A stretch of DNA of 64,000 nt, taken from contig JAJZFV010000028.1 of assembly GCA_021805205.1 (NCBI GenBank), positions 1 through 64,000 on the forward strand. The letters are read 5' to 3'. The position numbers were made by a program, and so were the translations under genes. The notes under the pieces are model-generated. The model did not search any database, was not told the DNA's origin, and saw only the letters and a list, made by a program, of their open reading frames with translations. The DNA is from Actinomycetes bacterium. Its GTDB lineage: Bacteria > Actinomycetota > Acidimicrobiia > Acidimicrobiales > Acidimicrobiaceae. Shown piece after piece: positions 1 to 64,000 of the stretch. Every line of letters starts with the position of its first letter. The stretch's first letter is position 1.

Positions 1-111
1 TCACTTCCCAACATGGATATATTCTACCTGACAAGGACAAATGCTGCTTTAACCACACAGAAAAACCCTAACTTGGAGGCCACGATTTTCCAGGCTGGAG
101 TAGTGCATTAT

Positions 112-360
112 TTAGCAGCGTCCTAGGAGCTCAGCAGTTTTCTCCTCCCCGATCCGCGAGATGGGTTCTTCGATCGCCGAGTGATGAATGTTCGTGGACT
201 TATCTACCGCCGCGTCTGCTGCGGTAATGGCAACCTCTCGGGATGCCTTCGCATTGACGAGACGCTCTGAGGCGGTGACTGGCGCATGCGCCGCGCGGTT
301 TCCAGCTCTTGCCCTCTCTCGCAGGATCGCCCGCGGTGCATCCGTGGGATTCGATATCAC
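112..360 (-). CDS. possible small hypothetical protein
   Basis: This 82-residue Ala/Arg-rich reading frame starts at GTG, with a purine-rich GGGGGG stretch a few bases upstream that could serve as ribosome binding site. I do not recognise a family. The first 540 bases of the window are otherwise empty on both strands and are richer in GC than the later gaps, so this may be a real small gene, a gene remnant or chance. An overlapping plus-strand frame at 188-442 is equally long, which lowers confidence. Confidence 0.2.
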   Translation of the reverse strand: MISNPTDAPRAILRERARAGNRAAHAPVTASERLVNAKASREVAITAADAAVDKSTNIHHSAIEEPISRIGEEKTAELLGRC

Positions 361-544
361 TTTTCCGTCCCCCCAAGGCCACTGTGGGCTTACTCTGGGT
401 ATCTACACAGCGCGAGCAAGATGCCCCACGGTGCGACAGTAAAGAGAATGCCCGGCGAGCGCCTAACTAAAGATTTGGTCTCACGCACATCTGCGATAAA
501 AGTGGGTACATCAGTCGCATCTACATTGGTGTGACTATATAAAT

Positions 545-2370
<1,826 letters not shown>

Positions 2371-2399
2371 CCGTTTGGATTAGGGAGAATTTAGCAACC

Positions 2400-3843
2400 C
2401 TCACAGATGTTGTCAACTTTGCATAGCAGAAGAATTGATGTCTCCTAAGTGAGGCGAGGGAGTTGGATGGGGGAGGCGTTTCATAATTGGTAGCTCACAC
2501 CTCATGGAAAGTGGCTAGTTGTTGGGTGAGAATTGGTGTCATGAGTCCGGGTTGAGGGTTGATTTGTGTGGCAAGGTACTGGTTATTAGCTGCTGTGGCG
2601 AAGTTGTCGGACCAACTAGAGTAATCAACTCGTATGATCCTTCCATCGATAGTGCCACGACCTTAGTGTTTATCAGTCAGGTGAGGCGTTCAACAGCCAT
2701 ATTTTCTCGACGAATGGTTCACCGAAGTTCACGGAGCTGGATATAACTGCGACGTGGTGGTTAGACTTTGAGGTCTTTAATATCTTTTCATGCCAATTCG
2801 AGAGATTTGTTGCACCACCAAATAAGCGAACCACGGTGCTAAACCACTTCCAATGTGTCTATTCAAAATTTAAACAGGGCAACCATTACTTGGGAAATGA
2901 AGCCGATCTGTTGAATCGATAACGCCACAGCTGCCTTTCGAGAGAACTATGCGACGATGGTCGGCAGTGGTAATTTAGCTTCGGTGGGTCGCGCTCAGAT
3001 CTTGGTTCACTCGAAAATGCCAAGGCGACCGAGGCCGCCTATCTTCACGGTTTGGACTGATCGTTTGGATTGTTATGTTATTGAGAAAAAAGGTGTCTTG
3101 AACACTTAGCCACTGTCTGTGTGTAAAAAAAGACTATAGGCGGCATCGATGACCTTCCACCTCAAATGCCGATTTGTTGAATTGAATTGACATATCAAAG
3201 TTCTGGCTGGGTGAATCTGATATGTTAGGCCATTGTTTATCCAAAAAACTACTTTTGCAAATTTGATCGCTCTGGGATGTTTGGGTTGCAGCACTGATGA
3301 CGACAAAGACGTATAACTGATTGGTCGACGGTGGTCCGAGATTCGGGCTCATCATGTGCGATTAGTCGACGATCCACGCAGTACCTACTGGAACCTGAGA
3401 GATTTTACTGGCGTTTGGATCTTCGAAGAGTCGTTTTAGTTGGAATGGTTGGGAGCATCCTCTTGGAGTACGGTGGAATTTTATTTAATACTTGTAGCGA
3501 AGTTGATGATGCTGATTGAATGTCGAAGATTTAATCAACCCACTGAGTTCGAAAGATGTAATTACGGCGCTATGGTCACCGATAAATTCTTACAAGTGCC
3601 AAGCGTCGGCTATTCCGGTGTTGAATAGCAGCCTTGTATTGAAGATAAACCGGTTCATCTCTATTGGAACTGGATATTAGGGTCATGAGCTAACTGCGGT
3701 GGCTGCAGCTCCTCTTGCCTTCTTAAGCAACGCGAAGGAATCCGAGATGATGCTGAGAGTATCTAATAGATAGTTCCCTATACGTAGCGTTGGGGAAGTG
3801 CCGAATTCGAGTCGTAGAGCTTCTTTATTGATAGAGGGGTATT
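2400..3843. other. 1.4 kb gene-poor intergenic region
   Basis: No reading frame on either strand has convincing length, start signal or family resemblance. Short frames at 2519-2746, 3106-3355 and 3331-3628 look like chance or decayed remnants; two frames around 3331-3628 overlap in different phases and could be a broken gene, but I cannot name it. No tRNA, terminator-quality hairpin or long repeat was seen. Confidence 0.5.
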
Positions 3844-5217
3844 GTGAGTGTTATTCGCAAAGAGATCCAGTCTTCCAAGCTGGCGATGACGAATGTATTT
3901 ACGAATAAGGCAATGCGCAGACTCTTCATTGCATTCGCCGGTTCACTTATTGGCGACGGAGTATTTTCGCTGAGTGCAATCGTTTATGCATTTAGAAGCG
4001 GTGGAGCCTCTGCCGTAGGGATATTGGCAATTGTTCGTTACCTCGCCATTGCAACGGCGTCTCCGATTACATCAACCTTTGCAGATCAATATGATCGCAA
4101 AAAGGTTATGGTCGTCTCCGACTTGCTTCGCTTGGTCCTAGTTTCTCTAGCTGCGGTTGTAGTAGCTCTCGACGGTTCAAAGTGGATTGTTTACGCACTC
4201 GTTGTTGCAGTTGGGGTAGCGGGAACAGCTTTTCGTCCGGCTCAGGGTTCAATTCTTCCATTTCTAGCTCGTAGGAGTGACGAGATGTCGGGAGCTAACG
4301 TTGTGGCCAGCACAATCGAAAGCGTAGGATTCTTTGCAGGTCCGGCGCTCGCTGGTTTTTTGCTGGCCTTCGCAAACGTCTCCATCTCGTTTGCGTTTGA
4401 CGCCGCAACTTTTGTTTGGTCTCTTCTTTTCGTAACTTCGATTCGAATGCCTAGGCCAGAGGAGCGATCTGTTGAGTTCGCGGCGCAATTTGATAACGGT
4501 GGTGAATCAGCGGCTATGAAATCGCAGAGTTTCATCTACCGCGCTATTCAGGGATTTCAACTTATAAAGGGTGATAAGGATGTTCGCACTTTGGTGCTCT
4601 TGTATATTTTGCAGTGCATAGTAGCCGGAGCCTCTGCTGTATTTACAGTCGCGATCGCGCTGCAATTGCTCCACATTGGAAGTTCGGGTCTGGGGTTAAT
4701 GGAGTCACTACTTGGCATCGGTGGACTTGTTGGCGGTTTCGTTGCACTGATCCTCGTTGAGCGAGCACACTTAGCAATTGACTTTGCTTTGGGAGTTATC
4801 GTGTGGGCTGCACCTTTGATTTTGATTGCGATATTTCCTAGCCTATTTGCTTCGCTGCTTTCAATGTGGTTAATTGGCCTCGCCAATTCCGTAGTTGATG
4901 TAAACGCGATTACCATTCTTCAGCACATCGTTCCAAATGAGAAACTTGGTCGAGTTTTAGGTGCTCTTGAAGCTGGGACCATCGCCGGAATGGCCGTTGG
5001 ATCGCTGCTAATGACTTTATTTATCCATTGGTTGGGTTTGCGTATTGGACTTGCTGTAATCGGTGGCTCTATCACACTTGCGGTCCTTCCGGGCTTGCCG
5101 ACGATGAAGCGAATTGATAGGACCGCCTTTGTTGAAGGAGTCTTAGAAAGTGCAAGGGGAGGCCACCAAACACATCGCCTCCACCTTCATCATCTTCGCC
5201 GCAGACATCCGCATTGA
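3844..5217 (+). CDS. MFS transporter, EntS/DUF894-like
   Basis: A 457-residue major facilitator with about 12 hydrophobic segments, beginning in the EntS/MFS_3 style (MRRLFIAFAGSLIGDGVFSLS), with the cytosolic loop ADQYDRKKVM of motif A and a long central loop around residues 205-235. The GTG start has GAGGGG just upstream. Export of a small molecule (drug or siderophore) is the family role; the substrate is unknown. The last ~20 residues after VEGVLESA are His/Arg-rich and unlike the family. Related actinobacterial proteins often continue into a cyclic-nucleotide-binding domain here, so this copy may be truncated by a frameshift or rearrangement. Confidence 0.85.
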   Translation: MSVIRKEIQSSKLAMTNVFTNKAMRRLFIAFAGSLIGDGVFSLSAIVYAFRSGGASAVGILAIVRYLAIATASPITSTFADQYDRKKVMVVSDLLRLVLVSLAAVVVALDGSKWIVYALVVAVGVAGTAFRPAQGSILPFLARRSDEMSGANVVASTIESVGFFAGPALAGFLLAFANVSISFAFDAATFVWSLLFVTSIRMPRPEERSVEFAAQFDNGGESAAMKSQSFIYRAIQGFQLIKGDKDVRTLVLLYILQCIVAGASAVFTVAIALQLLHIGSSGLGLMESLLGIGGLVGGFVALILVERAHLAIDFALGVIVWAAPLILIAIFPSLFASLLSMWLIGLANSVVDVNAITILQHIVPNEKLGRVLGALEAGTIAGMAVGSLLMTLFIHWLGLRIGLAVIGGSITLAVLPGLPTMKRIDRTAFVEGVLESARGGHQTHRLHLHHLRRRHPH

Positions 5218-5906
5218 ACTGGAGATGGGAAATTCAATACCCGGGTCTTCGCCGTAGGTCAAAGAGATAACGGTGTGGAAGTTCGGAGTCGCGTGGTTAA
5301 AAGTGAAGGTGCTCGCCGCTGTGAAAAATGTCATAAGTTTATGCGCCATTCTTTTTCATAGCCAACTATTACTTTTATTCCTCTAATCTACTTCTCTCTG
5401 AAGTTTTGCTGAAGAGTTGCAATTCAACTTCATCACTTGGTATGCCTGGTCCACATTTTCAGCACTCCTTAGTTGTATATTTTGTAGGCGTCGCGGTAGA
5501 GAGTGCACTCACTACAAGTGTGGGATATCTCGTCTCTAATCTGTATTTTGCCACGTCCTAATGGTTCTTTACTATTTAAACCTAAAGGTTCAAAGTAATA
5601 TCGCGTCGTAAAGAGGAGTCCTTATTCGTAAATCAAAAGGCAATTGGAGAGTATTTCTAATGGATTAGATAAGTCAAATTATCTCATAAGGCATGGATTT
5701 AAATTTAATATATTATCCTATTTGGAAGTGTTTTTGAGAAAATTGCCTAACTTTTGGTGAATTTCAGAACTTTCTTGTTTCTATTCTGATTTACCTTCGG
5801 ATAAACCGCTACAACGTAACGATTTCTCAGATTTACTATGGCGTTTGAGATAACAAAACTAAAGTGCACTAAATCCCCCTTAGTGCAATTGGAAAAGGAG
5901 GTCGCC
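5218..5906. other. intergenic region upstream of rhodopsin
   Basis: AT-rich stretch holding the presumed rhodopsin promoter. A minus-strand frame at 5143-5349 (68 residues) overlaps the odd tail of the MFS gene, but has no recognisable family. No hairpin terminator was found after the MFS gene. Confidence 0.4.
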
Positions 5907-6695
5907 GTGGAACTCGGCGTAATACTCAGCCAAAACCAATTCAACATCGTTTATAACGTGTTGTCTTTTGGAATAGCGGCAATGCTTGCCGGCTTCATTG
6001 GTTTTATCTTGCTCAGAGACCAATTGAAGGCAAAACACCGTGCAGCTCTTACACTTGGGACGCTCGTAATGGCTATTGCCGACTACCACTACTTTCGAAT
6101 CTTCGAATCGTGGGTATCGGCCTACCACATCAAAGGTGGTCACTATGTTGCGACGGGCATTCCATTCAACGAGGCCTACAGGTACGTTGACTGGTTGCTA
6201 ACCGTTCCACTGCTCTTAGCTGAGCTAATTGCAGTTCTTGAATTAGGAAAAGAGCGATCTAAGGGATTGATTGGCAAGTTGATAGTTGCATCATCTCTGA
6301 TGATTGCGACGGGATATCCAGGACAGATAGCGGGTCTTCACTCTACCTCTAGGACAGTGTGGGCGGCGATCTCTTCGGTATTCTTCTTCTACATCCTCTA
6401 CGTACTGGTCGTCGAGATCAATAAGGTGATGAAGAGCGAAACTGAAGAAGTGAAGAAGCTAATGTTCACGACCCGAGCGCTTTTGATAATGTCCTGGGGT
6501 TTCTATCCAATTGCATACATCCTTCCCTCGCTATTCAGTGGAGCAACCGTGATTGTTGTAACCCAGGTCGGTTACACCGTTGCAGATGTAATTGCGAAGC
6601 CACTTTGGACGTACTTTATCTTCAAGATATCCAAGGCTAAGCAGGACGATGAAGAGCTCTCAGTGGTCTCTGAGAAGACGCTGAAGGTGGCTTAA
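5907..6695 (+). CDS. light-driven proton-pump rhodopsin (XR/actinorhodopsin-like)
   Basis: Seven-helix retinal protein. I start it at GTG 5907, six bases after AAAAGGAGG, giving 262 residues; a longer frame from 5838 lacks a ribosome site. Helix C reads RYVDWLLTVPLLLAE, placing proton acceptor D95, T99 and donor E106 (DTE pattern of outward proton pumps); helix B has H61 where proteorhodopsin has its acceptor-partner His. Helix G has D227 and Schiff-base lysine K231. L103 sits at the green/blue tuning site, predicting green absorption. GYPGQ in helix D and SWGFYPIAY in helix F resemble the xanthorhodopsin/actinorhodopsin branch. In helix E, A153 aligns with bacteriorhodopsin W138. It would sit in the cytoplasmic membrane; the retinal-making gene follows after one base. 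Confidence 0.95.
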   Translation: MELGVILSQNQFNIVYNVLSFGIAAMLAGFIGFILLRDQLKAKHRAALTLGTLVMAIADYHYFRIFESWVSAYHIKGGHYVATGIPFNEAYRYVDWLLTVPLLLAELIAVLELGKERSKGLIGKLIVASSLMIATGYPGQIAGLHSTSRTVWAAISSVFFFYILYVLVVEINKVMKSETEEVKKLMFTTRALLIMSWGFYPIAYILPSLFSGATVIVVTQVGYTVADVIAKPLWTYFIFKISKAKQDDEELSVVSEKTLKVA

Positions 6696-6696
6696 A

Positions 6697-7632
6697 GTGC
6701 GCGGGGGAGCGTCTGCGTCTAACAGATTGATTACAGCTGCTCCCCAACGTATCAAGTTGCACTATTTTTCCCAGGCTCGGAATTTGACTCTGAGCTTGGG
6801 AGTAGTTCTTATCTCGATTATATCGCGACTGTTGGCGTCGAATCCATCCCACCATATGCACGATAGAATTGAGCTTATTATCTCAATAGTGCTCATTTCT
6901 TTCGGGTCGATCCATGGATCTTTAGATATATTCAAACTTCGAAATATAAATTATGGAATAATACGCAACAATAAAGCCACTCCGATCGCCGCATATCTTG
7001 CGTTGGTTTTCCTTGGAGCTACGTCTCTTATCTTTAGTCCTCAAATTTCAACGCTACTTTTTATCCTTTTATCGCTGGCGCACTTTTCGATTGTCGAATT
7101 CACAAAGAAGCGTGATGCAACGAATTCCAGATACCGTGTCCTCGGCTCCATTGCAATGGTTTTTGCGGTATTTGCTGTAACTTTTCGTTCGTACTCTTCC
7201 ATCTCTTCAGCGTTTTTGCTAAGGCTGGTTGGCGATGGGCCCTTGGTCACGACTCTGCTGGGCTGGACTAGCTATCTTGCAATTGCTTCTTTTGCGGTCC
7301 TAGTCGTTGTAGCTTTTGTGGCGAGTGGTTCTCTTAGAGATTTTGTCGATGACCTTTCTCTTGTGATAGCACTCATGGTCGCCCCGAGCTTGGTTGCCTT
7401 TGCCCTCTACTATTGCTTTCGTCACGGTGTAGATCAGTGGGTGATGGATCGCGGTGCTACTGACCTTGTTTCGGTGGATACCAGGGTACTTTTGAAAGTT
7501 TTAATGGCAACGGTGGTACTGCTGTTGGCTACCATCTTTATGGTTGGACCACTGATTGCCTTCGTGGCCCTCGGCTTTGGACTAACGCTGGCACACGTTG
7601 CACTTGATTTTGGGTTGAGATTAGGCCTCTAG
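6697..7632 (+). CDS. blh: Brp/Blh-family beta-carotene 15,15'-dioxygenase
   Basis: Integral membrane oxygenase that cleaves beta-carotene to two retinals. The 311-residue, strongly hydrophobic protein has the four His-containing segments expected for iron binding: GSIHGSLD (H73), LAHFSIVE (H129), FRHGVDQ (H243) and LAHVALD (H300). It starts at GTG one base after the rhodopsin stop, with GAAGGTGG upstream, so the two are almost certainly one transcript and translationally coupled. The second motif has HFS..E where HFG..D is more usual. Carotenoid biosynthesis genes are not in this window, so substrate supply must come from elsewhere. Confidence 0.9.
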   Translation: MRGGASASNRLITAAPQRIKLHYFSQARNLTLSLGVVLISIISRLLASNPSHHMHDRIELIISIVLISFGSIHGSLDIFKLRNINYGIIRNNKATPIAAYLALVFLGATSLIFSPQISTLLFILLSLAHFSIVEFTKKRDATNSRYRVLGSIAMVFAVFAVTFRSYSSISSAFLLRLVGDGPLVTTLLGWTSYLAIASFAVLVVVAFVASGSLRDFVDDLSLVIALMVAPSLVAFALYYCFRHGVDQWVMDRGATDLVSVDTRVLLKVLMATVVLLLATIFMVGPLIAFVALGFGLTLAHVALDFGLRLGL

Positions 7633-7882
7633 TACGAAGGCATTTTTGAGATTCGTTCCTTTGAATATCTGAGATTAGCCGCGTATGATTGAAGCAAACT
7701 CTTGCACCGTCGCCCCGATAGTCGCTTTGAATTGGCCCATTAGGGCGGCCGCTTTTCACGTTGAATAAATTGATGATTGCGCCCTATTCAGCTTTGATGC
7801 CACCAAGCAGCCTGTGCAAGTTCGATCTTTTGGTCCCCCGCTTATCCAGAAGGGGAGTCAAAAGCTGCCAAGGGCGCTTTGT

Positions 7883-9241
7883 TTATGACCTTCTACCTCG
7901 AGAGCGTTCTCTTCTAGTATTGCCTCTACTCCGAGGGCTTTGATTACCTTCGGCCGGTTGCTTAGAGGTGGGAAGCGTAACGATTACGTCGGGAATTGAA
8001 GTAACTGGCGCCATCTTGGCTCTTTCCCTCACAGGGCCACCGCCAAGCGATTCTATGTTGGGCTTGGTGATACCCTTCGGCAGCGAAAGCGTACGTTGAA
8101 TCTGTGCTGTTGCGGCCTGGTGCTCGGCTCCAACCAACGAAACTACGGTTCCATCGATACCAGCTCTTCCTGTTCTTCCTGAGCGGTGTACGTAATCTGT
8201 GGCATCGTTTGGTGGGTCAAAGTGTATAACCAGAGGAACCGCATCGACGTGGATACCTCGTGCTGCGATGTCGGTAGCAACTAGCGCGTCGAGGCGTCCT
8301 GCTTGGAAGTCACCGAGTGCCCTTTCACGTTGATTTTGGCTTCTGTTTCCGTGAATCGCGGCGGACGATATACCCGATCGAGCGAGGCGCTCAGAAAGGC
8401 GGTCAGCACCACGCTTTGTTCGACAAAAGACGACCGCTGGACCTATCGCTGAGATTGCCTCTGAGGTGATTGCGATTCGATCATTTCCTTCGACGCTCCA
8501 GAAGTGATGAATTACCTCTGCCTTATCCTCATCGGGGACCTTGACGTCGTGCCTAACGGGGTTTTTTTGATAGTCGCGAATTAATTTGTCGACCGGTCCA
8601 TCGAGCGTCGCTGAAAAGAGAAGAGTTTGACGACTTGAAGAAGTTTTGTCGATTAGACGGCGAACGACGGTTAGGAACCCCATATCAGCCATGCGGTCTG
8701 CCTCGTCTACAACAACTATTGAAACTTGGGATAATTTTGCTACACCTTGCTGAACTAGGTCTGTTAGGCGACCTGGGCAGGCTACGAGGATGTCGACTCC
8801 CTGTTGCAGAGCGTTATTCTGCTTTCCGTAACCTACGCCTCCATAGATCGAAGCTACGTTTAGCCCTAAAGCCTTTGCTAGCGGTTCGATAACCTTTTCT
8901 ATCTGAAGAGCTAATTCCCTCGTCGGCACAAGCACAAGTGCACGTGGTAGTCGGTGCGCTTTGGGTGCAGCAGAAGTCTCGCGATCTAGGCGACTTAGGA
9001 TTGCTAAGCCGAATGCAAGAGTCTTTCCGGACCCAGTTGGTGCCTTTCCGCAGACGTCTCGTCCTGCAATGCTATCGGGCAAAGTGGCTTCTTGAATTGG
9101 AAATGGCGTTGTAAGTCCAAGCCGATCCAGTACAGAGATTAGTTTTGTCGGTACTCCGAGATCGGAGAAGTGTAGGGGCACAGTGATGTCGTTCGAATTG
9201 ATAATGAAACTCCAGTCGGTCCAATATTGCGGCCGACTCAA
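7883..9241 (-). CDS. DEAD-box RNA helicase
   Basis: ATP-dependent RNA helicase of about 450 residues with motifs in order: Q motif (TPFPIQEAT), Walker A GSGKT, PTRELA, DEAD, SAT, ATDIAARGI and HRSGRTGR, then a short basic Arg/Ser/Gly tail typical of RNA-binding extensions. Likely role is RNA remodelling, for instance in ribosome assembly or cold growth. The longest frame starts at TTG 9241 without a clear ribosome site; family members usually begin near the segment VPLHFSDLGV, so GTG at 9181 is a strong alternative start. A different minus-strand frame (9072-9350) overlaps the 5' end. Confidence 0.93.
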   Translation of the reverse strand: MSRPQYWTDWSFIINSNDITVPLHFSDLGVPTKLISVLDRLGLTTPFPIQEATLPDSIAGRDVCGKAPTGSGKTLAFGLAILSRLDRETSAAPKAHRLPRALVLVPTRELALQIEKVIEPLAKALGLNVASIYGGVGYGKQNNALQQGVDILVACPGRLTDLVQQGVAKLSQVSIVVVDEADRMADMGFLTVVRRLIDKTSSSRQTLLFSATLDGPVDKLIRDYQKNPVRHDVKVPDEDKAEVIHHFWSVEGNDRIAITSEAISAIGPAVVFCRTKRGADRLSERLARSGISSAAIHGNRSQNQRERALGDFQAGRLDALVATDIAARGIHVDAVPLVIHFDPPNDATDYVHRSGRTGRAGIDGTVVSLVGAEHQAATAQIQRTLSLPKGITKPNIESLGGGPVRERAKMAPVTSIPDVIVTLPTSKQPAEGNQSPRSRGNTRRERSRGRRS

Positions 9242-9674
9242 GTATGATGTTTCGTAGGCCAGGCGGTAGATGATAAGCCGCCACCACAGAATAACTCCGT
9301 GGCTTCGATTCGAGTTTAGCGTAATATCTGGCTCGAGCAGCTTTAGACATCGCTGATGTAGCTGCCTCTTATGTCGTATTTACTCGACTTACGAAGCGCC
9401 TCTTGCACGATCAGCAGGTTGTTGTGTGCTGATTTGTTTTAATCTCGAAGGGGAGATGATAAGGAGACGAACGTTTGCACCTCTAATGTCTTGTGGTTCC
9501 TCCGTCTCTGCGTGATGTGAGGAATTCTAAGTATTTGAAGGTGCGGTGCCAAGTGGCACTACTCAGAGTCTTAATTCAATTATCGAATTTGTGGCCATTC
9601 AAGTGCATTTGGCTTTTCCAATTTGGGTGAGCTATTGAGATTCGAGCAGATTTTTAATCAGAAGGGAGCCGATT
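9242..9674. other. intergenic region between helicase and small gene
   Basis: Holds the 5' end of a minus-strand frame beginning at 9350 (first residues MSKAARARYYAK) which overlaps the helicase start; it may be a small leader gene or chance. The remainder (about 9351-9655) shows no gene. A good ribosome site, AAGGGAG, precedes the gene at 9675. Confidence 0.35.
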
Positions 9675-9926
9675 ATGGCTAGTTCTGCAGGTAAGCGCCA
9701 AAGAGAGGCGCAAAAGGTAGATAAGGCTCAGGCTAAGGCTGAGCGTAAGGCTGCGAGATTGGCATCTGAGCCAGAAGATATCACCTTGCCACCGGGGAGA
9801 AGCGAGTCGGCCATCATCGATGATATGGCAGAGCTACACAGGGCCTCTAAGTCGGGTGAAATCTCTCCAGAAGAGTTCTCGGATCGTCTTTCAGTTTTGC
9901 AAAGGCAGTTGCAGCAATTTACATAA
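9675..9926 (+). CDS. conserved small actinobacterial protein
   Basis: An 83-residue, highly charged protein. The N-terminal 35 residues are Lys/Arg/Ala-rich (KRQREAQKVDKAQAKAERKAAR), and the rest is an acidic helical segment ending in LSVLQRQLQQFT. Short proteins of this type, with a basic N-terminus and a SHOCT-like helical C-terminus (SGEISPEEFSDRL), are widespread in Actinobacteria and have no known function. The start at ATG is supported by AAGGGAG seven bases upstream. No partner gene is evident. Confidence 0.75.
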   Translation: MASSAGKRQREAQKVDKAQAKAERKAARLASEPEDITLPPGRSESAIIDDMAELHRASKSGEISPEEFSDRLSVLQRQLQQFT

Positions 9927-10119
9927 AGTGCCACCGCAGCGACCAATATATCTATTTTCGCTCTGACCATGACTAAGTGGAGTAGGATTGAGGTGCGGAC
10001 ACTCGCAACTGTCCAAAAACAGTGGCGAGGGGTTTATTCGAAACCATAGGTTCGCCAAGTAAGGTCGAGCGTCGAAAGACGTTTCGATGAAGTAATAAAA
10101 AGAAGTGAAGTGCAAAAAA

Positions 10120-10323
10120 ATGGCAACCGGAACGGTTAAATTCTTCAACAGTGAAAAAGGATTCGGGTTTATAACTCCGAGCACTGGCGAAAAAGATGTA
10201 TTTGTCCACTACTCCAACGTCGTTGGCGGCGGCTACAAGAGCCTCGAAGAGGGACAGCAAGTTCAATTCGATGTTGCTGAGGGTCGTAAGGGACTTGAGG
10301 CTCAAAACGTAAGTATTATCTAG
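10120..10323 (+). CDS. cold-shock protein (CspA family)
   Basis: A 67-residue single-stranded nucleic acid chaperone made of one cold-shock domain. It begins [18 protein letters not shown], containing RNP1 (KGFGFI), and continues with RNP2 (VFVHY). The start is placed at ATG 10120 because the family begins MA.GTVKFFN; an in-frame GTG at 10105 would add five atypical residues. The long untranslated leader after 9927 could carry cold-responsive structure, as in other csp genes, but no conserved cold box was recognised. A hairpin terminator follows at 10465. Confidence 0.95.
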
Positions 10324-10464
10324 TTTTTGATTTAAGTTCGACGTCAAGTGATCTTCAATGGCGATCGAATTCTTTAAACCATCATTGGTAATGTCTGATC
10401 AAGGGATTATCGAGTATTTTCTCGTTAATCGTGTTGATAAAAAATGGGTTCGCCTGTGAAATTT

Positions 10465-10495
10465 AATCGGAGATGAGTTCATCTTATCTCCGATT
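10465..10495. terminator. bidirectional terminator between csp and FAD oxidoreductase
   Basis: Perfect 10-bp inverted repeat AATCGGAGAT / ATCTCCGATT with an 11-base loop, followed by ATTTGTTG on the plus strand. It lies between the convergent cold-shock and oxidoreductase genes. Confidence 0.65.
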
Positions 10496-10544
10496 ATTTG
10501 TTGGCAGCCTGTCTCTTGGAATTGCACTTTTAGCAATTAGAAGG

Positions 10545-11819
10545 TCAGGCTTCTTTGACTCCAAAACCATACCTTGCCGTTGGCGATCCGATCTTGGATA
10601 GTAGCAGGTTATTTGCTCCGAGTGCCTTAGCAGCACCAATGCCACTTCTTATTGCCGCTTCGTGTGAGTCGAGGTCGTGTGTCCAAGCACCGGCAAAGTG
10701 AATGGAGCCCTTTGCATTGATCGATTGAATTGATCTTTGGGCATCTACCACCTCGGGCAATGGAACTAGATGACGAAAAGTATGGTGTGCAAGGATTGAC
10801 TTGGGTGTTTTGGTGCCCTCCGTTATCCAGCTGCGATACAGTTTTTGTCCCCCCAAGCTACCTGCGAAGGTGCTTAACTGTGATGATTCCGTTCCTGCAA
10901 AGATCATGGCCGGTGACCAAGCCTTGTTGGCAACGGGTACCAATGGATCTGGATGAATCGCTATTTCGGCTGGAAGAGATGGAAATTTTTGTAGAGCTCT
11001 GACGATTTCTTCATCGTCTATGAACTCTGCTGCGCTCCAAGGCTGTGTCGTCACTACTACATGGTCGAAGATCTCCTCGCCCTGGGCGTGTTCCAAAATG
11101 ACCTTTCCTCCAGGGAGAGGCTTTATCCGAGTAACTGGACAATCCAATTGAACTGTTCCTACTCTAAGGCGATCCCCCAGAGCTTCTATCCATCGATGAG
11201 TTCCTCCGACGACACTTCGAGCAAATTGCACGCCGTTGGATAATGTTGGAAGACATAGGGCCATATACAGTAGGGCGCAATAAGCGCTTATTTGGCTCGC
11301 CGTTTCGTAATTCAATCCAAAAAACCCAGAGACAATGGGGTATGCCACGCTGTGAATGAAATCTTTTGGTAGGTCTAGGAACGGAATAAAGTCATGCCAG
11401 GTTGTCGACTTATCTGACTTCTTTGCTAATTTGAGGGTTTCATTTAGAATCGCCCTTAGATAGTAGAGGTCTTTGGTGGACGTTAAATTCGAGAGCGATC
11501 CAAGTCTAAATGGGTGAAGCGAAGGACTAATGAAGTGAGCTCTGCCTTGGTCGTCCAGGACCGATAACTGCATCGGAGTTCTTTCGGAAGGTACCTCTAA
11601 AATAGACAAGATTTTGAAGAAAGCGCTGTAGTCTTTGGGCATCATGAAGGTAGGGCCAAGTTGCACAGAAAGGCTTTCTCCGCCAACATGCACTATTCTT
11701 TTTTGGGCATTCCCACCGAGGTCATTTGAAGCCTCGAAACAGGTGACGTCGTAGTTCGGCTGTAGAAGCCAAGTTGCAACGAGTCCAGAGGCTCCAGCCC
11801 CAATAACAGCAATACGCAT
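10545..11819 (-). CDS. FAD-dependent amine-oxidase-like oxidoreductase
   Basis: A flavoprotein of about 424 residues. The N-terminal Rossmann motif MRIAVIGAGASGLVA is followed by an acidic ribose-binding residue (FEASNDLGG), and the C-terminal flavin contact is in SIHFAGAWTHDLDSHEAAIRSG. This is the amine oxidase / phytoene desaturase / protoporphyrinogen oxidase superfamily; the sequence does not settle the substrate. The start is ATG 11819, directly before the Rossmann strand; a frame from 11831 adds four residues. Being only a few kilobases from the rhodopsin genes, it could touch carotenoid metabolism, but it lacks clear desaturase hallmarks, so this is speculation. Confidence 0.8.
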   Translation of the reverse strand: MRIAVIGAGASGLVATWLLQPNYDVTCFEASNDLGGNAQKRIVHVGGESLSVQLGPTFMMPKDYSAFFKILSILEVPSERTPMQLSVLDDQGRAHFISPSLHPFRLGSLSNLTSTKDLYYLRAILNETLKLAKKSDKSTTWHDFIPFLDLPKDFIHSVAYPIVSGFFGLNYETASQISAYCALLYMALCLPTLSNGVQFARSVVGGTHRWIEALGDRLRVGTVQLDCPVTRIKPLPGGKVILEHAQGEEIFDHVVVTTQPWSAAEFIDDEEIVRALQKFPSLPAEIAIHPDPLVPVANKAWSPAMIFAGTESSQLSTFAGSLGGQKLYRSWITEGTKTPKSILAHHTFRHLVPLPEVVDAQRSIQSINAKGSIHFAGAWTHDLDSHEAAIRSGIGAAKALGANNLLLSKIGSPTARYGFGVKEA

Positions 11820-12332
11820 CGTAGCTAGCATAGGACATTTCGAGATTTGCTGATGAATTTTGGTTCTTGTGAATCACGGTGATAGGGCTTTGATATTTTA
11901 CGTATCGGTTGCAAATATTCAAATTCGTCTTGACCTGTGCTTCGCACAAGAGACGGTCTAGGTCCATAGGTCATCCTTTGGATTCCATGGTGCACAGATT
12001 AACCTTTAAGTTAGAGAGTTTGTTTTGAATAGCTAGAAGTCGCTTTGGCTCAATTGGAGCCAGATTCCTCATCTAGGAAATGGTTTCAAATTCGTTGGAT
12101 GAGAGTTGATAGTCTTCGACGAGCGACTCTTTTGAAAAGGGCTACGATAAGGTACTTCAAAGAAGAAGTTTTTCTCAAGGATTCTCCTAAAAATTCACGA
12201 AGTGATTATTAATTCTCATAGGAGATGAATGACGACGAGCCAATTTCATTTTGCCCAAGGTTTAGTAGAACTTGCACGTTGTTTCAACTCGATCGATTAG
12301 TTAGCCTCAGTTGCTGGTGGTTTGCTGTTCGG
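11820..12332. other. intergenic region
   Basis: About 500 bases with no supported gene. A minus-strand frame reaching back to 11967 is an out-of-phase extension over the oxidoreductase start. A weak inverted element around 12188-12226 (CTCCTA / TAGGAG) has a long loop and no T-run. Confidence 0.4.
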
Positions 12333-13454
12333 TCAAACGACTTTGACGACTATCTTCTCCGCAGAGACGCCGTCCTTGGCTAAGTCAATTGCGTATTGAA
12401 TCTTTTCCAAACCTTCTCCGACAACCCTTGCAGGAGGTGCCGGAATGTATCTACCCTCGCAGAGTGCTTGAGGTAGGAAGTCCCCATATATTGCGTCGGC
12501 GACCTCGTTGTTCTTGAGGGCGCTACCAAAAATGTACTTGAAATCCACACCCTTCCTTTTTGCATCAATCCAAAGCTTGACGTTGGTTCCTACTAAACGT
12601 GTTACGAAGATTGCGGTATTAGTAGGTGATTTAGTCGATGCTGCGAGATTTGTAAATGATACGGGTGGGGTAGCGATTGCCACAAACCTTTTACCACTGC
12701 ACCGTGCCATTATTCTCACGCAAGAGGTTGCTCCGGTCTCACCGATTGCGATAGCACCTGCAAGATCTTTTCCTTGAAGTGCATTGATAATTTCACCGAT
12801 GACGTTAGGCGCCCTATGGTCAAATACCGACGACGCTCCAATAGAGGTAACGTAATTGAAGTTCTTTGGCGATGCGGTAGTAACAACTCTGTAGCCAGAT
12901 GCGACAGCTAGTTGGATTGCATTGCTACCAACGCTCGAGGATCCACCCCATATAAGAATGGTCTCGTCCCTACTTGGAGGGTTGGATGATGGCAACTCAA
13001 GATTGAGAAGGTCTCTTTGGTAGAGGGCGCATGATGCCGTAGATAGCCCCAAGGGTATAACTACTGCGCTTTCGTACGGGGTAAAGTCAGGTATTCGAGA
13101 TGCCATATGGGCTAAGACTGCTGTGTAGTTTTGAAAGCCACCCTCAGATGGGTTATTTGAATCTTTATCGCTTCCTACGGCGTGTCCAATCACCCGATCG
13201 CCGACACTAAAATTTGTAACTTCGCTACCTACCTCGATTACTTCGCCAGCAACGTCCGAACCCAATACGGTGGGGTAGGCAAGCCATCGATACATAAAGC
13301 CGCCGGCGATTTGGATGATCCAATCGAGGGGGTTTATGGCGATGGCGTGGTTTCTAATCAGGATTTGGTTATTCTGTGGTGGCGAAAACTTTGCCTCGCC
13401 CACCTCGAGTTTTGATCCCCTACTTCTTATCCATGCCGCACGATTGGTTGCCAT
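12333..13454 (-). CDS. MDR-family NAD(P)H-dependent reductase (quinone/enoyl reductase-like)
   Basis: Medium-chain dehydrogenase/reductase of 373 residues. The GroES-like half contains INPLDW and YPTVLGSDVAGEV; the Rossmann half contains ILIWGGSSSVGSNAIQLA. The catalytic and structural zinc cysteines of alcohol dehydrogenases are absent, so it belongs to the zinc-less quinone oxidoreductase / ToxD-like enoyl reductase group. ATG 13454 is preferred because GAGAGGG lies upstream; a longer frame from 13493 would run into the operator. It is divergent from a TetR regulator with two palindromic operators between them, one overlapping its promoter region, so repression released by a small hydrophobic or electrophilic inducer is likely. 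Confidence 0.88.
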   Translation of the reverse strand: MATNRAAWIRSRGSKLEVGEAKFSPPQNNQILIRNHAIAINPLDWIIQIAGGFMYRWLAYPTVLGSDVAGEVIEVGSEVTNFSVGDRVIGHAVGSDKDSNNPSEGGFQNYTAVLAHMASRIPDFTPYESAVVIPLGLSTASCALYQRDLLNLELPSSNPPSRDETILIWGGSSSVGSNAIQLAVASGYRVVTTASPKNFNYVTSIGASSVFDHRAPNVIGEIINALQGKDLAGAIAIGETGATSCVRIMARCSGKRFVAIATPPVSFTNLAASTKSPTNTAIFVTRLVGTNVKLWIDAKRKGVDFKYIFGSALKNNEVADAIYGDFLPQALCEGRYIPAPPARVVGEGLEKIQYAIDLAKDGVSAEKIVVKVV

Positions 13455-13476
13455 ATGTATCCCTCTCAAGAAAAGT

Positions 13477-13495
13477 GATTGCACTTGATGCAATC
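13477..13495. promoter_or_regulatory. TetR-type operator 1
   Basis: Perfect inverted repeat GATTGCA-N5-TGCAATC, 22 bases upstream of the reductase ATG. It shares the ATTGCAC...TGCAAT core with a second copy 34 bases away (centre to centre), so both are probably bound by the divergent TetR protein. Confidence 0.75.
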
Positions 13496-13511
13496 ATGAT
13501 AGCTGTTAGAT

Positions 13512-13528
13512 ATTGCACTCTGTGCAAT
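13512..13528. promoter_or_regulatory. TetR-type operator 2
   Basis: Perfect inverted repeat ATTGCAC-TCT-GTGCAAT, 45 bases upstream of the TetR ATG. Together with the first copy it covers the whole divergent promoter region, consistent with control of both the reductase and autoregulation. Confidence 0.75.
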
Positions 13529-13573
13529 CAAATCGGAAAAGATCAGTTGGTGAATCCATTACACTTGTGTGAC

Positions 13574-14161
13574 ATGGGACGCTGGGAACCAGATGCGCAA
13601 AGTAGGCTTCAGTTGGCTGCGTTAGATCTCTTCGCGAGGCGCGGCTACGACAATGTTACGGTCGCGGAGATTGCCACTGCGGCAGGATTGACACGGCGCT
13701 CTTTCTTTAACCATTTTGCTGATAAGCGTGAAATTCTATTTGCTGGAGCAAACGCCTTCGAGGAGAGCATAGTTAATTACTTGCGTGGATTGGGATCGGG
13801 GGATACCGCACTTAACTCTGTAGTTAAAGCTTTGACTTTGGCGGGATTGGAGTTGGAGAAGTACCGCGATTTCGCGGTACTTAGACAAAGATTGATCGCC
13901 TCAAATGTGGAGTTGCGCGAGCGAGAGCTTGTAAAGATGGATTCACTGGCTAGAGCGTTCACAATCGAACTAACGGAAATGGACGTTCCTAAGACAGAAG
14001 CCTTACTGGCGTCACAGTTAGGTATTTCTATCTTCAACATCTCTTACGATCAATGGGTATCCAAAGCCGGCCGAGACCTTGTAATGTTGATGAACGAAAA
14101 CTTGGCAGTGGTCGCCAAGGTCTTTTCGAACCTTCCTGTTCAAGGATTAGCGGGCTACTAA
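13574..14161 (+). CDS. TetR/AcrR-family transcriptional regulator
   Basis: A 195-residue one-domain repressor with an N-terminal TetR helix-turn-helix (residues ~9-55: LDLFARRGYDNVTVAEIA, then AAGLTRRSFFNHFADK) and a helical ligand domain. ATG 13574 is chosen because family members begin 8-12 residues before the first helix; GTG 13550 is an in-frame alternative. The neighbouring MDR reductase is divergent and shares two palindromes, so this protein most likely represses it and itself. The effector cannot be inferred. Confidence 0.92.
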   Translation: MGRWEPDAQSRLQLAALDLFARRGYDNVTVAEIATAAGLTRRSFFNHFADKREILFAGANAFEESIVNYLRGLGSGDTALNSVVKALTLAGLELEKYRDFAVLRQRLIASNVELRERELVKMDSLARAFTIELTEMDVPKTEALLASQLGISIFNISYDQWVSKAGRDLVMLMNENLAVVAKVFSNLPVQGLAGY

Positions 14162-14189
14162 ATTCAGGTAGATAACTAGAAGTCCATTT

Positions 14190-15116
14190 CTAAGCCGAGA
14201 GATTCGCCGTATCAGTAGCTTCGGCAACTAGCGAACTTTTTTTCTCTTGTTTGAAGAAGGGTAGCCTTCCTGATGAAATCAATAGCGCTCCGATAATCAA
14301 GACAGAGCCTACCGCTTCGTATGCTGCTACCTTTTCGCTCAGAATTAAGGTTGAAAGTATCACAGCAAAGAATGGGACTAGGAAGAGAAATGTTGATGCT
14401 CGTGTGGCATCTCCGTGACGCAGACCAAATTGCCAGAGGCCAAAGCCTAGAGCGGTACAGGGAACGGTTAGGACAAACATCCAAAACCACTCTGAGGCGG
14501 TTTGATGCAGGGGATAACTTTGGTGGAGAAGGAATGATAGAGCTAGAAGACCTAGACCTCCGAACCCCATTTGGTATGTGCTGACCCACCAACTTGAGGT
14601 GTCTTTGGGAAGTTTCTTCGATACAATAGTCGACACCGCCCAAGCAACCGATGCCCCTAGAACCATGAAGACGGGCGTAAGGCTTCCCGTTGAGCTGATT
14701 CCACCCAGGAGGACGACGATTCCAATGAATCCGAACACTAGCGATGCCGTCTTAGCAGCCGTCATCTTTTCTTTGAGGAAGAGCGGCGAAAGCGCTCCCA
14801 CCCATATTGGATTTGTAAAGAGTAAGATCGCCGAGGTGCCGCCGGATAGGTCTTTCATACCGGTGTAGAGTAGCCCCATTACCGCTGCTGTTTGGAGGGC
14901 TCCGATTAGTGCGACCTTACCGACTGGTACGCGATGGCGACCTCGGTCGGCAATTTGTGCAACGACGGCGACAAAAATTGCAGCTGCTATGAATCGCCAG
15001 GCCACAAGGGCTATTGGAGGTATCGTTCGGAGGAGTATCTTACCAGCTGGGAACCCTAGTCCGAGAGTAAGGGCTGACACAACAAGAGCGATTGACTGTG
15101 TTTTTTTGCTGTTCAT
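14190..15116 (-). CDS. EamA/DMT-family transporter
   Basis: A 308-residue membrane protein with ten hydrophobic segments arranged as two EamA repeats (residues ~5-140 and ~150-285). The first repeat has the family signature LVAWRFIAAAI and the second has LFLVPFFAVILS. These carriers usually export amino acids, nucleosides or other metabolites; the substrate is not predictable. It is convergent with the TetR gene and not obviously part of that regulon. The start is ATG at 15116 (MNSKKTQS). Confidence 0.88.
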   Translation of the reverse strand: MNSKKTQSIALVVSALTLGLGFPAGKILLRTIPPIALVAWRFIAAAIFVAVVAQIADRGRHRVPVGKVALIGALQTAAVMGLLYTGMKDLSGGTSAILLFTNPIWVGALSPLFLKEKMTAAKTASLVFGFIGIVVLLGGISSTGSLTPVFMVLGASVAWAVSTIVSKKLPKDTSSWWVSTYQMGFGGLGLLALSFLLHQSYPLHQTASEWFWMFVLTVPCTALGFGLWQFGLRHGDATRASTFLFLVPFFAVILSTLILSEKVAAYEAVGSVLIIGALLISSGRLPFFKQEKKSSLVAEATDTANLSA

Positions 15117-16177
15117 CTTTTTCTTTTCAGTATATATTAGGGTCTCTGTTTGATTAAGGCAATAGGCAGGAGGCTATTACTATCGGAACCTGCCAGTCGC
15201 CCCTAATGCTTTGTGGCCTGCGAAATTTAATCTGCAGGACTTCGCTGCCCACGTCAATGCGTGAGCAACGCTGGCTGAGCGATGGACTAGTAGAATTATT
15301 CGGTTTGAGTCGTGAACCTTTAAGTTTTTCTTTGTGCCACACATTAAAGGAGCTTCGCGACGCTTTCAGAGTATCTTTTAGTTTATGAGCCGAGCTATCT
15401 TGCTGCAGATTGTGAATTTTGCCTCAGAAAAATATGGGTAAATGTGCTTTAGGGTTTTCTATTTTGTCATCAAATGATTTTTTAACAATTGCAATTTTCA
15501 AAAGTTTCACCTTTAACAACTATTTTTTGCTCTTCAATATCCAAGTATATTTTTGGCAGAAAAATTCCTGGTTTCGATGTGAGTTGTCCTCGTGCAGATG
15601 GGCCTAGTTGGCCTAAGGTAATCGTTAAGCGGAATTTACGGGTGTAGTTGTAGGATTTGCGCACGAAGTGGGTATCTTACACAAAATAGCTCACAAACTG
15701 CTCAGCTTTGATTGGTTTATAAATTTTTTCTTCTTAGGTTTGGATGCTGTGAACTATGTCGATACCGAGATCGATCGTTGATCATATGCAATGAAGTTGG
15801 GTTCAGTCAATGATTATCATATTGAGCCAGCTAAAGTTTTTTCGTTATAGTATCAAGATTACATCACGCTTGTTTCTCGGTGGTTATCGATATATTCAAT
15901 ATAAATTAAGAACAATTTACTATAAATATACGAAATTAAGTTCGCTTTGGCGCGAATGAAGCTAGATAATTTAATATAAGATTGTTCGGTAGTTACTAAA
16001 AACTTTAGCTGGTGAGCGACCTAATGGTAGGGTTGAAAGAGTTATGTACTGGATTGATACTATGACTTTATAGGCAAGGCACCTAAACATTACAAGGCTC
16101 GATAAGAGTAGGTTTTCCTGTAGCCGATCTTTATAATTAGGCCGAGAGTCCTATTTTTTTTAGACGCAGCTTGGCGC
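15117..16177. other. 1 kb AT-rich intergenic region
   Basis: Markedly AT-rich and without a convincing gene. Frames at 15154-15388 and 15419-15664 lie on both strands and have poor starts. No repeat array, tRNA or strong terminator was seen. It separates two minus-strand transporter genes. Confidence 0.45.
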
Positions 16178-17818
16178 CTATCGTTCTTCGGGGTCGGAGT
16201 CATTGGCGACCTCATATGCGGCTGTCGCTTCCTCTGTTGCTAAAGAGGGGAGAGATTTGGTGAGATCGATTGTCGTTTGCTCTTTTTTGAAATTTTGCTC
16301 CCTTTTTCCCTTGAGCGTTACCGCCACCAATATCGCCGTTAGAACCGTCACTATTATTCCCGATACGGCTGCCTTATGGAACCCATTTACGAAGCTTGAG
16401 AGGACCACGGCTAAAGTACCTTTTTGAGCGGCGTGACCGACCGTTACTCCACCGCCAAACGATGACGAAACCACAGCCAGAATTCGATGAGGCAGTGCAT
16501 TTGATAGATGATTTGTAATCCCGGCGCGGTAACGATCATTGAAGATAGTCCCGAAGACCGCAACGCCAAGGGCTCCACCAATCTCCATTGTCGCAACATT
16601 TATCGCAGCTCCGGTTCCGGTCTCATCTGGATCAAGAGTTCCCATGACTGTGTCGGTTCCAATTGTAAGAACGAGGCCCATAGAAAGTCCTCCAAGTACG
16701 AGAGTTATCAGGGCGTTGCCGTATCCGGAACTTACTTGGAGTTGTGTTGCTTCAAATACTGCCACAACCATTATTAGCAGACCCGCTACCGTGATAACTT
16801 TGGATGACAGTTTTGTCTGTAGCACTCTAGTAATCCCTGAGCCAACCACTACTGATATCGCAGCGGGAAGAAAATGCAATCCAGCGCTAAATGAGGATTG
16901 TCCAAGGAACTCTTGAAGATACTGAGTGACCAAAAACAGATATCCAAATATCGCAAAATATGTCGCACCCATAGCTATGGATGGAATGCTAAAGTCCGAA
17001 TTCATTAGTAGTGACCAGTGGATTACGCCATTTGGTTCACGCTGAGCGTGCATCCAAGTAGCGATAAATGCTAGTACTGCTATCGAGGCAACGATTATGA
17101 ACCTAATGCTCGTCCAACCCCAAGTAGGCGCCTCAATGATCGCGCCCACTAGAGATGTAAGTGCCAGAACCGATAACACCACTCCGAGAATGTCAAAGTG
17201 GCGGTCCCTGCTTGGTTTACTCTTCGGCAGGAGGGGGAGCGAGACTAGCAAAGAAGTAAGAGCTACTCCGGCGTTGAACCAAAAGATTGAACCCCACCAG
17301 AAGTGTGAAAGAAGTGCCCCTCCAACTAAAGGTCCGATAGCAACGCCGACTCCAGCACTTGCGGTCCAACCAGCAATTGCGGTTGCTTTAGCCTTTGGGG
17401 TACGAAAAACGTCCACGAGCATTGATAGGGATGCTGGAACCGCAAGTGCTGCCCCTACTCCCATGACGGCCCTTCCAGCAATTATCGTTCCGGTTGATGT
17501 TGCATTTGCCGCTAGCACTGATCCGATGGTGAAAATTATGAGTGCTGCCTGGAGTGTTGGCCGTCTACCTCTCCGATCCGCGAGGTGGCCTCCGACGATG
17601 ATAAGACCAGCAAATGCCGTGGTGTAGGCGTCGGTAATCCACTGTAGAGACGAGGTGGATGAGCCGAGCGTTCTAGAAAATGTCGGAAGCGCTACGTTTA
17701 TGATGGTGTTGTCCATGGCGACTAAAAAGAAGGTTAGACACAGAACCACCAGTGCACCAACTGAGTTGGAAGCTCGGTCGGTAAGATCGGAGCTTGAATT
17801 AGATTTGCCTCTTTGCAT
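16178..17818 (-). CDS. MFS multidrug exporter, DHA2 (EmrB/QacA) family
   Basis: A 546-residue, 14-helix drug:proton antiporter. TM1 has the DHA2 signature FFLVAMDNTIINVALP, motif A is GGHLADRRGRRPTL, and motif C (antiporter) is VGVAIGPLVGG. The start is ATG 17818, nine bases after AAAGGAG; a longer frame from 17896 lacks a ribosome site. A hydrophilic acidic tail follows the last helix. No regulator is adjacent, so the inducing compound is unknown. Confidence 0.93.
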   Translation of the reverse strand: MQRGKSNSSSDLTDRASNSVGALVVLCLTFFLVAMDNTIINVALPTFSRTLGSSTSSLQWITDAYTTAFAGLIIVGGHLADRRGRRPTLQAALIIFTIGSVLAANATSTGTIIAGRAVMGVGAALAVPASLSMLVDVFRTPKAKATAIAGWTASAGVGVAIGPLVGGALLSHFWWGSIFWFNAGVALTSLLVSLPLLPKSKPSRDRHFDILGVVLSVLALTSLVGAIIEAPTWGWTSIRFIIVASIAVLAFIATWMHAQREPNGVIHWSLLMNSDFSIPSIAMGATYFAIFGYLFLVTQYLQEFLGQSSFSAGLHFLPAAISVVVGSGITRVLQTKLSSKVITVAGLLIMVVAVFEATQLQVSSGYGNALITLVLGGLSMGLVLTIGTDTVMGTLDPDETGTGAAINVATMEIGGALGVAVFGTIFNDRYRAGITNHLSNALPHRILAVVSSSFGGGVTVGHAAQKGTLAVVLSSFVNGFHKAAVSGIIVTVLTAILVAVTLKGKREQNFKKEQTTIDLTKSLPSLATEEATAAYEVANDSDPEER

Positions 17819-18987
17819 GCGAACAGCTCCTTTCCGCGGAAGCGTGCGCACTTCACAGTTTTTACAGTGCGCTTTTGCGACCCCTATGCACGCCACTTGA
17901 TCTGTGGTCCTACTATAACGAAGTCGGTTGATGCGTTTTTATTAATGTTGCATTTCTTTTTTACTCGTGTAAAAAACGATATCGAACTGTTTTGGATAAA
18001 GGGGATTGCTATCTGAACAGCGGCGATTTGAAACGAAATAGATATTTATAGTTTCGTTACTAATCGTTGTCTTATGTGAATGTTTGACTTTTTGACTTCG
18101 TTGCGCCAAAGGCCATTTAGTAATATGGCGCGATGTTGGAATTGAATTAATTTCGACCCCATGGTGCTGCCAGGGGATTTGATTTTGGGTTTTTCTAAAT
18201 GGAAGTTCGTTCACTCTTAAGATTTTATTAGAACGGTTGCACTGATTTGTGGAGCCTAATTTGATTGGATCTTCGAAACGCATTCACCGTATGGGAGGAT
18301 CGACTTGAAGTTGGAATGGGAAATAAGGTTATTTCGGAAGTGGAGCGATGCCTTCCCAATATCGACCCTGGGATCTAATGACGATTGTAACGATGTGGTT
18401 CTATCGGGTCTCGTTAGCGATTATGAAACCGTACCCCTATCGACATTTGCTACGCCGGTTGAAGTAGGGCATTCAATTTTGGAGGTTGCCTAAAAGGCCG
18501 AATGGTTGATAAATTCTGCCATTTTTTTGGATATGAAGTTTTAGTAGCGATCGCCGATGAATTCGTCGAATCAGTAGCAGGGTTGGGTAAATCTCAAACT
18601 TTGTTACCGTGCTAGGGCTGATCGTAGATCCTCTATTTTCTACTTCCAACTGTCGTAGCTTCTTGAAAACTATTTCGTTTTGGATGTTTTTGGTTTTGAC
18701 TATTCGATGGCTAACCTCATTGATAAGTACTAGAACTTGAGCGGTTGACTATGTCCACCGCTTTCGAAGTACTAATGGTGAGCCATCAGGTCATGATATA
18801 TCTGTGGAGCAACCTTCAAGGGTTAGTCTTTCGCGAAAGAGAATGGGAAATTTCTAAAGGCACTGCTTCTTGTATCGCTCCCCGACAATGTAGAGACCAA
18901 ATGAGTGTCTTATTCACGCTCACCACTAGCGTGAATAAAGCTGCAACAGCCATAGTTGATCGTCTGAATATTTGAAGGAACTAAGAA
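17819..18987. other. 1.2 kb intergenic region
   Basis: No supported gene. A 62-residue plus-strand frame from TTG 18305 follows a GAGGATCGA stretch and could be a small protein, and another frame spans 18745-18975, but neither shows family features. The region carries promoters for the divergent flanking transporters. Confidence 0.4.
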
Positions 18988-19887
18988 GTGAAGAAGGCTA
19001 GGGTTGGCAACTCGTCTACGGCAGGACTGATGGTTGCCACGGGAGCCATATCTATTCAATTTGGTGCTGCATTCGCTACGCACCTATTTCATTCAGTTGG
19101 ACCTGCAGGGGCCACTGCCCTTCGGATAGTCTTTGCTGCTCTTGCGCTGCTCGCCTTTAACTGGCGTAAGGGGTTCCAACTTTCAAAGCTGCGTGCAAGA
19201 GGTAATGATGTCGTGGTGGCAATTGCATTCGGCGTAGTCCTTGGAACCATGAATCTAACCTTCTATGAGGCTATTAGTCGCATACCACTAGGTGTTGCTG
19301 TAACGGTTGAATTTGTTGGACCACTAACAGTAACCATCGTTGGCTCACGAAGAGCTTCGGACTTGATTTGGGCAATATTTGCCGGCTTGGGTGTCTTCTT
19401 GCTAGCAGGTGGAGGGCTTTTTGATCATCTTCAACACCTTGATATCATCGGTGTGATCTATGCCTTAGCTGCGGGAATGTGCTGGATTGGATATATCTTG
19501 CTCAACTCATCCTCGGGAAAGAGATTTGGGGGTACCTCAGGTTTGACTATTGCTATGGTGGCGGCCTCGATAGCAATCCTTCCATTTGGGTTCATCGACG
19601 CAGGATTCAATCTGCTTAGACCGGGGATACTTGCCACCGGACTAATTGTTGCACTTTTGTCATCTGCAATTCCCTATTCGCTCGAGATGTATGCTTTGAA
19701 GCGAGTTACTCCTCGAGCATTTGGAATTTTGCTGAGCTTGGATCCCGTATTTGCCGCCTTGGCGGGATTTTTCATTCTTCACCAACACCTAGATGTCTAT
19801 GAGGTGTTGGCATTGATTTTGGTTATGACTGCAAATGCTGGTAGTGCTTGGTTTGATTCAAGACGTGCGTCGGCCGTTGTTGCTTGA
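18988..19887 (+). CDS. EamA-family exporter, RhtA-like
   Basis: A 299-residue, ten-helix DMT carrier resembling the threonine/homoserine exporter RhtA: GTMNLTFYEAISRIPLGVAV and VEFVGPLTV are hallmark segments of that branch, and the second repeat has SLEMYALKRV and LLSLDPVFAALAGF. The GTG start follows AAGGAACT. Its likely role is proton-coupled export of amino acids or related toxic metabolites across the cytoplasmic membrane. It stands alone; an 8-bp inverted repeat lies at 19912-19929 downstream. Confidence 0.88.
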   Translation: MKKARVGNSSTAGLMVATGAISIQFGAAFATHLFHSVGPAGATALRIVFAALALLAFNWRKGFQLSKLRARGNDVVVAIAFGVVLGTMNLTFYEAISRIPLGVAVTVEFVGPLTVTIVGSRRASDLIWAIFAGLGVFLLAGGGLFDHLQHLDIIGVIYALAAGMCWIGYILLNSSSGKRFGGTSGLTIAMVAASIAILPFGFIDAGFNLLRPGILATGLIVALLSSAIPYSLEMYALKRVTPRAFGILLSLDPVFAALAGFFILHQHLDVYEVLALILVMTANAGSAWFDSRRASAVVA

Positions 19888-20199
19888 GTGATAGCCATGG
19901 AGGCCAATAACTATTGGCCGCTACGGCCGAGATAGTGATGGGTCCTTTAGAGCGCATGACTTTCGATTCCTATTGTCGGCAACCCTCAGTTGCCCGTTGT
20001 GGTGAATTCTACTAACCTAAGAGATTGACGTTATTAATCCGCGTCGAAACTTCTAATACCTCTAATTATTACGAGAGAGGCCCATCCCGTTTTTAGCTAG
20101 CAAGAGGCGCAATCGAGGTGATGTTAGTAAATCGCCCATTTTTTGTGATCGGCGCGACTAGTTTGAGTGAGATTAGTTTAGATCCAAACAAGGTGATTT
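19888..20199. other. intergenic region with short palindrome
   Basis: About 310 bases without a gene. GGCCAATA-AC-TATTGGCC (19912-19929) is a perfect palindrome just after the RhtA-like gene; without a T-run it may be a weak terminator or an operator. Confidence 0.4.
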
Positions 20200-21003
20200 G
20201 TGGTTAGATTGTTTTCTGAGGTAACGGTCGTCGATAAGGTCGACCAAGGGCGTTATCTTGCGACGGTTGATGACTCTTGGACGATTGGTGGAAAGCCCAA
20301 CGGAGGTTATTTGCTTGCGATTGTGGCTAGGGCAATTCTTGAGCAATCGCACTTTACCGATGTCCTTTCGTCTAGCGTTCACTATCTATTCTCTCCTGAT
20401 CCCGGGCGAGTCGAAGTTCAAGTTGATGAGGTGCGTGTCGGTAGGTCTTTTAGTCACTACGAGGGACGTCTGTTTCAAGATGGACGTTGCGCTCTCACCG
20501 TACTTGCAATAGTGGGAAAGCTGTCGAGCAGTAACGGTGCCTATTGGAAGAGTGCCGACCTCGACTCATCGATCTCACCGTATCAAGAGTGCAAACCTTT
20601 ACCGATTACCACCCCAGGTGGATTTAATGCGTCGATTATGTCTCAGGTTGAGATAGTCATGGACCCTACCGTAAAAGTTTATACCGAGGATAGCCCTTCG
20701 GGAAGTGGGCAGTTGAAGGGCTGGCTAAGCCTTCCGGGCGGAGAGGCCTTTGACTCGGTATCGCTCCAGTATGCCCTAGATTCGTTCCCGCCAGCGACCT
20801 TCGAAATCGAGCGAACTGGCTGGGTTCCAACACTATCTTTTACGACTTACATAAGGGCGCTTCCAGTACCTGGACCACTTCAGATTCTTCAACGAGCAAA
20901 TCTGGTGCAAGGGCAAATGGTGGATGAAACGTGCTACGTATGGGATGTTGAACATAACCTAGTTGGCCAAGCCACACAGCTGGCTGCTATACGACTGGGT
21001 TAA
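20200..21003 (+). CDS. acyl-CoA thioesterase-like (double hotdog) protein
   Basis: A 267-residue protein with a tandem hotdog architecture of the TesB / thioesterase-like superfamily. The first hotdog holds GKPNGGYLLAIVARA, the usual central helix, and SFSHYEGRLFQDG; the second contains ATFEIERTGWVPTLSFTTYIRA. Likely hydrolyses acyl-CoA thioesters in the cytoplasm; chain-length preference is unknown. The GTG start has AAGGTGA upstream. It ends two bases from the convergent ApbE gene, so the pair is packed tail to tail. Confidence 0.82.
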   Translation: MVRLFSEVTVVDKVDQGRYLATVDDSWTIGGKPNGGYLLAIVARAILEQSHFTDVLSSSVHYLFSPDPGRVEVQVDEVRVGRSFSHYEGRLFQDGRCALTVLAIVGKLSSSNGAYWKSADLDSSISPYQECKPLPITTPGGFNASIMSQVEIVMDPTVKVYTEDSPSGSGQLKGWLSLPGGEAFDSVSLQYALDSFPPATFEIERTGWVPTLSFTTYIRALPVPGPLQILQRANLVQGQMVDETCYVWDVEHNLVGQATQLAAIRLG

Positions 21004-21005
21004 AG

Positions 21006-21797
21006 CTAACGCTTAAATGGAAAGGCGCGAGTCGCATAAAGGCGGCCGTCTGCTTTAGTAAGAGCGCATTCGTACCCTTCGAGCCCCTCGATAACGTCGA
21101 ATATTTCGAGGCCGGCAACAAATACCGCGGTTGCTAGGCCATCTGCCATTGTAAGCGATGGGCCAATGACCGTAGCAGATAGGTTTTCTATCGTTCTACT
21201 GGGATACCTTGGATCAATGATATGGTGCCTGCGTTCGTATAGCGCGCTGGTGGCAACCGAGTCCGCGCCTTGGATGGCGAAAGCTAACTTTGATCTGTCC
21301 AAGGGATCGACAACGCCAAAGGAGAATCGTTCGCCCTCGCGCAAGGTGCCGAACGATGCAATGTCTCCTGCTCCGTTGATGATTGCCCCCCTCACTCCTT
21401 CCAACTTTAGATGTGTTAGTGCACGTTCTACCGCCCATCCCTTTACCACGCCGGTTGGGTCAACTCCACTACCTAGATAGTGGTGGTCGAACGCTCCTCG
21501 CGTGATCGTTTTGAGATAGTCACAGACCTCTAGAACATATCTAACATCGCTAGGTTGATCCTTAGTAACTCTGAGGGGACGGTTCAGCGAGATCCATGAG
21601 TCGGATTTGTAAGTGCTAAACCTAAGGTCAGCCTGAACCAGAGATTGTTTTGCGGATGTGAGTGCCGCCCGAAGTGGCGAATCCGATAAGTGTAGCTCAG
21701 GACGATCAACGTAAATGTCGAAGGTTACGATGGTGCCCATGACTTCGAAAAGTTCGGTCACATGCAGAGGTTCATTATCTTTGGAGCGCCGAAACAC
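21006..21797 (-). CDS. apbE: FAD:protein FMN transferase ApbE
   Basis: Flavinyltransferase that attaches FMN through a phosphoester bond to a Thr/Ser of target proteins, using FAD and Mg2+. The 263-residue protein has DPTGVVKGWAVERA, GAGDIASFG, SVATSALYERRHHIIDP and TMADGLATAVFV, the substrate and metal-binding blocks of the family. There is no clear lipoprotein signal, so it may act in the cytoplasm or be anchored otherwise. It lies five bases downstream of an FMN-bind protein and behind a membrane flavohaem oxidoreductase, making the FMN-bind protein its obvious target. Confidence 0.94.
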   Translation of the reverse strand: MFRRSKDNEPLHVTELFEVMGTIVTFDIYVDRPELHLSDSPLRAALTSAKQSLVQADLRFSTYKSDSWISLNRPLRVTKDQPSDVRYVLEVCDYLKTITRGAFDHHYLGSGVDPTGVVKGWAVERALTHLKLEGVRGAIINGAGDIASFGTLREGERFSFGVVDPLDRSKLAFAIQGADSVATSALYERRHHIIDPRYPSRTIENLSATVIGPSLTMADGLATAVFVAGLEIFDVIEGLEGYECALTKADGRLYATRAFPFKR

Positions 21798-21802
21798 TAG
21801 AG

Positions 21803-22417
21803 CTAGATTCCTAATTTAGCTAGCGCGCCCTGAAGTGATTGTGCGAAGCCAGCGGTGGTGTAGCTTGCTCCACTGACGTTTTGGATATTGGCAGATTGAG
21901 CTTGCATCGCCTCTTGCTCGAGAATCGGAATAGCGTACTGGTCTATCGACGCAGACCGTGAGTTTCCACCGTCACTGAGGCTTGAAACGGTAACGTTAGT
22001 GATCTTATGTCCAGTTGCGGTAGCGGTCACAGCTAGGGTACCGAAGTAGTAGTTCACCGTCGGCCCCGTTGCACTAGCTGGGCCCGCGGCAGCTGTTGTT
22101 GTAGGTGAGGCAGTCGTAGTGGGTGCAGCGGTCGTCGCGGGGGCTGATGTTGGTGAAGGAGCTGATGTTGGTGCTGGTGCCGCAGTTGCAGCAGGAGCCT
22201 GACTAGAGGCGGCCTTTGCAGCTGTAGTTGTAGGTGCCGCTGTTGTGGCGCTCGATGATGCGGTTGAGGTCGTGGGCGAAGATGGAACTGTAGTCGCTGT
22301 GGAACCCGACGTTGGTAGAGACGACCCTAGGGTAACCTTTGCCGGGCTTGATTGAAATGATAGAACTCCAATTAGACCAACTCCGGTACCTGTAATTACG
22401 TAAAAGGAACGTTTCAT
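21803..22417 (-). CDS. secreted FMN-binding-domain protein with Thr/Ala/Pro linker
   Basis: A 204-residue exported protein: an N-terminal hydrophobic signal/anchor (residues ~5-22), a low-complexity Thr/Ala/Ser/Pro linker (~30-118), then an FMN_bind domain (~119-204) ending in NVSGASYTTAGFAQSLQGAL. The SGAS matches the ApbE acceptor motif, with Ser in place of the more common Thr at the flavinylated position. It probably carries covalent FMN outside the cytoplasmic membrane and shuttles electrons from the upstream membrane reductase. The linker would span the wall and may be O-glycosylated. Confidence 0.88.
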   Translation of the reverse strand: MKRSFYVITGTGVGLIGVLSFQSSPAKVTLGSSLPTSGSTATTVPSSPTTSTASSSATTAAPTTTAAKAASSQAPAATAAPAPTSAPSPTSAPATTAAPTTTASPTTTAAAGPASATGPTVNYYFGTLAVTATATGHKITNVTVSSLSDGGNSRSASIDQYAIPILEQEAMQAQSANIQNVSGASYTTAGFAQSLQGALAKLGI

Positions 22418-22469
22418 TTTCTTAGATGACCTTTTTTAGTTGTAAATTTTCCACTTTTTAAGTGACGTC

Positions 22470-23867
22470 CTAGAATGAGAACTCTTCGATGTGTATCTTG
22501 TCTTGAGTGACGCCTAATTTGCCAAGACTCTCTTTTACCTCATCGTTGAATCCGACCGGACCGCATATGAAGAAGTCGTTTTTATTTGCTTCGGGCACCA
22601 AACGATTGAGAGTCGCTGGATCGAGTTTGACGCTAGATCTTGAGCCAGTAACCTCGTAGAACTTCCCTCTGCGATTAGCCATTAGTTCTGCGATTTCGTC
22701 GTTGTGAATTAGGTCGTCAGAGGAGGATCCACGCAGAATGACATTGGTTTCAACATCAGCAGGCATGTCTTCAAGTAGCGCGCGAATAGGCGTAGCGCCA
22801 ACTCCGGCACCTATGAGGGTTATCTTCTTGTTCGAAGTGCGATACCTAGTGAATGCTCCGTATGGACCCTCTATAAAGACCCTTGTTCCAACTTTTAGCT
22901 TTGAAATCAATCCAGAGTGGTCACCTAGATCTTTAATTGTTACGCGGATGTAAGGAGGCCTCGGCATAGCGCTCAGTGAATAGGGGTGGGAGTGGAGGAA
23001 AAGATCCTTGCTCAAAAAGCGCCATTGAATGAACTGCCCCCCCGACACAGGTAGCTTGTCGAGGTGCTTCCCTTGACATGTGACCGAGTAGACCCCCGGC
23101 CCCTCTTCGACGATGGCAACGATCTTAAGTCTGTGTACGGCATTTCGGTACACCGTGACCAGCAGCCGGTTCCATAAGACAAATTCAGCAACGACTATAA
23201 ATGCGGCTACCCAAAGATCCCGGGCTAACGGGTGATTCAAAAACATCACTCCAGTGCGAACCTGGTGGCCGACGGAAAGTGCTACCCCCAAATAGGTATA
23301 AAGGTGCACTACCCACCACGTTTCGTACTTCATCTTTGAGCGGGCTCGCTTGTAGGAGGTTACTCCAGCCATGATTAAAAGGATGTAACCTACAATCGCC
23401 ATGAGCATATCGGGATAGTGGAAGATAAATGTGGTTAGCTGCTTGAACAGAGATGTGCTCGACAGTTTGGCGTAGCCATAGATCGACAGTCCAACGTGAA
23501 CCGTCAAGAGTACAAGTGCATATGGCGCAAGCTTGCGATGCCACTTCACTAACTTGTCTTGGCCAAGCGTTCTTTCGATAATTGAAACTCTCGCCGCAAG
23601 GAGTACTACTAATATGAGCATGTAAGTGGCGATGAGTCCCGACGCTCTCGTTATAGCGAGGGCCAGTCCGCCGGGGCCCTTAAGAGCCCCATTGGCGTCA
23701 CCCATTACATAGAGGGCCATAGTCGCACCGAGACCTAGTCCCAATACCAGAGAGGCTGCATCTACTGCTCCCTTTGATGGGAGGGGGAAGTTGGGGCTTC
23801 GGCGCACGCTCTGCGGCCGAGACCATAACTCCTTTACCCTTGATTGATGCTCTACCTTTGATGCCAT
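22470..23867 (-). CDS. ferric-reductase-like transmembrane flavohaem oxidoreductase
   Basis: A 465-residue membrane oxidoreductase. The N-terminal half (~40-235) has about six helices with His pairs suited to two b-haems (KWHRKLAPYALVLLTVH; VVHLYTYLGVALSVGHQ). The C-terminal half is a ferredoxin-NADP reductase-like module: FAD-binding HSHPYSLSAMP, NAD(P)-binding LIGAGVGATPIRAL and FICGPVGF near the end. It would pass NAD(P)H electrons across the membrane. It heads a three-gene minus-strand unit with an FMN-bind protein and ApbE, an arrangement known from flavin-based extracytosolic electron-transfer systems. The final acceptor (ferric iron, quinone or other) is not shown. Confidence 0.92.
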   Translation of the reverse strand: MASKVEHQSRVKELWSRPQSVRRSPNFPLPSKGAVDAASLVLGLGLGATMALYVMGDANGALKGPGGLALAITRASGLIATYMLILVVLLAARVSIIERTLGQDKLVKWHRKLAPYALVLLTVHVGLSIYGYAKLSSTSLFKQLTTFIFHYPDMLMAIVGYILLIMAGVTSYKRARSKMKYETWWVVHLYTYLGVALSVGHQVRTGVMFLNHPLARDLWVAAFIVVAEFVLWNRLLVTVYRNAVHRLKIVAIVEEGPGVYSVTCQGKHLDKLPVSGGQFIQWRFLSKDLFLHSHPYSLSAMPRPPYIRVTIKDLGDHSGLISKLKVGTRVFIEGPYGAFTRYRTSNKKITLIGAGVGATPIRALLEDMPADVETNVILRGSSSDDLIHNDEIAELMANRRGKFYEVTGSRSSVKLDPATLNRLVPEANKNDFFICGPVGFNDEVKESLGKLGVTQDKIHIEEFSF

Positions 23868-25239
23868 GATTTACACTCTAAAACTTGTGACTATATCGAA
23901 TCTGAAAGAAGTCTGGGAATTGGCATAAGGATAATTTCGTTGGTGCTTTGCCAGTCTTCATTTCTAATCATATTTTTCGACAAAATTCTTATTTATCTTG
24001 AGTCCTTGTCTCTTTCAAATAGTATGAATTTTCTCTGAAAATATCCAATCAAAAGAGGATATCCGATCGGTTATCTATTGCCATTCAATCATGAATTACC
24101 ACTTCAGGATGGTGGTTAGACTGATACCTTCATTGTTGATTTCCGAAAGCTATTTCATACTATTCCTTCGATTACGTGTAATGCAAGTAATATCTCAAAA
24201 ATAATTGAGAAATTACTCATCTTTAACCTAGGTAAAGTAATTGAAAATAAGAGGTAAATCTCCTTGGAGCTAGGGGTTTTAAATTCGGCAGAAGATCTAC
24301 GTAATTACCTGTTCTTGGTCAGATCGACAATGTTAGCGGAATAAATATCCGATATCTAGTCTAACCGTAGCGTAAAAAGTAGTCTAAAGATTCGACCCGC
24401 AGCCATCCGGTGGCCGAGATAGTCACACCAGAGATCGGCGATTAACTTGATCTCTAGATGTGTGGCTTCAACTGCTTAAAAGTTCCTCGATATACGTTTT
24501 TGCTCCAACCCGACACATCTGTTTGGTTACCTGTGTTCCTTTTGCGGGGGTTTAAGCCTCATTGAGCCAGAATTTGATGATTCAAAGATCTTTCAGGTGA
24601 GCCTCCGAAGGTGAGATCGTAGATAATTAATAGCTATAGATCAAGGCGGAGTAGTACATTTATCGAGCCTTAGGGATCTATGAATTTGAAATGGCCATCT
24701 TTCTTTAGAGCCAACGAAGCTATTTGACGTTTCCCAGCAAATTCGTCCCTTCAATCACGTCTATTCTGGCAATTTTGTGGGATAGGTTAGTTTTGACTAA
24801 TAGTTGTTCCGTGTCGTAGGTGAAACTTCGCCTGTCCTCGATATTGGGGCGAAAACAGAGTTATTGTGGCCGCCTCCTGTAATCGAATCATTGTCACAGC
24901 CGTCCGTTGCTTCGTGGTATTGCCACTCGTGGTGGCTGTAGAAATGGATGGAGCTGGTATTTCACTGCTTCTGGCAAGCGAGGTACCGGTGGATTTTCAA
25001 AGCTATTCGATGGAGTGGTCGTCGGTTGGGGAGACTATAGCTTGGTCGATACCGTACTCAATGTGCAGTGAGGCACCTTAGATCTTGGGGTTGTTTGGCG
25101 ATACGGATTCATACTTTTGTGACTTCGCTCCTTGGCGGATCGGGTTATTTTATTGAATCTACCCTCTTTCCTGGGGTTGTTTCAGGTGCAAACTTTTAAC
25201 TTGGCATCGAGGTAGGTTGGTCTCTTCGGCGCACTTCCA
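23868..25239. other. 1.4 kb AT-rich intergenic region
   Basis: No supported gene. The single longer frame (24866-25081, plus) lacks a family match or good ribosome site. The left part is very AT-rich and includes the promoter of the flavohaem operon. No terminator or repeat array was recognised. Confidence 0.45.
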
Positions 25240-25533
25240 TTATCCCCCTGAAATTGCAGTTACAAAGTGAATGGTTTCAGTTCCGGTCACCAAAATAGCT
25301 GGTAGCTCTTCGTTTGGATCGATATCTGAGATATCCTCTCGCTGAGCAAAAATACGGATGTAGGCGCGACGAGTCCGCGTCATTGGGTCCCTTAAAGTGC
25401 CGCGCAACTGCGGGTACTCGTTTTCGAGCTGGTCGTAGATCTCGGTTAAAGTTTGTCCCTTGAATTCAAGGACATGTCCGTGCGGTATGGAGGCGTACTT
25501 CATGAGTTGAACTGGAATTTTGACGATTGCCAT
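25240..25533 (-). CDS. MoaD/ThiS-like sulfur-carrier protein
   Basis: A 97-residue beta-grasp (ubiquitin-like) protein ending in Gly-Gly (TAISGG), the C-terminus that is adenylated and thiocarboxylated in MoaD/ThiS sulfur carriers. It starts 14 bases after the stop of the upstream BNR-propeller gene, in the same direction, so the two form an operon. No molybdopterin or thiamine gene is nearby, so the role is probably in another sulfur transfer or tagging process involving its neighbour; that is inference. Confidence 0.85.
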   Translation of the reverse strand: MAIVKIPVQLMKYASIPHGHVLEFKGQTLTEIYDQLENEYPQLRGTLRDPMTRTRRAYIRIFAQREDISDIDPNEELPAILVTGTETIHFVTAISGG

Positions 25534-25547
25534 TATCTAAAACCTGC

Positions 25548-26654
25548 TTAAGCCGAAATCACCTCTACCGAGAGAACAGACGGAAGTGACGACGCTAGCT
25601 GGGACCAGTTTGCACCACCATCAGTGCTGCCAAAGACCTCTCCGGTGGTCGTTCCAAAATAGATACCAGTTCCGGTCGATCGATCGACCGATAGAGCTCC
25701 TCGAAGGACATTTCCATAGAAGTCACGTTGGGGTAGGCCATTTGAGATGCTCCTCCACCGTCCATCTTTTTCTAAGCAGAAGACCTTCAGTTCTCCATCG
25801 GGTGGAAAGTGTTCATGGTCGCTCTTAATCGGAATGACAACTGGTGTTTCATGTGGATAGTCAATAACTCCAACTACGAATCCGAAGTCACTCGGAAGAT
25901 TATTTGAAATCTCTCTCCAATTGTCGCCAGAGTCGTCGGTAGTTAGAACGTCCCAATGTTTTTGCATATACAACTTGGAACTATTTGAGCTACTCATAGC
26001 GATTCTATGAACGCAGTGTCCTACCTCGACGTCCTCGTCTGGAAGGTAGTCAGCCCTCAGACCTCTATTTATCGGTGTCCATGTGCCTCCTCCATCATCG
26101 GATCGAAAAGCTCCGGCTGCACTGATGGCAACAAAGAGACGGTTTTGATCACGTGGATCTTGGACTATGGTGTGAAGCGCCATACCTCCGGCACCTGGCT
26201 GCCATGAACTGCTTGTACCGTGGTTCCTTAGGCCGTCCAGCTCCTTCCAGCTCTCTCCCATGTCATGCGACACAAATAGGGCAGCGTCTTCAACTCCTGC
26301 GTAAATGATATTTCGGTCAAAGATTGAAGGTTCGAGAGACCATACTCGCTTGAACGACCATGGAACTTCGCTACCGTCGAAGAAGAGGTGGGTTTGATTG
26401 CCTCCGTTGTAAGCAAAGTCATTCGAAATTGCTTCAAAACTGTTACCGCCGTCTACAGATCGGAGAACGGTTTGACCGAACCAGAGATTGCTCTGGGATG
26501 CATAGATTAGTTTTGGATCCAATGGAGAGGCTTTGAAGTGGTAGATCTCCCACCCTGAAAACAACGGATCAGATAGTTCGTACTTGGCTTCTGCGTCGTT
26601 CCAGGAAGCTATGAAGCCTCCCTTTTTTGTTCCAATTAATAACCTCGGCTCCAT
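25548..26654 (-). CDS. BNR/sortilin-type beta-propeller protein
   Basis: A 368-residue protein built of repeated beta-propeller blades with Asp-box (BNR) motifs: RSVDGGNSF, VSHDMGESW, RSDDGGGTW, TTDDSGDNW and GSTDGGANW. Proteins of this kind are often called exo-alpha-sialidase-like or WD40/YVTN/BNR-repeat; true sialidase residues are not evident. There is no signal peptide, so it is probably cytoplasmic. It is the first gene of a pair with a MoaD/ThiS-like sulfur carrier. A function in glycan hydrolysis is unproven; a scaffold or substrate-recognition role is equally possible. Confidence 0.85.
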   Translation of the reverse strand: MEPRLLIGTKKGGFIASWNDAEAKYELSDPLFSGWEIYHFKASPLDPKLIYASQSNLWFGQTVLRSVDGGNSFEAISNDFAYNGGNQTHLFFDGSEVPWSFKRVWSLEPSIFDRNIIYAGVEDAALFVSHDMGESWKELDGLRNHGTSSSWQPGAGGMALHTIVQDPRDQNRLFVAISAAGAFRSDDGGGTWTPINRGLRADYLPDEDVEVGHCVHRIAMSSSNSSKLYMQKHWDVLTTDDSGDNWREISNNLPSDFGFVVGVIDYPHETPVVIPIKSDHEHFPPDGELKVFCLEKDGRWRSISNGLPQRDFYGNVLRGALSVDRSTGTGIYFGTTTGEVFGSTDGGANWSQLASSLPSVLSVEVISA

Positions 26655-26777
26655 CTACATCCCCCCGTTTGATCCTTGTTGGCAGATAATCTTGGCATCA
26701 CCGGCGAGGTGAGTCAAGGTGGAATTTGACCTTTTTAACAGTGGATTGACAGTATGGAATCTTTTTCGCTTTGGAAT

Positions 26778-28328
26778 TTAGAAGAGAAAGTCTTGGACTG
26801 GCCGATCTACCTCTGCGGCGATCGTCTTTACAATCGCATCTCCATATGCCTCTATTCGTCTTCGACCAAGAGTTGAAATTTTAGATAGTTCAGTGATGTC
26901 GGTTGGAAGTGACCTTGCCAGCACGTCTATTAGCTCATCGGTGAGGACTAAATTGACTGGAATCTCATTTCGTTTTGCTATCGAGCGTCTCAATTCGGCT
27001 ATCGCCTCCTTCGCTGCGGCATAGTGTGGCCCAGCTGCGGGTGGTTCAAATCTTCTACTTTGGTAGAAGGTATCTCCGTAGACGTAGTTATCCTGCTGTA
27101 TCTTGGTGCGTCTCCGAATCGACTCGTCGAATTCAAAGATTTCGTTGTTGAGTCGAAGTGCCATCTTATTCAATCCCCGAAGAAATAGACCGTCGATACT
27201 ACGTAACCGCGAGAGTGCAACGTAACCCATGCCCGGGGTGAAAGTGCGCCCTAGGTCGATATGGGCTTGATCTAGTGTCATTCCTTGAGACTTGTGAATC
27301 GTCATAGCCCAAGCAAGGCGAAGGGGGTACTGCTGCGCCGTGGCAACCACACTTCCGTCGACTTCGACTACCCAGCTGAACTTATTCACGGTCAGCGTTC
27401 GTCCATCGAAGTCGAGCTTTACCACTGGATTTTCCCCATCTAGAGAAAGCACAGTTGCCAGCGAACCGTTGACGAACTGTCGGCTAGGGTCATTTACGGT
27501 GAACATCACCTTGGCTCCAACCTTTAATTCAAGTACTTCAGGAGAGAGTATTCCCTTGATTAGTGCTGTGACTTGGTTAGAATCGCCATTGGACTTCATT
27601 CGAGAGATCCAAGGCTTTGCCTTGATTGAGTTGAGGCGGTTCGAATTTTCTGCGTCGACGTCGACATTGTGAGCATAAAGGGCTGGGGTGTCAGGTGGGG
27701 GAGTTATGGCGATTCGAGATGTGATCACCTCTTGGGATTCCTGTGAGAGTTGTCCACTTCTCATCTCAATCAACAACCTACTAAGGGGACCGTCGTCTTG
27801 TCGGTGTTGTTCGTCCAAGTAGCAGATGATTGGATCTAGGTCGCGCCACGCGGAAGATTTGAAGGCAAACGGAACGTCGATCTTTTCTTTAGTTACGGGT
27901 GGCAGCTGAAACATGTCGCCTACTAGAACCATTTGAATCCCTCCAAATGGCAGATCCTCACCTCGGGTAGCTTGCGCAATGTGATCGACGTAGTCAAGGG
28001 TATAGGAGCTAAGCATCGATACTTCATCGATGATTAGAACTTCAATGTTGGTGAAACGTCTCAGAATAGCTTCACGGGCTGCAATTTGATCTAAGTCTCT
28101 CTTGGAAAGAGAGTCGGCAACTCCAATCCCCGCGAAGGAGGCGAGTGTAACCCCACCTATCTGGGTGGCCGCAATACCTGTTGAGGCCGTTATCGCGAAG
28201 GGAGTTTCTTCTATTTTGAGGTGATTGGTAAAGCGGCCCAGCAAGAAGCTCTTGCCCGATCCAGGCGCACCAGTTAGGAAGACCGAGTCTCGATGGATTA
28301 GACGGGTAAAGGCCTCTTCTTGCAGCAT
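26778..28328 (-). CDS. Pif1-like SF1 DNA helicase with HRDC domain
   Basis: A 516-residue superfamily 1B helicase. In order: Walker A GAPGSGKS, ITASTGIAA, Walker B IIDEVSM, motif III GDMFQLPPV, a central nucleic-acid-binding region, and the C-terminal TIHKSQGMTLDQA...YVALSR of UvrD_C_2/RecD type. Residues ~430-505 (AIAELRRSIAKRNEIPV through LSTLGRRRIEAYG) form an HRDC domain, as in RecQ. Likely unwinds G-quadruplexes, R-loops or stalled forks with 5'-3' polarity. It stands alone, separated from its neighbours by over 100 bases. Confidence 0.92.
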   Translation of the reverse strand: MLQEEAFTRLIHRDSVFLTGAPGSGKSFLLGRFTNHLKIEETPFAITASTGIAATQIGGVTLASFAGIGVADSLSKRDLDQIAAREAILRRFTNIEVLIIDEVSMLSSYTLDYVDHIAQATRGEDLPFGGIQMVLVGDMFQLPPVTKEKIDVPFAFKSSAWRDLDPIICYLDEQHRQDDGPLSRLLIEMRSGQLSQESQEVITSRIAITPPPDTPALYAHNVDVDAENSNRLNSIKAKPWISRMKSNGDSNQVTALIKGILSPEVLELKVGAKVMFTVNDPSRQFVNGSLATVLSLDGENPVVKLDFDGRTLTVNKFSWVVEVDGSVVATAQQYPLRLAWAMTIHKSQGMTLDQAHIDLGRTFTPGMGYVALSRLRSIDGLFLRGLNKMALRLNNEIFEFDESIRRRTKIQQDNYVYGDTFYQSRRFEPPAAGPHYAAAKEAIAELRRSIAKRNEIPVNLVLTDELIDVLARSLPTDITELSKISTLGRRRIEAYGDAIVKTIAAEVDRPVQDFLF

Positions 28329-28491
28329 CCCTATAGGTTACTTACAATCTTTGGCTTGGCATGATTGCCAGAGCCGATAAATCCAAAGGGTAGCCCGATT
28401 GAACAGTAGGTGAATACGCTTGAAATCGAGATTTATTGTTCTGGTCAATAGTCCACAACTGTCGTTGGTCAAAACCATCCCAAATCTATCG

Positions 28492-29217
28492 CTATTGAGA
28501 CTCGAAGCTCATCCCAATAATCTTCCACCCTAGATCGTTGAAGCCGACCGCCTCTGCTACTTTGGCTGAGGCGACGTTTATCTCCGCGTGAAGGTAGATC
28601 GGTATATTTCCTTCATCTAGTATGTGGCGTGCCGCCTTGGAGACGAGGCGCCTAGCTACCTGCTTTCCAGCAGCTCTCTTCTCGACGACGACCGCGATCT
28701 CCCTGCCGTGGTCTAGATGGTGCTTTATCCCTACCCCTCCGATGTAGTTGCCGCTTTCATCGAAGGCCATCAAAACTTTGTGGCCAAATGGCTTTAGCCA
28801 CTCTGGAACGATCGGATCTGTGGCATCGATCCACTCCCCGATGTCATCGAAGGAGGTGATTTGGTTACTCCATCGGAATACCCCAAAAAACTCGCGACCC
28901 TCGAGAACTTTGGCGACCGAAGCTATCTCCTCTTTGGTAACCCTATCGTTGCCAAGTGCATCGATGACCTTTTCTGCGAGATTGGGTGCTAGCGATAGAA
29001 CGCCGGCTCCCGATTGGTTCACCACGCCTACAACGGGTCGAATACTCCCGTCCCAACCCTTGAGGTCACGAATCGGGCTCGCAATGATCGAGATCTTCCC
29101 CTCGCTCTCGATCCAGTCACCTAGGTACTCTTTGAGGAATGAATATGGAGGTACTGTTCTAGGATGAGCTTGCTTCTTCGCCTCAACGCTATCTTCGGTT
29201 CTTCTTTCGCTGTTCAT
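28492..29217 (-). CDS. GNAT-family N-acetyltransferase
   Basis: A 241-residue protein whose C-terminal half (~140-235) follows the GNAT fold: FDESGNYIGGVGIKHH (strand 4), EIAVVVEKRAAGKQVARRLVSKAARH (acetyl-CoA pyrophosphate loop and helix) and INVASAKVAEAVGF. The N-terminal half (~30-135) is a less recognisable domain that may hold the substrate. Acetyl acceptor unknown. It is divergent from ffh across about 170 bases. Confidence 0.7.
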   Translation of the reverse strand: MNSERRTEDSVEAKKQAHPRTVPPYSFLKEYLGDWIESEGKISIIASPIRDLKGWDGSIRPVVGVVNQSGAGVLSLAPNLAEKVIDALGNDRVTKEEIASVAKVLEGREFFGVFRWSNQITSFDDIGEWIDATDPIVPEWLKPFGHKVLMAFDESGNYIGGVGIKHHLDHGREIAVVVEKRAAGKQVARRLVSKAARHILDEGNIPIYLHAEINVASAKVAEAVGFNDLGWKIIGMSFESQ

Positions 29218-29387
29218 GATTTAAAGGTTACCTGAGTGTAAAGCCAATGGATATTTCGATCAGGTGCAGATTGGATTGAGCGCGAGATTGCGAAGGTGAA
29301 AAGTTATATCCAACTTAGGTTTATTCTTTAAGGTGCTGTCCAGTCTTCGACTTTGGGACGACGCTATTAATTTTTGGGAGCCAATCT

Positions 29388-30728
29388 GTGTTTGACAATC
29401 TTTCGGGAAGACTAGAGACCGTAGTAGGTAAGCTTCGGCGCAAGGGGAGACTATCTGCCGCTGATATTGAGGCGGCGCTCAAGGAGATACGCTTGGCCCT
29501 ACTCGAAGCTGACGTCAACTTAGATGTTGTAAAGGGCTTCGTCGATAGAATTCGTGAAGGCGCAATTGGATCGTCGTCGTCGAGGGTTTTGACGCCGGCT
29601 CAACAGATCGTCAAGATGGTAAATGACGAACTGGTCCGAATTCTTGGTGGCGACCAATTCCGTCTGACCTTCGCCTCTACGCCTCCAACTGTAATTATGC
29701 TTGTCGGTCTTCAAGGGTCAGGAAAGACTACGACCGCGGCAAAGTTAGCTCTTCACTTGCGCAAACAGGGGCGCCACCCCATGCTTGTAGGTGCAGACCT
29801 CGCACGACCAGCTGCCGTTGAACAGCTTCGGATATTAGCAGAATCAGCAAAGGTAGATTTTTACTCTGAGACAAGCACCCCACTTGAGGTGGCTAAGAAT
29901 GCCTTAGATCGTGCCAAGAGTATCGGTCGCGATGTTCTGATAGTCGACACTGCGGGACGGCTTGCCATCGATGAAGCGCTTATGCAAGAGGTCGCTCAGA
30001 TCGAAGGGGCAATACGGCCACACTATAGCTTCTTGGTGATAGACGCGATGATTGGTCAAGATGCCGTAAACACTGCGAAGGCCTTCGCTGATCGAATCAA
30101 ATTATCCGCAAATATTCTTACCAAGCTCGATGGCGATGCACGTGGTGGTGCAGCCCTTTCAGTAGTTGAAGTGACCGGCAAGAAGATAGCCTTCGCATCG
30201 GTTGGCGAAAAGATAGACGACTTTGATGCCTTTTATCCGGACCGAATGGCTAACCGCATACTTGGGATGGGTGATGTCCTTACTCTGATCGAAAGGGCAG
30301 AAAAGTCAATCGATCGAGATGTGGCCGAGAGAGGAGCTAAGAAACTCCAGCAAGGAAAGTTCGACCTTGAAGACTTTATGGAGCAGATGGCTCAAGTCAA
30401 GAAGATGGGGCCTTTGAAGGGTGTGCTTTCGATGCTTCCTGGTGTTCCAAAGGAGCTGAAGAATGTGGATATCGACGACCGGGAGCTTGGGAGGGTCGAA
30501 GCTATAATCTCGTCGATGACCCGAGCCGAGAGGCGCGATCCGTCGTTGATCGACGCCTCGCGCCGTCAAAGGATTGCATCTGGTTCTGGAACGTCTGCTG
30601 TAGCGGTTAGCAACCTATTGAAGCAGTTCAAAGATATGCAAAAGATGATGCGTCAACTAGGAGTAGGTGCTCCAAGTGCTACCCGAAAGAGTGCGGCCTC
30701 AAACAAGAAGAAGCGAAATAAGCGCTGA
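29388..30728 (+). CDS. ffh: signal recognition particle GTPase Ffh
   Basis: Core protein of the signal recognition particle, delivering nascent membrane proteins to FtsY. The 446 residues contain the N domain, the G domain (GLQGSGKTT, DTAGR, TKLDGDARGG) and the Met-rich M domain (LEDFMEQMAQVKKMG to MMRQLG) that binds signal sequences and 4.5S RNA. The start is GTG 29388 with GGGAG eight bases upstream. It opens the ribosomal/tRNA-modification block downstream. Confidence 0.98.
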   Translation: MFDNLSGRLETVVGKLRRKGRLSAADIEAALKEIRLALLEADVNLDVVKGFVDRIREGAIGSSSSRVLTPAQQIVKMVNDELVRILGGDQFRLTFASTPPTVIMLVGLQGSGKTTTAAKLALHLRKQGRHPMLVGADLARPAAVEQLRILAESAKVDFYSETSTPLEVAKNALDRAKSIGRDVLIVDTAGRLAIDEALMQEVAQIEGAIRPHYSFLVIDAMIGQDAVNTAKAFADRIKLSANILTKLDGDARGGAALSVVEVTGKKIAFASVGEKIDDFDAFYPDRMANRILGMGDVLTLIERAEKSIDRDVAERGAKKLQQGKFDLEDFMEQMAQVKKMGPLKGVLSMLPGVPKELKNVDIDDRELGRVEAIISSMTRAERRDPSLIDASRRQRIASGSGTSAVAVSNLLKQFKDMQKMMRQLGVGAPSATRKSAASNKKKRNKR

Positions 30729-30834
30729 GGCTGTAGTTCTCTGGTGACCAAGTAGAATCTAAGGGCTGTAATTTATGTGACCTGGGATCGATAGACAGTC
30801 TAATTTTCGACCAGGGTAGGTTTTAGGAGTTCGC

Positions 30835-31122
30835 GTGGCAGTTAAGCTTCGATTGGTAAGAATGGGCAAGAAGAAGAGGCCCACGTATCGTATTGTTGCG
30901 GCAGATGCCGCTTCCCCCCGCGATGGTCGTTTCATCGAGGTGCTAGGAACGTATAATCCTGTCGTTTCGGCCAGTATTGAGGCCGCAAATAATGGTGCTG
31001 CGGCACAGTTTAAGCTTGATACTGTGAAGATTCAAAAGTGGCTCGCAAATGGTGCCCAACCAACCGATAGGGTTAGGAAGCTCATCGAGTTGAATGCCAA
31101 GCTCCAAGAAAGCGCAGAGTAG
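30835..31122 (+). CDS. rpsP: 30S ribosomal protein S16
   Basis: A 95-residue S16 protein, beginning [20 protein letters not shown] and containing [16 protein letters not shown], both family signatures. GTG start after TAGGAG. It binds 16S rRNA early in small-subunit assembly. It ends three bases before khpA. Confidence 0.98.
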
Positions 31123-31125
31123 CCC

Positions 31126-31407
31126 GTGTCTGAGGCAAATGAGAGCGCAGCATCGCTAGCCCCAACCGCCAGGCAAGTTCTGCACTATATAGGAACATCG
31201 CTTTCTCAAAACGCCGATGCTGTTTCGGTAGCCGTAACCAACGGTGAAGATAGCAAGGTCAAGCTAATTCTCACCGTTGATAAAGCCGATATGGGTCGGG
31301 TAATTGGACGCCACGGCAAGATTGCCGGAGCTATTAGAGCTGTAGTTAGAGCAGCCGCTGCCAAGGACGGAGTAGATGCTCAAGTGGAGATTGCCGAAGT
31401 AGAGTAG
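31126..31407 (+). CDS. khpA: KH-domain RNA-binding protein KhpA
   Basis: A 93-residue protein with one KH domain; the RNA-binding loop is in DMGRVIGRHGKIAGAIRAVV (GxxG = GRHGK). It starts at GTG three bases after rpsP. KhpA partners KhpB/EloR in Gram-positive bacteria to regulate elongation and sRNA; the rpsP-khpA-rimM order is typical. An N-terminal extension of ~15 residues precedes the domain. Confidence 0.94.
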   Translation: MSEANESAASLAPTARQVLHYIGTSLSQNADAVSVAVTNGEDSKVKLILTVDKADMGRVIGRHGKIAGAIRAVVRAAAAKDGVDAQVEIAEVE

Positions 31408-31433
31408 GTAAGCAGAGCGTATTTTTTGTGTTG

Positions 31434-31461
31434 GTGGGCTATGCAGATCTGCATGGCCCAC
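31434..31461. terminator. hairpin between khpA and rimM
   Basis: GTGGGCTATGCA-GATC-TGCATGGCCCAC forms a 12-bp stem with one wobble pair. T-runs are on the 5' side (TTTTTT at 31422-31427) and only GTTTAA follows, so it is better as an attenuator or a reverse-strand terminator than a strong forward one. Confidence 0.4.
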
Positions 31462-31621
31462 TCTCGTTTAATGGATTGTTTTAGGATCTTTACATTGACT
31501 ATTTGGGTCGCCGGTTTTGTTTATTGGTGCTAGCTGCGTATGTGTCTCGCAGGGGATAAATTGCAAGTTTGTGTTCGAGCGCACTCATCGCATTTATGTT
31601 GATCTCGGATTTGGAGTAACG

Positions 31622-32101
31622 ATGGCAGACGAAGAGGGCCTCTTAGAGGTAGGAAGAATTCATAAAGCACATGGTATTCGAGGTGAGGTTGCCGTATCCT
31701 TGACTTCAAATCGTGAAGAACGAAGAAGAAAAGGTTCGATCGTCTACGTTGATGGTAAAGAGATGGTGATCAACTCTGTAAAAGAGCTACACGATCGTTA
31801 CATCTTCGGCTTTGAAGGATTTACAGATCGAAACCAAGCAGAGACTCTGTCAGGAAAAATGATGTATGCACCTCCTATCGACGACGACGATGAGCTCTGG
31901 GTCCACGAGATGATCGGCTCCCGAGTCATCGATCAAGGGGGTTCTGAGAGGGGTCTGATTGAAGGCGTGCTGGCAAATCCAGCTAGTGACCTTCTTGAGC
32001 TATCAACCGGGTTTTTGATTCCGTTAGTCTTCGTCAGCCGGGTTGATGCAAAGGCTAGGACTGTCTACGTTGAGGTTCCAGATGGACTCTTCGATGAGTG
32101 A
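31622..32101 (+). CDS. rimM: 16S rRNA processing protein RimM
   Basis: Ribosome-assembly factor that binds S19 and matures the 30S head. The 159-residue protein begins LLEVGRIHKAHGIRGEVAV, the RimM N-terminal signature, and has the PRC-barrel region (ELWVHEMIGSRVIDQGG to VYVEVPDGLFDE). ATG 31622 has GGAG five bases upstream; a longer frame from 31517 adds unconserved residues. Its end overlaps the trmD start. Confidence 0.96.
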   Translation: MADEEGLLEVGRIHKAHGIRGEVAVSLTSNREERRRKGSIVYVDGKEMVINSVKELHDRYIFGFEGFTDRNQAETLSGKMMYAPPIDDDDELWVHEMIGSRVIDQGGSERGLIEGVLANPASDLLELSTGFLIPLVFVSRVDAKARTVYVEVPDGLFDE

Positions 32102-32852
32102 TAGAGGTGATTTAGGGGGAGCAGTAGCTGACGAATCCGTGGAGAAAGTAAGTTCAACCGCTCTTTCGGTTGATGTTCTAACTCTTTTCCCGAAGTTGAT
32201 CGAGAGCTATGCCAGCGAATCCATCTTGGGAAGAGCTCAAAGCTCAGGTCTCCTCGCTATTCGTACCATAGACATCCGAGATTTCGCCAAAGACAGGCAT
32301 AGAAGCGTCGATGACAAACCATATGGAGGTGGTGCGGGCATGGTTATGATGCCAGAACCGATCTTTGAAGCGGTAGAGTCATCCAATGTGGCTCGTCCGC
32401 TATTTCTGGTAGCTCCATGGGGCAGGCGCTTCGACCAACGATTTGCTCAAGAGCTGCGTGATATGGGTTCATTTTCCCTGCTCTGTGGTCGCTATGAGGG
32501 TGTTGATGCAAGAGTGGAGGACAACTTAATTGATGGAGCTATTTCGCTTGGTGATTTTGTCCTTGCTGGTGGTGAATTAGCGGCTCTTGCCGTTATCGAA
32601 GCCACAGCACGCCTGGTAGATGGTGTTCTCGGAAACGCTCTTTCCTCTGTGGAGGAGAGCTTTTCTTCTAATTTGTTGGAAGCCCCACAATATACCAAGC
32701 CATCGTTGTTTCGCGATCTAGAGGTTCCTGAGGTTCTATTAAGTGGTGACCATGGAAAGATCGCTAAGTGGCGTAGGGAGGTGGCGTTGATTCGTACTGC
32801 GCGCCTTCGCCCCGATCTATTGGAAAATAAAGATCCACTTCGAGGTCAGTAA
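32082..32852 (+). CDS. trmD: tRNA (guanine-N1)-methyltransferase TrmD
   Basis: SPOUT methyltransferase making m1G37 in tRNAs that read CNN codons. The trefoil-knot motifs are present: KPYGGGAGMVM, LCGRYEGVDARV and ISLGDFVLAGGE. The conserved body starts at VDVLTLFP, so the protein has an N-terminal extension of about 25 residues whichever in-frame ATG is used (32082 or 32094); both lie inside the end of rimM, implying translational coupling. RplS follows 58 bases downstream. Confidence 0.96.
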   Translation: MDSSMSDRGDLGGAVADESVEKVSSTALSVDVLTLFPKLIESYASESILGRAQSSGLLAIRTIDIRDFAKDRHRSVDDKPYGGGAGMVMMPEPIFEAVESSNVARPLFLVAPWGRRFDQRFAQELRDMGSFSLLCGRYEGVDARVEDNLIDGAISLGDFVLAGGELAALAVIEATARLVDGVLGNALSSVEESFSSNLLEAPQYTKPSLFRDLEVPEVLLSGDHGKIAKWRREVALIRTARLRPDLLENKDPLRGQ

Positions 32853-32910
32853 CATGGAAAGGGTAGCGATCCATTATGCTGTAGAGGCGCTAATTTAGTC
32901 AGGAGTTGCA

Positions 32911-33258
32911 GTGAAGCTCACCGATTTAATTGATTCAGAGAGTCTGAAGGATGATCGCCCATTTTTTAGCCAGGGTGACACAGTAAAGGTACACGTACGA
33001 GTCGTTGAAGGTAACCGTGAGCGAGTTCAGATCTTCCAAGGCGTCGTTATCGCTAAGCGCGGTGGCGGCCTTCAAGAGACATTCTCCGTTCGTAAGGTAA
33101 GTTTCGGCGTTGGTGTGGAGCGTACTTTCCCAATGCATTCACCGATCATCGCAAAGATAGAGGTAGTCTCACGTGGCGATGTACGTCGCGCCAAGCTCTT
33201 CTACCTTCGCGATCGTGTTGGTAAGGCAGCTAAGATCAAGGAAAAGCGCGACAGGTAG
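32911..33258 (+). CDS. rplS: 50S ribosomal protein L19
   Basis: A 115-residue L19 with [33 protein letters not shown] and [16 protein letters not shown], all family signatures. GTG start with CAGGAG eight bases before. L19 lies at the 30S-50S interface. A strong hairpin follows, closing the block. Confidence 0.98.
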
Positions 33259-33292
33259 TTCGTCGTATACAGATTTGTTCTAGATAATCTCT

Positions 33293-33330
33293 GAAAGGAT
33301 GGACTTGGCTCTGGCTAGGTCCATCCTTTC
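33293..33330 (+). terminator. terminator after rplS
   Basis: GAAAGGATGGAC and GTCCATCCTTTC form a perfect 12-bp stem around a 14-base loop, then TTCGTT. It lies 35 bases after rplS and ends the ribosomal block. Confidence 0.75.
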
Positions 33331-33381
33331 TTCGTTACCCATATTGCTAGTGAACCCAAATAGCCGAGAAAGGAAGGGTCG

Positions 33382-33711
33382 ATGAGTGCTGAAGATCTCG
33401 AGAAGTTCGAGTCTGAGGTGGAACTTGCCCTCTACCAGGAGTATCGAGCAGTGCTTTCGATGTTTCGCTTCGTAGTTGAGACCGATAGACGCTTCTATCT
33501 AGCCAACGAGGTAAATATTGAAGAGGTAAGTGGGTCTACTCCAATGCGCCTTCGAGTACTTTTGCGCGACGCTTGGGTGTGGGACATGTACCGACCTGTG
33601 CGCTTTGTTGAGTCTGTAGTAGTGGAGACCTTCAAGGACGTAAATATCGAGGAGCTTCCCCGTAAAGAGGGTATCAATCTAAACCACGATAAGACTCTCG
33701 ATGAGATATAA
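33382..33711 (+). CDS. DUF2469 family protein
   Basis: A 109-residue protein of the actinobacterial DUF2469 family: MSAEDLEKFESEVELALYQEY, RFVVETDRRFYLANEV and DAWVWDMYRPVRF are the conserved blocks. Function unknown. In most actinobacteria it follows rplS-lepB-rnhB; here it follows rplS directly. ATG start; GAAAGGAAGGG lies just upstream. Confidence 0.92.
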   Translation: MSAEDLEKFESEVELALYQEYRAVLSMFRFVVETDRRFYLANEVNIEEVSGSTPMRLRVLLRDAWVWDMYRPVRFVESVVVETFKDVNIEELPRKEGINLNHDKTLDEI

Positions 33712-34017
33712 AAAACCATAACATCTCAACAAGTTTGGCCCTTGGGTGACTTCTAATAAATAACGAAACTGCAGTTTCGACATAGCCGCAATCATATTTT
33801 TTTCAGATTCTTACCGTTGTGCCAATTCCAACCTGAGCAAGTAACTTATTTTGACGGCAAATATTGCTCGGTAGTCCACCTTGTTGTGCGCGTTGAATAG
33901 CGAAATTGGCCAATTCAAATCCCCTCTGGTCTCGCTTGATTAGATAAGCGGTCTGAGATCTGTGTGCTCCTTTGAGGTCGCCCTTCTCTTAGATCTTTTA
34001 CACATAAGATGTGTGAG
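33712..34017. other. intergenic region with palindrome
   Basis: No gene. A perfect 16-bp palindrome CGAAACTGCAGTTTCG (33764-33779) is a possible operator or short terminator. No SAM riboswitch core was found ahead of the sulfur amino acid gene. Confidence 0.45.
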
Positions 34018-35130
34018 ATGGAAAAGTCAACGATAGCAATTCATGGCGGTAGACCTAAAAAAGTTACTGGTGCGCCTTTGAATTATCCAGTGGGCGTATC
34101 TTCGACCTATGTCGCCGGTGGTTCGGCGGTATATTCTCGCTTCGAGACTGACGCCACAAGAGCTTTAGAGGAGGTAATTGCCGAACTCGAAGGTGGTGAT
34201 ACCCTGTCGTTTGCCTCTGGCCTAGCTGCTGTCAAGGCAGTTGTGGACACCTATGCTAAAGCGATCGGTCGCGGCCTTGACGTCGCCATAGTCGAGGGCG
34301 CCTACAACGGCACTCGGATGCAGCTAAATGGATCTAAAGGGTTCGCGGTTCGGTCGATTACGAAAGTGCCCGCAAGTACCCCTGATCTTTTCTGCGAGAG
34401 CTTAGGCAAACTCGGAGATGTAGATATGGTGTGGCTAGAGACGCCTACCAATCCACTCATGTCGGTACTTCCCATCGCTAAAGTATCGGCTATCGCGAAG
34501 CAGAAGGGTGCGCTACTGGTGGTTGACAACACTTTTGCAACCCCGATTGCCACAAATCCCATCGAATTCGGGGCTGATGTAGTTATCCATTCTGCGACGA
34601 AGTACTTTGGCGGCCATAGCGACGTACTCGGTGGAACCGCCACTTTTGCCAACCCCTCACTCGCAAAGGAAGCCGATCTGTATCGTCGGCTAAACGGGGC
34701 AATATTAGGCGACTTCGAGGCTTTTTTAATCCTGAGAGGAATACGAACACTTCCTATACGGTATCGAGCTGCATGTGAAAACGCAGCAGTTCTGGTGGAG
34801 CTGTTGAAAGAGTATCTCGATCAAACGAGTATCTACCACCCCTCACTTCTGGTGGGAACCGATGGTTATGAGTTTTTGCCCCAACAGATGTTGCTCTATG
34901 GAAGCATGCTTTCGTTTGATCTAGGCCCGAGCCCCTTTATTGCGGAGAGATTCTGTGAGAGGCTCCGGTTGGCCATTAATTCAACCTCGCTTGGTGCGGT
35001 TGAGACTCAGGTGGAGAGGCGCGAGAAGCAGGAGCTGGGAATTAGCCCAGGACTTATTCGCGTCAGCGTAGGCATCGAAGCGCAGCGCGACCTGGTAGAG
35101 GACTTTGGTCAGGCGTTAGAGCGCTTGTGA
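34018..35130 (+). CDS. cystathionine gamma-synthase/lyase-family PLP enzyme
   Basis: Trans-sulfuration enzyme of about 370 residues. It shows YSRFETDATRALEEVIAELE, FASGLAAV, WLETPTNPLM, VVDNTFATP and the PLP-lysine segment HSATKYFGGHSDVLGG, with ISPGLIRVSVGIE near the C-terminus. Family members make or break cystathionine or use O-acylhomoserine; the exact reaction cannot be fixed from sequence. ATG 34018 is favoured over the ATG three codons earlier because the family starts near TIAIHGG. It overlaps the 3' end of the convergent minus-strand gene by about 20 bases. Confidence 0.9.
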   Translation: MEKSTIAIHGGRPKKVTGAPLNYPVGVSSTYVAGGSAVYSRFETDATRALEEVIAELEGGDTLSFASGLAAVKAVVDTYAKAIGRGLDVAIVEGAYNGTRMQLNGSKGFAVRSITKVPASTPDLFCESLGKLGDVDMVWLETPTNPLMSVLPIAKVSAIAKQKGALLVVDNTFATPIATNPIEFGADVVIHSATKYFGGHSDVLGGTATFANPSLAKEADLYRRLNGAILGDFEAFLILRGIRTLPIRYRAACENAAVLVELLKEYLDQTSIYHPSLLVGTDGYEFLPQQMLLYGSMLSFDLGPSPFIAERFCERLRLAINSTSLGAVETQVERREKQELGISPGLIRVSVGIEAQRDLVEDFGQALERL

Positions 35131-35390
35131 GATCGTTTTCTACGCCCCTTGGAGCGATTTGATTTTACTTCGCGGTTTAGGGCTCTCATGAGGCACCTTT
35201 CATGCCAATGACGTCGAGCGTCGTGATCGAGGTGAGGAACAACTACGAAGTGTCCCTCTCCGGGCCTTATATCAAAGTTACACTCGGGGCAGAGGTAGAT
35301 CTTGTTTGCTTGGTAAGGTTGGATTTTGCGACACTGAGCCAGTTGGTTGGTGGCCGGATCGACGATGTCGCCGGTAAGTGCAATTCCCAC
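35109..35390 (-). CDS. small zinc-finger-like conserved protein
   Basis: A 93-residue protein with a likely zinc site, CPEC followed by HLDHDARRHWHERC, and a very basic C-terminus (KGRRKRSHKRSNA). Related small actinobacterial proteins share the RPGEGH and RRHWH...C pattern and have no established function. GTG start with GAGGAG four bases upstream. Its 3' end overlaps the convergent PLP enzyme gene by 22 bases. Confidence 0.7.
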   Translation of the reverse strand: MGIALTGDIVDPATNQLAQCRKIQPYQANKIYLCPECNFDIRPGEGHFVVVPHLDHDARRHWHERCLMRALNREVKSNRSKGRRKRSHKRSNA

Positions 35391-35446
35391 AATTCTCCTC
35401 AGGTCGCTTTTGTATCGCCCAAGTTATCTTAGAGGATTTGGTAAAC

Positions 35447-35485
35447 CTCTGTGGTGGCCCTCGTTTCTACGTGGCCACCACAGAG
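35447..35485 (-). terminator. terminator after AIM24 gene
   Basis: CTCTGTGGTGGCC and GGCCACCACAGAG form a perfect 13-bp stem with a 13-base loop, lying just downstream of the minus-strand AIM24 gene. Only a short T-run follows on the minus strand. Confidence 0.65.
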
Positions 35486-35559
35486 TTGTATTAGTGATCA
35501 AAGTAAGCCGAGTAACTTCAGGTGAATCGTCACCTATGAAATAAGTTCGGTTGGTTGGA

Positions 35560-36258
35560 CTAATTTCTCGGTTGTGGAAGGTAGGGATAGATAGAGTGAG
35601 CCAAAAGGGGAAGCGGCATCGACTGAAGGTAGAGCTTTCCAGGTCCGGTTAGGGCGACGAGATGGTAGCCGTCTCCGCCGAAGAATATATTTGAGAGCCC
35701 CTGAATCTGGGTGATATTAAAGCTGATCGTCTCCTGGAAGAGACCGACGTGTCCTGGATGAACCAAGATAGTTTCACCAGCTTGAAGGTCGTACTCCACG
35801 GTCTCACCGGATAGTTCAATCCAAGCGGTTCCCTGTCCGTCGAGGCGTTGGAGGATAAAGCCATCACCGCCAAAGAGGCCGGCTCTAAAGGACTGTTGAA
35901 ATCCGATCGTAGGAATTATTCCATCGGTCCCTGCTAACCAACCGTGGCGGTGGACCATGTATCCATTACCCGGTGTGATCTGGACCTCTTTGATGTGTCC
36001 TGGAACCTTGGATGCAAAAGCTACCATGCCGGGACCGGTCGATGCCGTATAGTGGGTAACGAAGAGACTACCTCCGCCTGCAATCCTCTTAAGTCCCGAT
36101 AGCAGCCCCTTTGCGCCGCCGCCGGCGCCGCTCTTGGTCTGCATCGCCATTGTAGGCGTCATCCAAGATAGCTCTCCGTGAGCTGAGATTATCTCTTCGC
36201 CCCTATCTAAAAATACCTCTAGTACCGGCATGGTGGTGCCTTTAATTTCGGTACGCAA
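35560..36258 (-). CDS. AIM24 family protein
   Basis: A 232-residue beta-rich protein of the AIM24/TIGR00266 family: IKGTTMPVLEVFLDRGEEIIS, GGGSLFVTHYTA and LVHPGHVGLFQETI fit the family. These are found in bacteria and in yeast mitochondria, and their function is unclear, possibly membrane-related. TTG 36258 is preferred because the residues before the internal ATG (IKGTTM) are conserved, and AAAGG lies eight bases upstream of it. Confidence 0.85.
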   Translation of the reverse strand: MRTEIKGTTMPVLEVFLDRGEEIISAHGELSWMTPTMAMQTKSGAGGGAKGLLSGLKRIAGGGSLFVTHYTASTGPGMVAFASKVPGHIKEVQITPGNGYMVHRHGWLAGTDGIIPTIGFQQSFRAGLFGGDGFILQRLDGQGTAWIELSGETVEYDLQAGETILVHPGHVGLFQETISFNITQIQGLSNIFFGGDGYHLVALTGPGKLYLQSMPLPLLAHSIYPYLPQPRN

Positions 36259-36440
36259 TTTGCAAACCTTTCTTCATAATCTTCGGTGATTGCCGATACC
36301 GAGAACTTAGTTCAAATTACGTTGGGTAGATTCAACTTTTATTCATTATTTTCTTAGACTTTCATGTAAAAGCGTTTTCTAAAGTCGCCACTTCGACTTA
36401 GTCAGATATTGACGCGCCTCTATGTGTTAGTCTCATCGCT

Positions 36441-37217
36441 ATGAGTGATATTGAATTTGAAATTGATTCAAGGGCGATAGCCCGCGTGACCATAAATCGC
36501 CCTGAGCGAAAGAATGCGGTCACCGCTGAGATGTGGGGTACCCTCGGTGAGATCTTTGATGAAGTAGCTACAAATCCATCTGCGAGAGCGATGGTACTTC
36601 AAGGTGCCGGAGGTGCATTTTGCGCTGGAGCTGACTTGAGTGGACGGCGCATTGGCGCCGATGGTGATCAGTTGGCATCGATGCGAAGGATCGGTAAGGT
36701 TGCCCAGTCGCTCTTTCGATTGCCAAAGCCGACTATCGCCAAGGTAACCGGAGTTGCTGTAGGAGCCGGTTGTAATATGGCACTTGCGTGTGACCTTATT
36801 GTGGCGAGTGAGAGCGCTAGGTTCTCCGAGATATTTGTAAAGCGAGGGCTTTCGCTAGATTTTGGAGGGTCTTATATTCTTCCCAGATTGATCGGATTGC
36901 ATCGGGCCAAAGAATTGGCCCTCTTTGGCGATATCCTCTCCGCTAAAGAAGCACAAGAGATGGGGTTGGTAAATAGAGTCGTAGCCGATGCCGAGATCGA
37001 TGAATTTGCCGAAGGGTGGGCGCATCGACTTGCATCTGGACCTTCAATTGCGCAGTCACTTAGCAAGTCAATGTTGAATGATTCGCTAAATCGCTCCCTA
37101 GTCGATGCTCTTGAGGCTGAGTCCTTTGCGCAAACCGTCAATTTCAAGACCGACGATACTGCCGAAGCGATTAAGGCCTTCTTGGAAAAGCGAGACCCCA
37201 ACTTTACCGGTCGGTAA
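36441..37217 (+). CDS. enoyl-CoA hydratase/isomerase family protein
   Basis: A 258-residue crotonase-fold enzyme. The oxyanion-hole segments are FCAGADLSG and VGAGCNMALACDL, and the active-site stretch is FVKRGLSLDFGGSYILPRLIG. The RGLSLDFGGS form is typical of a subfamily whose precise acyl-CoA substrate varies. Probably acts in fatty acid or aromatic acid breakdown. ATG start. A strong bidirectional terminator follows. Confidence 0.9.
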   Translation: MSDIEFEIDSRAIARVTINRPERKNAVTAEMWGTLGEIFDEVATNPSARAMVLQGAGGAFCAGADLSGRRIGADGDQLASMRRIGKVAQSLFRLPKPTIAKVTGVAVGAGCNMALACDLIVASESARFSEIFVKRGLSLDFGGSYILPRLIGLHRAKELALFGDILSAKEAQEMGLVNRVVADAEIDEFAEGWAHRLASGPSIAQSLSKSMLNDSLNRSLVDALEAESFAQTVNFKTDDTAEAIKAFLEKRDPNFTGR

Positions 37218-37279
37218 TTGAATTCATCTTAGATTCGGTATGAGGCCACCTCTATTTTTAATTTGCAAGGCAAGTAATG

Positions 37280-37319
37280 AACAAGGAGGTATCGATCAAT
37301 TGGTCGATACCTCCTTGTT
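37280..37319. terminator. bidirectional terminator
   Basis: A 16-bp perfect inverted repeat (arms 37280-37295 and 37304-37319, starting AACAAGGAGGTATCGA) with an 8-base loop, between the convergent enoyl-CoA hydratase and LRV-repeat genes. Confidence 0.8.
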
Positions 37320-37366
37320 TGGATTTTAGATTCGAAATCAGCTTTATTGCTGGATGTATAGATGAA

Positions 37367-38776
37367 TCACGCAGCCACGGTGTGGCGCAAAATCGCTTGG
37401 ATGCGAGTACTTTCACCCTTGAAGTTATTTGTGATCATCGACCTGATCTTGACTCTGATATCTTGTGAGAAGTCGTTTTCACGCAGGACGTGGAAGGCGA
37501 ACTCTTCGAGCCGATCTGAATCCTTGGGGTAGTGGCATAGCTGAAGGACGAGGTTCAACTGCCCCTGATGTGTTAGGTTTAGTCGGCCGTCAGCAACTAA
37601 GTCTGCCATCAAAAAGAGATTCTTACGCTCCATCATCGCGAATTCATTTAGAGTAACGTCGCGTTGAAAGTATGCGTTCTCGCGAATTATTGATTTTAGG
37701 TGCTCTGGTACTTCACTATTTGAAAGGAGGCTTACCCAACTGTAGTGAGGGAGTTCATCGGTCACCCTTTGCATATCCTCGGGGCTGTAGAAGAATGGTG
37801 AGTAAGGGTTAGTGGTAGATACGCGCCTTACCGCTTCGTCAGTGTCGTTGATGAGGCGCACAAATATGGTTAGGGGAAGCTTCGAGTTTTGAGCGAGGCG
37901 ATACCTTACTACGTAAGCCTCCTCTTGGGCTAGCTTTTCCAAAAGCTCTAAGGGTGTCGCACTGTTGTAGGCCACAGCACTCCTCACGGCTTCACGTTCA
38001 TCTCTAAAGAGGCGATCTAGGACGTTTTGGCTTACTGCCTTAGACCGACCGAGTGCGTAGCGCACCCTCCAGTCGGGATCTTCGGCGAGCTGCATCTGAA
38101 CTTCCTCGTCGGCGATACTATTGGCTGCAACTTGAATTCGTGTATAGGGATCATCGGCCTCAGTCAAAATCGTGAGGATCTCAGAGCTGGCTGCTTTGTT
38201 AAGTGCTAAATATTTACCCGCGGCCCCCAAGTGCCTCTTGGCAATCGTACTCAGAAGATCTGTTGGAGCTGCAATATTTTGTGCAATCCCCAGGACGACT
38301 TCGAATGGACCTTCGCGATAGAGACGTCGAAGGCTTTCGACTGGGGTGTTGAAGTTCTTGGCAACTGCTATTCGTACTGAGACGCTTCCGAGGGTAGCGA
38401 GGTACTCCAAGGTCTCTGGGGAGGTATTGGGCGCACTAGCGATCTCGGAGAGTTTGTAGTTGGAGGAGATATATTTGACCTGTTCAACGGTGTAAGTCGG
38501 AACATTTACGCTTTTTGCCGCGTACTTTCTACCTTCGGGGTTATAGGAGAGGAACTTAATGAATTCGTGGTTTGGATCTAATCTCTTTCGACCATGAATT
38601 ACGTCTCCTACGAGCCCCGGGTCGAATCCCTCGTTTATCGCCGTCGAGATGAGACGATAAAGCTCTTGATCCAAGTGGTCTTCTTCGGGGCAGATGTACT
38701 TCGACTCTTCGCTAAGAACAAGTTCGCACTCAAAGCCCCAAAGACGCTCGCATGTTATCTTGCTATTCAAACTCAT
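37367..38776 (-). CDS. leucine-rich-repeat-variant (LRV) protein
   Basis: A 469-residue alpha-helical repeat protein. From about residue 110 to 330 it carries repeated ~24-residue units of the LRV type, for example SPETLEYLATLGSVSVRIAVAKN, TPLELLEKLAQEE and LPLTIFVRLINDTDEAVRR. It has no signal peptide. N-terminal Cys residues (C9, C17, C29) are too few and scattered for a sure Fe-S site. Probably a protein-interaction scaffold. Its start overlaps the end of the upstream small gene by 14 bases, so they are co-translated. Confidence 0.8.
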   Translation of the reverse strand: MSLNSKITCERLWGFECELVLSEESKYICPEEDHLDQELYRLISTAINEGFDPGLVGDVIHGRKRLDPNHEFIKFLSYNPEGRKYAAKSVNVPTYTVEQVKYISSNYKLSEIASAPNTSPETLEYLATLGSVSVRIAVAKNFNTPVESLRRLYREGPFEVVLGIAQNIAAPTDLLSTIAKRHLGAAGKYLALNKAASSEILTILTEADDPYTRIQVAANSIADEEVQMQLAEDPDWRVRYALGRSKAVSQNVLDRLFRDEREAVRSAVAYNSATPLELLEKLAQEEAYVVRYRLAQNSKLPLTIFVRLINDTDEAVRRVSTTNPYSPFFYSPEDMQRVTDELPHYSWVSLLSNSEVPEHLKSIIRENAYFQRDVTLNEFAMMERKNLFLMADLVADGRLNLTHQGQLNLVLQLCHYPKDSDRLEEFAFHVLRENDFSQDIRVKIRSMITNNFKGESTRIQAILRHTVAA

Positions 38777-39113
38777 CGTCAGAAACCGCCTGTTCTAAAT
38801 ATGAAGCATGGTCAATAAAGCTTGGATTCTCCGTAGAGGAATCGGAGCTATTGCTTAGAGCTGATGTCGGATGCAACATATGAAGGTCTGGAACGCTGCG
38901 ATTTAGGTCGCACTCCATAGAAGCCTCATCCTCATCGTTTTCAATAAGAAGATCCAATCCTTGCCTAAAGGAGATCGATCGAACTAAGTAGGGAATGATC
39001 GCATGGATCGACGCCATCGCTCCGCTCTTTACCAACTCTTCTCGTCTATCGGCTACGTCGGCGAAGTCAAACACAATTAGTGTTCCAAAGGGATCACTCT
39101 GAGGCATATTCAC
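38763..39113 (-). CDS. hypothetical protein, LRV operon partner
   Basis: A 116-residue protein I do not recognise. The N-terminal 55 residues look folded (DPFGTLIVFDFADVADRREE, then IPYLVRSISFRQG), while the rest is acidic and Ser-rich, likely disordered. Its end overlaps the LRV-repeat gene start by 14 bases, suggesting the two proteins work together. Confidence 0.6.
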   Translation of the reverse strand: MNMPQSDPFGTLIVFDFADVADRREELVKSGAMASIHAIIPYLVRSISFRQGLDLLIENDEDEASMECDLNRSVPDLHMLHPTSALSNSSDSSTENPSFIDHASYLEQAVSDDEFE

Positions 39114-39277
39114 TACTTATTGATCTCATATAATAAAGTTCGCCACTTTGAGTGATTTTCTTTAGGCGGTTTCTGCAGGTTTTTCTTCGAAGAGTGGCAA
39201 ATATTTACCAGATCAACCGAGAGAGACCTAAGTCGAGCAACTAAATATTTTTCTCCTGATACGGGTATTAAAGCAAA

Positions 39278-39343
39278 GAGGCAACTACCGTCTCCTCTCG
39301 TCGGTTTGGGGGGCGTTGAGAGGTTTGTGACTGTAGTTGCCTC
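39278..39343 (-). terminator. terminator of the Fe-S electron-transfer operon
   Basis: GAGGCAACTA and TAGTTGCCTC form a 10-bp outer stem, with CCTCTC/GAGAGG as an inner stem. On the minus strand it is followed by TTTGCTTT, downstream of the gene ending at 39417. The remaining 300 bases here hold no gene. Confidence 0.6.
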
Positions 39344-39416
39344 AAATGTAGGTAATTAATGAACGGGGTTTTCTTGGGCCAAGGGCACCTCCTCTAGTAA
39401 ATGTAAAAGTTGGAAA

Positions 39417-41036
39417 CTAGATGGCTTCGATTATTCGATCTGCACAATTGCGACCGGAGGCCATAGCTTCTACGACTGTTGCTGGACCGTAGAGGAAGTC
39501 ACCTACGGCATAAATTGATTGATCCTCGATTGGAGCGATCGCCCTAGTCTTGCGCTCTCTGAGCCACGACGCATTTCCTATTACTTGGTTGCGGTTGTGA
39601 TTCTTTGACAGTATTCCGCTCGAACTCCACTTGGGAGAGGGTGTCTCACCCAAGGTGTACTGAGGGTCAACGACTTTAATATCTCCCCCTTTGCGATAAC
39701 CGAGAGCCATCACAATGAGGTCGAACTCTTCGGTGTATTTGGAGGATTCGATGATTGATGGAAGCTTTGAGGGATCGTCATGGCTTGTGTTCACCAAAGT
39801 AGCCACCCTGCCAGCTGTGGCAACGAGGGTAGTTTGGAATCTAACGTCGACACCCTCTGCTATAGCCTCGTCTAGCTCGTCAGGGCGAACCTTTGCAAAC
39901 TTGGCGTTTACCCACTCCACTGATACTGCGGCTGCACCAAGCCGTTTTGCGACTCGAGCCACATCCATTGCGGTGTTGCCAGCACCAACTATGAGGATCT
40001 TTTTGCCGTACAGTTCATATTCGATGGTGGATTCGCGTATCGATTGGCCGTAGCGTACCAGAAAGTCCATGGCGTCTATCGATATGGCACTTTCGATGCC
40101 ATCGACCTTTGGCCGGATTGGAATATTGGCGCCAATGGCCACTATCACCGAGTCAAACCTACTGCGCAGCAGCTCTAGCTCATCGTCGGAGACGTGATGG
40201 CCAGTATGGAAGGCAACACCTGCGGTACTTAGCTCATCAATTACCCTTTCTAGGGTAGCTGCAGGGAGCGTAAAGTCGGGAATTCCATAGTTGAGAAGTC
40301 CACCAAGGTAATCTTTCTCTTCAAAGACCTCTACGGTTATCCCGGCTTCGACTAGGCGATAGCAGGCGCCGAGGGCAGCCGGTCCACTTCCAACGATCGC
40401 AACTTTTTTCGACGGAGTTTCGCTCTTTGGTAACTCACCTCGAGAGTTATCAAAGATGAACTTCTCCAGGGCTCCGATCGAAACCGCCTCTCCGCCAGCT
40501 AGTGCTAGAGAGCATGCGCCTTCGCACTGGCTCTTTTGATCGCATACCCTTGAACAGATAGATCCGATATGACTGGTCTCTTCAAAGATCGATCGGGCCC
40601 CGGTGATATCGCCGGCTCGGAGATTTTTTAGGGCCAAGGGAATGTTGTTGTGAGCGGGACAACCCTTGACACACGTAGGATCTGGGCACTCTAGACACCT
40701 GGAAGCTTCAAAGAGGGCAGCGTCGAAGGTTTTAATCATCGGCTTGGTCTCTTGAGTCGATAGAAAGACCGATCCAGACGCTTCATAGTGACGGTTAAGT
40801 TGTGATTCTAGAACAGAGAGTTCCTTCTCAATTACGATGGCACTGAATGGACAAAGGCGTTCGCATTGACCACAGCCGACGCAAAGCTCGCTGTTTATCT
40901 CTACGATCCAGGACTCTTCATTGAATCCAATTGCATTTGTTGGGCATCGTACTAGGCACTCTTGACAACCGGCACAACGGTCGGTTAGAACGGCGGTCGC
41001 CTTATGTGACTCTTGGTTGTGGGTAAAGAGTTTCAT
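39417..41036 (-). CDS. ferredoxin/GltD-like FAD-NAD(P)H oxidoreductase
   Basis: An Fe-S flavoprotein of about 539 residues. N-terminal two-cluster ferredoxin (CAGCQECLVRCP and CVGCGQCERLCP); then the GltD-type cluster domain (CLECPDPTCVKGCPAHNNIP); FAD site VAIVGSGPAALGAC; NAD(P)H site ILIVGAGNTAMDVA; and C-terminal YAVGDFLYGPATVVEAM. It resembles the small subunit of glutamate synthase, but no large subunit is present, so it more likely links NAD(P)H to the membrane polyferredoxin encoded 16 bases upstream. ATG 41036 is chosen over the longer frame because GGGAG precedes it. Confidence 0.9.
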   Translation of the reverse strand: MKLFTHNQESHKATAVLTDRCAGCQECLVRCPTNAIGFNEESWIVEINSELCVGCGQCERLCPFSAIVIEKELSVLESQLNRHYEASGSVFLSTQETKPMIKTFDAALFEASRCLECPDPTCVKGCPAHNNIPLALKNLRAGDITGARSIFEETSHIGSICSRVCDQKSQCEGACSLALAGGEAVSIGALEKFIFDNSRGELPKSETPSKKVAIVGSGPAALGACYRLVEAGITVEVFEEKDYLGGLLNYGIPDFTLPAATLERVIDELSTAGVAFHTGHHVSDDELELLRSRFDSVIVAIGANIPIRPKVDGIESAISIDAMDFLVRYGQSIRESTIEYELYGKKILIVGAGNTAMDVARVAKRLGAAAVSVEWVNAKFAKVRPDELDEAIAEGVDVRFQTTLVATAGRVATLVNTSHDDPSKLPSIIESSKYTEEFDLIVMALGYRKGGDIKVVDPQYTLGETPSPKWSSSGILSKNHNRNQVIGNASWLRERKTRAIAPIEDQSIYAVGDFLYGPATVVEAMASGRNCADRIIEAI

Positions 41037-41052
41037 TTTTGAAGGTGCTCCC

Positions 41053-42639
41053 TTAATTCGCAGCTTGCATTGGGATGTATAGAAGGGCGATAGCAACTCC
41101 CATGATTAGGGTTGCCGAGACGAGGTAGAGGGTGGCCAAATCGCGGTTGTTGGATGCAATCTCTCTTCGAGCGATCTTGTAAGTCGCATATCCAGATGCA
41201 GCAACTCCGATTGCCATAATGACCAATTGAACCGTGATAATTCCGTGAGTTCCAAGCATGGAATAGTTGTAGAGGAATTTGTTGCTACCACCAAATGGAT
41301 GGATGACTGCTGGAACGATACGGGTTGCGTGGCTGAAGAACTTAGGCAATTGTCGTGCAAAGTAGTCAGCTCCGATCGTTGGTACCATTCCATACATTCC
41401 TACCATGAAGAAGTTTCGGAATGCACTGTGACGCTCGAGGAATGGGAGGTCCTTATCTGCCTTGATCGTGATGTTGGAGAAGGCGAGTGCTCCTACCTTG
41501 AACAGTGCTGCTGGAACCAAGGCAAAGAGCACGATAAGACCGACGTAGTCAAGAACGTTGGGGTAGTGGCCGAATGGGGTGTGTGCATTTAGGAAGTTAT
41601 CGAGGTTGGTGTAGATATTTAGAGCATTTACCTGCTGAAAGACTACTAATCCTAGAAGCAGGGCTGAAACCACTGCGATATCCATCCTCTTTCGACTCGG
41701 AGCAATTACCGAGGTTAGAGGAGGTTGTACGTAGAGTCCAACGTTTCCAGAAGGGCAAGCCTTGTAGCATTCAGTACACAGTCCACATAGGGAGTTGGAC
41801 TCGGCAGAGCCAGGCCAAGTGTACCAAGGACATCCATATCCAACTTCGCCACCTCGCATACAAGCCTTGGACTCGCATGAGTAACAGGCGTCGCGATTCT
41901 TTGTTCTAAACCCTGCCGCAGCTCCGATTGCACCAATTGATCCAATCAACCCGGAGAGAGGGCATAGATAGCGGCAGAAGGTGCGACGCTCGAAGATCAG
42001 GAACGACGCAGTTGCGAATAGTACGATTCCTAAGACCATGAATGCCGTGTCAGCTGGGGTACCGGGCCCCGCAATATTGAAGAACTCTTCAATAAAGGTG
42101 AGGACGATGAAGGAGACCGCGGATGAAATGAGTCCATATGCGGCTAACTTTTGTGGATACTTACGTCCTAATCCGAGGGTCTTTTGAGTCCTCTTGAAGA
42201 AGGTCTTTCTTTGGATCCATTCGCCAAATCCTCCGAATGGGCACATCGAACACCATGCTCGACCCACCACTACCATTAAGACGAAGACGATGGCGAACCA
42301 GATGTACCAAGTGATTGCGGTCGCGAAGTTCAGTCCTGGATCCAATGTTCCGAAGAGGCCAGAGAAGATCACTAGCCAGAAGATCAATTGGTTAGGTACG
42401 ATTAGGGCGAATTGAATCCACCTTTTTTTCGCAAGTGTTGAGACGACCTTGAACTTTGTTAGCTCGAACTTTGGAGTCGTAGCTTCAAAGTGTTCCTTGG
42501 CGGCTGCTGTTTGGCGCGGCCGAAGGTTGATTGATACGGCAACGGGATCGATACGAAGTTTGGGATTTGCCTTCGGACCATCTTCTCCGTGGTCATCGCC
42601 GTACGGAATGCTACTTGTAGAGTCAATGAGTGAGCTCAC
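41053..42639 (-). CDS. membrane polyferredoxin (NapH/NosR/CcoG-like)
   Basis: A 528-residue membrane Fe-S protein: a cytosolic N-terminus (~1-75), helices interspersed with cysteine motifs (WCSMCPFGGFGEW, FCRYLCPLSGLIG), a soluble two-cluster ferredoxin stretch (CYSCESKACM...GYGCPW; CGLCTECYKACPSGNVG, ~250-310), then more helices to the C-terminus. The GTG start follows GGGGGG. Likely exchanges electrons between a soluble flavoprotein and a membrane acceptor. It is divergent from an Rrf2 regulator, with a palindrome between them, so redox, iron-sulfur or NO control is expected. Confidence 0.88.
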   Translation of the reverse strand: MSSLIDSTSSIPYGDDHGEDGPKANPKLRIDPVAVSINLRPRQTAAAKEHFEATTPKFELTKFKVVSTLAKKRWIQFALIVPNQLIFWLVIFSGLFGTLDPGLNFATAITWYIWFAIVFVLMVVVGRAWCSMCPFGGFGEWIQRKTFFKRTQKTLGLGRKYPQKLAAYGLISSAVSFIVLTFIEEFFNIAGPGTPADTAFMVLGIVLFATASFLIFERRTFCRYLCPLSGLIGSIGAIGAAAGFRTKNRDACYSCESKACMRGGEVGYGCPWYTWPGSAESNSLCGLCTECYKACPSGNVGLYVQPPLTSVIAPSRKRMDIAVVSALLLGLVVFQQVNALNIYTNLDNFLNAHTPFGHYPNVLDYVGLIVLFALVPAALFKVGALAFSNITIKADKDLPFLERHSAFRNFFMVGMYGMVPTIGADYFARQLPKFFSHATRIVPAVIHPFGGSNKFLYNYSMLGTHGIITVQLVIMAIGVAASGYATYKIARREIASNNRDLATLYLVSATLIMGVAIALLYIPMQAAN

Positions 42640-42686
42640 TGATGCCCCCCGATCTCATGATACTGGTTTATGTACTACCTTTAGTG

Positions 42687-42708
42687 ATGTACTAAACGTA
42701 TAGTACAT
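42687..42708. promoter_or_regulatory. putative Rrf2 operator
   Basis: Perfect 8-bp arms ATGTACTA-N6-TAGTACAT between the divergent polyferredoxin and Rrf2 genes, with an extra half site TATGTACTA at 42670-42678. Size and symmetry fit an Rrf2 dimer site. Confidence 0.65.
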
Positions 42709-42755
42709 TCATCTATGATATAAATCAAATCAATTCCAAGAAAAAGGTGCCAATT

Positions 42756-43256
42756 TTGAACGTTGTGCTTTCTAAGCGAGGAGATTACGTGGTCAGGGCT
42801 GCAATTGTCCTGGCGCGAGCCTACCCCTTAGGCGAAGCTAGGAAGATCCGAGAGGTTGTTCAAGCTTCGGCCATACCGACTTCATTTGCCCCGGCAGTCC
42901 TGTCTGACCTCGTACGCTCGGGTCTTGCTCACTCTAGGGCGGGCCGTAGCGGCGGATACCGCCTAAGTAGAGACCCTTCGTCCATCTCTCTATTAGAGGT
43001 CGTCGAAGCAGGGGAGGGCGAGATTCACTCCGAACTCTGCGCCATGGGTAATGGCCCTTGTCACTGGAGTAGCGTATGTCCACTCCATGAATCTTGGCGT
43101 GGGGCACTTACATCTTTTAGGGCGATGCTTGCTACTTCAACCCTGCTAGAGGTGGCAGAGAGAGACCGCCGCTTGGAAGATGGGACTTATCCAATTCCAC
43201 CTGATAGCCATAGGGCTAAGTCACTTGCAGTAAGTGATGCGTCGCTACGAGGATAA
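42756..43256 (+). CDS. Rrf2-family Fe-S transcriptional regulator
   Basis: A winged-helix regulator of 166 residues. The N-terminus VVLSKRGDYVVRAAIVLA and SRAGRSGGYRLSRDP are Rrf2 signatures. The segment CAMGNGPCHWSSVCPLH gives C-x6-C-x5-C-x2-H, close to the IscR/NsrR cluster ligand pattern, so it should bind an Fe-S cluster. TTG 42756 is preferred since AAAAAGGTG lies seven bases upstream and the family begins there; GTG 42747 is possible. It probably represses or senses for the divergent polyferredoxin operon. Confidence 0.9.
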   Translation: MNVVLSKRGDYVVRAAIVLARAYPLGEARKIREVVQASAIPTSFAPAVLSDLVRSGLAHSRAGRSGGYRLSRDPSSISLLEVVEAGEGEIHSELCAMGNGPCHWSSVCPLHESWRGALTSFRAMLATSTLLEVAERDRRLEDGTYPIPPDSHRAKSLAVSDASLRG

Positions 43257-43371
43257 ATTTGGCGCTTTAGTTATCGATTCGAAGCGCAAGCGCCTATATT
43301 GACAATTTCAAACCAAGTTTCGAAGTGGTCTTGGTCTATATATGTAACCCAGTCAGTAAAGGAAGATACAA

Positions 43372-43857
43372 GTGGGCTTTGAAGTGGTAATTGAGGTACC
43401 AAAGAATTCGCGGTGTAAGTACGAGATAGACCATGAAACGGGTGCGATTTGGCTGGATCGAGTCCTCTTCACTCCAATGGCCTATCCACTGAACTACGGA
43501 TATATCGAGGGAACTCTTGGTGAGGATGGTGATCCTTTGGATGCACTTCTTATCCTCGATCAAGAATTAGTCCCGGGCTGCCATGTGGATTGTCGCACTG
43601 TTGGAACCTTTGTCATGTCAGATGAGAAGGGGCGCGACATCAAGTTGCTATGCGTAGTTGACGGAGATCCTCGCTTTGAATCCATCCAAGAAGTAGAAGA
43701 TGTTCCAAGTCAATTGCGTGACGAGATAAGCCACTTCTTTGCTCACTACAAGGACCTTGAGCCAAAGAAGTTCGCCACCATCGAGGGTTTTTCTTCCAAA
43801 GAGGTCGCTGAAGGCGAGCTTACGGCGGCGATTGCGAGATTGGCAGCCGACCACTAG
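43372..43857 (+). CDS. ppa: inorganic pyrophosphatase
   Basis: A 161-residue family I pyrophosphatase. Active-site segments EVPKNSRCKYEID, YPLNYGYIEGTLGEDGDPLDALL and VVDGDPRF hold the metal-binding acidic residues. Hydrolyses pyrophosphate to pull biosynthetic reactions forward. GTG start with AAAGGAAG upstream. Confidence 0.97.
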   Translation: MGFEVVIEVPKNSRCKYEIDHETGAIWLDRVLFTPMAYPLNYGYIEGTLGEDGDPLDALLILDQELVPGCHVDCRTVGTFVMSDEKGRDIKLLCVVDGDPRFESIQEVEDVPSQLRDEISHFFAHYKDLEPKKFATIEGFSSKEVAEGELTAAIARLAADH

Positions 43858-43923
43858 TTATTTCTACTATCGAAATAGTGTAAATTGCTCCTCTGTTGTA
43901 AGATATAAAGGAAAGATATTTAG

Positions 43924-44283
43924 GTGGTATGTGTGTCTCAATCTATAACAGAGGAAGCAATCTCGAATTCGGGCGAATCAAGTCAAAAGTACCGTGACGT
44001 TGAGCGTCTATTGGAAATGATACGTCCGGCAGTTCAGTCGGACGGCGGTGATCTTGCCTTGGTAAGCGTAGACGAAGAAAATGGCGTAGTTGAAGTTAAG
44101 CTTCAGGGAAGTTGCTCCTCATGTGCAATCTCTTCTGTAACTCTTGCCTCCGGAATCGAGAGAATTATAAAGGGCCGCTTAGCGTGGGTTACTGAGGTCA
44201 AGGGTGGAGTTGACGAGGAGATTGACTTCGAGTCCTCCTTTGCGATGGGCCGTGGGGGATACGTTCCAAGATTCATTGACTAA
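43924..44283 (+). CDS. NifU-like Fe-S scaffold protein
   Basis: A 119-residue protein comprising a NifU C-terminal (Nfu) domain: MIRPAVQSDGGDLALVSVDE and GSCSSCAISSVTLASGIERI with the CxxC that holds a 4Fe-4S cluster for delivery. GTG 43924 or GTG 43933 can be the start; AAAGGAAAG and AGGTGG respectively lie upstream. Proximity to the polyferredoxin system fits a role in cluster supply, though separate promoters are likely. Confidence 0.92.
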   Translation: MVCVSQSITEEAISNSGESSQKYRDVERLLEMIRPAVQSDGGDLALVSVDEENGVVEVKLQGSCSSCAISSVTLASGIERIIKGRLAWVTEVKGGVDEEIDFESSFAMGRGGYVPRFID

Positions 44284-44475
44284 CTGAAGGATAACCGCTT
44301 CGAATCTCGAGCTATTGTATCGAAGCTAGTGCGATAGCAGACGACTGAGATTAGCCTGAGTGTTACCTGAAGACGATGTTGTGACCGAAAATGAAATATA
44401 GGGTAAAATTGTCTCACTCAAGAGTTTCGTAATTTGAGTTTCACTGGCAGAGTCGGTCTATCAAGTTGGGAATGA

Positions 44476-46650
44476 ATGTACAAAGTACTAAAGTACGCCG
44501 GGTTAGTACTGCTTTCGGCGCTACTTCTAGGACTGTCGCTTGCCTTGCTTATTCCAGCGGTTCGCAACGTCTCAATCATTAAGGAAAAGGGTACTTTTTC
44601 CTCTCCTATTGTCATGCGTCCGCTCTCGATACCTTCCAAGATATTTGATTCGCAGGGTAACCTCATTTATCTGGTTCAGAATGGTCAAAACCGAACCACG
44701 GTAACTTTGAATCAAGTCCCCCAGCTTGTAAAGTCAGCGGTTCTCGATGTAGAGGACCACACCTACTACCTTCACGGAGCGATAGACCTAAGGTCGATCG
44801 GTAGGGCGCTTGTAGCTGACTTTTCTGGCCAAGCCGGCCTCCAAGGTGGTTCCACCATCACCCAACAGCTAGTGAAGCAAGCGGTTCTTAACTCCTCTAG
44901 AACCCTATCGCGCAAGTTCTCAGAGGCGATAATATCGTTTCGTCTCCAAGGCGTAATGACGAAGGCGCAGATCTTCCAGCGCTACCTAAATACGATCTAC
45001 TTCGGCGAAGGCGCTTATGGTATCGCAGCCGCGGCACAGACTTACTTTGGCGAGAACCTCAACCAACTTGATGTGGCTCAATCAGCTCTACTTGCAGCTT
45101 TGATTGAAAATCCGTCGGGATATGACCCCTTCTACTATCCGACCTATGCAATGCAAAGGCGAAATCTCGCGATCGAGCAGATGTTTCAGTACGGCACGAT
45201 ATCACGCGCTCAAGAGATAGCGGCAAAAAAAGAGCCGCTTCCGACCGTAAGTCATCGCCCTACCTTCAATTCGCCGTCTGCATTTGTAACGGAGGTAGTG
45301 AGTGAATTAGAGACTGAACCTCAGTTTTCGTTTTTGGGTTCGGACCCGACTCAGCGATATGCATCTCTTACTAACGGTGGTTATAGCATTCAAACCACGC
45401 TAAACCCGACCGATCAGGCCTATGCCGACGCAGCGGTAAAGAAGATCGTACCAAACACGAATGGTAAGTACACAGCTGCCCTTGTGTCTACCGATCCTAA
45501 AACCGGCAACGTCTTGGCAATGGTAAGTGGTAACCCCAACCCTGGTTCAGGAGGATTCAACGTCGCCACGGGGCGGGGAGGCACGGGGAGACAGCCCGGA
45601 TCCTCCTTTAAGATCTTTACTTTAGCGTCGGCTTTAGAGTCCGGCTATTCCCCAACGGATATCATTGACGGCACGGGCCCCTGTACCTTTACTGTTCCAA
45701 ATACTAAGCCGTTTCCCTACGTAGCTAGCAATGCCGAGCCAGGATATGGCTTGATGACTCTGACAGATGCAACTGCGAACTCTGTCAACTGTGCCTACAT
45801 CCGTTTAGCCATCAAAGTTGGCCTTCAAAATGTAGTAGATACAGCCCATATCATGGGGGTAAAGTCTCCGCTGTTAGCAGTTCCATCGGTCGCCATCGGC
45901 TCCGAAGATGTGACCCCCCTCGAGATGGCGACCGCATATGGCGTCCTTGCATCTGGGGGATATCTACATCCAGCGCGCTTCATCACAAGTGTCATCGACT
46001 CAACCGGTAAGTACGTTTATAACCCTGTGGTATCGTCGCAACGAGTGCTTTCAAGTCGAATCGTTGCGGTCATGGACAGTGTTCTGCAGCAGGTTATAAT
46101 TCGAGGTACTGGAACGGCTGCAGCCATCGGACGCCCGGCAGCTGGAAAGACAGGGACGACCGACAACTTTACAGATGGATGGTTTGATGGTTATACTCCG
46201 CAGATGGTGACGACCGTCTGGATGGGAGATCCCGCCGGTGACGTACCGATGTACGATGTTGGTGGAATTCCAGTCTACGGCGGGACCTATCCCGCTCGAA
46301 TTTGGCACAGCTATATGGCTAGTGCTCTCTCTGGTCAACCAGTTGAACAATTTCCAGCAGTATCTCCAAGTTGGATTCCTCCCTCCAAATTCATCGTTCC
46401 TATAGATTCACCCGGAGCCATAACATCGCCGACGACAACTACATCGACGAGTGCACCGACAACATCGACGACCGCCCCGACTACCTCCGCATCTCCAACT
46501 ACCGCCCCGACTACCTCCGCATCTCCAACTACCACGCCAGCGACGACGACATCTGGACAAACTACCTCGTCGACGCTTGCTCCATCGACGATTCCTTCTT
46601 CATCGACGAGTTCGTCAAGTTCGTCGAGTACTACAGCTGCAAGTGGTTGA
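44476..46650 (+). CDS. class A penicillin-binding protein (transglycosylase/transpeptidase)
   Basis: A bifunctional peptidoglycan synthase of 724 residues. One N-terminal helix (~7-28); GT51 transglycosylase with VEDHTYYLHGAIDL (catalytic Glu) and GGSTITQQLVKQ; transpeptidase with SSFKIF (active-site Ser/Lys), SVN and KTGTT. From ~640 the protein becomes a Thr/Ser/Pro/Ala tail, including a 30-bp tandem duplication. Located at the cytoplasmic membrane facing the wall. ATG start. Confidence 0.95.
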   Translation: MYKVLKYAGLVLLSALLLGLSLALLIPAVRNVSIIKEKGTFSSPIVMRPLSIPSKIFDSQGNLIYLVQNGQNRTTVTLNQVPQLVKSAVLDVEDHTYYLHGAIDLRSIGRALVADFSGQAGLQGGSTITQQLVKQAVLNSSRTLSRKFSEAIISFRLQGVMTKAQIFQRYLNTIYFGEGAYGIAAAAQTYFGENLNQLDVAQSALLAALIENPSGYDPFYYPTYAMQRRNLAIEQMFQYGTISRAQEIAAKKEPLPTVSHRPTFNSPSAFVTEVVSELETEPQFSFLGSDPTQRYASLTNGGYSIQTTLNPTDQAYADAAVKKIVPNTNGKYTAALVSTDPKTGNVLAMVSGNPNPGSGGFNVATGRGGTGRQPGSSFKIFTLASALESGYSPTDIIDGTGPCTFTVPNTKPFPYVASNAEPGYGLMTLTDATANSVNCAYIRLAIKVGLQNVVDTAHIMGVKSPLLAVPSVAIGSEDVTPLEMATAYGVLASGGYLHPARFITSVIDSTGKYVYNPVVSSQRVLSSRIVAVMDSVLQQVIIRGTGTAAAIGRPAAGKTGTTDNFTDGWFDGYTPQMVTTVWMGDPAGDVPMYDVGGIPVYGGTYPARIWHSYMASALSGQPVEQFPAVSPSWIPPSKFIVPIDSPGAITSPTTTTSTSAPTTSTTAPTTSASPTTAPTTSASPTTTPATTTSGQTTSSTLAPSTIPSSSTSSSSSSSTTAASG
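46471..46530 (+). repeat. 30-bp tandem duplication in the PBP tail
   Basis: Two identical 30-base units, each starting ACCGCCCCGACTACCTCCGC, in frame and encoding Thr-Ala-Pro-Thr-Thr-Ser-Ala-Ser-Pro-Thr. An in-frame copy change would lengthen or shorten the tail. Confidence 0.85.
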
Positions 46651-46710
46651 TATCCCGTTATTGGTGGGATTTGGTTTTGAGTCGCAGTTTCCTTGCTAGA
46701 TTGGGGTGCG

Positions 46711-47451
46711 ATGACTAATTCGAGTGGTGTGCAATTTAGTGAATCGGATCTAGAAAGTCTCATTCAGCTGCAAGCTTTAACGAGTCGAATTGTCAAAAAC
46801 TCACTTAGGTTGTCGGCTGGCCCTCAGAGCGGCAACTATAGAGAGAAGGCTCTAGCCTACAAGCGGCTAAAGGGTCAATTAGATGCGGTTCAAAGCGAGA
46901 TCGATGCATTGAAGGCAGATCAGCGTCAGGTTGAAGATGAGCTTGGACGCTTCAATAATGAGTTGGAGAAGTCGAAGAAGATGCTCTCCAACTCTTCGCA
47001 AAAGGAATACCGCTTCAATCCAAAACTGCAGCTACAGATCTCCGAACTTGATAGTAAAGTTACCGAGTACACCGAGGCTGAAATTGCAATTATCGACAAA
47101 CTCGAAGTCCTTGAAGGAAGAAGCGCATCCCTTGATGTTGAGGTAAAGAGTGCCTATCGTGAAGCGGCAAAGGCAAAAGGGGAGCTCGATAAGCTAAAGG
47201 CCGAAGTTGAACTCACCAACGCTGATCTCGAAACCGAGCTTCACTCGCTTCGCTCTTCGCTATCTCCGGTTGTAGTTGCAACCCTTAAGCGAGTGCCTGC
47301 AGAGATAATCGACAAAGTATCTCTGATTGTTGAAGGAAGCTGTGGAGGTTGTCGCCTTAGGTTCTCTTCCTCTCTTGCGGAGAAGATACGGCGTTCCCCA
47401 GATAGCCCTAACTTCTGTGAGGAGTGCGGGCGAATCGTGGTTTTGGGCTGA
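46711..47451 (+). CDS. coiled-coil C4-type zinc-ribbon protein
   Basis: A 246-residue protein with a long coiled coil (~15-180) and a C-terminal zinc ribbon, CGGCRLRF ... CEECGRIV. This is the conserved actinobacterial C4-type zinc-ribbon family, often found beside the RNase P RNA gene, and probably linked to RNA or translation. ATG 46711 is chosen over 46693. Its stop codon overlaps the 3' strand of the P1 helix of the convergent rnpB by five bases. Confidence 0.9.
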   Translation: MTNSSGVQFSESDLESLIQLQALTSRIVKNSLRLSAGPQSGNYREKALAYKRLKGQLDAVQSEIDALKADQRQVEDELGRFNNELEKSKKMLSNSSQKEYRFNPKLQLQISELDSKVTEYTEAEIAIIDKLEVLEGRSASLDVEVKSAYREAAKAKGELDKLKAEVELTNADLETELHSLRSSLSPVVVATLKRVPAEIIDKVSLIVEGSCGGCRLRFSSSLAEKIRRSPDSPNFCEECGRIVVLG

Positions 47452-47795
47452 GTTGGTCTATAGGCGAGGTTCTGTCTGGACCTAAGTCCGCGGTAGCCAT
47501 CCATCTAAGCGATCCACCAGAGGTATAGTAACGATATTTTAGGTCGCTACCTAGACGGGCCGCCTGATACCCCTACATGATCTTGCTTCGAGTGGGGTTT
47601 ACAAAGCCGCATTGATTGCTCATTGCGCTGGTGTGCTCTTAACACGCCTTTTCACCCTTACACCTTTCAGGTGCGGTATATTTTCTGTTGCACTTTCCGT
47701 CAGGTCGCCCTGCCTTCAGTAACGAAGCACTCTGCCCTATGAAGCCCCGACCTTCCTCAGAGGAAAATCCTCCGCGACTACCCGGCCAACTCAGC
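47447..47795 (-). ncRNA. rnpB: RNase P RNA
   Basis: Catalytic RNA that trims tRNA 5' ends. On the minus strand the universal pieces appear in order: GAGGAAGGTCGGGGC, ATAGGGCAG, ACAGAAAATATACCGC, GGTGAAAAGGCG, GAGCACACCAGC, GTAAACCCCACTCG and GACAGAACCTCGCC. P1 is GCTGAGTTGG (5') paired with CCAACTCAGC (3'), which sets the ends at 47795 and 47447. The length, about 349 nt, is normal for a type A RNA. P4 carries compensated changes from the consensus but keeps the bulged U. The 3' end overlaps the zinc-ribbon stop codon. Confidence 0.95.
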
Positions 47796-47805
47796 GATAC
47801 TGATC

Positions 47806-47833
47806 TTATTAGGTATCTAAAGTTTTGAACCAA
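47806..47833 (-). promoter_or_regulatory. putative rnpB promoter
   Basis: On the minus strand TTGGTT (47833-47828) and TAATAA (47811-47806) are 16 bases apart, placing transcription start near 47799, in agreement with the 5' end deduced from the P1 helix. Confidence 0.5.
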
Positions 47834-47892
47834 TTTTTACGACGAAATATATATCACTTACAGTGGTTTTTCTGATTTAATTTGTATCAAGC

Positions 47893-48474
47893 GTGAGATC
47901 CGGGGCCAGCTTGCTAGCAAGTGAAGTATTTACCGTCGTTTTGGAGGGTGCTCGAAAGGGTGATCGTGAAGATCTAGCAACCCTTTGGCGGTACTACAAC
48001 CCTGCAATCGTAAGGTATCTTTCAATTTTTGTCGGCAGTGATTGCGACGATGTTGCATCTGAGGCTTGGATTGCGATCGCTCGTTCCCTCCCCTCATTCG
48101 CAGGTGATGAAGAGTCGTTTCGCCGCTTTTCAATCGTCGTTGCCAAGCGGAAGGCTATCGACTACAGCAGGGGAGCCATCGTTAGAGAGAGGCGCAAGGA
48201 TCGCTTCTCAGTTGCATATGCGCGTGAGGAGGAGATAACGGTCCAAGAGGGTGGTACCGATAACTCGTCCGAGCTACTGAACCTTCTCAAAGTTCATTTA
48301 CCTCCTGAAGTTGCTGAAGTTATCTTTTTGAGGTACGTACTAGAGTTCGCCGTCTCTGAGGTGGCTGAGATCGTCTCGCGCAGCCCCGAGGCGGTAAGAA
48401 CGGCTTCGCATCGTGGACTTTCGCGCCTGCGCGATCGTTTACTTCGCGAGGATCTTGCCGATATTGGGATTTGA
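47893..48474 (+). CDS. ECF-type RNA polymerase sigma factor
   Basis: A 193-residue sigma-70 family protein with region 2 (~25-90, SDCDDVASEAWIAIARSLPSF) and region 4 (~135-190, HLPPEVAEVIFLRYV then SPEAVRTASHRGLSRLRDRL). It directs RNA polymerase to a dedicated promoter set, unidentified here. The GTG start at 47893 has only a weak ribosome site. It is followed at 240 bases by a membrane protein that may act as its partner or anti-sigma factor. Confidence 0.92.
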   Translation: MRSGASLLASEVFTVVLEGARKGDREDLATLWRYYNPAIVRYLSIFVGSDCDDVASEAWIAIARSLPSFAGDEESFRRFSIVVAKRKAIDYSRGAIVRERRKDRFSVAYAREEEITVQEGGTDNSSELLNLLKVHLPPEVAEVIFLRYVLEFAVSEVAEIVSRSPEAVRTASHRGLSRLRDRLLREDLADIGI

Positions 48475-48709
48475 TGGCTGGAGTTATTATGCAAAATCAC
48501 CGATATCCCGCCTCAAGGGTAGTGCAATTAGTTTCAGAGCGAATGAACGGAGCTTTTTCCGCCAACTCCACTACAGTTTCCTTCCTGCATTCCAAAACCT
48601 CAACGTCGCGGTTTTTGTGTACTTCTATTTGGTATGGCAGAGAATGGGAAAGATATTTTGTTTTTTTTGAAAAAGATGTAACGCCTCTTCAAATGAGAAC
48701 GTTTCTTTC

Positions 48710-49606
48710 ATGACTATGGAAAATTTCGGAGATCAACTAGAGAGTGAGTGGTTTCAATCGAATCCGACTGATGCTGATGGTTATGAAGGGTTCGAAGATT
48801 CGCCTGCCCAACCGCTTCACCAGCTCTTTAGTTCTCTCCGACATGAGATATCCGTTCCAGAGGGGTTGGTTCGTTCCGAACTCGTATCCCAGATGGAGGG
48901 TGAATTCCGAGCGATCGAAGATCGACCGGAAGTGGCTTTGAAAGGAAAGCGAATGATCATAAAGTTAATGACTTCAAAGGCGATCATCGGAGGAGCCGCA
49001 GCCGTTTTGGCAACAGGAACAGCCGCCGCCGCAGCGACTGGTTCGCTGCCCGGCCCAATTCAGCAAGCGATGTCTCTTACGGCTTCGGCGGTTGGAATTA
49101 CGATTCCGGTAAGTAGTGCATCGTCTACGCCCACAACAGTAGCGACAGCTCCAACCACGACAGTAGCTCCAACCACGACAGTAGCTCCAACCACGACAGT
49201 AGCTCCAACCACGACAGTAGCTCCAACCACGACGGTAGCTCCAACGACCACAGTTGCCTCTGTGCCGTCAACAACCTTGCCGGCCACTACAACGACGGTT
49301 GCGGCGGCACCCCCAACCACCGCAGCGGGGACAACGGTGGTAACTCTTACAGGGCCGCTTGCTAATAAATGTTCGTCTACAAATACGACTACAGCTGGAT
49401 CATCTACTAATGCGCGGAGTGGACCGGGTGTATCGGATTGCCAAACCGATGACCACCACGGAGATGGATCTGACGGATCGTCATCGTCGATAAGCGGTGA
49501 CGGCTCTTCGAGCGGAGATGGTTCGGCATCGGCGACGACATCTTCAGACTCCTCATCTACCTCGTCGACGGTTGCAAGCCAGGATGGCGGTGGATCTGAC
49601 GATTAA
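48710..49606 (+). CDS. membrane protein with Thr/Pro repeats, possible anti-sigma partner
   Basis: A 298-residue protein: an acidic cytosolic N-terminus (~1-85, with FSSLRHEISVPEGLVRSELV, recalling short anti-sigma-like segments), a membrane helix (~92-112, AIIGGAAAVLATGTAAAAA), then an extracytoplasmic region of APTTTV repeats (~140-185) and a Ser/Asp/Gly-rich tail. No catalytic motif. Position behind an ECF sigma gene suggests signalling across the membrane. Two cysteines (in NKCSST and VSDCQTD) could form a disulfide. Function is inferred only from context. Confidence 0.65.
   Translation: MTMENFGDQLESEWFQSNPTDADGYEGFEDSPAQPLHQLFSSLRHEISVPEGLVRSELVSQMEGEFRAIEDRPEVALKGKRMIIKLMTSKAIIGGAAAVLATGTAAAAATGSLPGPIQQAMSLTASAVGITIPVSSASSTPTTVATAPTTTVAPTTTVAPTTTVAPTTTVAPTTTVAPTTTVASVPSTTLPATTTTVAAAPPTTAAGTTVVTLTGPLANKCSSTNTTTAGSSTNARSGPGVSDCQTDDHHGDGSDGSSSSISGDGSSSGDGSASATTSSDSSSTSSTVASQDGGGSDD
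49148..49237 (+). repeat. 18-bp tandem repeat encoding APTTTV
   Basis: Five consecutive 18-base units, GCTCCAACCACGACAGTA, the last with one change (ACGGTA), each encoding Ala-Pro-Thr-Thr-Thr-Val. A diverged sixth copy follows. Copy number may vary by slippage without breaking the frame. Confidence 0.9.
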
Positions 49607-49650
49607 AGAAAGGAGCAATTGAGTCAACATTTGGATCTTCCTAGCGTCTA

Positions 49651-49684
49651 AAGGTGGTGGATGAGTTAACTCATCCACCACCTT
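49651..49684. terminator. bidirectional palindromic terminator
   Basis: A 34-base perfect palindrome (arm AAGGTGGTGGATGAGTT, centre GTTAAC) between the convergent membrane protein gene and purE. Confidence 0.7.
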
Positions 49685-49686
49685 GT

Positions 49687-50190
49687 CTATTGGTGACCTC
49701 TGTTCTGTTGATCCAGGAGTGCGGCGTCCTTTTCTAATGAGATTTGGCGGTTTTTATCTTGGTACTTCTCCAGTTTCGATGCTATGACCGAGTCGTTTAC
49801 CGATAGTATCCGGGCTGCTAAAAGTGCGGCGTTAGTAGCATTGTCTATCGCTACAGTAGCAACCGGAATGCCCCGCGGCATCTGAACTATAGCTAGGAGT
49901 GAGTCGAGGCCGTCTAGATGCTTTAGGGAAACTGGCACGCCAATCACTGGAAGTGTGGTTGCGGCAGCGATCATTCCTGGAAGGTGAGCGGCTCCTCCTG
50001 CACCGGCAATGATCACTTTTACGCCGTTGCCGCGCGCTTCTTTGGCGAAGCTGAGCATCTCGAAGGGAGTGCGGTGAGCGGATAGAATTCGAAGTTCAGA
50101 GTTGACCGCTAGTTCTGTTAGAACGTCTCGCGCGGTAGACATTACGGGCAGATCCGAATCGGATCCCATGGCAATTACGACGTCGCTCAA
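49687..50190 (-). CDS. purE: N5-carboxyaminoimidazole ribonucleotide mutase PurE
   Basis: A 167-residue class I PurE that converts N5-CAIR to CAIR in purine synthesis. Signatures: [27 protein letters not shown] and PVIGVPV. The TTG start at 50190 has GGAGAG upstream. Its usual partner purK lies 1.7 kb away on the same strand, separated by an opposing diguanylate cyclase gene. Confidence 0.97.
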
Positions 50191-50268
50191 TTTTTACTCT
50201 CCATTGGCTAAGGCAGATAGCTCTCACTATAGGAGGATTAGCCGCCGCTAGTTATCAGACTTATTTGC

Positions 50269-51936
50269 GTGAGGTCATTTTGCGGAACTCAAATTGTGAA
50301 AGGCAATGCATTTTATTGGATGGATCTAAATAATTGCGCTTATTGGTCGATGATAGTGCGAAAGAGCTTCCTAAATCGCTACGGAGGGTGGTTAATCTCA
50401 TTGAAGTCGCTTGGCGGTATACAGCTTCTATATGCGCGCATCCCTAGTGAACGGCGACGAGATGGTCGCCTTGGAAGCGTGCTTTTGCTGATTCAGAATC
50501 TAATTCTGCTCCTTGCTTCCCCATTGCTTCACTACCATGGCGCCAAGTACGCCCCTATTTTGACCGTAATAGCTATATTTTCTTCGATTGGCATTATTGG
50601 CCTGAAGGTACCTTGGGAGAAACTTGACCATCGAGCCAATGCGATAATCTCCATTTCGCTCTTTGCCGAAGTAGCTTCGGTCAGCCCTCAGCTAAGGGGT
50701 AGCACTGCAATACTTCCAATACTGCTCTTGGCCGGCTTCTTCTACGCTGGTCTAGTTCAGGATCCGCGATTATTAGCACTCAATAGCACCATTGCAATTT
50801 TGGCGATCCTTTTCTATTTGTCTACGGACTCTTTTACGAATTGGGTTATTGTTGGCCCACTTACCACACTCGCTGGACTTGCTATCGCTGGAGCTTTGAT
50901 CCACAACCGCATCGCCATAGAGAAAGACAATCGTATAATGAGTTGGCAATTGGCTTCGATGAGCGAAGTAGGGTCAACTGCAATTGCCTTTGATACTTTG
51001 GCTTACGTCGCTTCGTCCTGTAACCAATTTCTAAATGGCAGCGGTGGAGTGGCAGCTACTTGGTTGCTGGGTCAGCAATCAACTGAAGTATTGGTGTCGA
51101 CCTCATTCAACGGTACAGATTTAGCAAATCTCGTGACTCCAGAGCTTGTAAATGGCGCTGGAAAAGAGTCAGGTTTTTATATCGCTGCTATGAGCAATGA
51201 GTATCTTTTTGTTGAGAATGCATCGCTGTCGAAACTTGACCGCAGGGCCCACGTTATCTTCAACTACTCAACCGTAATTTTTTTCCCCTTGCGTCTTAGT
51301 TCCTATCGCCTCGGAGCGGTAGCGGTCTATTGGAATAGGTGGACCCCTCGCCCTAGCGAAGAGGTGATTCTAGCGATAAAGGCGTTTCTCAACGAAGCAT
51401 CTCGTATTATTGGGGCGCAGTTGGATCGTGAAGATTTGACAGAGCGTTTGGCGGTCGATGAATTGACAAAGCTTCAAAACCGTAGGAGCTTCTTTACCGC
51501 CCTGAATGCAATGGATACAGGGGACTCGGTGGTCTTTTTGGACCTAGATAACTTTAAGATGCTAAACGATACCCTTGGCCACTCCGAGGGTGACAGGGAG
51601 TTGAAAAGGCTAGGACAGGTTCTGAAAAAGATGAATCGCCCGGGTGACGTGGCTGCGCGTTACGGCGGTGAGGAGTTCGTACTGTTGCTAAAGAATTCGG
51701 ATGAGTTGGATGCTCGGCTGAAGGTGGAGCAGATACGAGAAGCTTGGTCGAAGGTCGGCCGAGTAACGTTTTCGGCGGGAATCGCAACGATGGTTGAAGG
51801 ATCGAACTCCGCAGCGGTCCTCATATGTGCCGATCGCGCCATGTATATGGCCAAGGCTAAAGGACGAAATCGAACTGAAACCGAGGGTCTATCTGAGTCG
51901 GAGTCCGATGGAGGTGGCGACTTCCTTAGTTTGTGA
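50269..51936 (+). CDS. membrane diguanylate cyclase (GGDEF)
   Basis: A c-di-GMP synthase of up to 555 residues. About six membrane helices (~70-220), a GAF-like middle region (~230-385), and a C-terminal GGDEF domain with RYGGEEFVLLL. The inhibitory I-site is intact, RPGD five residues before GGEEF, and FLDLDNFKMLND holds the metal-binding Asp. The start is uncertain: GTG 50269 or one of two downstream ATGs before residue 30. The 3' end overlaps purK by 11 bases, tail to tail. No c-di-GMP phosphodiesterase is nearby. Confidence 0.92.
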   Translation: MRSFCGTQIVKGNAFYWMDLNNCAYWSMIVRKSFLNRYGGWLISLKSLGGIQLLYARIPSERRRDGRLGSVLLLIQNLILLLASPLLHYHGAKYAPILTVIAIFSSIGIIGLKVPWEKLDHRANAIISISLFAEVASVSPQLRGSTAILPILLLAGFFYAGLVQDPRLLALNSTIAILAILFYLSTDSFTNWVIVGPLTTLAGLAIAGALIHNRIAIEKDNRIMSWQLASMSEVGSTAIAFDTLAYVASSCNQFLNGSGGVAATWLLGQQSTEVLVSTSFNGTDLANLVTPELVNGAGKESGFYIAAMSNEYLFVENASLSKLDRRAHVIFNYSTVIFFPLRLSSYRLGAVAVYWNRWTPRPSEEVILAIKAFLNEASRIIGAQLDREDLTERLAVDELTKLQNRRSFFTALNAMDTGDSVVFLDLDNFKMLNDTLGHSEGDRELKRLGQVLKKMNRPGDVAARYGGEEFVLLLKNSDELDARLKVEQIREAWSKVGRVTFSAGIATMVEGSNSAAVLICADRAMYMAKAKGRNRTETEGLSESESDGGGDFLSL

Positions 51937-53056
51937 CTCCTAAAAAGAGATTACGAGCTCTCCGAGCCTCTTCGATGGTTTCCTTTGCGTTATCACCAAC
52001 CGCAGTAATGTGTCCAATCTTACGACGGCTTCTATTTTCCTTGCCGTAGAGGTGTAAATGAACCCCTTCGACTTCGAGGGCCGCAATGCGCCCCGACTCT
52101 TGATCGAGTTCCCCTTCTACGCCAATCAAGTTGGCCATGGTAGCGGCTTTAAATTGCGGCGCAACGCTACCTATCGGAAGCGAGCAGACGGCGCGCACGT
52201 GATTTTCGAACTGCGACGTCACCATCGCCTCGATAGTGAGGTGGCCGCTGTTGTGAGGTCGGGGTGCTAGTTCGTTGACGATGACTTCTCCGTCTCTCGT
52301 CAAAAACATCTCAACAGCTAGGACTCCTACACTTCCGACGGCGTTTGCGACGGCCTCTGCAATCTGTTGTGCCCGCTGTGCAACGAAATTAGATACGTGG
52401 ACCGGAAAGTAAACCTCGGAGCACATCTGCTGCTCTTGAAGGGTCTCTAGGAGAGGGTAACTCTTGATATTGCCCGCTTTGTCGCGAACCACGATAATCG
52501 ATAGCTCCTTTTCAATCTCGACCATCTCCTCTACCACCACCTCAAAGTCGGCTGGTAGGTGCACTTGGAGTTGGTCTAGGTCGCTGTTGGAATTTACTTC
52601 AAATACTCCCCGGCCATCGTATCCACCGAAAGATGACTTGACTATAACCGGGAGTCCGATTCGGTTGATAGCTCTACGCAGTTGGGTGATGTTGGTAGCG
52701 ATCTCAAATTTTGGAGCGGGAAGGCCTAAATCCAGCATCAACTTCCGGCAGGTGGCCTTGCGCGAAGAAAGCTCTAAGGTATCCGGAGAAGGAAATACCT
52801 TCGTGGCATAGCCACTTAAGGACCTAAGGATTTTGGCCTCGATGACTTCATGGTCGAACGTGACGAAGTCGCAGCCGTCGATGAATCTCTGTAGATTCGG
52901 GGCATCAAACGCGGGAACTGTAGTTGACGAAGTCGCATAGCGCGGCGCAGCTGTATCTGACTGCGAAGCAAGGACGTCTACCTCAATGCCGAGTGAAATT
53001 GCCGCTTGAATCATCATCTGTGCAAGTTGGCCGCCACCAACTATTCCTAGTCGCAT
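51926..53056 (-). CDS. purK: N5-carboxyaminoimidazole ribonucleotide synthase PurK
   Basis: A 376-residue ATP-grasp enzyme that carboxylates AIR with bicarbonate. It begins MRLGIVGGGQLAQMM, has the ATP-grasp blocks PVIVKSSFGGYDGRGVF and EVIVNELAPRPHNSGH, and normal length. ATG start. It overlaps the convergent cyclase gene by 11 bases. It works together with purE further along the strand. Confidence 0.97.
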   Translation of the reverse strand: MRLGIVGGGQLAQMMIQAAISLGIEVDVLASQSDTAAPRYATSSTTVPAFDAPNLQRFIDGCDFVTFDHEVIEAKILRSLSGYATKVFPSPDTLELSSRKATCRKLMLDLGLPAPKFEIATNITQLRRAINRIGLPVIVKSSFGGYDGRGVFEVNSNSDLDQLQVHLPADFEVVVEEMVEIEKELSIIVVRDKAGNIKSYPLLETLQEQQMCSEVYFPVHVSNFVAQRAQQIAEAVANAVGSVGVLAVEMFLTRDGEVIVNELAPRPHNSGHLTIEAMVTSQFENHVRAVCSLPIGSVAPQFKAATMANLIGVEGELDQESGRIAALEVEGVHLHLYGKENRSRRKIGHITAVGDNAKETIEEARRARNLFLGVTN

Positions 53057-53111
53057 CTAATCCCTACCTTTTGCAAAACAATCTAATGAATATCTAGGGG
53101 TGTTTAAGCGT

Positions 53112-53134
53112 AGGCGTAGCCTAGGCGGACGCCT
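53112..53134 (-). terminator. possible terminator after glpK
   Basis: AGGCGT and ACGCCT form a short GC-rich stem with an 11-base loop that includes CCTAGG, just downstream of glpK on the minus strand. There is no T-run. Confidence 0.35.
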
Positions 53135-53157
53135 GAAAAGCTATATAATCTACGATG

Positions 53158-54621
53158 CTAGAAGGAGATTGAGGAGAGCTCTGGTATCGAACCCTGGGCC
53201 CTGTTGCGGGCAGAGAGCCAATCCTCACGGCGCTGCAGATACTGTTTTGACTCTCTTTCGTAGATGGGATTTACTATTTGGCGTCTAGCTTCGATCTTTC
53301 TAAAGAGCTGTGGGAAAGATCCCAAGTCGCCTTTTGCGAAGGCTAAGGCACTAGCGCCAATGGTTGTTGCCTCTTTCTCAGGTGAAATCGCAATTTTTAG
53401 ACCTAGGTTGTCGGCGACTAGTTCAATGAATGGTTTATTGACTGTCATTCCTCCGTCGGCATAGATTACCTCGGGAACTAAGCCACTTTCGATAATTGCG
53501 GCGCTCAATAGATCGTTGGTAAGTGCTGCGATACCATCTAGAACCGCTGCAACTATTTCGGTCCTGGAGTCTCCCAGGGTCAAATTTTCAAAAAGACTAC
53601 GTGCTCCAAAGTCCCAAATAGGAGTTCCGAGTCCGGAGGGGGCTGGAACAAAGGTCGCCTTAGAGTAGTCCCTGAAGTTGCGGGAAAAGTTCGAAGCTTC
53701 TTGATAGCCTGATATGACTCCGAGGTCTATGAGCCAATCAATACAACCACCTGAGCCAAGCGAGAGGGCCTCAAAGCCCCAACCTATCTCCTTCCCGTTG
53801 GAGTATGTGACGATCGGAAACGTTCCATTGTCACTCCTGTGAGCCGATTTAGGCCTCCTTGTTCCCATGCTGGTATCGAGTATGGTTCCCGTACCAAATG
53901 TAACCTTGGTTGCACCGGGGGTAGTCGCATTTTGTCCAAGAAGGCTGGCCTGCTGGTCGCCGATGGCCACAACAATCTCATACTGCCTACCGCCATAGTC
54001 GTAACTTCCGTAGCTTCCATAGGTACTATGGATCTCTGGAAGTTGTTCTAAGGATATGGAACAGTCTTTGAGTAACTCAGTTGAGTAGGTGAGGTCTAAG
54101 CTCTCGATAAATCCAGCGGTGGCAGCGTTGGTGTAGTCAGTCGCAAAGGTACTACCGCTTGTGAGGATAAAGATGGCCAAGGTATCGAGGGTTGCAAAGC
54201 GTAGACTCGCCGCTAATGAGGGGTCGAGACTTGCAAGGTACATCGCCTTGGTGACCGCCTGGTTAGGGGCGATTCGGTGACCCTTAGAGGATAGCTCTAA
54301 ACAAAGTGGAGACGTTCGTAGGTCCATCCACGAAAGTATTGGACCATATCCAACCCCGTCCCTACCTATGGCAGCTGTGGTAGCTCGCTGATTGGTGACT
54401 ACGATCTCTGCTTCGTCACGTCCAATTCGCTCCAATGCTCCGTTAGTCACGAGAAGGAGGCTCTCTTTGAACTCTTGGTGACCATATTCAACGAAGTTAG
54501 CTACTGGACTTAGCCGCGTGAATGCCTTTGTGAACTGAGCTTCTATCTCTAGTTCTTCATTTACGATACTCGCTCGAATCGAAGAGGATCCAATGTCGAT
54601 CGCCACTACCTTTTTCGCCAC
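53158..54621 (-). CDS. glpK: FGGY-family glycerol kinase
   Basis: A 487-residue FGGY kinase that phosphorylates glycerol to glycerol 3-phosphate. N-terminal IDIGSSSIRASIV (phosphate loop), VTNQRATTAAI (similar to the glycerol kinase NQRETT), GDQQASLLGQ and GTGTILDTSMG, and the C-terminal YADGGMTVNKPF support the assignment; the sequence is divergent. GTG start two bases after the glpD stop, so translation is coupled. No glpF uptake gene is visible. Confidence 0.85.
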   Translation of the reverse strand: MAKKVVAIDIGSSSIRASIVNEELEIEAQFTKAFTRLSPVANFVEYGHQEFKESLLLVTNGALERIGRDEAEIVVTNQRATTAAIGRDGVGYGPILSWMDLRTSPLCLELSSKGHRIAPNQAVTKAMYLASLDPSLAASLRFATLDTLAIFILTSGSTFATDYTNAATAGFIESLDLTYSTELLKDCSISLEQLPEIHSTYGSYGSYDYGGRQYEIVVAIGDQQASLLGQNATTPGATKVTFGTGTILDTSMGTRRPKSAHRSDNGTFPIVTYSNGKEIGWGFEALSLGSGGCIDWLIDLGVISGYQEASNFSRNFRDYSKATFVPAPSGLGTPIWDFGARSLFENLTLGDSRTEIVAAVLDGIAALTNDLLSAAIIESGLVPEVIYADGGMTVNKPFIELVADNLGLKIAISPEKEATTIGASALAFAKGDLGSFPQLFRKIEARRQIVNPIYERESKQYLQRREDWLSARNRAQGSIPELSSISF

Positions 54622-54623
54622 AG

Positions 54624-56234
54624 TTACTTTGCCCCAAGCTGCTCACGGAGTTCTTCCTTTAGAGGAAGGTTCTTCTCCAGCTCCCTTAGGACCTCTTCAA
54701 CTTGAATTTCGGCATCTTCTTTCGAGAGAATAGAGGAGTCGACGAGGTAGCTAGCTATCTCGTTTGCTAATTTGTAGCTGAGCAGTTGGTCGTAGATTCC
54801 AATCCTGCTCCTACGAAAGATGATATCTGCGATGGTGACGCTCCAACCATCTGTAATTGCTTCATCGATGAGCTCTTTTGCCAATAGATCTGATCTCTGA
54901 AGATTGCCAAAGTCGCTAAGAGCTCTAGGTATCGCTAGCCGCTGAGAGATTGAAGTCGTCTTTTTTGCCAAGAACTTGTCGATCTCATCGACTACGTCAA
55001 CTGCCATCTTGCGATAGGTGGTGAGTTTGCCACCAGTTACTGTAACCATGCCGTCGTTGGAGATGATCTTGTGGCGACGTGAAAGGTCTTTGGTGCGCTC
55101 AGCAAGCTTTTCACCACTTCTTTCGGCGATCAATGGTCGTACTCCAACCCATCCGCCGGTCACATCTGACGCCGTGAGTTTGGCGTCGAGGTTTCCGTTC
55201 ACTCCCGCGAGAAGGTATTCAACGTCTTCGACTTCGGTCCGAACCAGATTGCTTCCAAGATCGGTATCCGTAGTACCAACGTAGGTGTACTTCCCATTGG
55301 GGATTACGAAGATGGTTCTACTATCGCCGTCGACGGGTAGAACCATCGCACATGAGGTGGGTAGCTTCTCGGCTGGAACAACTATGTGCACCCCCTTCGA
55401 TGGTCTAATAGAGATAGTCGATTCGACATTTGCCCGTTCTAGTAGATCGGTGGCCCATGCTCCGGTCGCATTGACAACGCTTTTAGCACCAATAACAAAG
55501 TCTAACCCTGTGGTGCGGTCCTTTACCTTCACCACGTAGTTGGAGGTACCTTTACTTATTGCCGAAGAGTCGCTAGCTGCGATCTCGCTACCGTTCGCAA
55601 CCGCAACCGATATCTTTGAAGGGTAACTCTCGAGAGATGTTACCTCGACGTAATTTAGAGCAACCGCCCCATAGGATTTCTGGGCCACCTTTAGAACGTT
55701 TAGGGTTAGTTCGCTGTCGTCACATCGAGCATCGGGATAGATGTATGCAGCCTTGAACTTCGAGGCTTTCAACCTTGGGAAGATCCCCTTGGCGTGGCCA
55801 ACTGTTATCTTTTTGTGGAATCTACCAATTCGAAATCCTCCAGTTAGGTCATATCCAGTTAGGGCAAATCGCATTGCTGGGGATCCAAGAGGCGAAAAGA
55901 AGGGCCGCTTGGCATCGATGAGTAGAACGAAATCTAAGTAGCTGGCTAGCTCTGGTGCGTTCTTGAGAAGGAGCGTCCTCTCTCTGAGGTTTTCGTATAC
56001 GAGCGCGATCTCTCCCTGGGCCAGATAGCGAAGTCCACCGTGGATTAATTTGGAGGATGCACTTGAAGTTCCGGAAGAAAAGTCTCCCTTTTCAACCAGC
56101 ACGGCCTTGTATCCCCTTGAAGTGGCTTCTAGAAGAGCGCCGGCCCCAGTTATGCCACCACCAATGATTACAACGTCGAACCTTTCATTAATTGCACGTT
56201 CAATGTCGGCTTTGCGTCGTTCCGTTACGATCAT
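54624..56234 (-). CDS. glpD: glycerol-3-phosphate dehydrogenase
   Basis: A flavoprotein of about 536 residues oxidising glycerol 3-phosphate to dihydroxyacetone phosphate and reducing quinone. FAD motif DVVIIGGGITGAGALLEA, then SSASSKLIHGGLRYLAQGE, VRPLI and TVTGGKLTTYRKMA are GlpD signatures. ATG 56234 is preferred; a frame from 56315 adds 27 unconserved residues. It forms an operon with glpK two bases downstream and is divergent from rubrerythrin over about 370 bases of leader. Confidence 0.95.
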   Translation of the reverse strand: MIVTERRKADIERAINERFDVVIIGGGITGAGALLEATSRGYKAVLVEKGDFSSGTSSASSKLIHGGLRYLAQGEIALVYENLRERTLLLKNAPELASYLDFVLLIDAKRPFFSPLGSPAMRFALTGYDLTGGFRIGRFHKKITVGHAKGIFPRLKASKFKAAYIYPDARCDDSELTLNVLKVAQKSYGAVALNYVEVTSLESYPSKISVAVANGSEIAASDSSAISKGTSNYVVKVKDRTTGLDFVIGAKSVVNATGAWATDLLERANVESTISIRPSKGVHIVVPAEKLPTSCAMVLPVDGDSRTIFVIPNGKYTYVGTTDTDLGSNLVRTEVEDVEYLLAGVNGNLDAKLTASDVTGGWVGVRPLIAERSGEKLAERTKDLSRRHKIISNDGMVTVTGGKLTTYRKMAVDVVDEIDKFLAKKTTSISQRLAIPRALSDFGNLQRSDLLAKELIDEAITDGWSVTIADIIFRRSRIGIYDQLLSYKLANEIASYLVDSSILSKEDAEIQVEEVLRELEKNLPLKEELREQLGAK

Positions 56235-56605
56235 CTTTTGATTCGCCTCAATCTCTAGCACCCGAGGGTGATAACTAACTGGGCTAACTTTGGATGAGGT
56301 AGAGCCACACTTCATTATGGGTCAGATCGAGTACCTTGAGGTACAGTTCGGCCAGCCCCTTTGAATTGCAAAAGGTTCCTCACGTAGTTAGCTTCAAAGT
56401 TCGTACTTACCCATCATTGCCGCTGTTTGCAAATCGCTTGCAGTGGCAAAAGTACTCCCTCATTAACTTATTACAAATGTCACAGTCAAAGTGCAATATT
56501 AGGATTTTCACCCCGCTACTATCCCTAATGACAAAATTATGCATGGTAAGGAATAACTACTGTGCTTAATATGATCTACTCATGGAGTTTTGAAAAAGGA
56601 GAATC

Positions 56606-57028
56606 ATGGCTGAACTCAAGGGCACGCAAACCGCCGAGAACCTAAAGGAAGCTTTCGCTGGTGAGTCCCAAGCTAACCGTCGCTACCTCTACTTCGCACA
56701 GAAGGCAGACGTCGAGGGCTATCCAGACATCGCATCGCTCTTTCGTTCCGTTGCAGATGGTGAGACCGGACACGCTTTTGGCCACTTTGATTTCCTAGCA
56801 GATGGCGTTGGTGATCCAGTAACCGGCGAGCCAGTTGGATCAACTGAAGACAACTTGAAGAGCGCCATCGAGGGTGAGACCTACGAGTACACCGAGATGT
56901 ACCCAGGCTTTGCTCGTACCGCTCGCGAAGAGGGATTCGATGAGATCTCTGAGTGGTTTGAGACTCTTGCCAGAGCCGAAAAGAGCCACGCGGGACGCTT
57001 CACTCAGGGGCTAGAGTCCCTGGCCTAG
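56606..57028 (+). CDS. rubrerythrin (diiron domain only)
   Basis: A 140-residue ferritin-like four-helix protein with all diiron ligands: E20, E53, H56, E91, E94, E125 and H128. The C-terminal rubredoxin domain of classical rubrerythrin is missing, as in sulerythrin-like proteins, so it needs a separate electron donor. Probably reduces peroxide. Start ATG with AAAAAGGAG six bases upstream, an excellent site that suggests high expression. It is first in a cluster with a GlpC-like Fe-S protein and DUF3501. Confidence 0.93.
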
Positions 57029-57088
57029 GCCCATAGTCTCCTTCATATCTCTGTAGATGTGAAGAATTCCGGTACGCATACGATATTG

Positions 57089-57118
57089 ACCGGACCTTGT
57101 CGGCAGGTAAGGTCCGGT
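57089..57118 (+). promoter_or_regulatory. hairpin over the start of the Fe-S gene
   Basis: ACCGGACCTT and AAGGTCCGGT pair perfectly (10 bp, 10-base loop). The 3' arm contains the likely ribosome site AAGG and the first two bases of the GTG start at 57117, so translation would be occluded when folded. No T-run follows. Confidence 0.55.
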
Positions 57119-58430
57119 GAAGGGTTTAGCAAAATTGACTATCACATACGATCCGAGCCATCCCAAGTACTTCGATGAAGTCGACTTTAGAGCAGAGCTT
57201 GAGAGGGTTTTCGACCTTTGTCATGGTTGTCGACTCTGTCTGCACCTCTGCCCAAGTTTTCCTACCCTCTTCAATTACATCGATGCACACGATGGAGATG
57301 TTGCAAAGCTCTCGCGTGCCGAGAGCGATCAAGTCGTTGATGAGTGCTATCAATGCAAACTTTGTTACGTAAAGTGTCCTTATATTCCTCCGCACGAGTG
57401 GGACCTCGATTTCCCAAGGCTCATGCTTAGGGCAAAGTCGATACGTAAGGCGCGCGGAGAGCTCTCGAAGGTAGAGGAGATTTCGGATAAGGTACTTGCC
57501 AATACCGACCTAATCGGATCGATATCAGTTCCTATGTCGACGCTTGTGAACAAGTTGACAGATGTTCACTTCAGCGCTAGCCGAAATCTTATGGAAAAGA
57601 GCGCCGGTATCGCCTCAGAGCGAGTTCTTCCACCCTATGCCAAGATGCGCCTCTCGACGTGGTACAAGAAGAGGACAAAGCCCTTCATTACCAAGCGCAG
57701 GGGTTCAGTGGCGGTCTATCCCACCTGTTTCATCGAATATATGGAGCCAGCCATTGGCAAGGCAATCTTTGGTGTCTACGAGCGGAACCAAATCTCGTGT
57801 ACCCTCGCTGATAAGGCCAAGTGCTGTGGAGCCCCTCTTCTCCACGCTGGAGATGTCGATAAGTTCATGGATGCTGCTAAGAAAAACGTGGATGCACTTG
57901 ATGCAGAGGTGAGTGCTGGACGATCAATAGTAGTGGCGCAACCAACCTGCGCCTACGTCATTAAGCGTGACTACCCGATGTACCTGAAGAGCGAGAAGGC
58001 AAAGCGGGTCGCTGAGAATACATACGACACCTCTGAGTATCTTATGGCTAAATACCGCGAGGATAAAGAGGGATTCGACACCAACTTCAACGGAAGTGTT
58101 CCGTCCGAGGTTACCTACCATGCTCCTTGCCACCTTCAAGCTCAAAACATCGGCCTTAAGTCCCGCGACCTCATAAAGCTAACTGGCGCCAAGATTCAGG
58201 TAGTAACCAAATGCTCGGGTATCGATGGAACGTGGGGATACCGAGCCAAGAACTACGCCCTTGCGAAGAGGGTATCGGGGCTCCTAGCCAAGGCAATCGA
58301 TAAGGCTGCGCCAAATGCTTCAATAGTTGGAGATTGTCACTTGGCTAACTACGCCATCTCTGAAGAGACCGACAAAGTGGTCTCGCATCCGATGGTCGTA
58401 ATGGCTCGCGCATATGGCATCGAGCTTTAG
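57117..58430 (+). CDS. GlpC/HdrD-like Fe-S oxidoreductase
   Basis: A 437-residue protein with two N-terminal 4Fe-4S motifs (CHGCRLCLHLCP, CYQCKLCYVKCP) and two CCG-type cysteine regions (TCFIEYM...KCCGAPLLHAGD; APCHLQAQNIG...CSGIDGTWG), as in heterodisulfide reductase subunit D and GlpC. It follows rubrerythrin and precedes DUF3501, a cluster in which it probably feeds electrons to the rubrerythrin. GTG 57117 is the longest start; TTG 57135, with GAAGGG upstream, fits the family N-terminus (TITYDPSHPKYFDE) better. Confidence 0.9.
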   Translation: MKGLAKLTITYDPSHPKYFDEVDFRAELERVFDLCHGCRLCLHLCPSFPTLFNYIDAHDGDVAKLSRAESDQVVDECYQCKLCYVKCPYIPPHEWDLDFPRLMLRAKSIRKARGELSKVEEISDKVLANTDLIGSISVPMSTLVNKLTDVHFSASRNLMEKSAGIASERVLPPYAKMRLSTWYKKRTKPFITKRRGSVAVYPTCFIEYMEPAIGKAIFGVYERNQISCTLADKAKCCGAPLLHAGDVDKFMDAAKKNVDALDAEVSAGRSIVVAQPTCAYVIKRDYPMYLKSEKAKRVAENTYDTSEYLMAKYREDKEGFDTNFNGSVPSEVTYHAPCHLQAQNIGLKSRDLIKLTGAKIQVVTKCSGIDGTWGYRAKNYALAKRVSGLLAKAIDKAAPNASIVGDCHLANYAISEETDKVVSHPMVVMARAYGIEL

Positions 58431-58488
58431 TCAAAAAAAGTGCATCTTGGGCCAAGTTGGACGATTGTTGTTTGATTGGAGAATTTAA

Positions 58489-59076
58489 TTGAAATCCCTT
58501 ACTTTGAGTGATATCGAAGACATTAGGGCTTACGAGCGCCACCGGGACGACTATCGTCGCGAGGTTATTGCCCTAAAAAAAGTCCGACGGGTAGCGGTAG
58601 GTCCTATCTTGACACTGCTATTTGAAAATCGTGAGACCATTCGATTTCAAATACAAGAGATGGCTCGAGCCGAGAAACTATTCAGCGATGAAGCCATCGA
58701 GGTGGAGTTGGGGATCTACAATCCTTTGATTCCATCTAAAAACCAGCTTTCTGCGACGTTATTTCTGGAATTGACTTCAAAGGATCAGTTGGTTGAATGG
58801 CTCCCAAAGCTTGTGGGAATTGAAGATTCATTAGAGCTGAAGATCAACGGTTTAGCTGAAGGCATAGTTGCATTCTGCGAGGAGAGTCATAAAGAGCAGT
58901 TGACTCGAAATGAGATGACCGCCTCCGTGCATTACATTCGCTTTGATCTCAACGATGAGCAGGCAGAGGCTTTGAAGGCCAACGGTGGTTCCATTAGGTC
59001 TACGCACTTTCGTTATGACTATGAAGCAGAACTAACGTTTGATACGATCGGGTCTTTAGCCAAAGATTGGATCTAG
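58489..59076 (+). CDS. DUF3501 family protein
   Basis: A 195-residue soluble protein of DUF3501: LSDIEDIRAYERHRDDYRRE, IRFQIQEMARAEKL and VHYIRFDLNDEQ are typical. Function unknown; consistently linked with rubrerythrin and the GlpC-like protein. TTG start 58 bases after the upstream stop. A strong terminator follows. Confidence 0.88.
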   Translation: MKSLTLSDIEDIRAYERHRDDYRREVIALKKVRRVAVGPILTLLFENRETIRFQIQEMARAEKLFSDEAIEVELGIYNPLIPSKNQLSATLFLELTSKDQLVEWLPKLVGIEDSLELKINGLAEGIVAFCEESHKEQLTRNEMTASVHYIRFDLNDEQAEALKANGGSIRSTHFRYDYEAELTFDTIGSLAKDWI

Positions 59077-59128
59077 AGAGCGCTTACCAGCAGTTAGATC
59101 AAAACAAGGTGAATAGAAGCCGAGTCGC

Positions 59129-59155
59129 GGGGGAAGCAATATCATTGCTTCCCCC
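59129..59155 (+). terminator. rho-independent terminator of the rubrerythrin cluster
   Basis: GGGGGAAGCAAT-ATC-ATTGCTTCCCCC, a perfect 12-bp stem, followed by TTTCTTTT. Confidence 0.92.
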
Positions 59156-59346
59156 TTTCTTTTGTAGATAAATGCTCACAATTTGTGCTGATATGAACGC
59201 TATAAGAGGTCTTTTGCTCGCTTTATTGAAAGCAGGAGTATTTTTGTAAACAGAATGTGAAATAAACAGAAAAATGTAACTCTTAGTATAAAAAAGTGAC
59301 CTATTTAGTAGGGGTCACCGTTATTATCTTATTTATCTTATCTTTT

Positions 59347-59443
59347 AGTGGTTTTGACCACTTTAGATGGGAATTTTGGGTTGCATAGCAGTTTTGAGTG
59401 TACTGATCTGGTGCACTCAAAACTAAAACCACTTATCGTGGTT
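59347..59443 (+). promoter_or_regulatory. three-hairpin leader upstream of whiB
   Basis: Three consecutive inverted repeats: AGTGGT-TTTG-ACCACT (59347-59362); AGTTTTGAGTG and CACTCAAAACT with a 13-base loop (59390-59424); AACCAC-TTATC-GTGGTT (59427-59443). The outer two share the GTGGT/ACCAC arms and could pair with each other, allowing alternative folds. The WhiB ATG follows 21 bases later. Confidence 0.5.
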
Positions 59444-59464
59444 AAAAGCGTTTGGGGGATCTCC

Positions 59465-59722
59465 ATGAGGTCAGTGTCTTGGGCCGCTGAAGCAGCGTGT
59501 AGAGGCAGTAAAGGGTCGCTCTTCTACTCGGACTGTGAGACCGAAGAGCGTAAAGCAAAGGCGATCTGTAGTCTTTGTTGTGTTCGAATCCAATGTCTTG
59601 AATTTGCTCTATCGTCGCGTGAGCCAGATGGAATATGGGGCGGCTTGAATCCTCGCCAGCGGCGGAGGATCATCCGGGAACGCGAGAGTGTATCCGTATC
59701 AATCCTGGTTGGTTCGCACTAG
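59465..59722 (+). CDS. WhiB-family Fe-S regulator
   Basis: An 85-residue WhiB-like protein: cysteines C12, C35, C38 and C44 form the CxxC plus CxxxxxC cluster set, GIWGGLNPRQRRRI is the family signature turn and basic tail. Binds a redox-sensitive 4Fe-4S cluster and acts with the principal sigma factor. ATG 59465 follows GGGGGATCT; a longer frame from 59348 would read through the hairpin leader and is rejected. Subtype is not assigned. Confidence 0.9.
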   Translation: MRSVSWAAEAACRGSKGSLFYSDCETEERKAKAICSLCCVRIQCLEFALSSREPDGIWGGLNPRQRRRIIRERESVSVSILVGSH

Positions 59723-60164
59723 CTGCTTGCCCTCCTCGGAGCTTGAACTTACAGATAAATTATATTCGTGACGTTAATTCGAAGAGCTGAGTATTGATCG
59801 TGTCGGTGACGGCACGGATTTGGCACATCTAAATTGCTCCGACGTTACCCCGCATATTGCAATCGCTCTGGGAAATCCTTTGCTTCAGTCTTTACCTACA
59901 CCTCCTTCAGGTTTATAAGGTTATCAATTGGTTCGATCAGTAAATTTCTTGAGGTAGTTCTCTTCCTTGGCTAGTCGGACTTAGTATTAAAAGATCCCTT
60001 TATTGGTGACTTCGCTAACTTGATGGGTGGGCCTTTGTTGACTTATACGAAGGTGGCACCAGTAAATTGCATGGTATTCAACAAACTCTTCAACAATGCC
60101 TTTGTATGGTTTATGTTGTCGTCAATTACTTAATTTGCGACGGTGAAAATATGAAAGGAAGGGG
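59723..60164. other. intergenic region
   Basis: About 440 bases without a supported gene. GAAAGGAAGGGG at its end is the ribosome site of the following aminotransferase. Confidence 0.4.
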
Positions 60165-61559
60165 TTGTCTATCGTGAATAGCACTTCAGAGGTAGGCGGT
60201 AAACAGGTTGACCGAGGCCATTTAGCGCGTTTGACGCACGATGAGCTCGAGGTCTTCAACGAAAGAACTGCTAAGAGCAGGGAGCTGTTTTATGAAGCTC
60301 GCCGTCATCTTTTAGGTGGCGTCCCAATGAGTTGGATGAATAAGTGGGCTGGCGGTTATCCAATTTATCTAGATAAAGCCCACGGTTCTACCCTCGTCGA
60401 TATCGATGGTAACTCTTACATCGATTTTTGCCTAGGTGACACCGGGGCAATGGCTGGTCACTCTCCGGTTGCAACCGTTGAGGCCATCAAGCGGCGTATA
60501 GAACTAGATGGGGGATTTACTACTATGTTGCCCTCTTCTGACTCCATCGATGTGGCACGGCAGCTAGCAGAACGTTTTAATTTGCCGTACTGGCAGTATA
60601 CTTTGACGGCTACCGATGCCAATAGGTTTGTACTTAGACTCTGTCGCCAGATCACGCATCGAAAGAAGATTCTGGTCTTTTCTTATTGCTACCACGGCAC
60701 GGTTGATGAGACGTTCATAACTCTAAAGGGTGGCGAACCTCACTCTCGAGAAGGAAACGTTGGCCCTGCTATAGATCCAACTTACACCACTGAAGTTGTT
60801 GAATTCAATGACATCGAAGCTCTTAGAGAACACTTGTCCAAAGGCGATGTTGCCTGTATCCTTACCGAGCCGGCACTAACCAATATCGGAATAGTTCTTC
60901 CTAAGGAAGGATTTCTGGAAGAGATGGTTCGTTTGGCTCATGAAAATGGAACATATGTGATCTTCGATGAGACGCATACCTTCTCCGCTAGTTGGGGTGG
61001 TGCCACCTCGTTCTTCAACGTGCAGCCCGACATTGTTACAATAGGTAAGTCCGTTGCTGGAGGGTATCCTTTCGGAGCATTTGGAGTTAGCGATACCATC
61101 GCAAATGCGATCTCGCGCGAAAGCGAGATCGATCTGATCGATACTGGTGGCATTGGAGGCACCCTAGCTGGAAATGTGCTATCGATGGCCGCCGCGAACG
61201 CCACCTTGAGCGAGGTATTTACCAAAGCTAACTTTAAACGGATGGTTGACCTCTCAGCTAAATTCGCAGCCGGAGTCGAAGCCGTACTTGAGAAGTACGA
61301 AGTTCCGTGGCACATCGTAACTTTAGGCGCGAGGAGTGAGTATCGATTTTCGGCAAAGATTCCGGAAAATGGGGGAGAATCTGCAAGTTATGCAGACGGG
61401 GAGTTGGACCTTTACATGCACCTTGCAATGTCGAATCGGTCAATATTGATGACACCGTTTCATAACATGGCCCTGATATCGCCCTCCACCTCTATTGCTG
61501 ATGTTGATCGACACTCGGAGGTCTTTGAGGAAGTGGTCTCTAAGCTCCGCTTCGAATAA
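60165..61559 (+). CDS. class III aminotransferase, glutamate-1-semialdehyde aminomutase-like
   Basis: A 464-residue PLP enzyme resembling HemL-type aminotransferases: SYIDFCLGDTGAMAGHSP, TATDANRFVLRLCRQIT, SYCYHGTVDET, IFDETHTF and the PLP-lysine GKSVAGGYPFGAFG. The N-terminal extension and the DTGAMAGHS variant separate it from canonical HemL, so it may instead transaminate an amino acid or polyamine. The start is TTG 60165 or GTG 60174. No other haem gene is near. It sits upstream of trpD. Confidence 0.82.
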   Translation: MSIVNSTSEVGGKQVDRGHLARLTHDELEVFNERTAKSRELFYEARRHLLGGVPMSWMNKWAGGYPIYLDKAHGSTLVDIDGNSYIDFCLGDTGAMAGHSPVATVEAIKRRIELDGGFTTMLPSSDSIDVARQLAERFNLPYWQYTLTATDANRFVLRLCRQITHRKKILVFSYCYHGTVDETFITLKGGEPHSREGNVGPAIDPTYTTEVVEFNDIEALREHLSKGDVACILTEPALTNIGIVLPKEGFLEEMVRLAHENGTYVIFDETHTFSASWGGATSFFNVQPDIVTIGKSVAGGYPFGAFGVSDTIANAISRESEIDLIDTGGIGGTLAGNVLSMAAANATLSEVFTKANFKRMVDLSAKFAAGVEAVLEKYEVPWHIVTLGARSEYRFSAKIPENGGESASYADGELDLYMHLAMSNRSILMTPFHNMALISPSTSIADVDRHSEVFEEVVSKLRFE

Positions 61560-61629
61560 CTGTAAGGATCTCCTTATTCGTAGGTACCCTGTTCGATCGA
61601 TTGAGGTTTGGGCAGGGTACGATCTATAT

Positions 61630-62694
61630 ATGTCTAAAGTTCCCCAAGAGGTTGAAACTATCCAAGTTGAGTGGAAGACCGTCCTCAAGTCGTTGATGAA
61701 CTCTGAGAATATCGATTTCGAAACCGCGTACTTGGCGATGGCCGAGATCCTCTCCGGTAGTGTTGACGACATCGTGACCAGCTCTTTTCTTACAGCCCTT
61801 AGGGCCAAGGGGGAGAGCATTGATGAGATGAGGGGCCTAGCAAGAGCTATGGTCGACTCATCTACCCGTGTGATGGTTGAAGGAATCGTCCTGGACACCT
61901 GTGGCACTGGGGGTGACCAAAAACATAGCGTGAACGTCTCAACCATGACTGCTGTGGTGGTTGCTTCAGCGGGAGTAAAGGTGGCAAAGCACGGTAACCG
62001 AGCAGCTAGTTCCCTCTCGGGTTCAGCCGATGTTTTGGAGAATCTAGGGGTCAAGATCGATCTAGATGCCGCGGGAGTTGCGAGGTGTATAGAAGAGACA
62101 AATATTGGTTTTTGCCTCGCCCCCAAGTTCAACTCCGCAATGGCCCACGTCAGTAAAGTGAGAAGAACTCTGGCCGTCCCTACTACATTCAACTTTTTGG
62201 GACCGTTGATAAATCCAGCTAGGGCTTCGCGCCAGGTGGTTGGAGTATTTGAGCCAACGATGTTGAGTTCGATGGCTGAAGTGCTAGCTGACTTGGGATC
62301 GGTGCATGCGCTGTTGGCGCACTCAAAAGATGGCTACGACGAACTCTCCACAACCTCTGCAAACTTTGTGGTAGAGGTGAAGCGTGAGGAAGATGAAATT
62401 TTCTATGAGGAGTACATCCTCGACGGCGTCGACTTTGGTCTTCCACGCTCCGACGGAGAAGACCTCAGGGGTGGAACTGCCAAGTACAATGCATCAGTTT
62501 TCATAGACCTACTTGAAGGCAAGAAGGGACCGGTAAGAGATATTGTATTGTTGAACGTAGGAGCAGGTCTGTACGTTTCGTCAGCGGTAACTAGCATCAA
62601 GGATGGCATCGAGATGGGGGCGGAGCTGATCGAATCTTCTAGGGCACTTAGAACCTTAGAGCGCTTTATCGAGGTCTCTCAACTTTTGGGATAG
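61630..62694 (+). CDS. trpD: anthranilate phosphoribosyltransferase
   Basis: A 354-residue enzyme of tryptophan synthesis transferring phosphoribosyl to anthranilate. Signatures DTCGTGGDQKHSVNVST, KHGNRAASSLSGSADVLE and FNFLGPLINPA bind PRPP and Mg. ATG 61630 is preferred; a frame from 61495 runs through the preceding gene's end. No other trp gene is adjacent. Its stop lies 24 bases from the convergent DnaQ-GIY-YIG gene. Confidence 0.97.
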   Translation: MSKVPQEVETIQVEWKTVLKSLMNSENIDFETAYLAMAEILSGSVDDIVTSSFLTALRAKGESIDEMRGLARAMVDSSTRVMVEGIVLDTCGTGGDQKHSVNVSTMTAVVVASAGVKVAKHGNRAASSLSGSADVLENLGVKIDLDAAGVARCIEETNIGFCLAPKFNSAMAHVSKVRRTLAVPTTFNFLGPLINPARASRQVVGVFEPTMLSSMAEVLADLGSVHALLAHSKDGYDELSTTSANFVVEVKREEDEIFYEEYILDGVDFGLPRSDGEDLRGGTAKYNASVFIDLLEGKKGPVRDIVLLNVGAGLYVSSAVTSIKDGIEMGAELIESSRALRTLERFIEVSQLLG

Positions 62695-62718
62695 ATGGCC
62701 CTTGACGATTTAATGTCG

Positions 62719-64000
62719 CTAGCCAGCTCGTCGATACTCTGTCTTTTCTCTATTTGCTCTCTCTTTGGGCGTAAAGTTGTAATGAGTAAGGGTGATCGGA
62801 AGGGCGATCTCCCTTTCAGACTCCGAGACTTCGTAGATCGAGTTAGAGATAATCCTACGCCAGATGGTCCACTCCTCTTCGATCGACTTCAGTCCTCCGA
62901 GTTTTGGCGCGATGATCTCTGAGATATGGGCCGTCGAGAGCGCTAGGGCGGTTGTTGTATTCAGTGAGGGATGAATAGATACCTCTCCACCCCTTATTGC
63001 TCTAATCTTTAGACGTCCGAAATTAATTTCGAGCGTTGAGCCGGTAAACCTGTGAACTATCTTTATAGTTTCAGCTTGGCGCAGAACCTTGATCGCATGA
63101 CGTCTAACGGATGCTCCAGCGATGACCATCGCTCCATCGCGCAGTAGTGCAGCTTCTTCAAATCGCTGCTGACTTATCAAAAGTTCAAGTCTATTTGCGA
63201 CTCTCTGAGAGAGTTGTCGTAGGGATATTGGTGTATCGAGGGCCTCATCGCCACTTTGAGACGAGCTATTAGCGATCCGAGTTACGCACATCTCTAAACA
63301 CTTAGCAGCATCTCTGGCACTTTTGCTACTGCGAAATGGGCCTATATGACGATCGTCGATCTCCAAATCGCTATACCTAACTACCTTGGACCTCTTTGTC
63401 TTGGAGTTGAATTCGACGTATCTAAAGTTGCGAGGGTCCTTTTTCCCAACTGAATTTTGCCTAGGTTGGTATTTGCTAATCAGGCGAGCCTCTAGCACTT
63501 CGGCGATCTCGTCCGTCTCAGTTACGAGGTAGGTGAGTTTGGACAACCGGCTCAGCATCGGATCAATCTTCTTCCTGGTATCCGAGGAAAAGTATGATCG
63601 GAATCTGGCATTTAGATCGGTGGCCTTCCCGACGTAGTAGATTTCGCCAGTTAGATCAGCCATCATATATACACCCGGTAGCCTTGGGATGTAGTTTGCG
63701 ATCTTTAGCTTCGACTTTGCCGAAGCCGAGGAGTTGCTAGGCAGGTCAAGGAGGCCTTTGACATCGTTCGAGCCATACGACGATGCTACCTCGATTAAGT
63801 AGTGAAGAAGGTCGACTGTAGCCCTAACATCAGCCATAGCTCGGTGGCACGGTTGGTTGTTTAGCCTGAGAGATGCAGCAAGGGTGCTTAGTTTGAAGTT
63901 GGGGACCTCTCCTCGTAATAGCTTGCGACTCAAGGTCACAGTGTCCAAGGAGATTTCCGCTAGGTGGTATCCGCTGTAAATCTTGTCTAACGCTGCGTCT
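62719..64000 (-). CDS. DnaQ exonuclease / GIY-YIG nuclease fusion (5' end outside window)
   Basis: The frame stays open to the right edge, so the N-terminus is missing. The visible part begins with the C-terminal portion of a DnaQ-type 3'-5' exonuclease (DTVTLSRKLL through HRAMADVRATVDLLHYLIE, containing the Exo III His/Asp), then a UvrC-like GIY-YIG domain (LPGVYMM, IYYVGKATDLNARFRSYF) and a region with a UVR-like stretch (RLELLISQQRFEEAALLRDG). This is the actinobacterial DnaQ-UvrC-N fusion, probably a repair nuclease. Confidence 0.9.
   Translation of the reverse strand, partial: DAALDKIYSGYHLAEISLDTVTLSRKLLRGEVPNFKLSTLAASLRLNNQPCHRAMADVRATVDLLHYLIEVASSYGSNDVKGLLDLPSNSSASAKSKLKIANYIPRLPGVYMMADLTGEIYYVGKATDLNARFRSYFSSDTRKKIDPMLSRLSKLTYLVTETDEIAEVLEARLISKYQPRQNSVGKKDPRNFRYVEFNSKTKRSKVVRYSDLEIDDRHIGPFRSSKSARDAAKCLEMCVTRIANSSSQSGDEALDTPISLRQLSQRVANRLELLISQQRFEEAALLRDGAMVIAGASVRRHAIKVLRQAETIKIVHRFTGSTLEINFGRLKIRAIRGGEVSIHPSLNTTTALALSTAHISEIIAPKLGGLKSIEEEWTIWRRIISNSIYEVSESEREIALPITLTHYNFTPKERANREKTEYRRAG

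Follow-up and report, generated by a model that had tools for sequence, protein, structure and literature searches.

The question raised by this locus is whether an opsin gene and the Brp/Blh-family gene directly behind it can together support light-driven proton pumping when the second protein lacks one of the histidines needed in the studied enzyme of its family. The window, by which we mean the whole 64,000-nucleotide stretch that was analysed, belongs to a draft Acidimicrobiaceae genome, G000 (2.62 Mb, 55 contigs, 89% complete). The reading we prefer, with a probability of roughly 0.57 for the whole of it, is that the pair forms a phototrophy cassette in members of the Acidimicrobiaceae that have acidophilic iron oxidisers as relatives; that the opsin would bind retinal and pump protons outward, as its fold and residues suggest; that the crt genes of the genome would supply beta-carotene; and that the divergent Brp/Blh would convert beta-carotene to retinal with a changed metal site, in which Gln (Ser in Ferrithrix) takes the place of one of the four histidines that the studied enzyme needs.

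The opsin of the xanthorhodopsin (XR) clade is encoded on the forward strand at 5907..6695 and has 262 aa counted from a GTG. The open reading frame runs 5838-6695, and GTG 5907 is a better start than the frame's own beginning because a Shine-Dalgarno-like AAAGGAGGT (5894..5902, forward strand) ends 4-5 bases 5' of it. In L006, the 94-95% identical cassette locus of the relative G001, a GTG stands at the place equivalent to 5907, and in the mechanical ORF list the L006 opsin also begins further upstream than that GTG. Pfam PF01036 scores the window opsin at 132.9 bits against a cut-off of 24.6, with no match in NCBIfam, and the PF01036 fold, the seven helices and the Schiff-base Lys are all present. 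The stop codon TAA (6693-6695) is followed by a single base and then by GTG 6697 of the Brp/Blh-family gene.

Directly upstream of the Shine-Dalgarno is a perfect dyad, TGCACTAA and TTAGTGCA separated by 7 nt (5865..5887, forward strand), which is possibly a 5' hairpin or an operator. A hairpin-forming dyad is found 5' of the opsin Shine-Dalgarno in all three cassettes discussed here, at about 4913-4942 in L006, where the place is the same and the sequence is partly changed (one pair changed on both sides, and another loop), and at about 5952-5978 in L007, the Ferrithrix locus, where the sequence is unrelated to that of the window. The folding energies against shuffles give z-scores of -2.71 for L006 and -3.89 for L007; the window dyad, at 0.07, does no better than the shuffles and so is not unusual by energy alone. 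An Rfam scan of 5200-7900 gave no match, and promoter and terminator scans at the cassette gave nothing above chance.

The preliminary description had called the opsin a DTE-type proton pump with D95, T99, E106 and K231, and counted from GTG 5907 these residues are indeed in place, D95 as the counterion and E106 as the donor. All four are invariant in a 22-row alignment, from which L021 (a range with a stop) was dropped and L085 was left out by choice. A larger tally, resting on the best 80 of 248 relatives plus other rows, has 92 rows, 5 of them PDB references, of which 91 are usable, L151 being gapped at every column; D95, T99, E106, H61, R92, D227 and K231 are unchanged in 91/91. Three residues set the window opsin apart in this same set of the best 80 relatives and others. 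D59 is found in 3/91, namely the window, L006 and L007; Q140 is found in 5/91, these three plus two further actinobacterial opsins (L033 and L036) with Gln at the Glu of GYPGE, with Glu in the other 86/91; and A153 is found in 4/91, the same three plus L150, with Gly in 87/91.

The AlphaFold2 model of the opsin has a mean pLDDT of 91.4, and the nearest PDB chain to it is psXR 9wfa with a TM score of 0.95 by target length. The closest solved structures are psXR, GR (6nwd), the R. xylanophilus rhodopsin (5azd), Kin4B8 (7ytb/8i2z) and xanthorhodopsin (3ddl), which share the fold (TM 0.91-0.95 by target), the DTE motif, the H61-D95 pair, and the Schiff-base and counterion residues, although they are only 42-52% identical to the window opsin. 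GR, XR and the R. xylanophilus rhodopsin are proton pumps. Kin4B8 is also described as one in the available text of PMC13093654. The differences from these structures are Ala for the fenestration Gly, Ser for Thr at Kin4B8 157, Gln for the Glu of GYPGE/GYVGE, and an Asp before YHY. The first of these is of interest because passages of PMC13093654 describe the carotenoid window in XR and Kin4B8 as opened by Gly (Gly156 and Gly153, respectively). With Ala153 at that place, binding of a carotenoid antenna by the window opsin is doubtful, despite a CrtZ-like gene in the genome that points to zeaxanthin synthesis; the substitution bears on antenna binding and not on membership in the pump clade.

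Placing the rhodopsin on a tree, a check that the preliminary description had proposed, puts it in the XR clade among actinobacterial XR-like opsins. The tree uses 32 of the 92 rows, and groups the window opsin with L006 and Ferrithrix (support 100/99), with L010 and L011, from two uncultured actinobacteria, as next neighbours at weaker support (81/76), all inside a 12-row actinobacterial XR-like group (100/99) that is apart from the group with the actinorhodopsins of freshwater Nanopelagicales. Those actinorhodopsins are likewise actinobacterial DTE opsins, but the window opsin sits in the separate group with L010/L011. A marine "acidirhodopsin", again an actinobacterial DTE opsin and from the same class, is known from Acidimicrobiia in the accessible part of PMC5962788, and its comparison with the window opsin is by description.

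The Brp/Blh-family gene is at 6697..7632 on the forward strand (311 aa, GTG start), and its position one base after the opsin was correctly described. It passes the Pfam PF15461 cut-off of 28 with 56.3 bits, while NCBIfam TIGR03753 gives it 66.7 bits, under a cut-off of 95.25, which was the first hint that this Blh is divergent. The histidine motifs were examined against a reference of 33 canonical rows, in which the motif histidines are kept as follows: PHG 33, DH 32, HF(W)G 30, WH 30, RH 29 and PH 33. In the window Blh, two G001 alleles and Ferrithrix, the same six positions read His, Ile/Ala, His, His, Gln/Ser and His. H73, D77, H129, H243 and H300 of the window protein are retained in 4/4 divergent Blhs, and the canonical His is replaced in the window by Ile at 78 and by Gln at 247, the latter encoded by CAG at 7435..7437 (forward strand).

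The main point of interest is Gln247. In the marine 66A03 Blh, UniProt Q4PNI0, as summarised in the consulted portion of the review PMC9227343, changing any of His21, 78, 188 and 192 to Ala gives <5% activity. Three of these four required histidines are kept in the window protein (H73, H129 and H243), and the fourth, the catalytic His192, would be Gln247, an assignment made from spacing rather than from an alignment with 66A03: the HxxxH spacing of 4 fits His188/His192, and the distance from PHG to HFG is 56 here and 57 in 66A03 numbering. The position is changed in 4/4 Blhs of the clade, with Ser in Ferrithrix. Both the 66A03 Blh and that of Aquiluna IMCC13023, going by what PMC9227343 and PMC8113403 offer in the text available, share PF15461 and the H73/H129/H243/H300 motifs with the window protein and differ from it, in a comparison by description, in that the window protein lacks a His both at the 192 position and directly after D77. 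The label "retinal-forming oxygenase" thus stands as to family, and a working enzyme is not established by it, there being no equivalent of His192. In the same way the "complete" two-gene cassette of the preliminary description stands as an opsin with an adjacent Blh-family gene, and completeness is its weak point: with the His192 equivalent lost, the two genes may fall short of what such a cassette normally provides.

Two residues shared by the clade are candidates to replace the missing ligand, in a comparison in which L014 had no motif match. Position 251 is Asp in 4/4 clade Blhs, and an ungapped count at His+8 has Asp in 0/35 canonical rows. In a gapped alignment, however, 11/33 canonical rows have Asp there, and the residue is two helical turns away from H243, so that we rejected D251 as a sure replacement ligand and keep it as a candidate. 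K80 is found in 4/4 clade Blhs and 0/33 canonical ones. A fold search with the Blh model (pLDDT 75.4) matched nothing in the PDB at E up to 0.001, and a sequence search of the PDB gave no relative up to E = 1.

Beyond the host family, a survey of the class has a BCD match in 6/395 genomes, the main match keeping HxxxH in 4/4 genomes outside the family (for G213 the motif check covered the main match and not L135, a short second one). The histidine of the DH motif is absent in three other Acidimicrobiia Blhs (L131, L149 and L150), which are opsin-adjacent and keep HxxxH, and we therefore rejected loss of the DH histidine as significant by itself. In Humibacillus, L078 (6624-7895) is an opsin-linked Blh in which Phe replaces the second His of HxxxH. 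A PF15461 paralogue group (L127, L128 and L129) carries Lys, Tyr and Gln in place of three ligands, so that Gln stands at the His192 place and two other ligands are lost as well; a canonical copy is also present in two of the three genomes (G208 and G228), and the group probably has a different function.

The rate of change in the Blh might appear to speak for decay. By a simple count with dS near saturation, three within-genus pairs give the Blh a dN/dS of 0.13-0.26, which speaks for continued selection, and the opsin about 0.02, a tenfold lower value that counts against a working Blh. A control with canonical pairs led us to reject fast evolution as proof of decay, for the Blh is generally far less conserved than the opsin: 20 canonical pairs with opsins 85-97% identical have Blhs 41-69% identical. 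The pair of window and L006, at 92/47 for opsin/Blh, falls within that range. The Ferrithrix pairs (opsin 66-69%, Blh 23-25%) are below 10 canonical pairs of similar opsin identity, for which the Blh is at 32-52%. In the Blh tree, from which L117, L119, L120, L121, L125, L127 and L128 were left out and to which L148-L150 were added, the divergent clade is on a very long stem, which counts against a working enzyme, and at risk of long-branch effects.

In two further genomes of the family, G001 and G018 (Ferrithrix), a homologous opsin gene likewise has a homologous Blh gene as its neighbour, so the pairing is not chance. Both in the window and in G001 the cassette is flanked by an MFS gene on one side and a DEAD-box helicase on the other, and thiC is found on the far side of the MFS gene (the helicase and thiC were identified by eye). 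The Ferrithrix thermotolerans pair has the same gene order, the same D/Q/A opsin substitutions and a change at the same histidine position, but its opsin is 70% and its Blh about 25% identical to those of the window, Ser stands in place of Gln, 102 bases separate the genes, and the neighbours are different, one being smpB-like by eye. G008, of the same genus as the window genome, has the helicase homologue (71%) with no cassette within about 1.5 kb on each side, and no opsin was found in 10/12 genomes of the genus, some of them incomplete. Gain, loss or transfer of the two genes together would each be compatible with this patchy distribution. Two contigs of G001, C20 (L113) and C104 (L089, L152), seem to carry two alleles of the Blh/helicase locus with Blhs about 50% identical, probably from two populations binned together. 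The dS of thiC (window 545-2278 versus L006 2-1261) is about 0.18, and on the same contig the MFS gene and the opsin are near saturation at about 1.4; the low value for thiC would reflect strong codon constraint or recombination.

The carotenoid genes that the preliminary description had asked after (crtE, crtB, crtI and crtY) are represented, the lycopene cyclase being CrtYc/CrtYd and not CrtY. On contig 40 of G000 three genes stand in a row, for a polyprenyl synthase, for a desaturase of the crtI family that scores 424 bits (cut-off 238.1) and for an SQS_PSY protein; a few kilobases on are a CrtZ-like hydroxylase (PF04116, FA_hydroxylase), CrtYd, CrtYc and dxs. The names crtE and crtB come from cluster context, with matches to PF00348 and PF00494 and no equivalog cut-off reached, and the PF04116 hydroxylase we take to be CrtZ from its His motifs. 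CrtYc and CrtYd are both above cut-off in 6 of the 11 genomes tested, a set that takes in each of the four opsin-bearing ones, and the CrtZ-like gene adjoins them in 6/6 (40-100% identity), G001 and Ferrithrix among them. A CrtY-type cyclase was rejected: the PF05834 matches, in 7/11 genomes, are short and low-scoring, barely above cut-off in G002 and G004 and below it in G000. With this gene set present, a genome lacking the beta-carotene pathway, which the preliminary description had named as a refutation, is not what is seen; from its genes, G000 can be predicted to make beta-carotene and probably zeaxanthin.

As for where the retinal comes from, the opsin and the divergent Blh co-occur in exactly the same 3/42 genomes of the family (20/42 being at least 90% complete). 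G000 and G018 have a single BCD hit each, and an RPE65-type enzyme was rejected as the source, the RPE65-family search having no match in G000, G001, G002, G008 and G018. The Blh is the sole recognised retinal-forming candidate in G000 and in Ferrithrix. Another retinal-forming gene could be missing from the assembly of G000, which is 89% complete; Ferrithrix, at 98%, argues against this. A genome of the same order, G058, has an opsin, no BCD hit and five RPE65-family hits, and possibly a different retinal source.

Most likely, judging from these sequences, the divergent Blh would still make retinal with its metal site altered. The main rival is that its function is lost or changed, the protein decaying or having another role (retinal binding or delivery, or carotenoid handling) and the opsin's retinal coming from neighbours or from an unrecognised enzyme. 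We regard this as unlikely on balance, and as a possibility to be taken seriously: the His192 position is changed in all four proteins with the DH histidine lost too, the L127-L129 proteins with Gln there have lost two more ligands and in G208 and G228 stand beside a canonical copy, the Ferrithrix Blhs are more divergent than canonical ones at similar opsin identity, and PMC9296517 proposes that Saccharibacteria source retinal from their hosts. Against it, the reading frames are intact over a large divergence, lie beside the opsin and in the family were found only where the opsin was found too, and the hosts possess the beta-carotene gene set; loss of the DH histidine, shared with L131, L149 and L150, means little alone, and fast Blh evolution is normal, the window pair being inside the canonical range. 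The opposite simplification, that this is an ordinary canonical cassette with neutral substitutions in which only the host is unusual, draws on the Humibacillus Blh, which suggests that the His192 position may tolerate change, and on an opsin whose fold and motifs are otherwise conserved. It is quite improbable when that His is present in 29/33 canonical rows, 3 of the 4 exceptions are the paralogue group, and the mutation data on the marine 66A03 enzyme (PMC9227343, in the text available) are considered.

Two further alternatives concern the opsin and the assembly. That the opsin senses light or moves an ion other than the proton, instead of pumping protons outward, could be argued from the clade-specific D59 and the rare Q140 and A153 (among the best 80 of 248 relatives and others), but the DTE motif, H61, R92, D227 and K231 all match the reference opsins and no transducer-like neighbour is seen by eye in the ORF list of the window, four ORFs of which were scanned against family libraries; we consider this very improbable. 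It is harder still to credit that the cassette came from another organism through assembly or binning, for it sits within 64 kb of sequence, its flanking genes recur in G001 and a homologue is present in the named genome of Ferrithrix, and what speaks for such an artefact is a draft of 55 contigs and the seemingly two alleles in the G001 bin.

The preliminary description inferred an acidophilic iron oxidiser as the host; kinship supports a place in the same family as the extremely acidophilic iron oxidiser Ferrithrix thermotolerans DSM 19514 (G018). PF06525, tried as a marker of iron oxidation, is found in 2/7 genomes, with none in G000 and none in the iron oxidiser Ferrithrix either, and so carries no weight in either direction. 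According to the accessible portion of PMC5962788, extreme acidophily with a pH optimum around 2.0 and the capacity for ferrous iron oxidation are shared by the type species of Acidimicrobium, Acidithrix, Ferrimicrobium and Ferrithrix. The preliminary description found it of biological interest that, in such a host, an outward pump would work against an already steep gradient. This is no paradox as put, because the respiratory chains of acidophiles also pump protons out against a large pH difference. D95, the counterion, is accessible from outside the cell and is protonated in relatives at moderately low pH. The sharper question is whether D95 can remain deprotonated when the outside pH is close to 2, where the pump would stall unless its pKa is very low. 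D59, two residues before H61, and Q140, in place of Glu at the end of helix D, may be candidate acid adaptations. A fuller version of this idea is that the whole system is retooled for acid, with a retinal-forming Blh whose metal site is rebuilt from three His and a substitute (D251 and K80 being candidates) and with D59 and Q140 keeping D95 working near outside pH 2; we hold it tentatively, and would judge it rather unlikely in its entirety.

A search of the open-licence literature, with subscription papers outside its scope, found no rhodopsin report for Ferrithrix, Acidithrix or Ferrimicrobium, and among the papers found only PMC5962788 holds both rhodopsin and Acidithrix in its available text; this silence is weak evidence for the absence of a prior report. 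If the pump works, organisms of extremely acidic waters that receive sunlight could draw energy from light in addition to iron and organic carbon, and Ferrithrix is a named strain among the carriers of the cassette in which this is testable. If the divergent Blh works, the four-histidine requirement of the studied enzyme would not be valid family-wide; if it does not, the retinal of the opsin must come from elsewhere.
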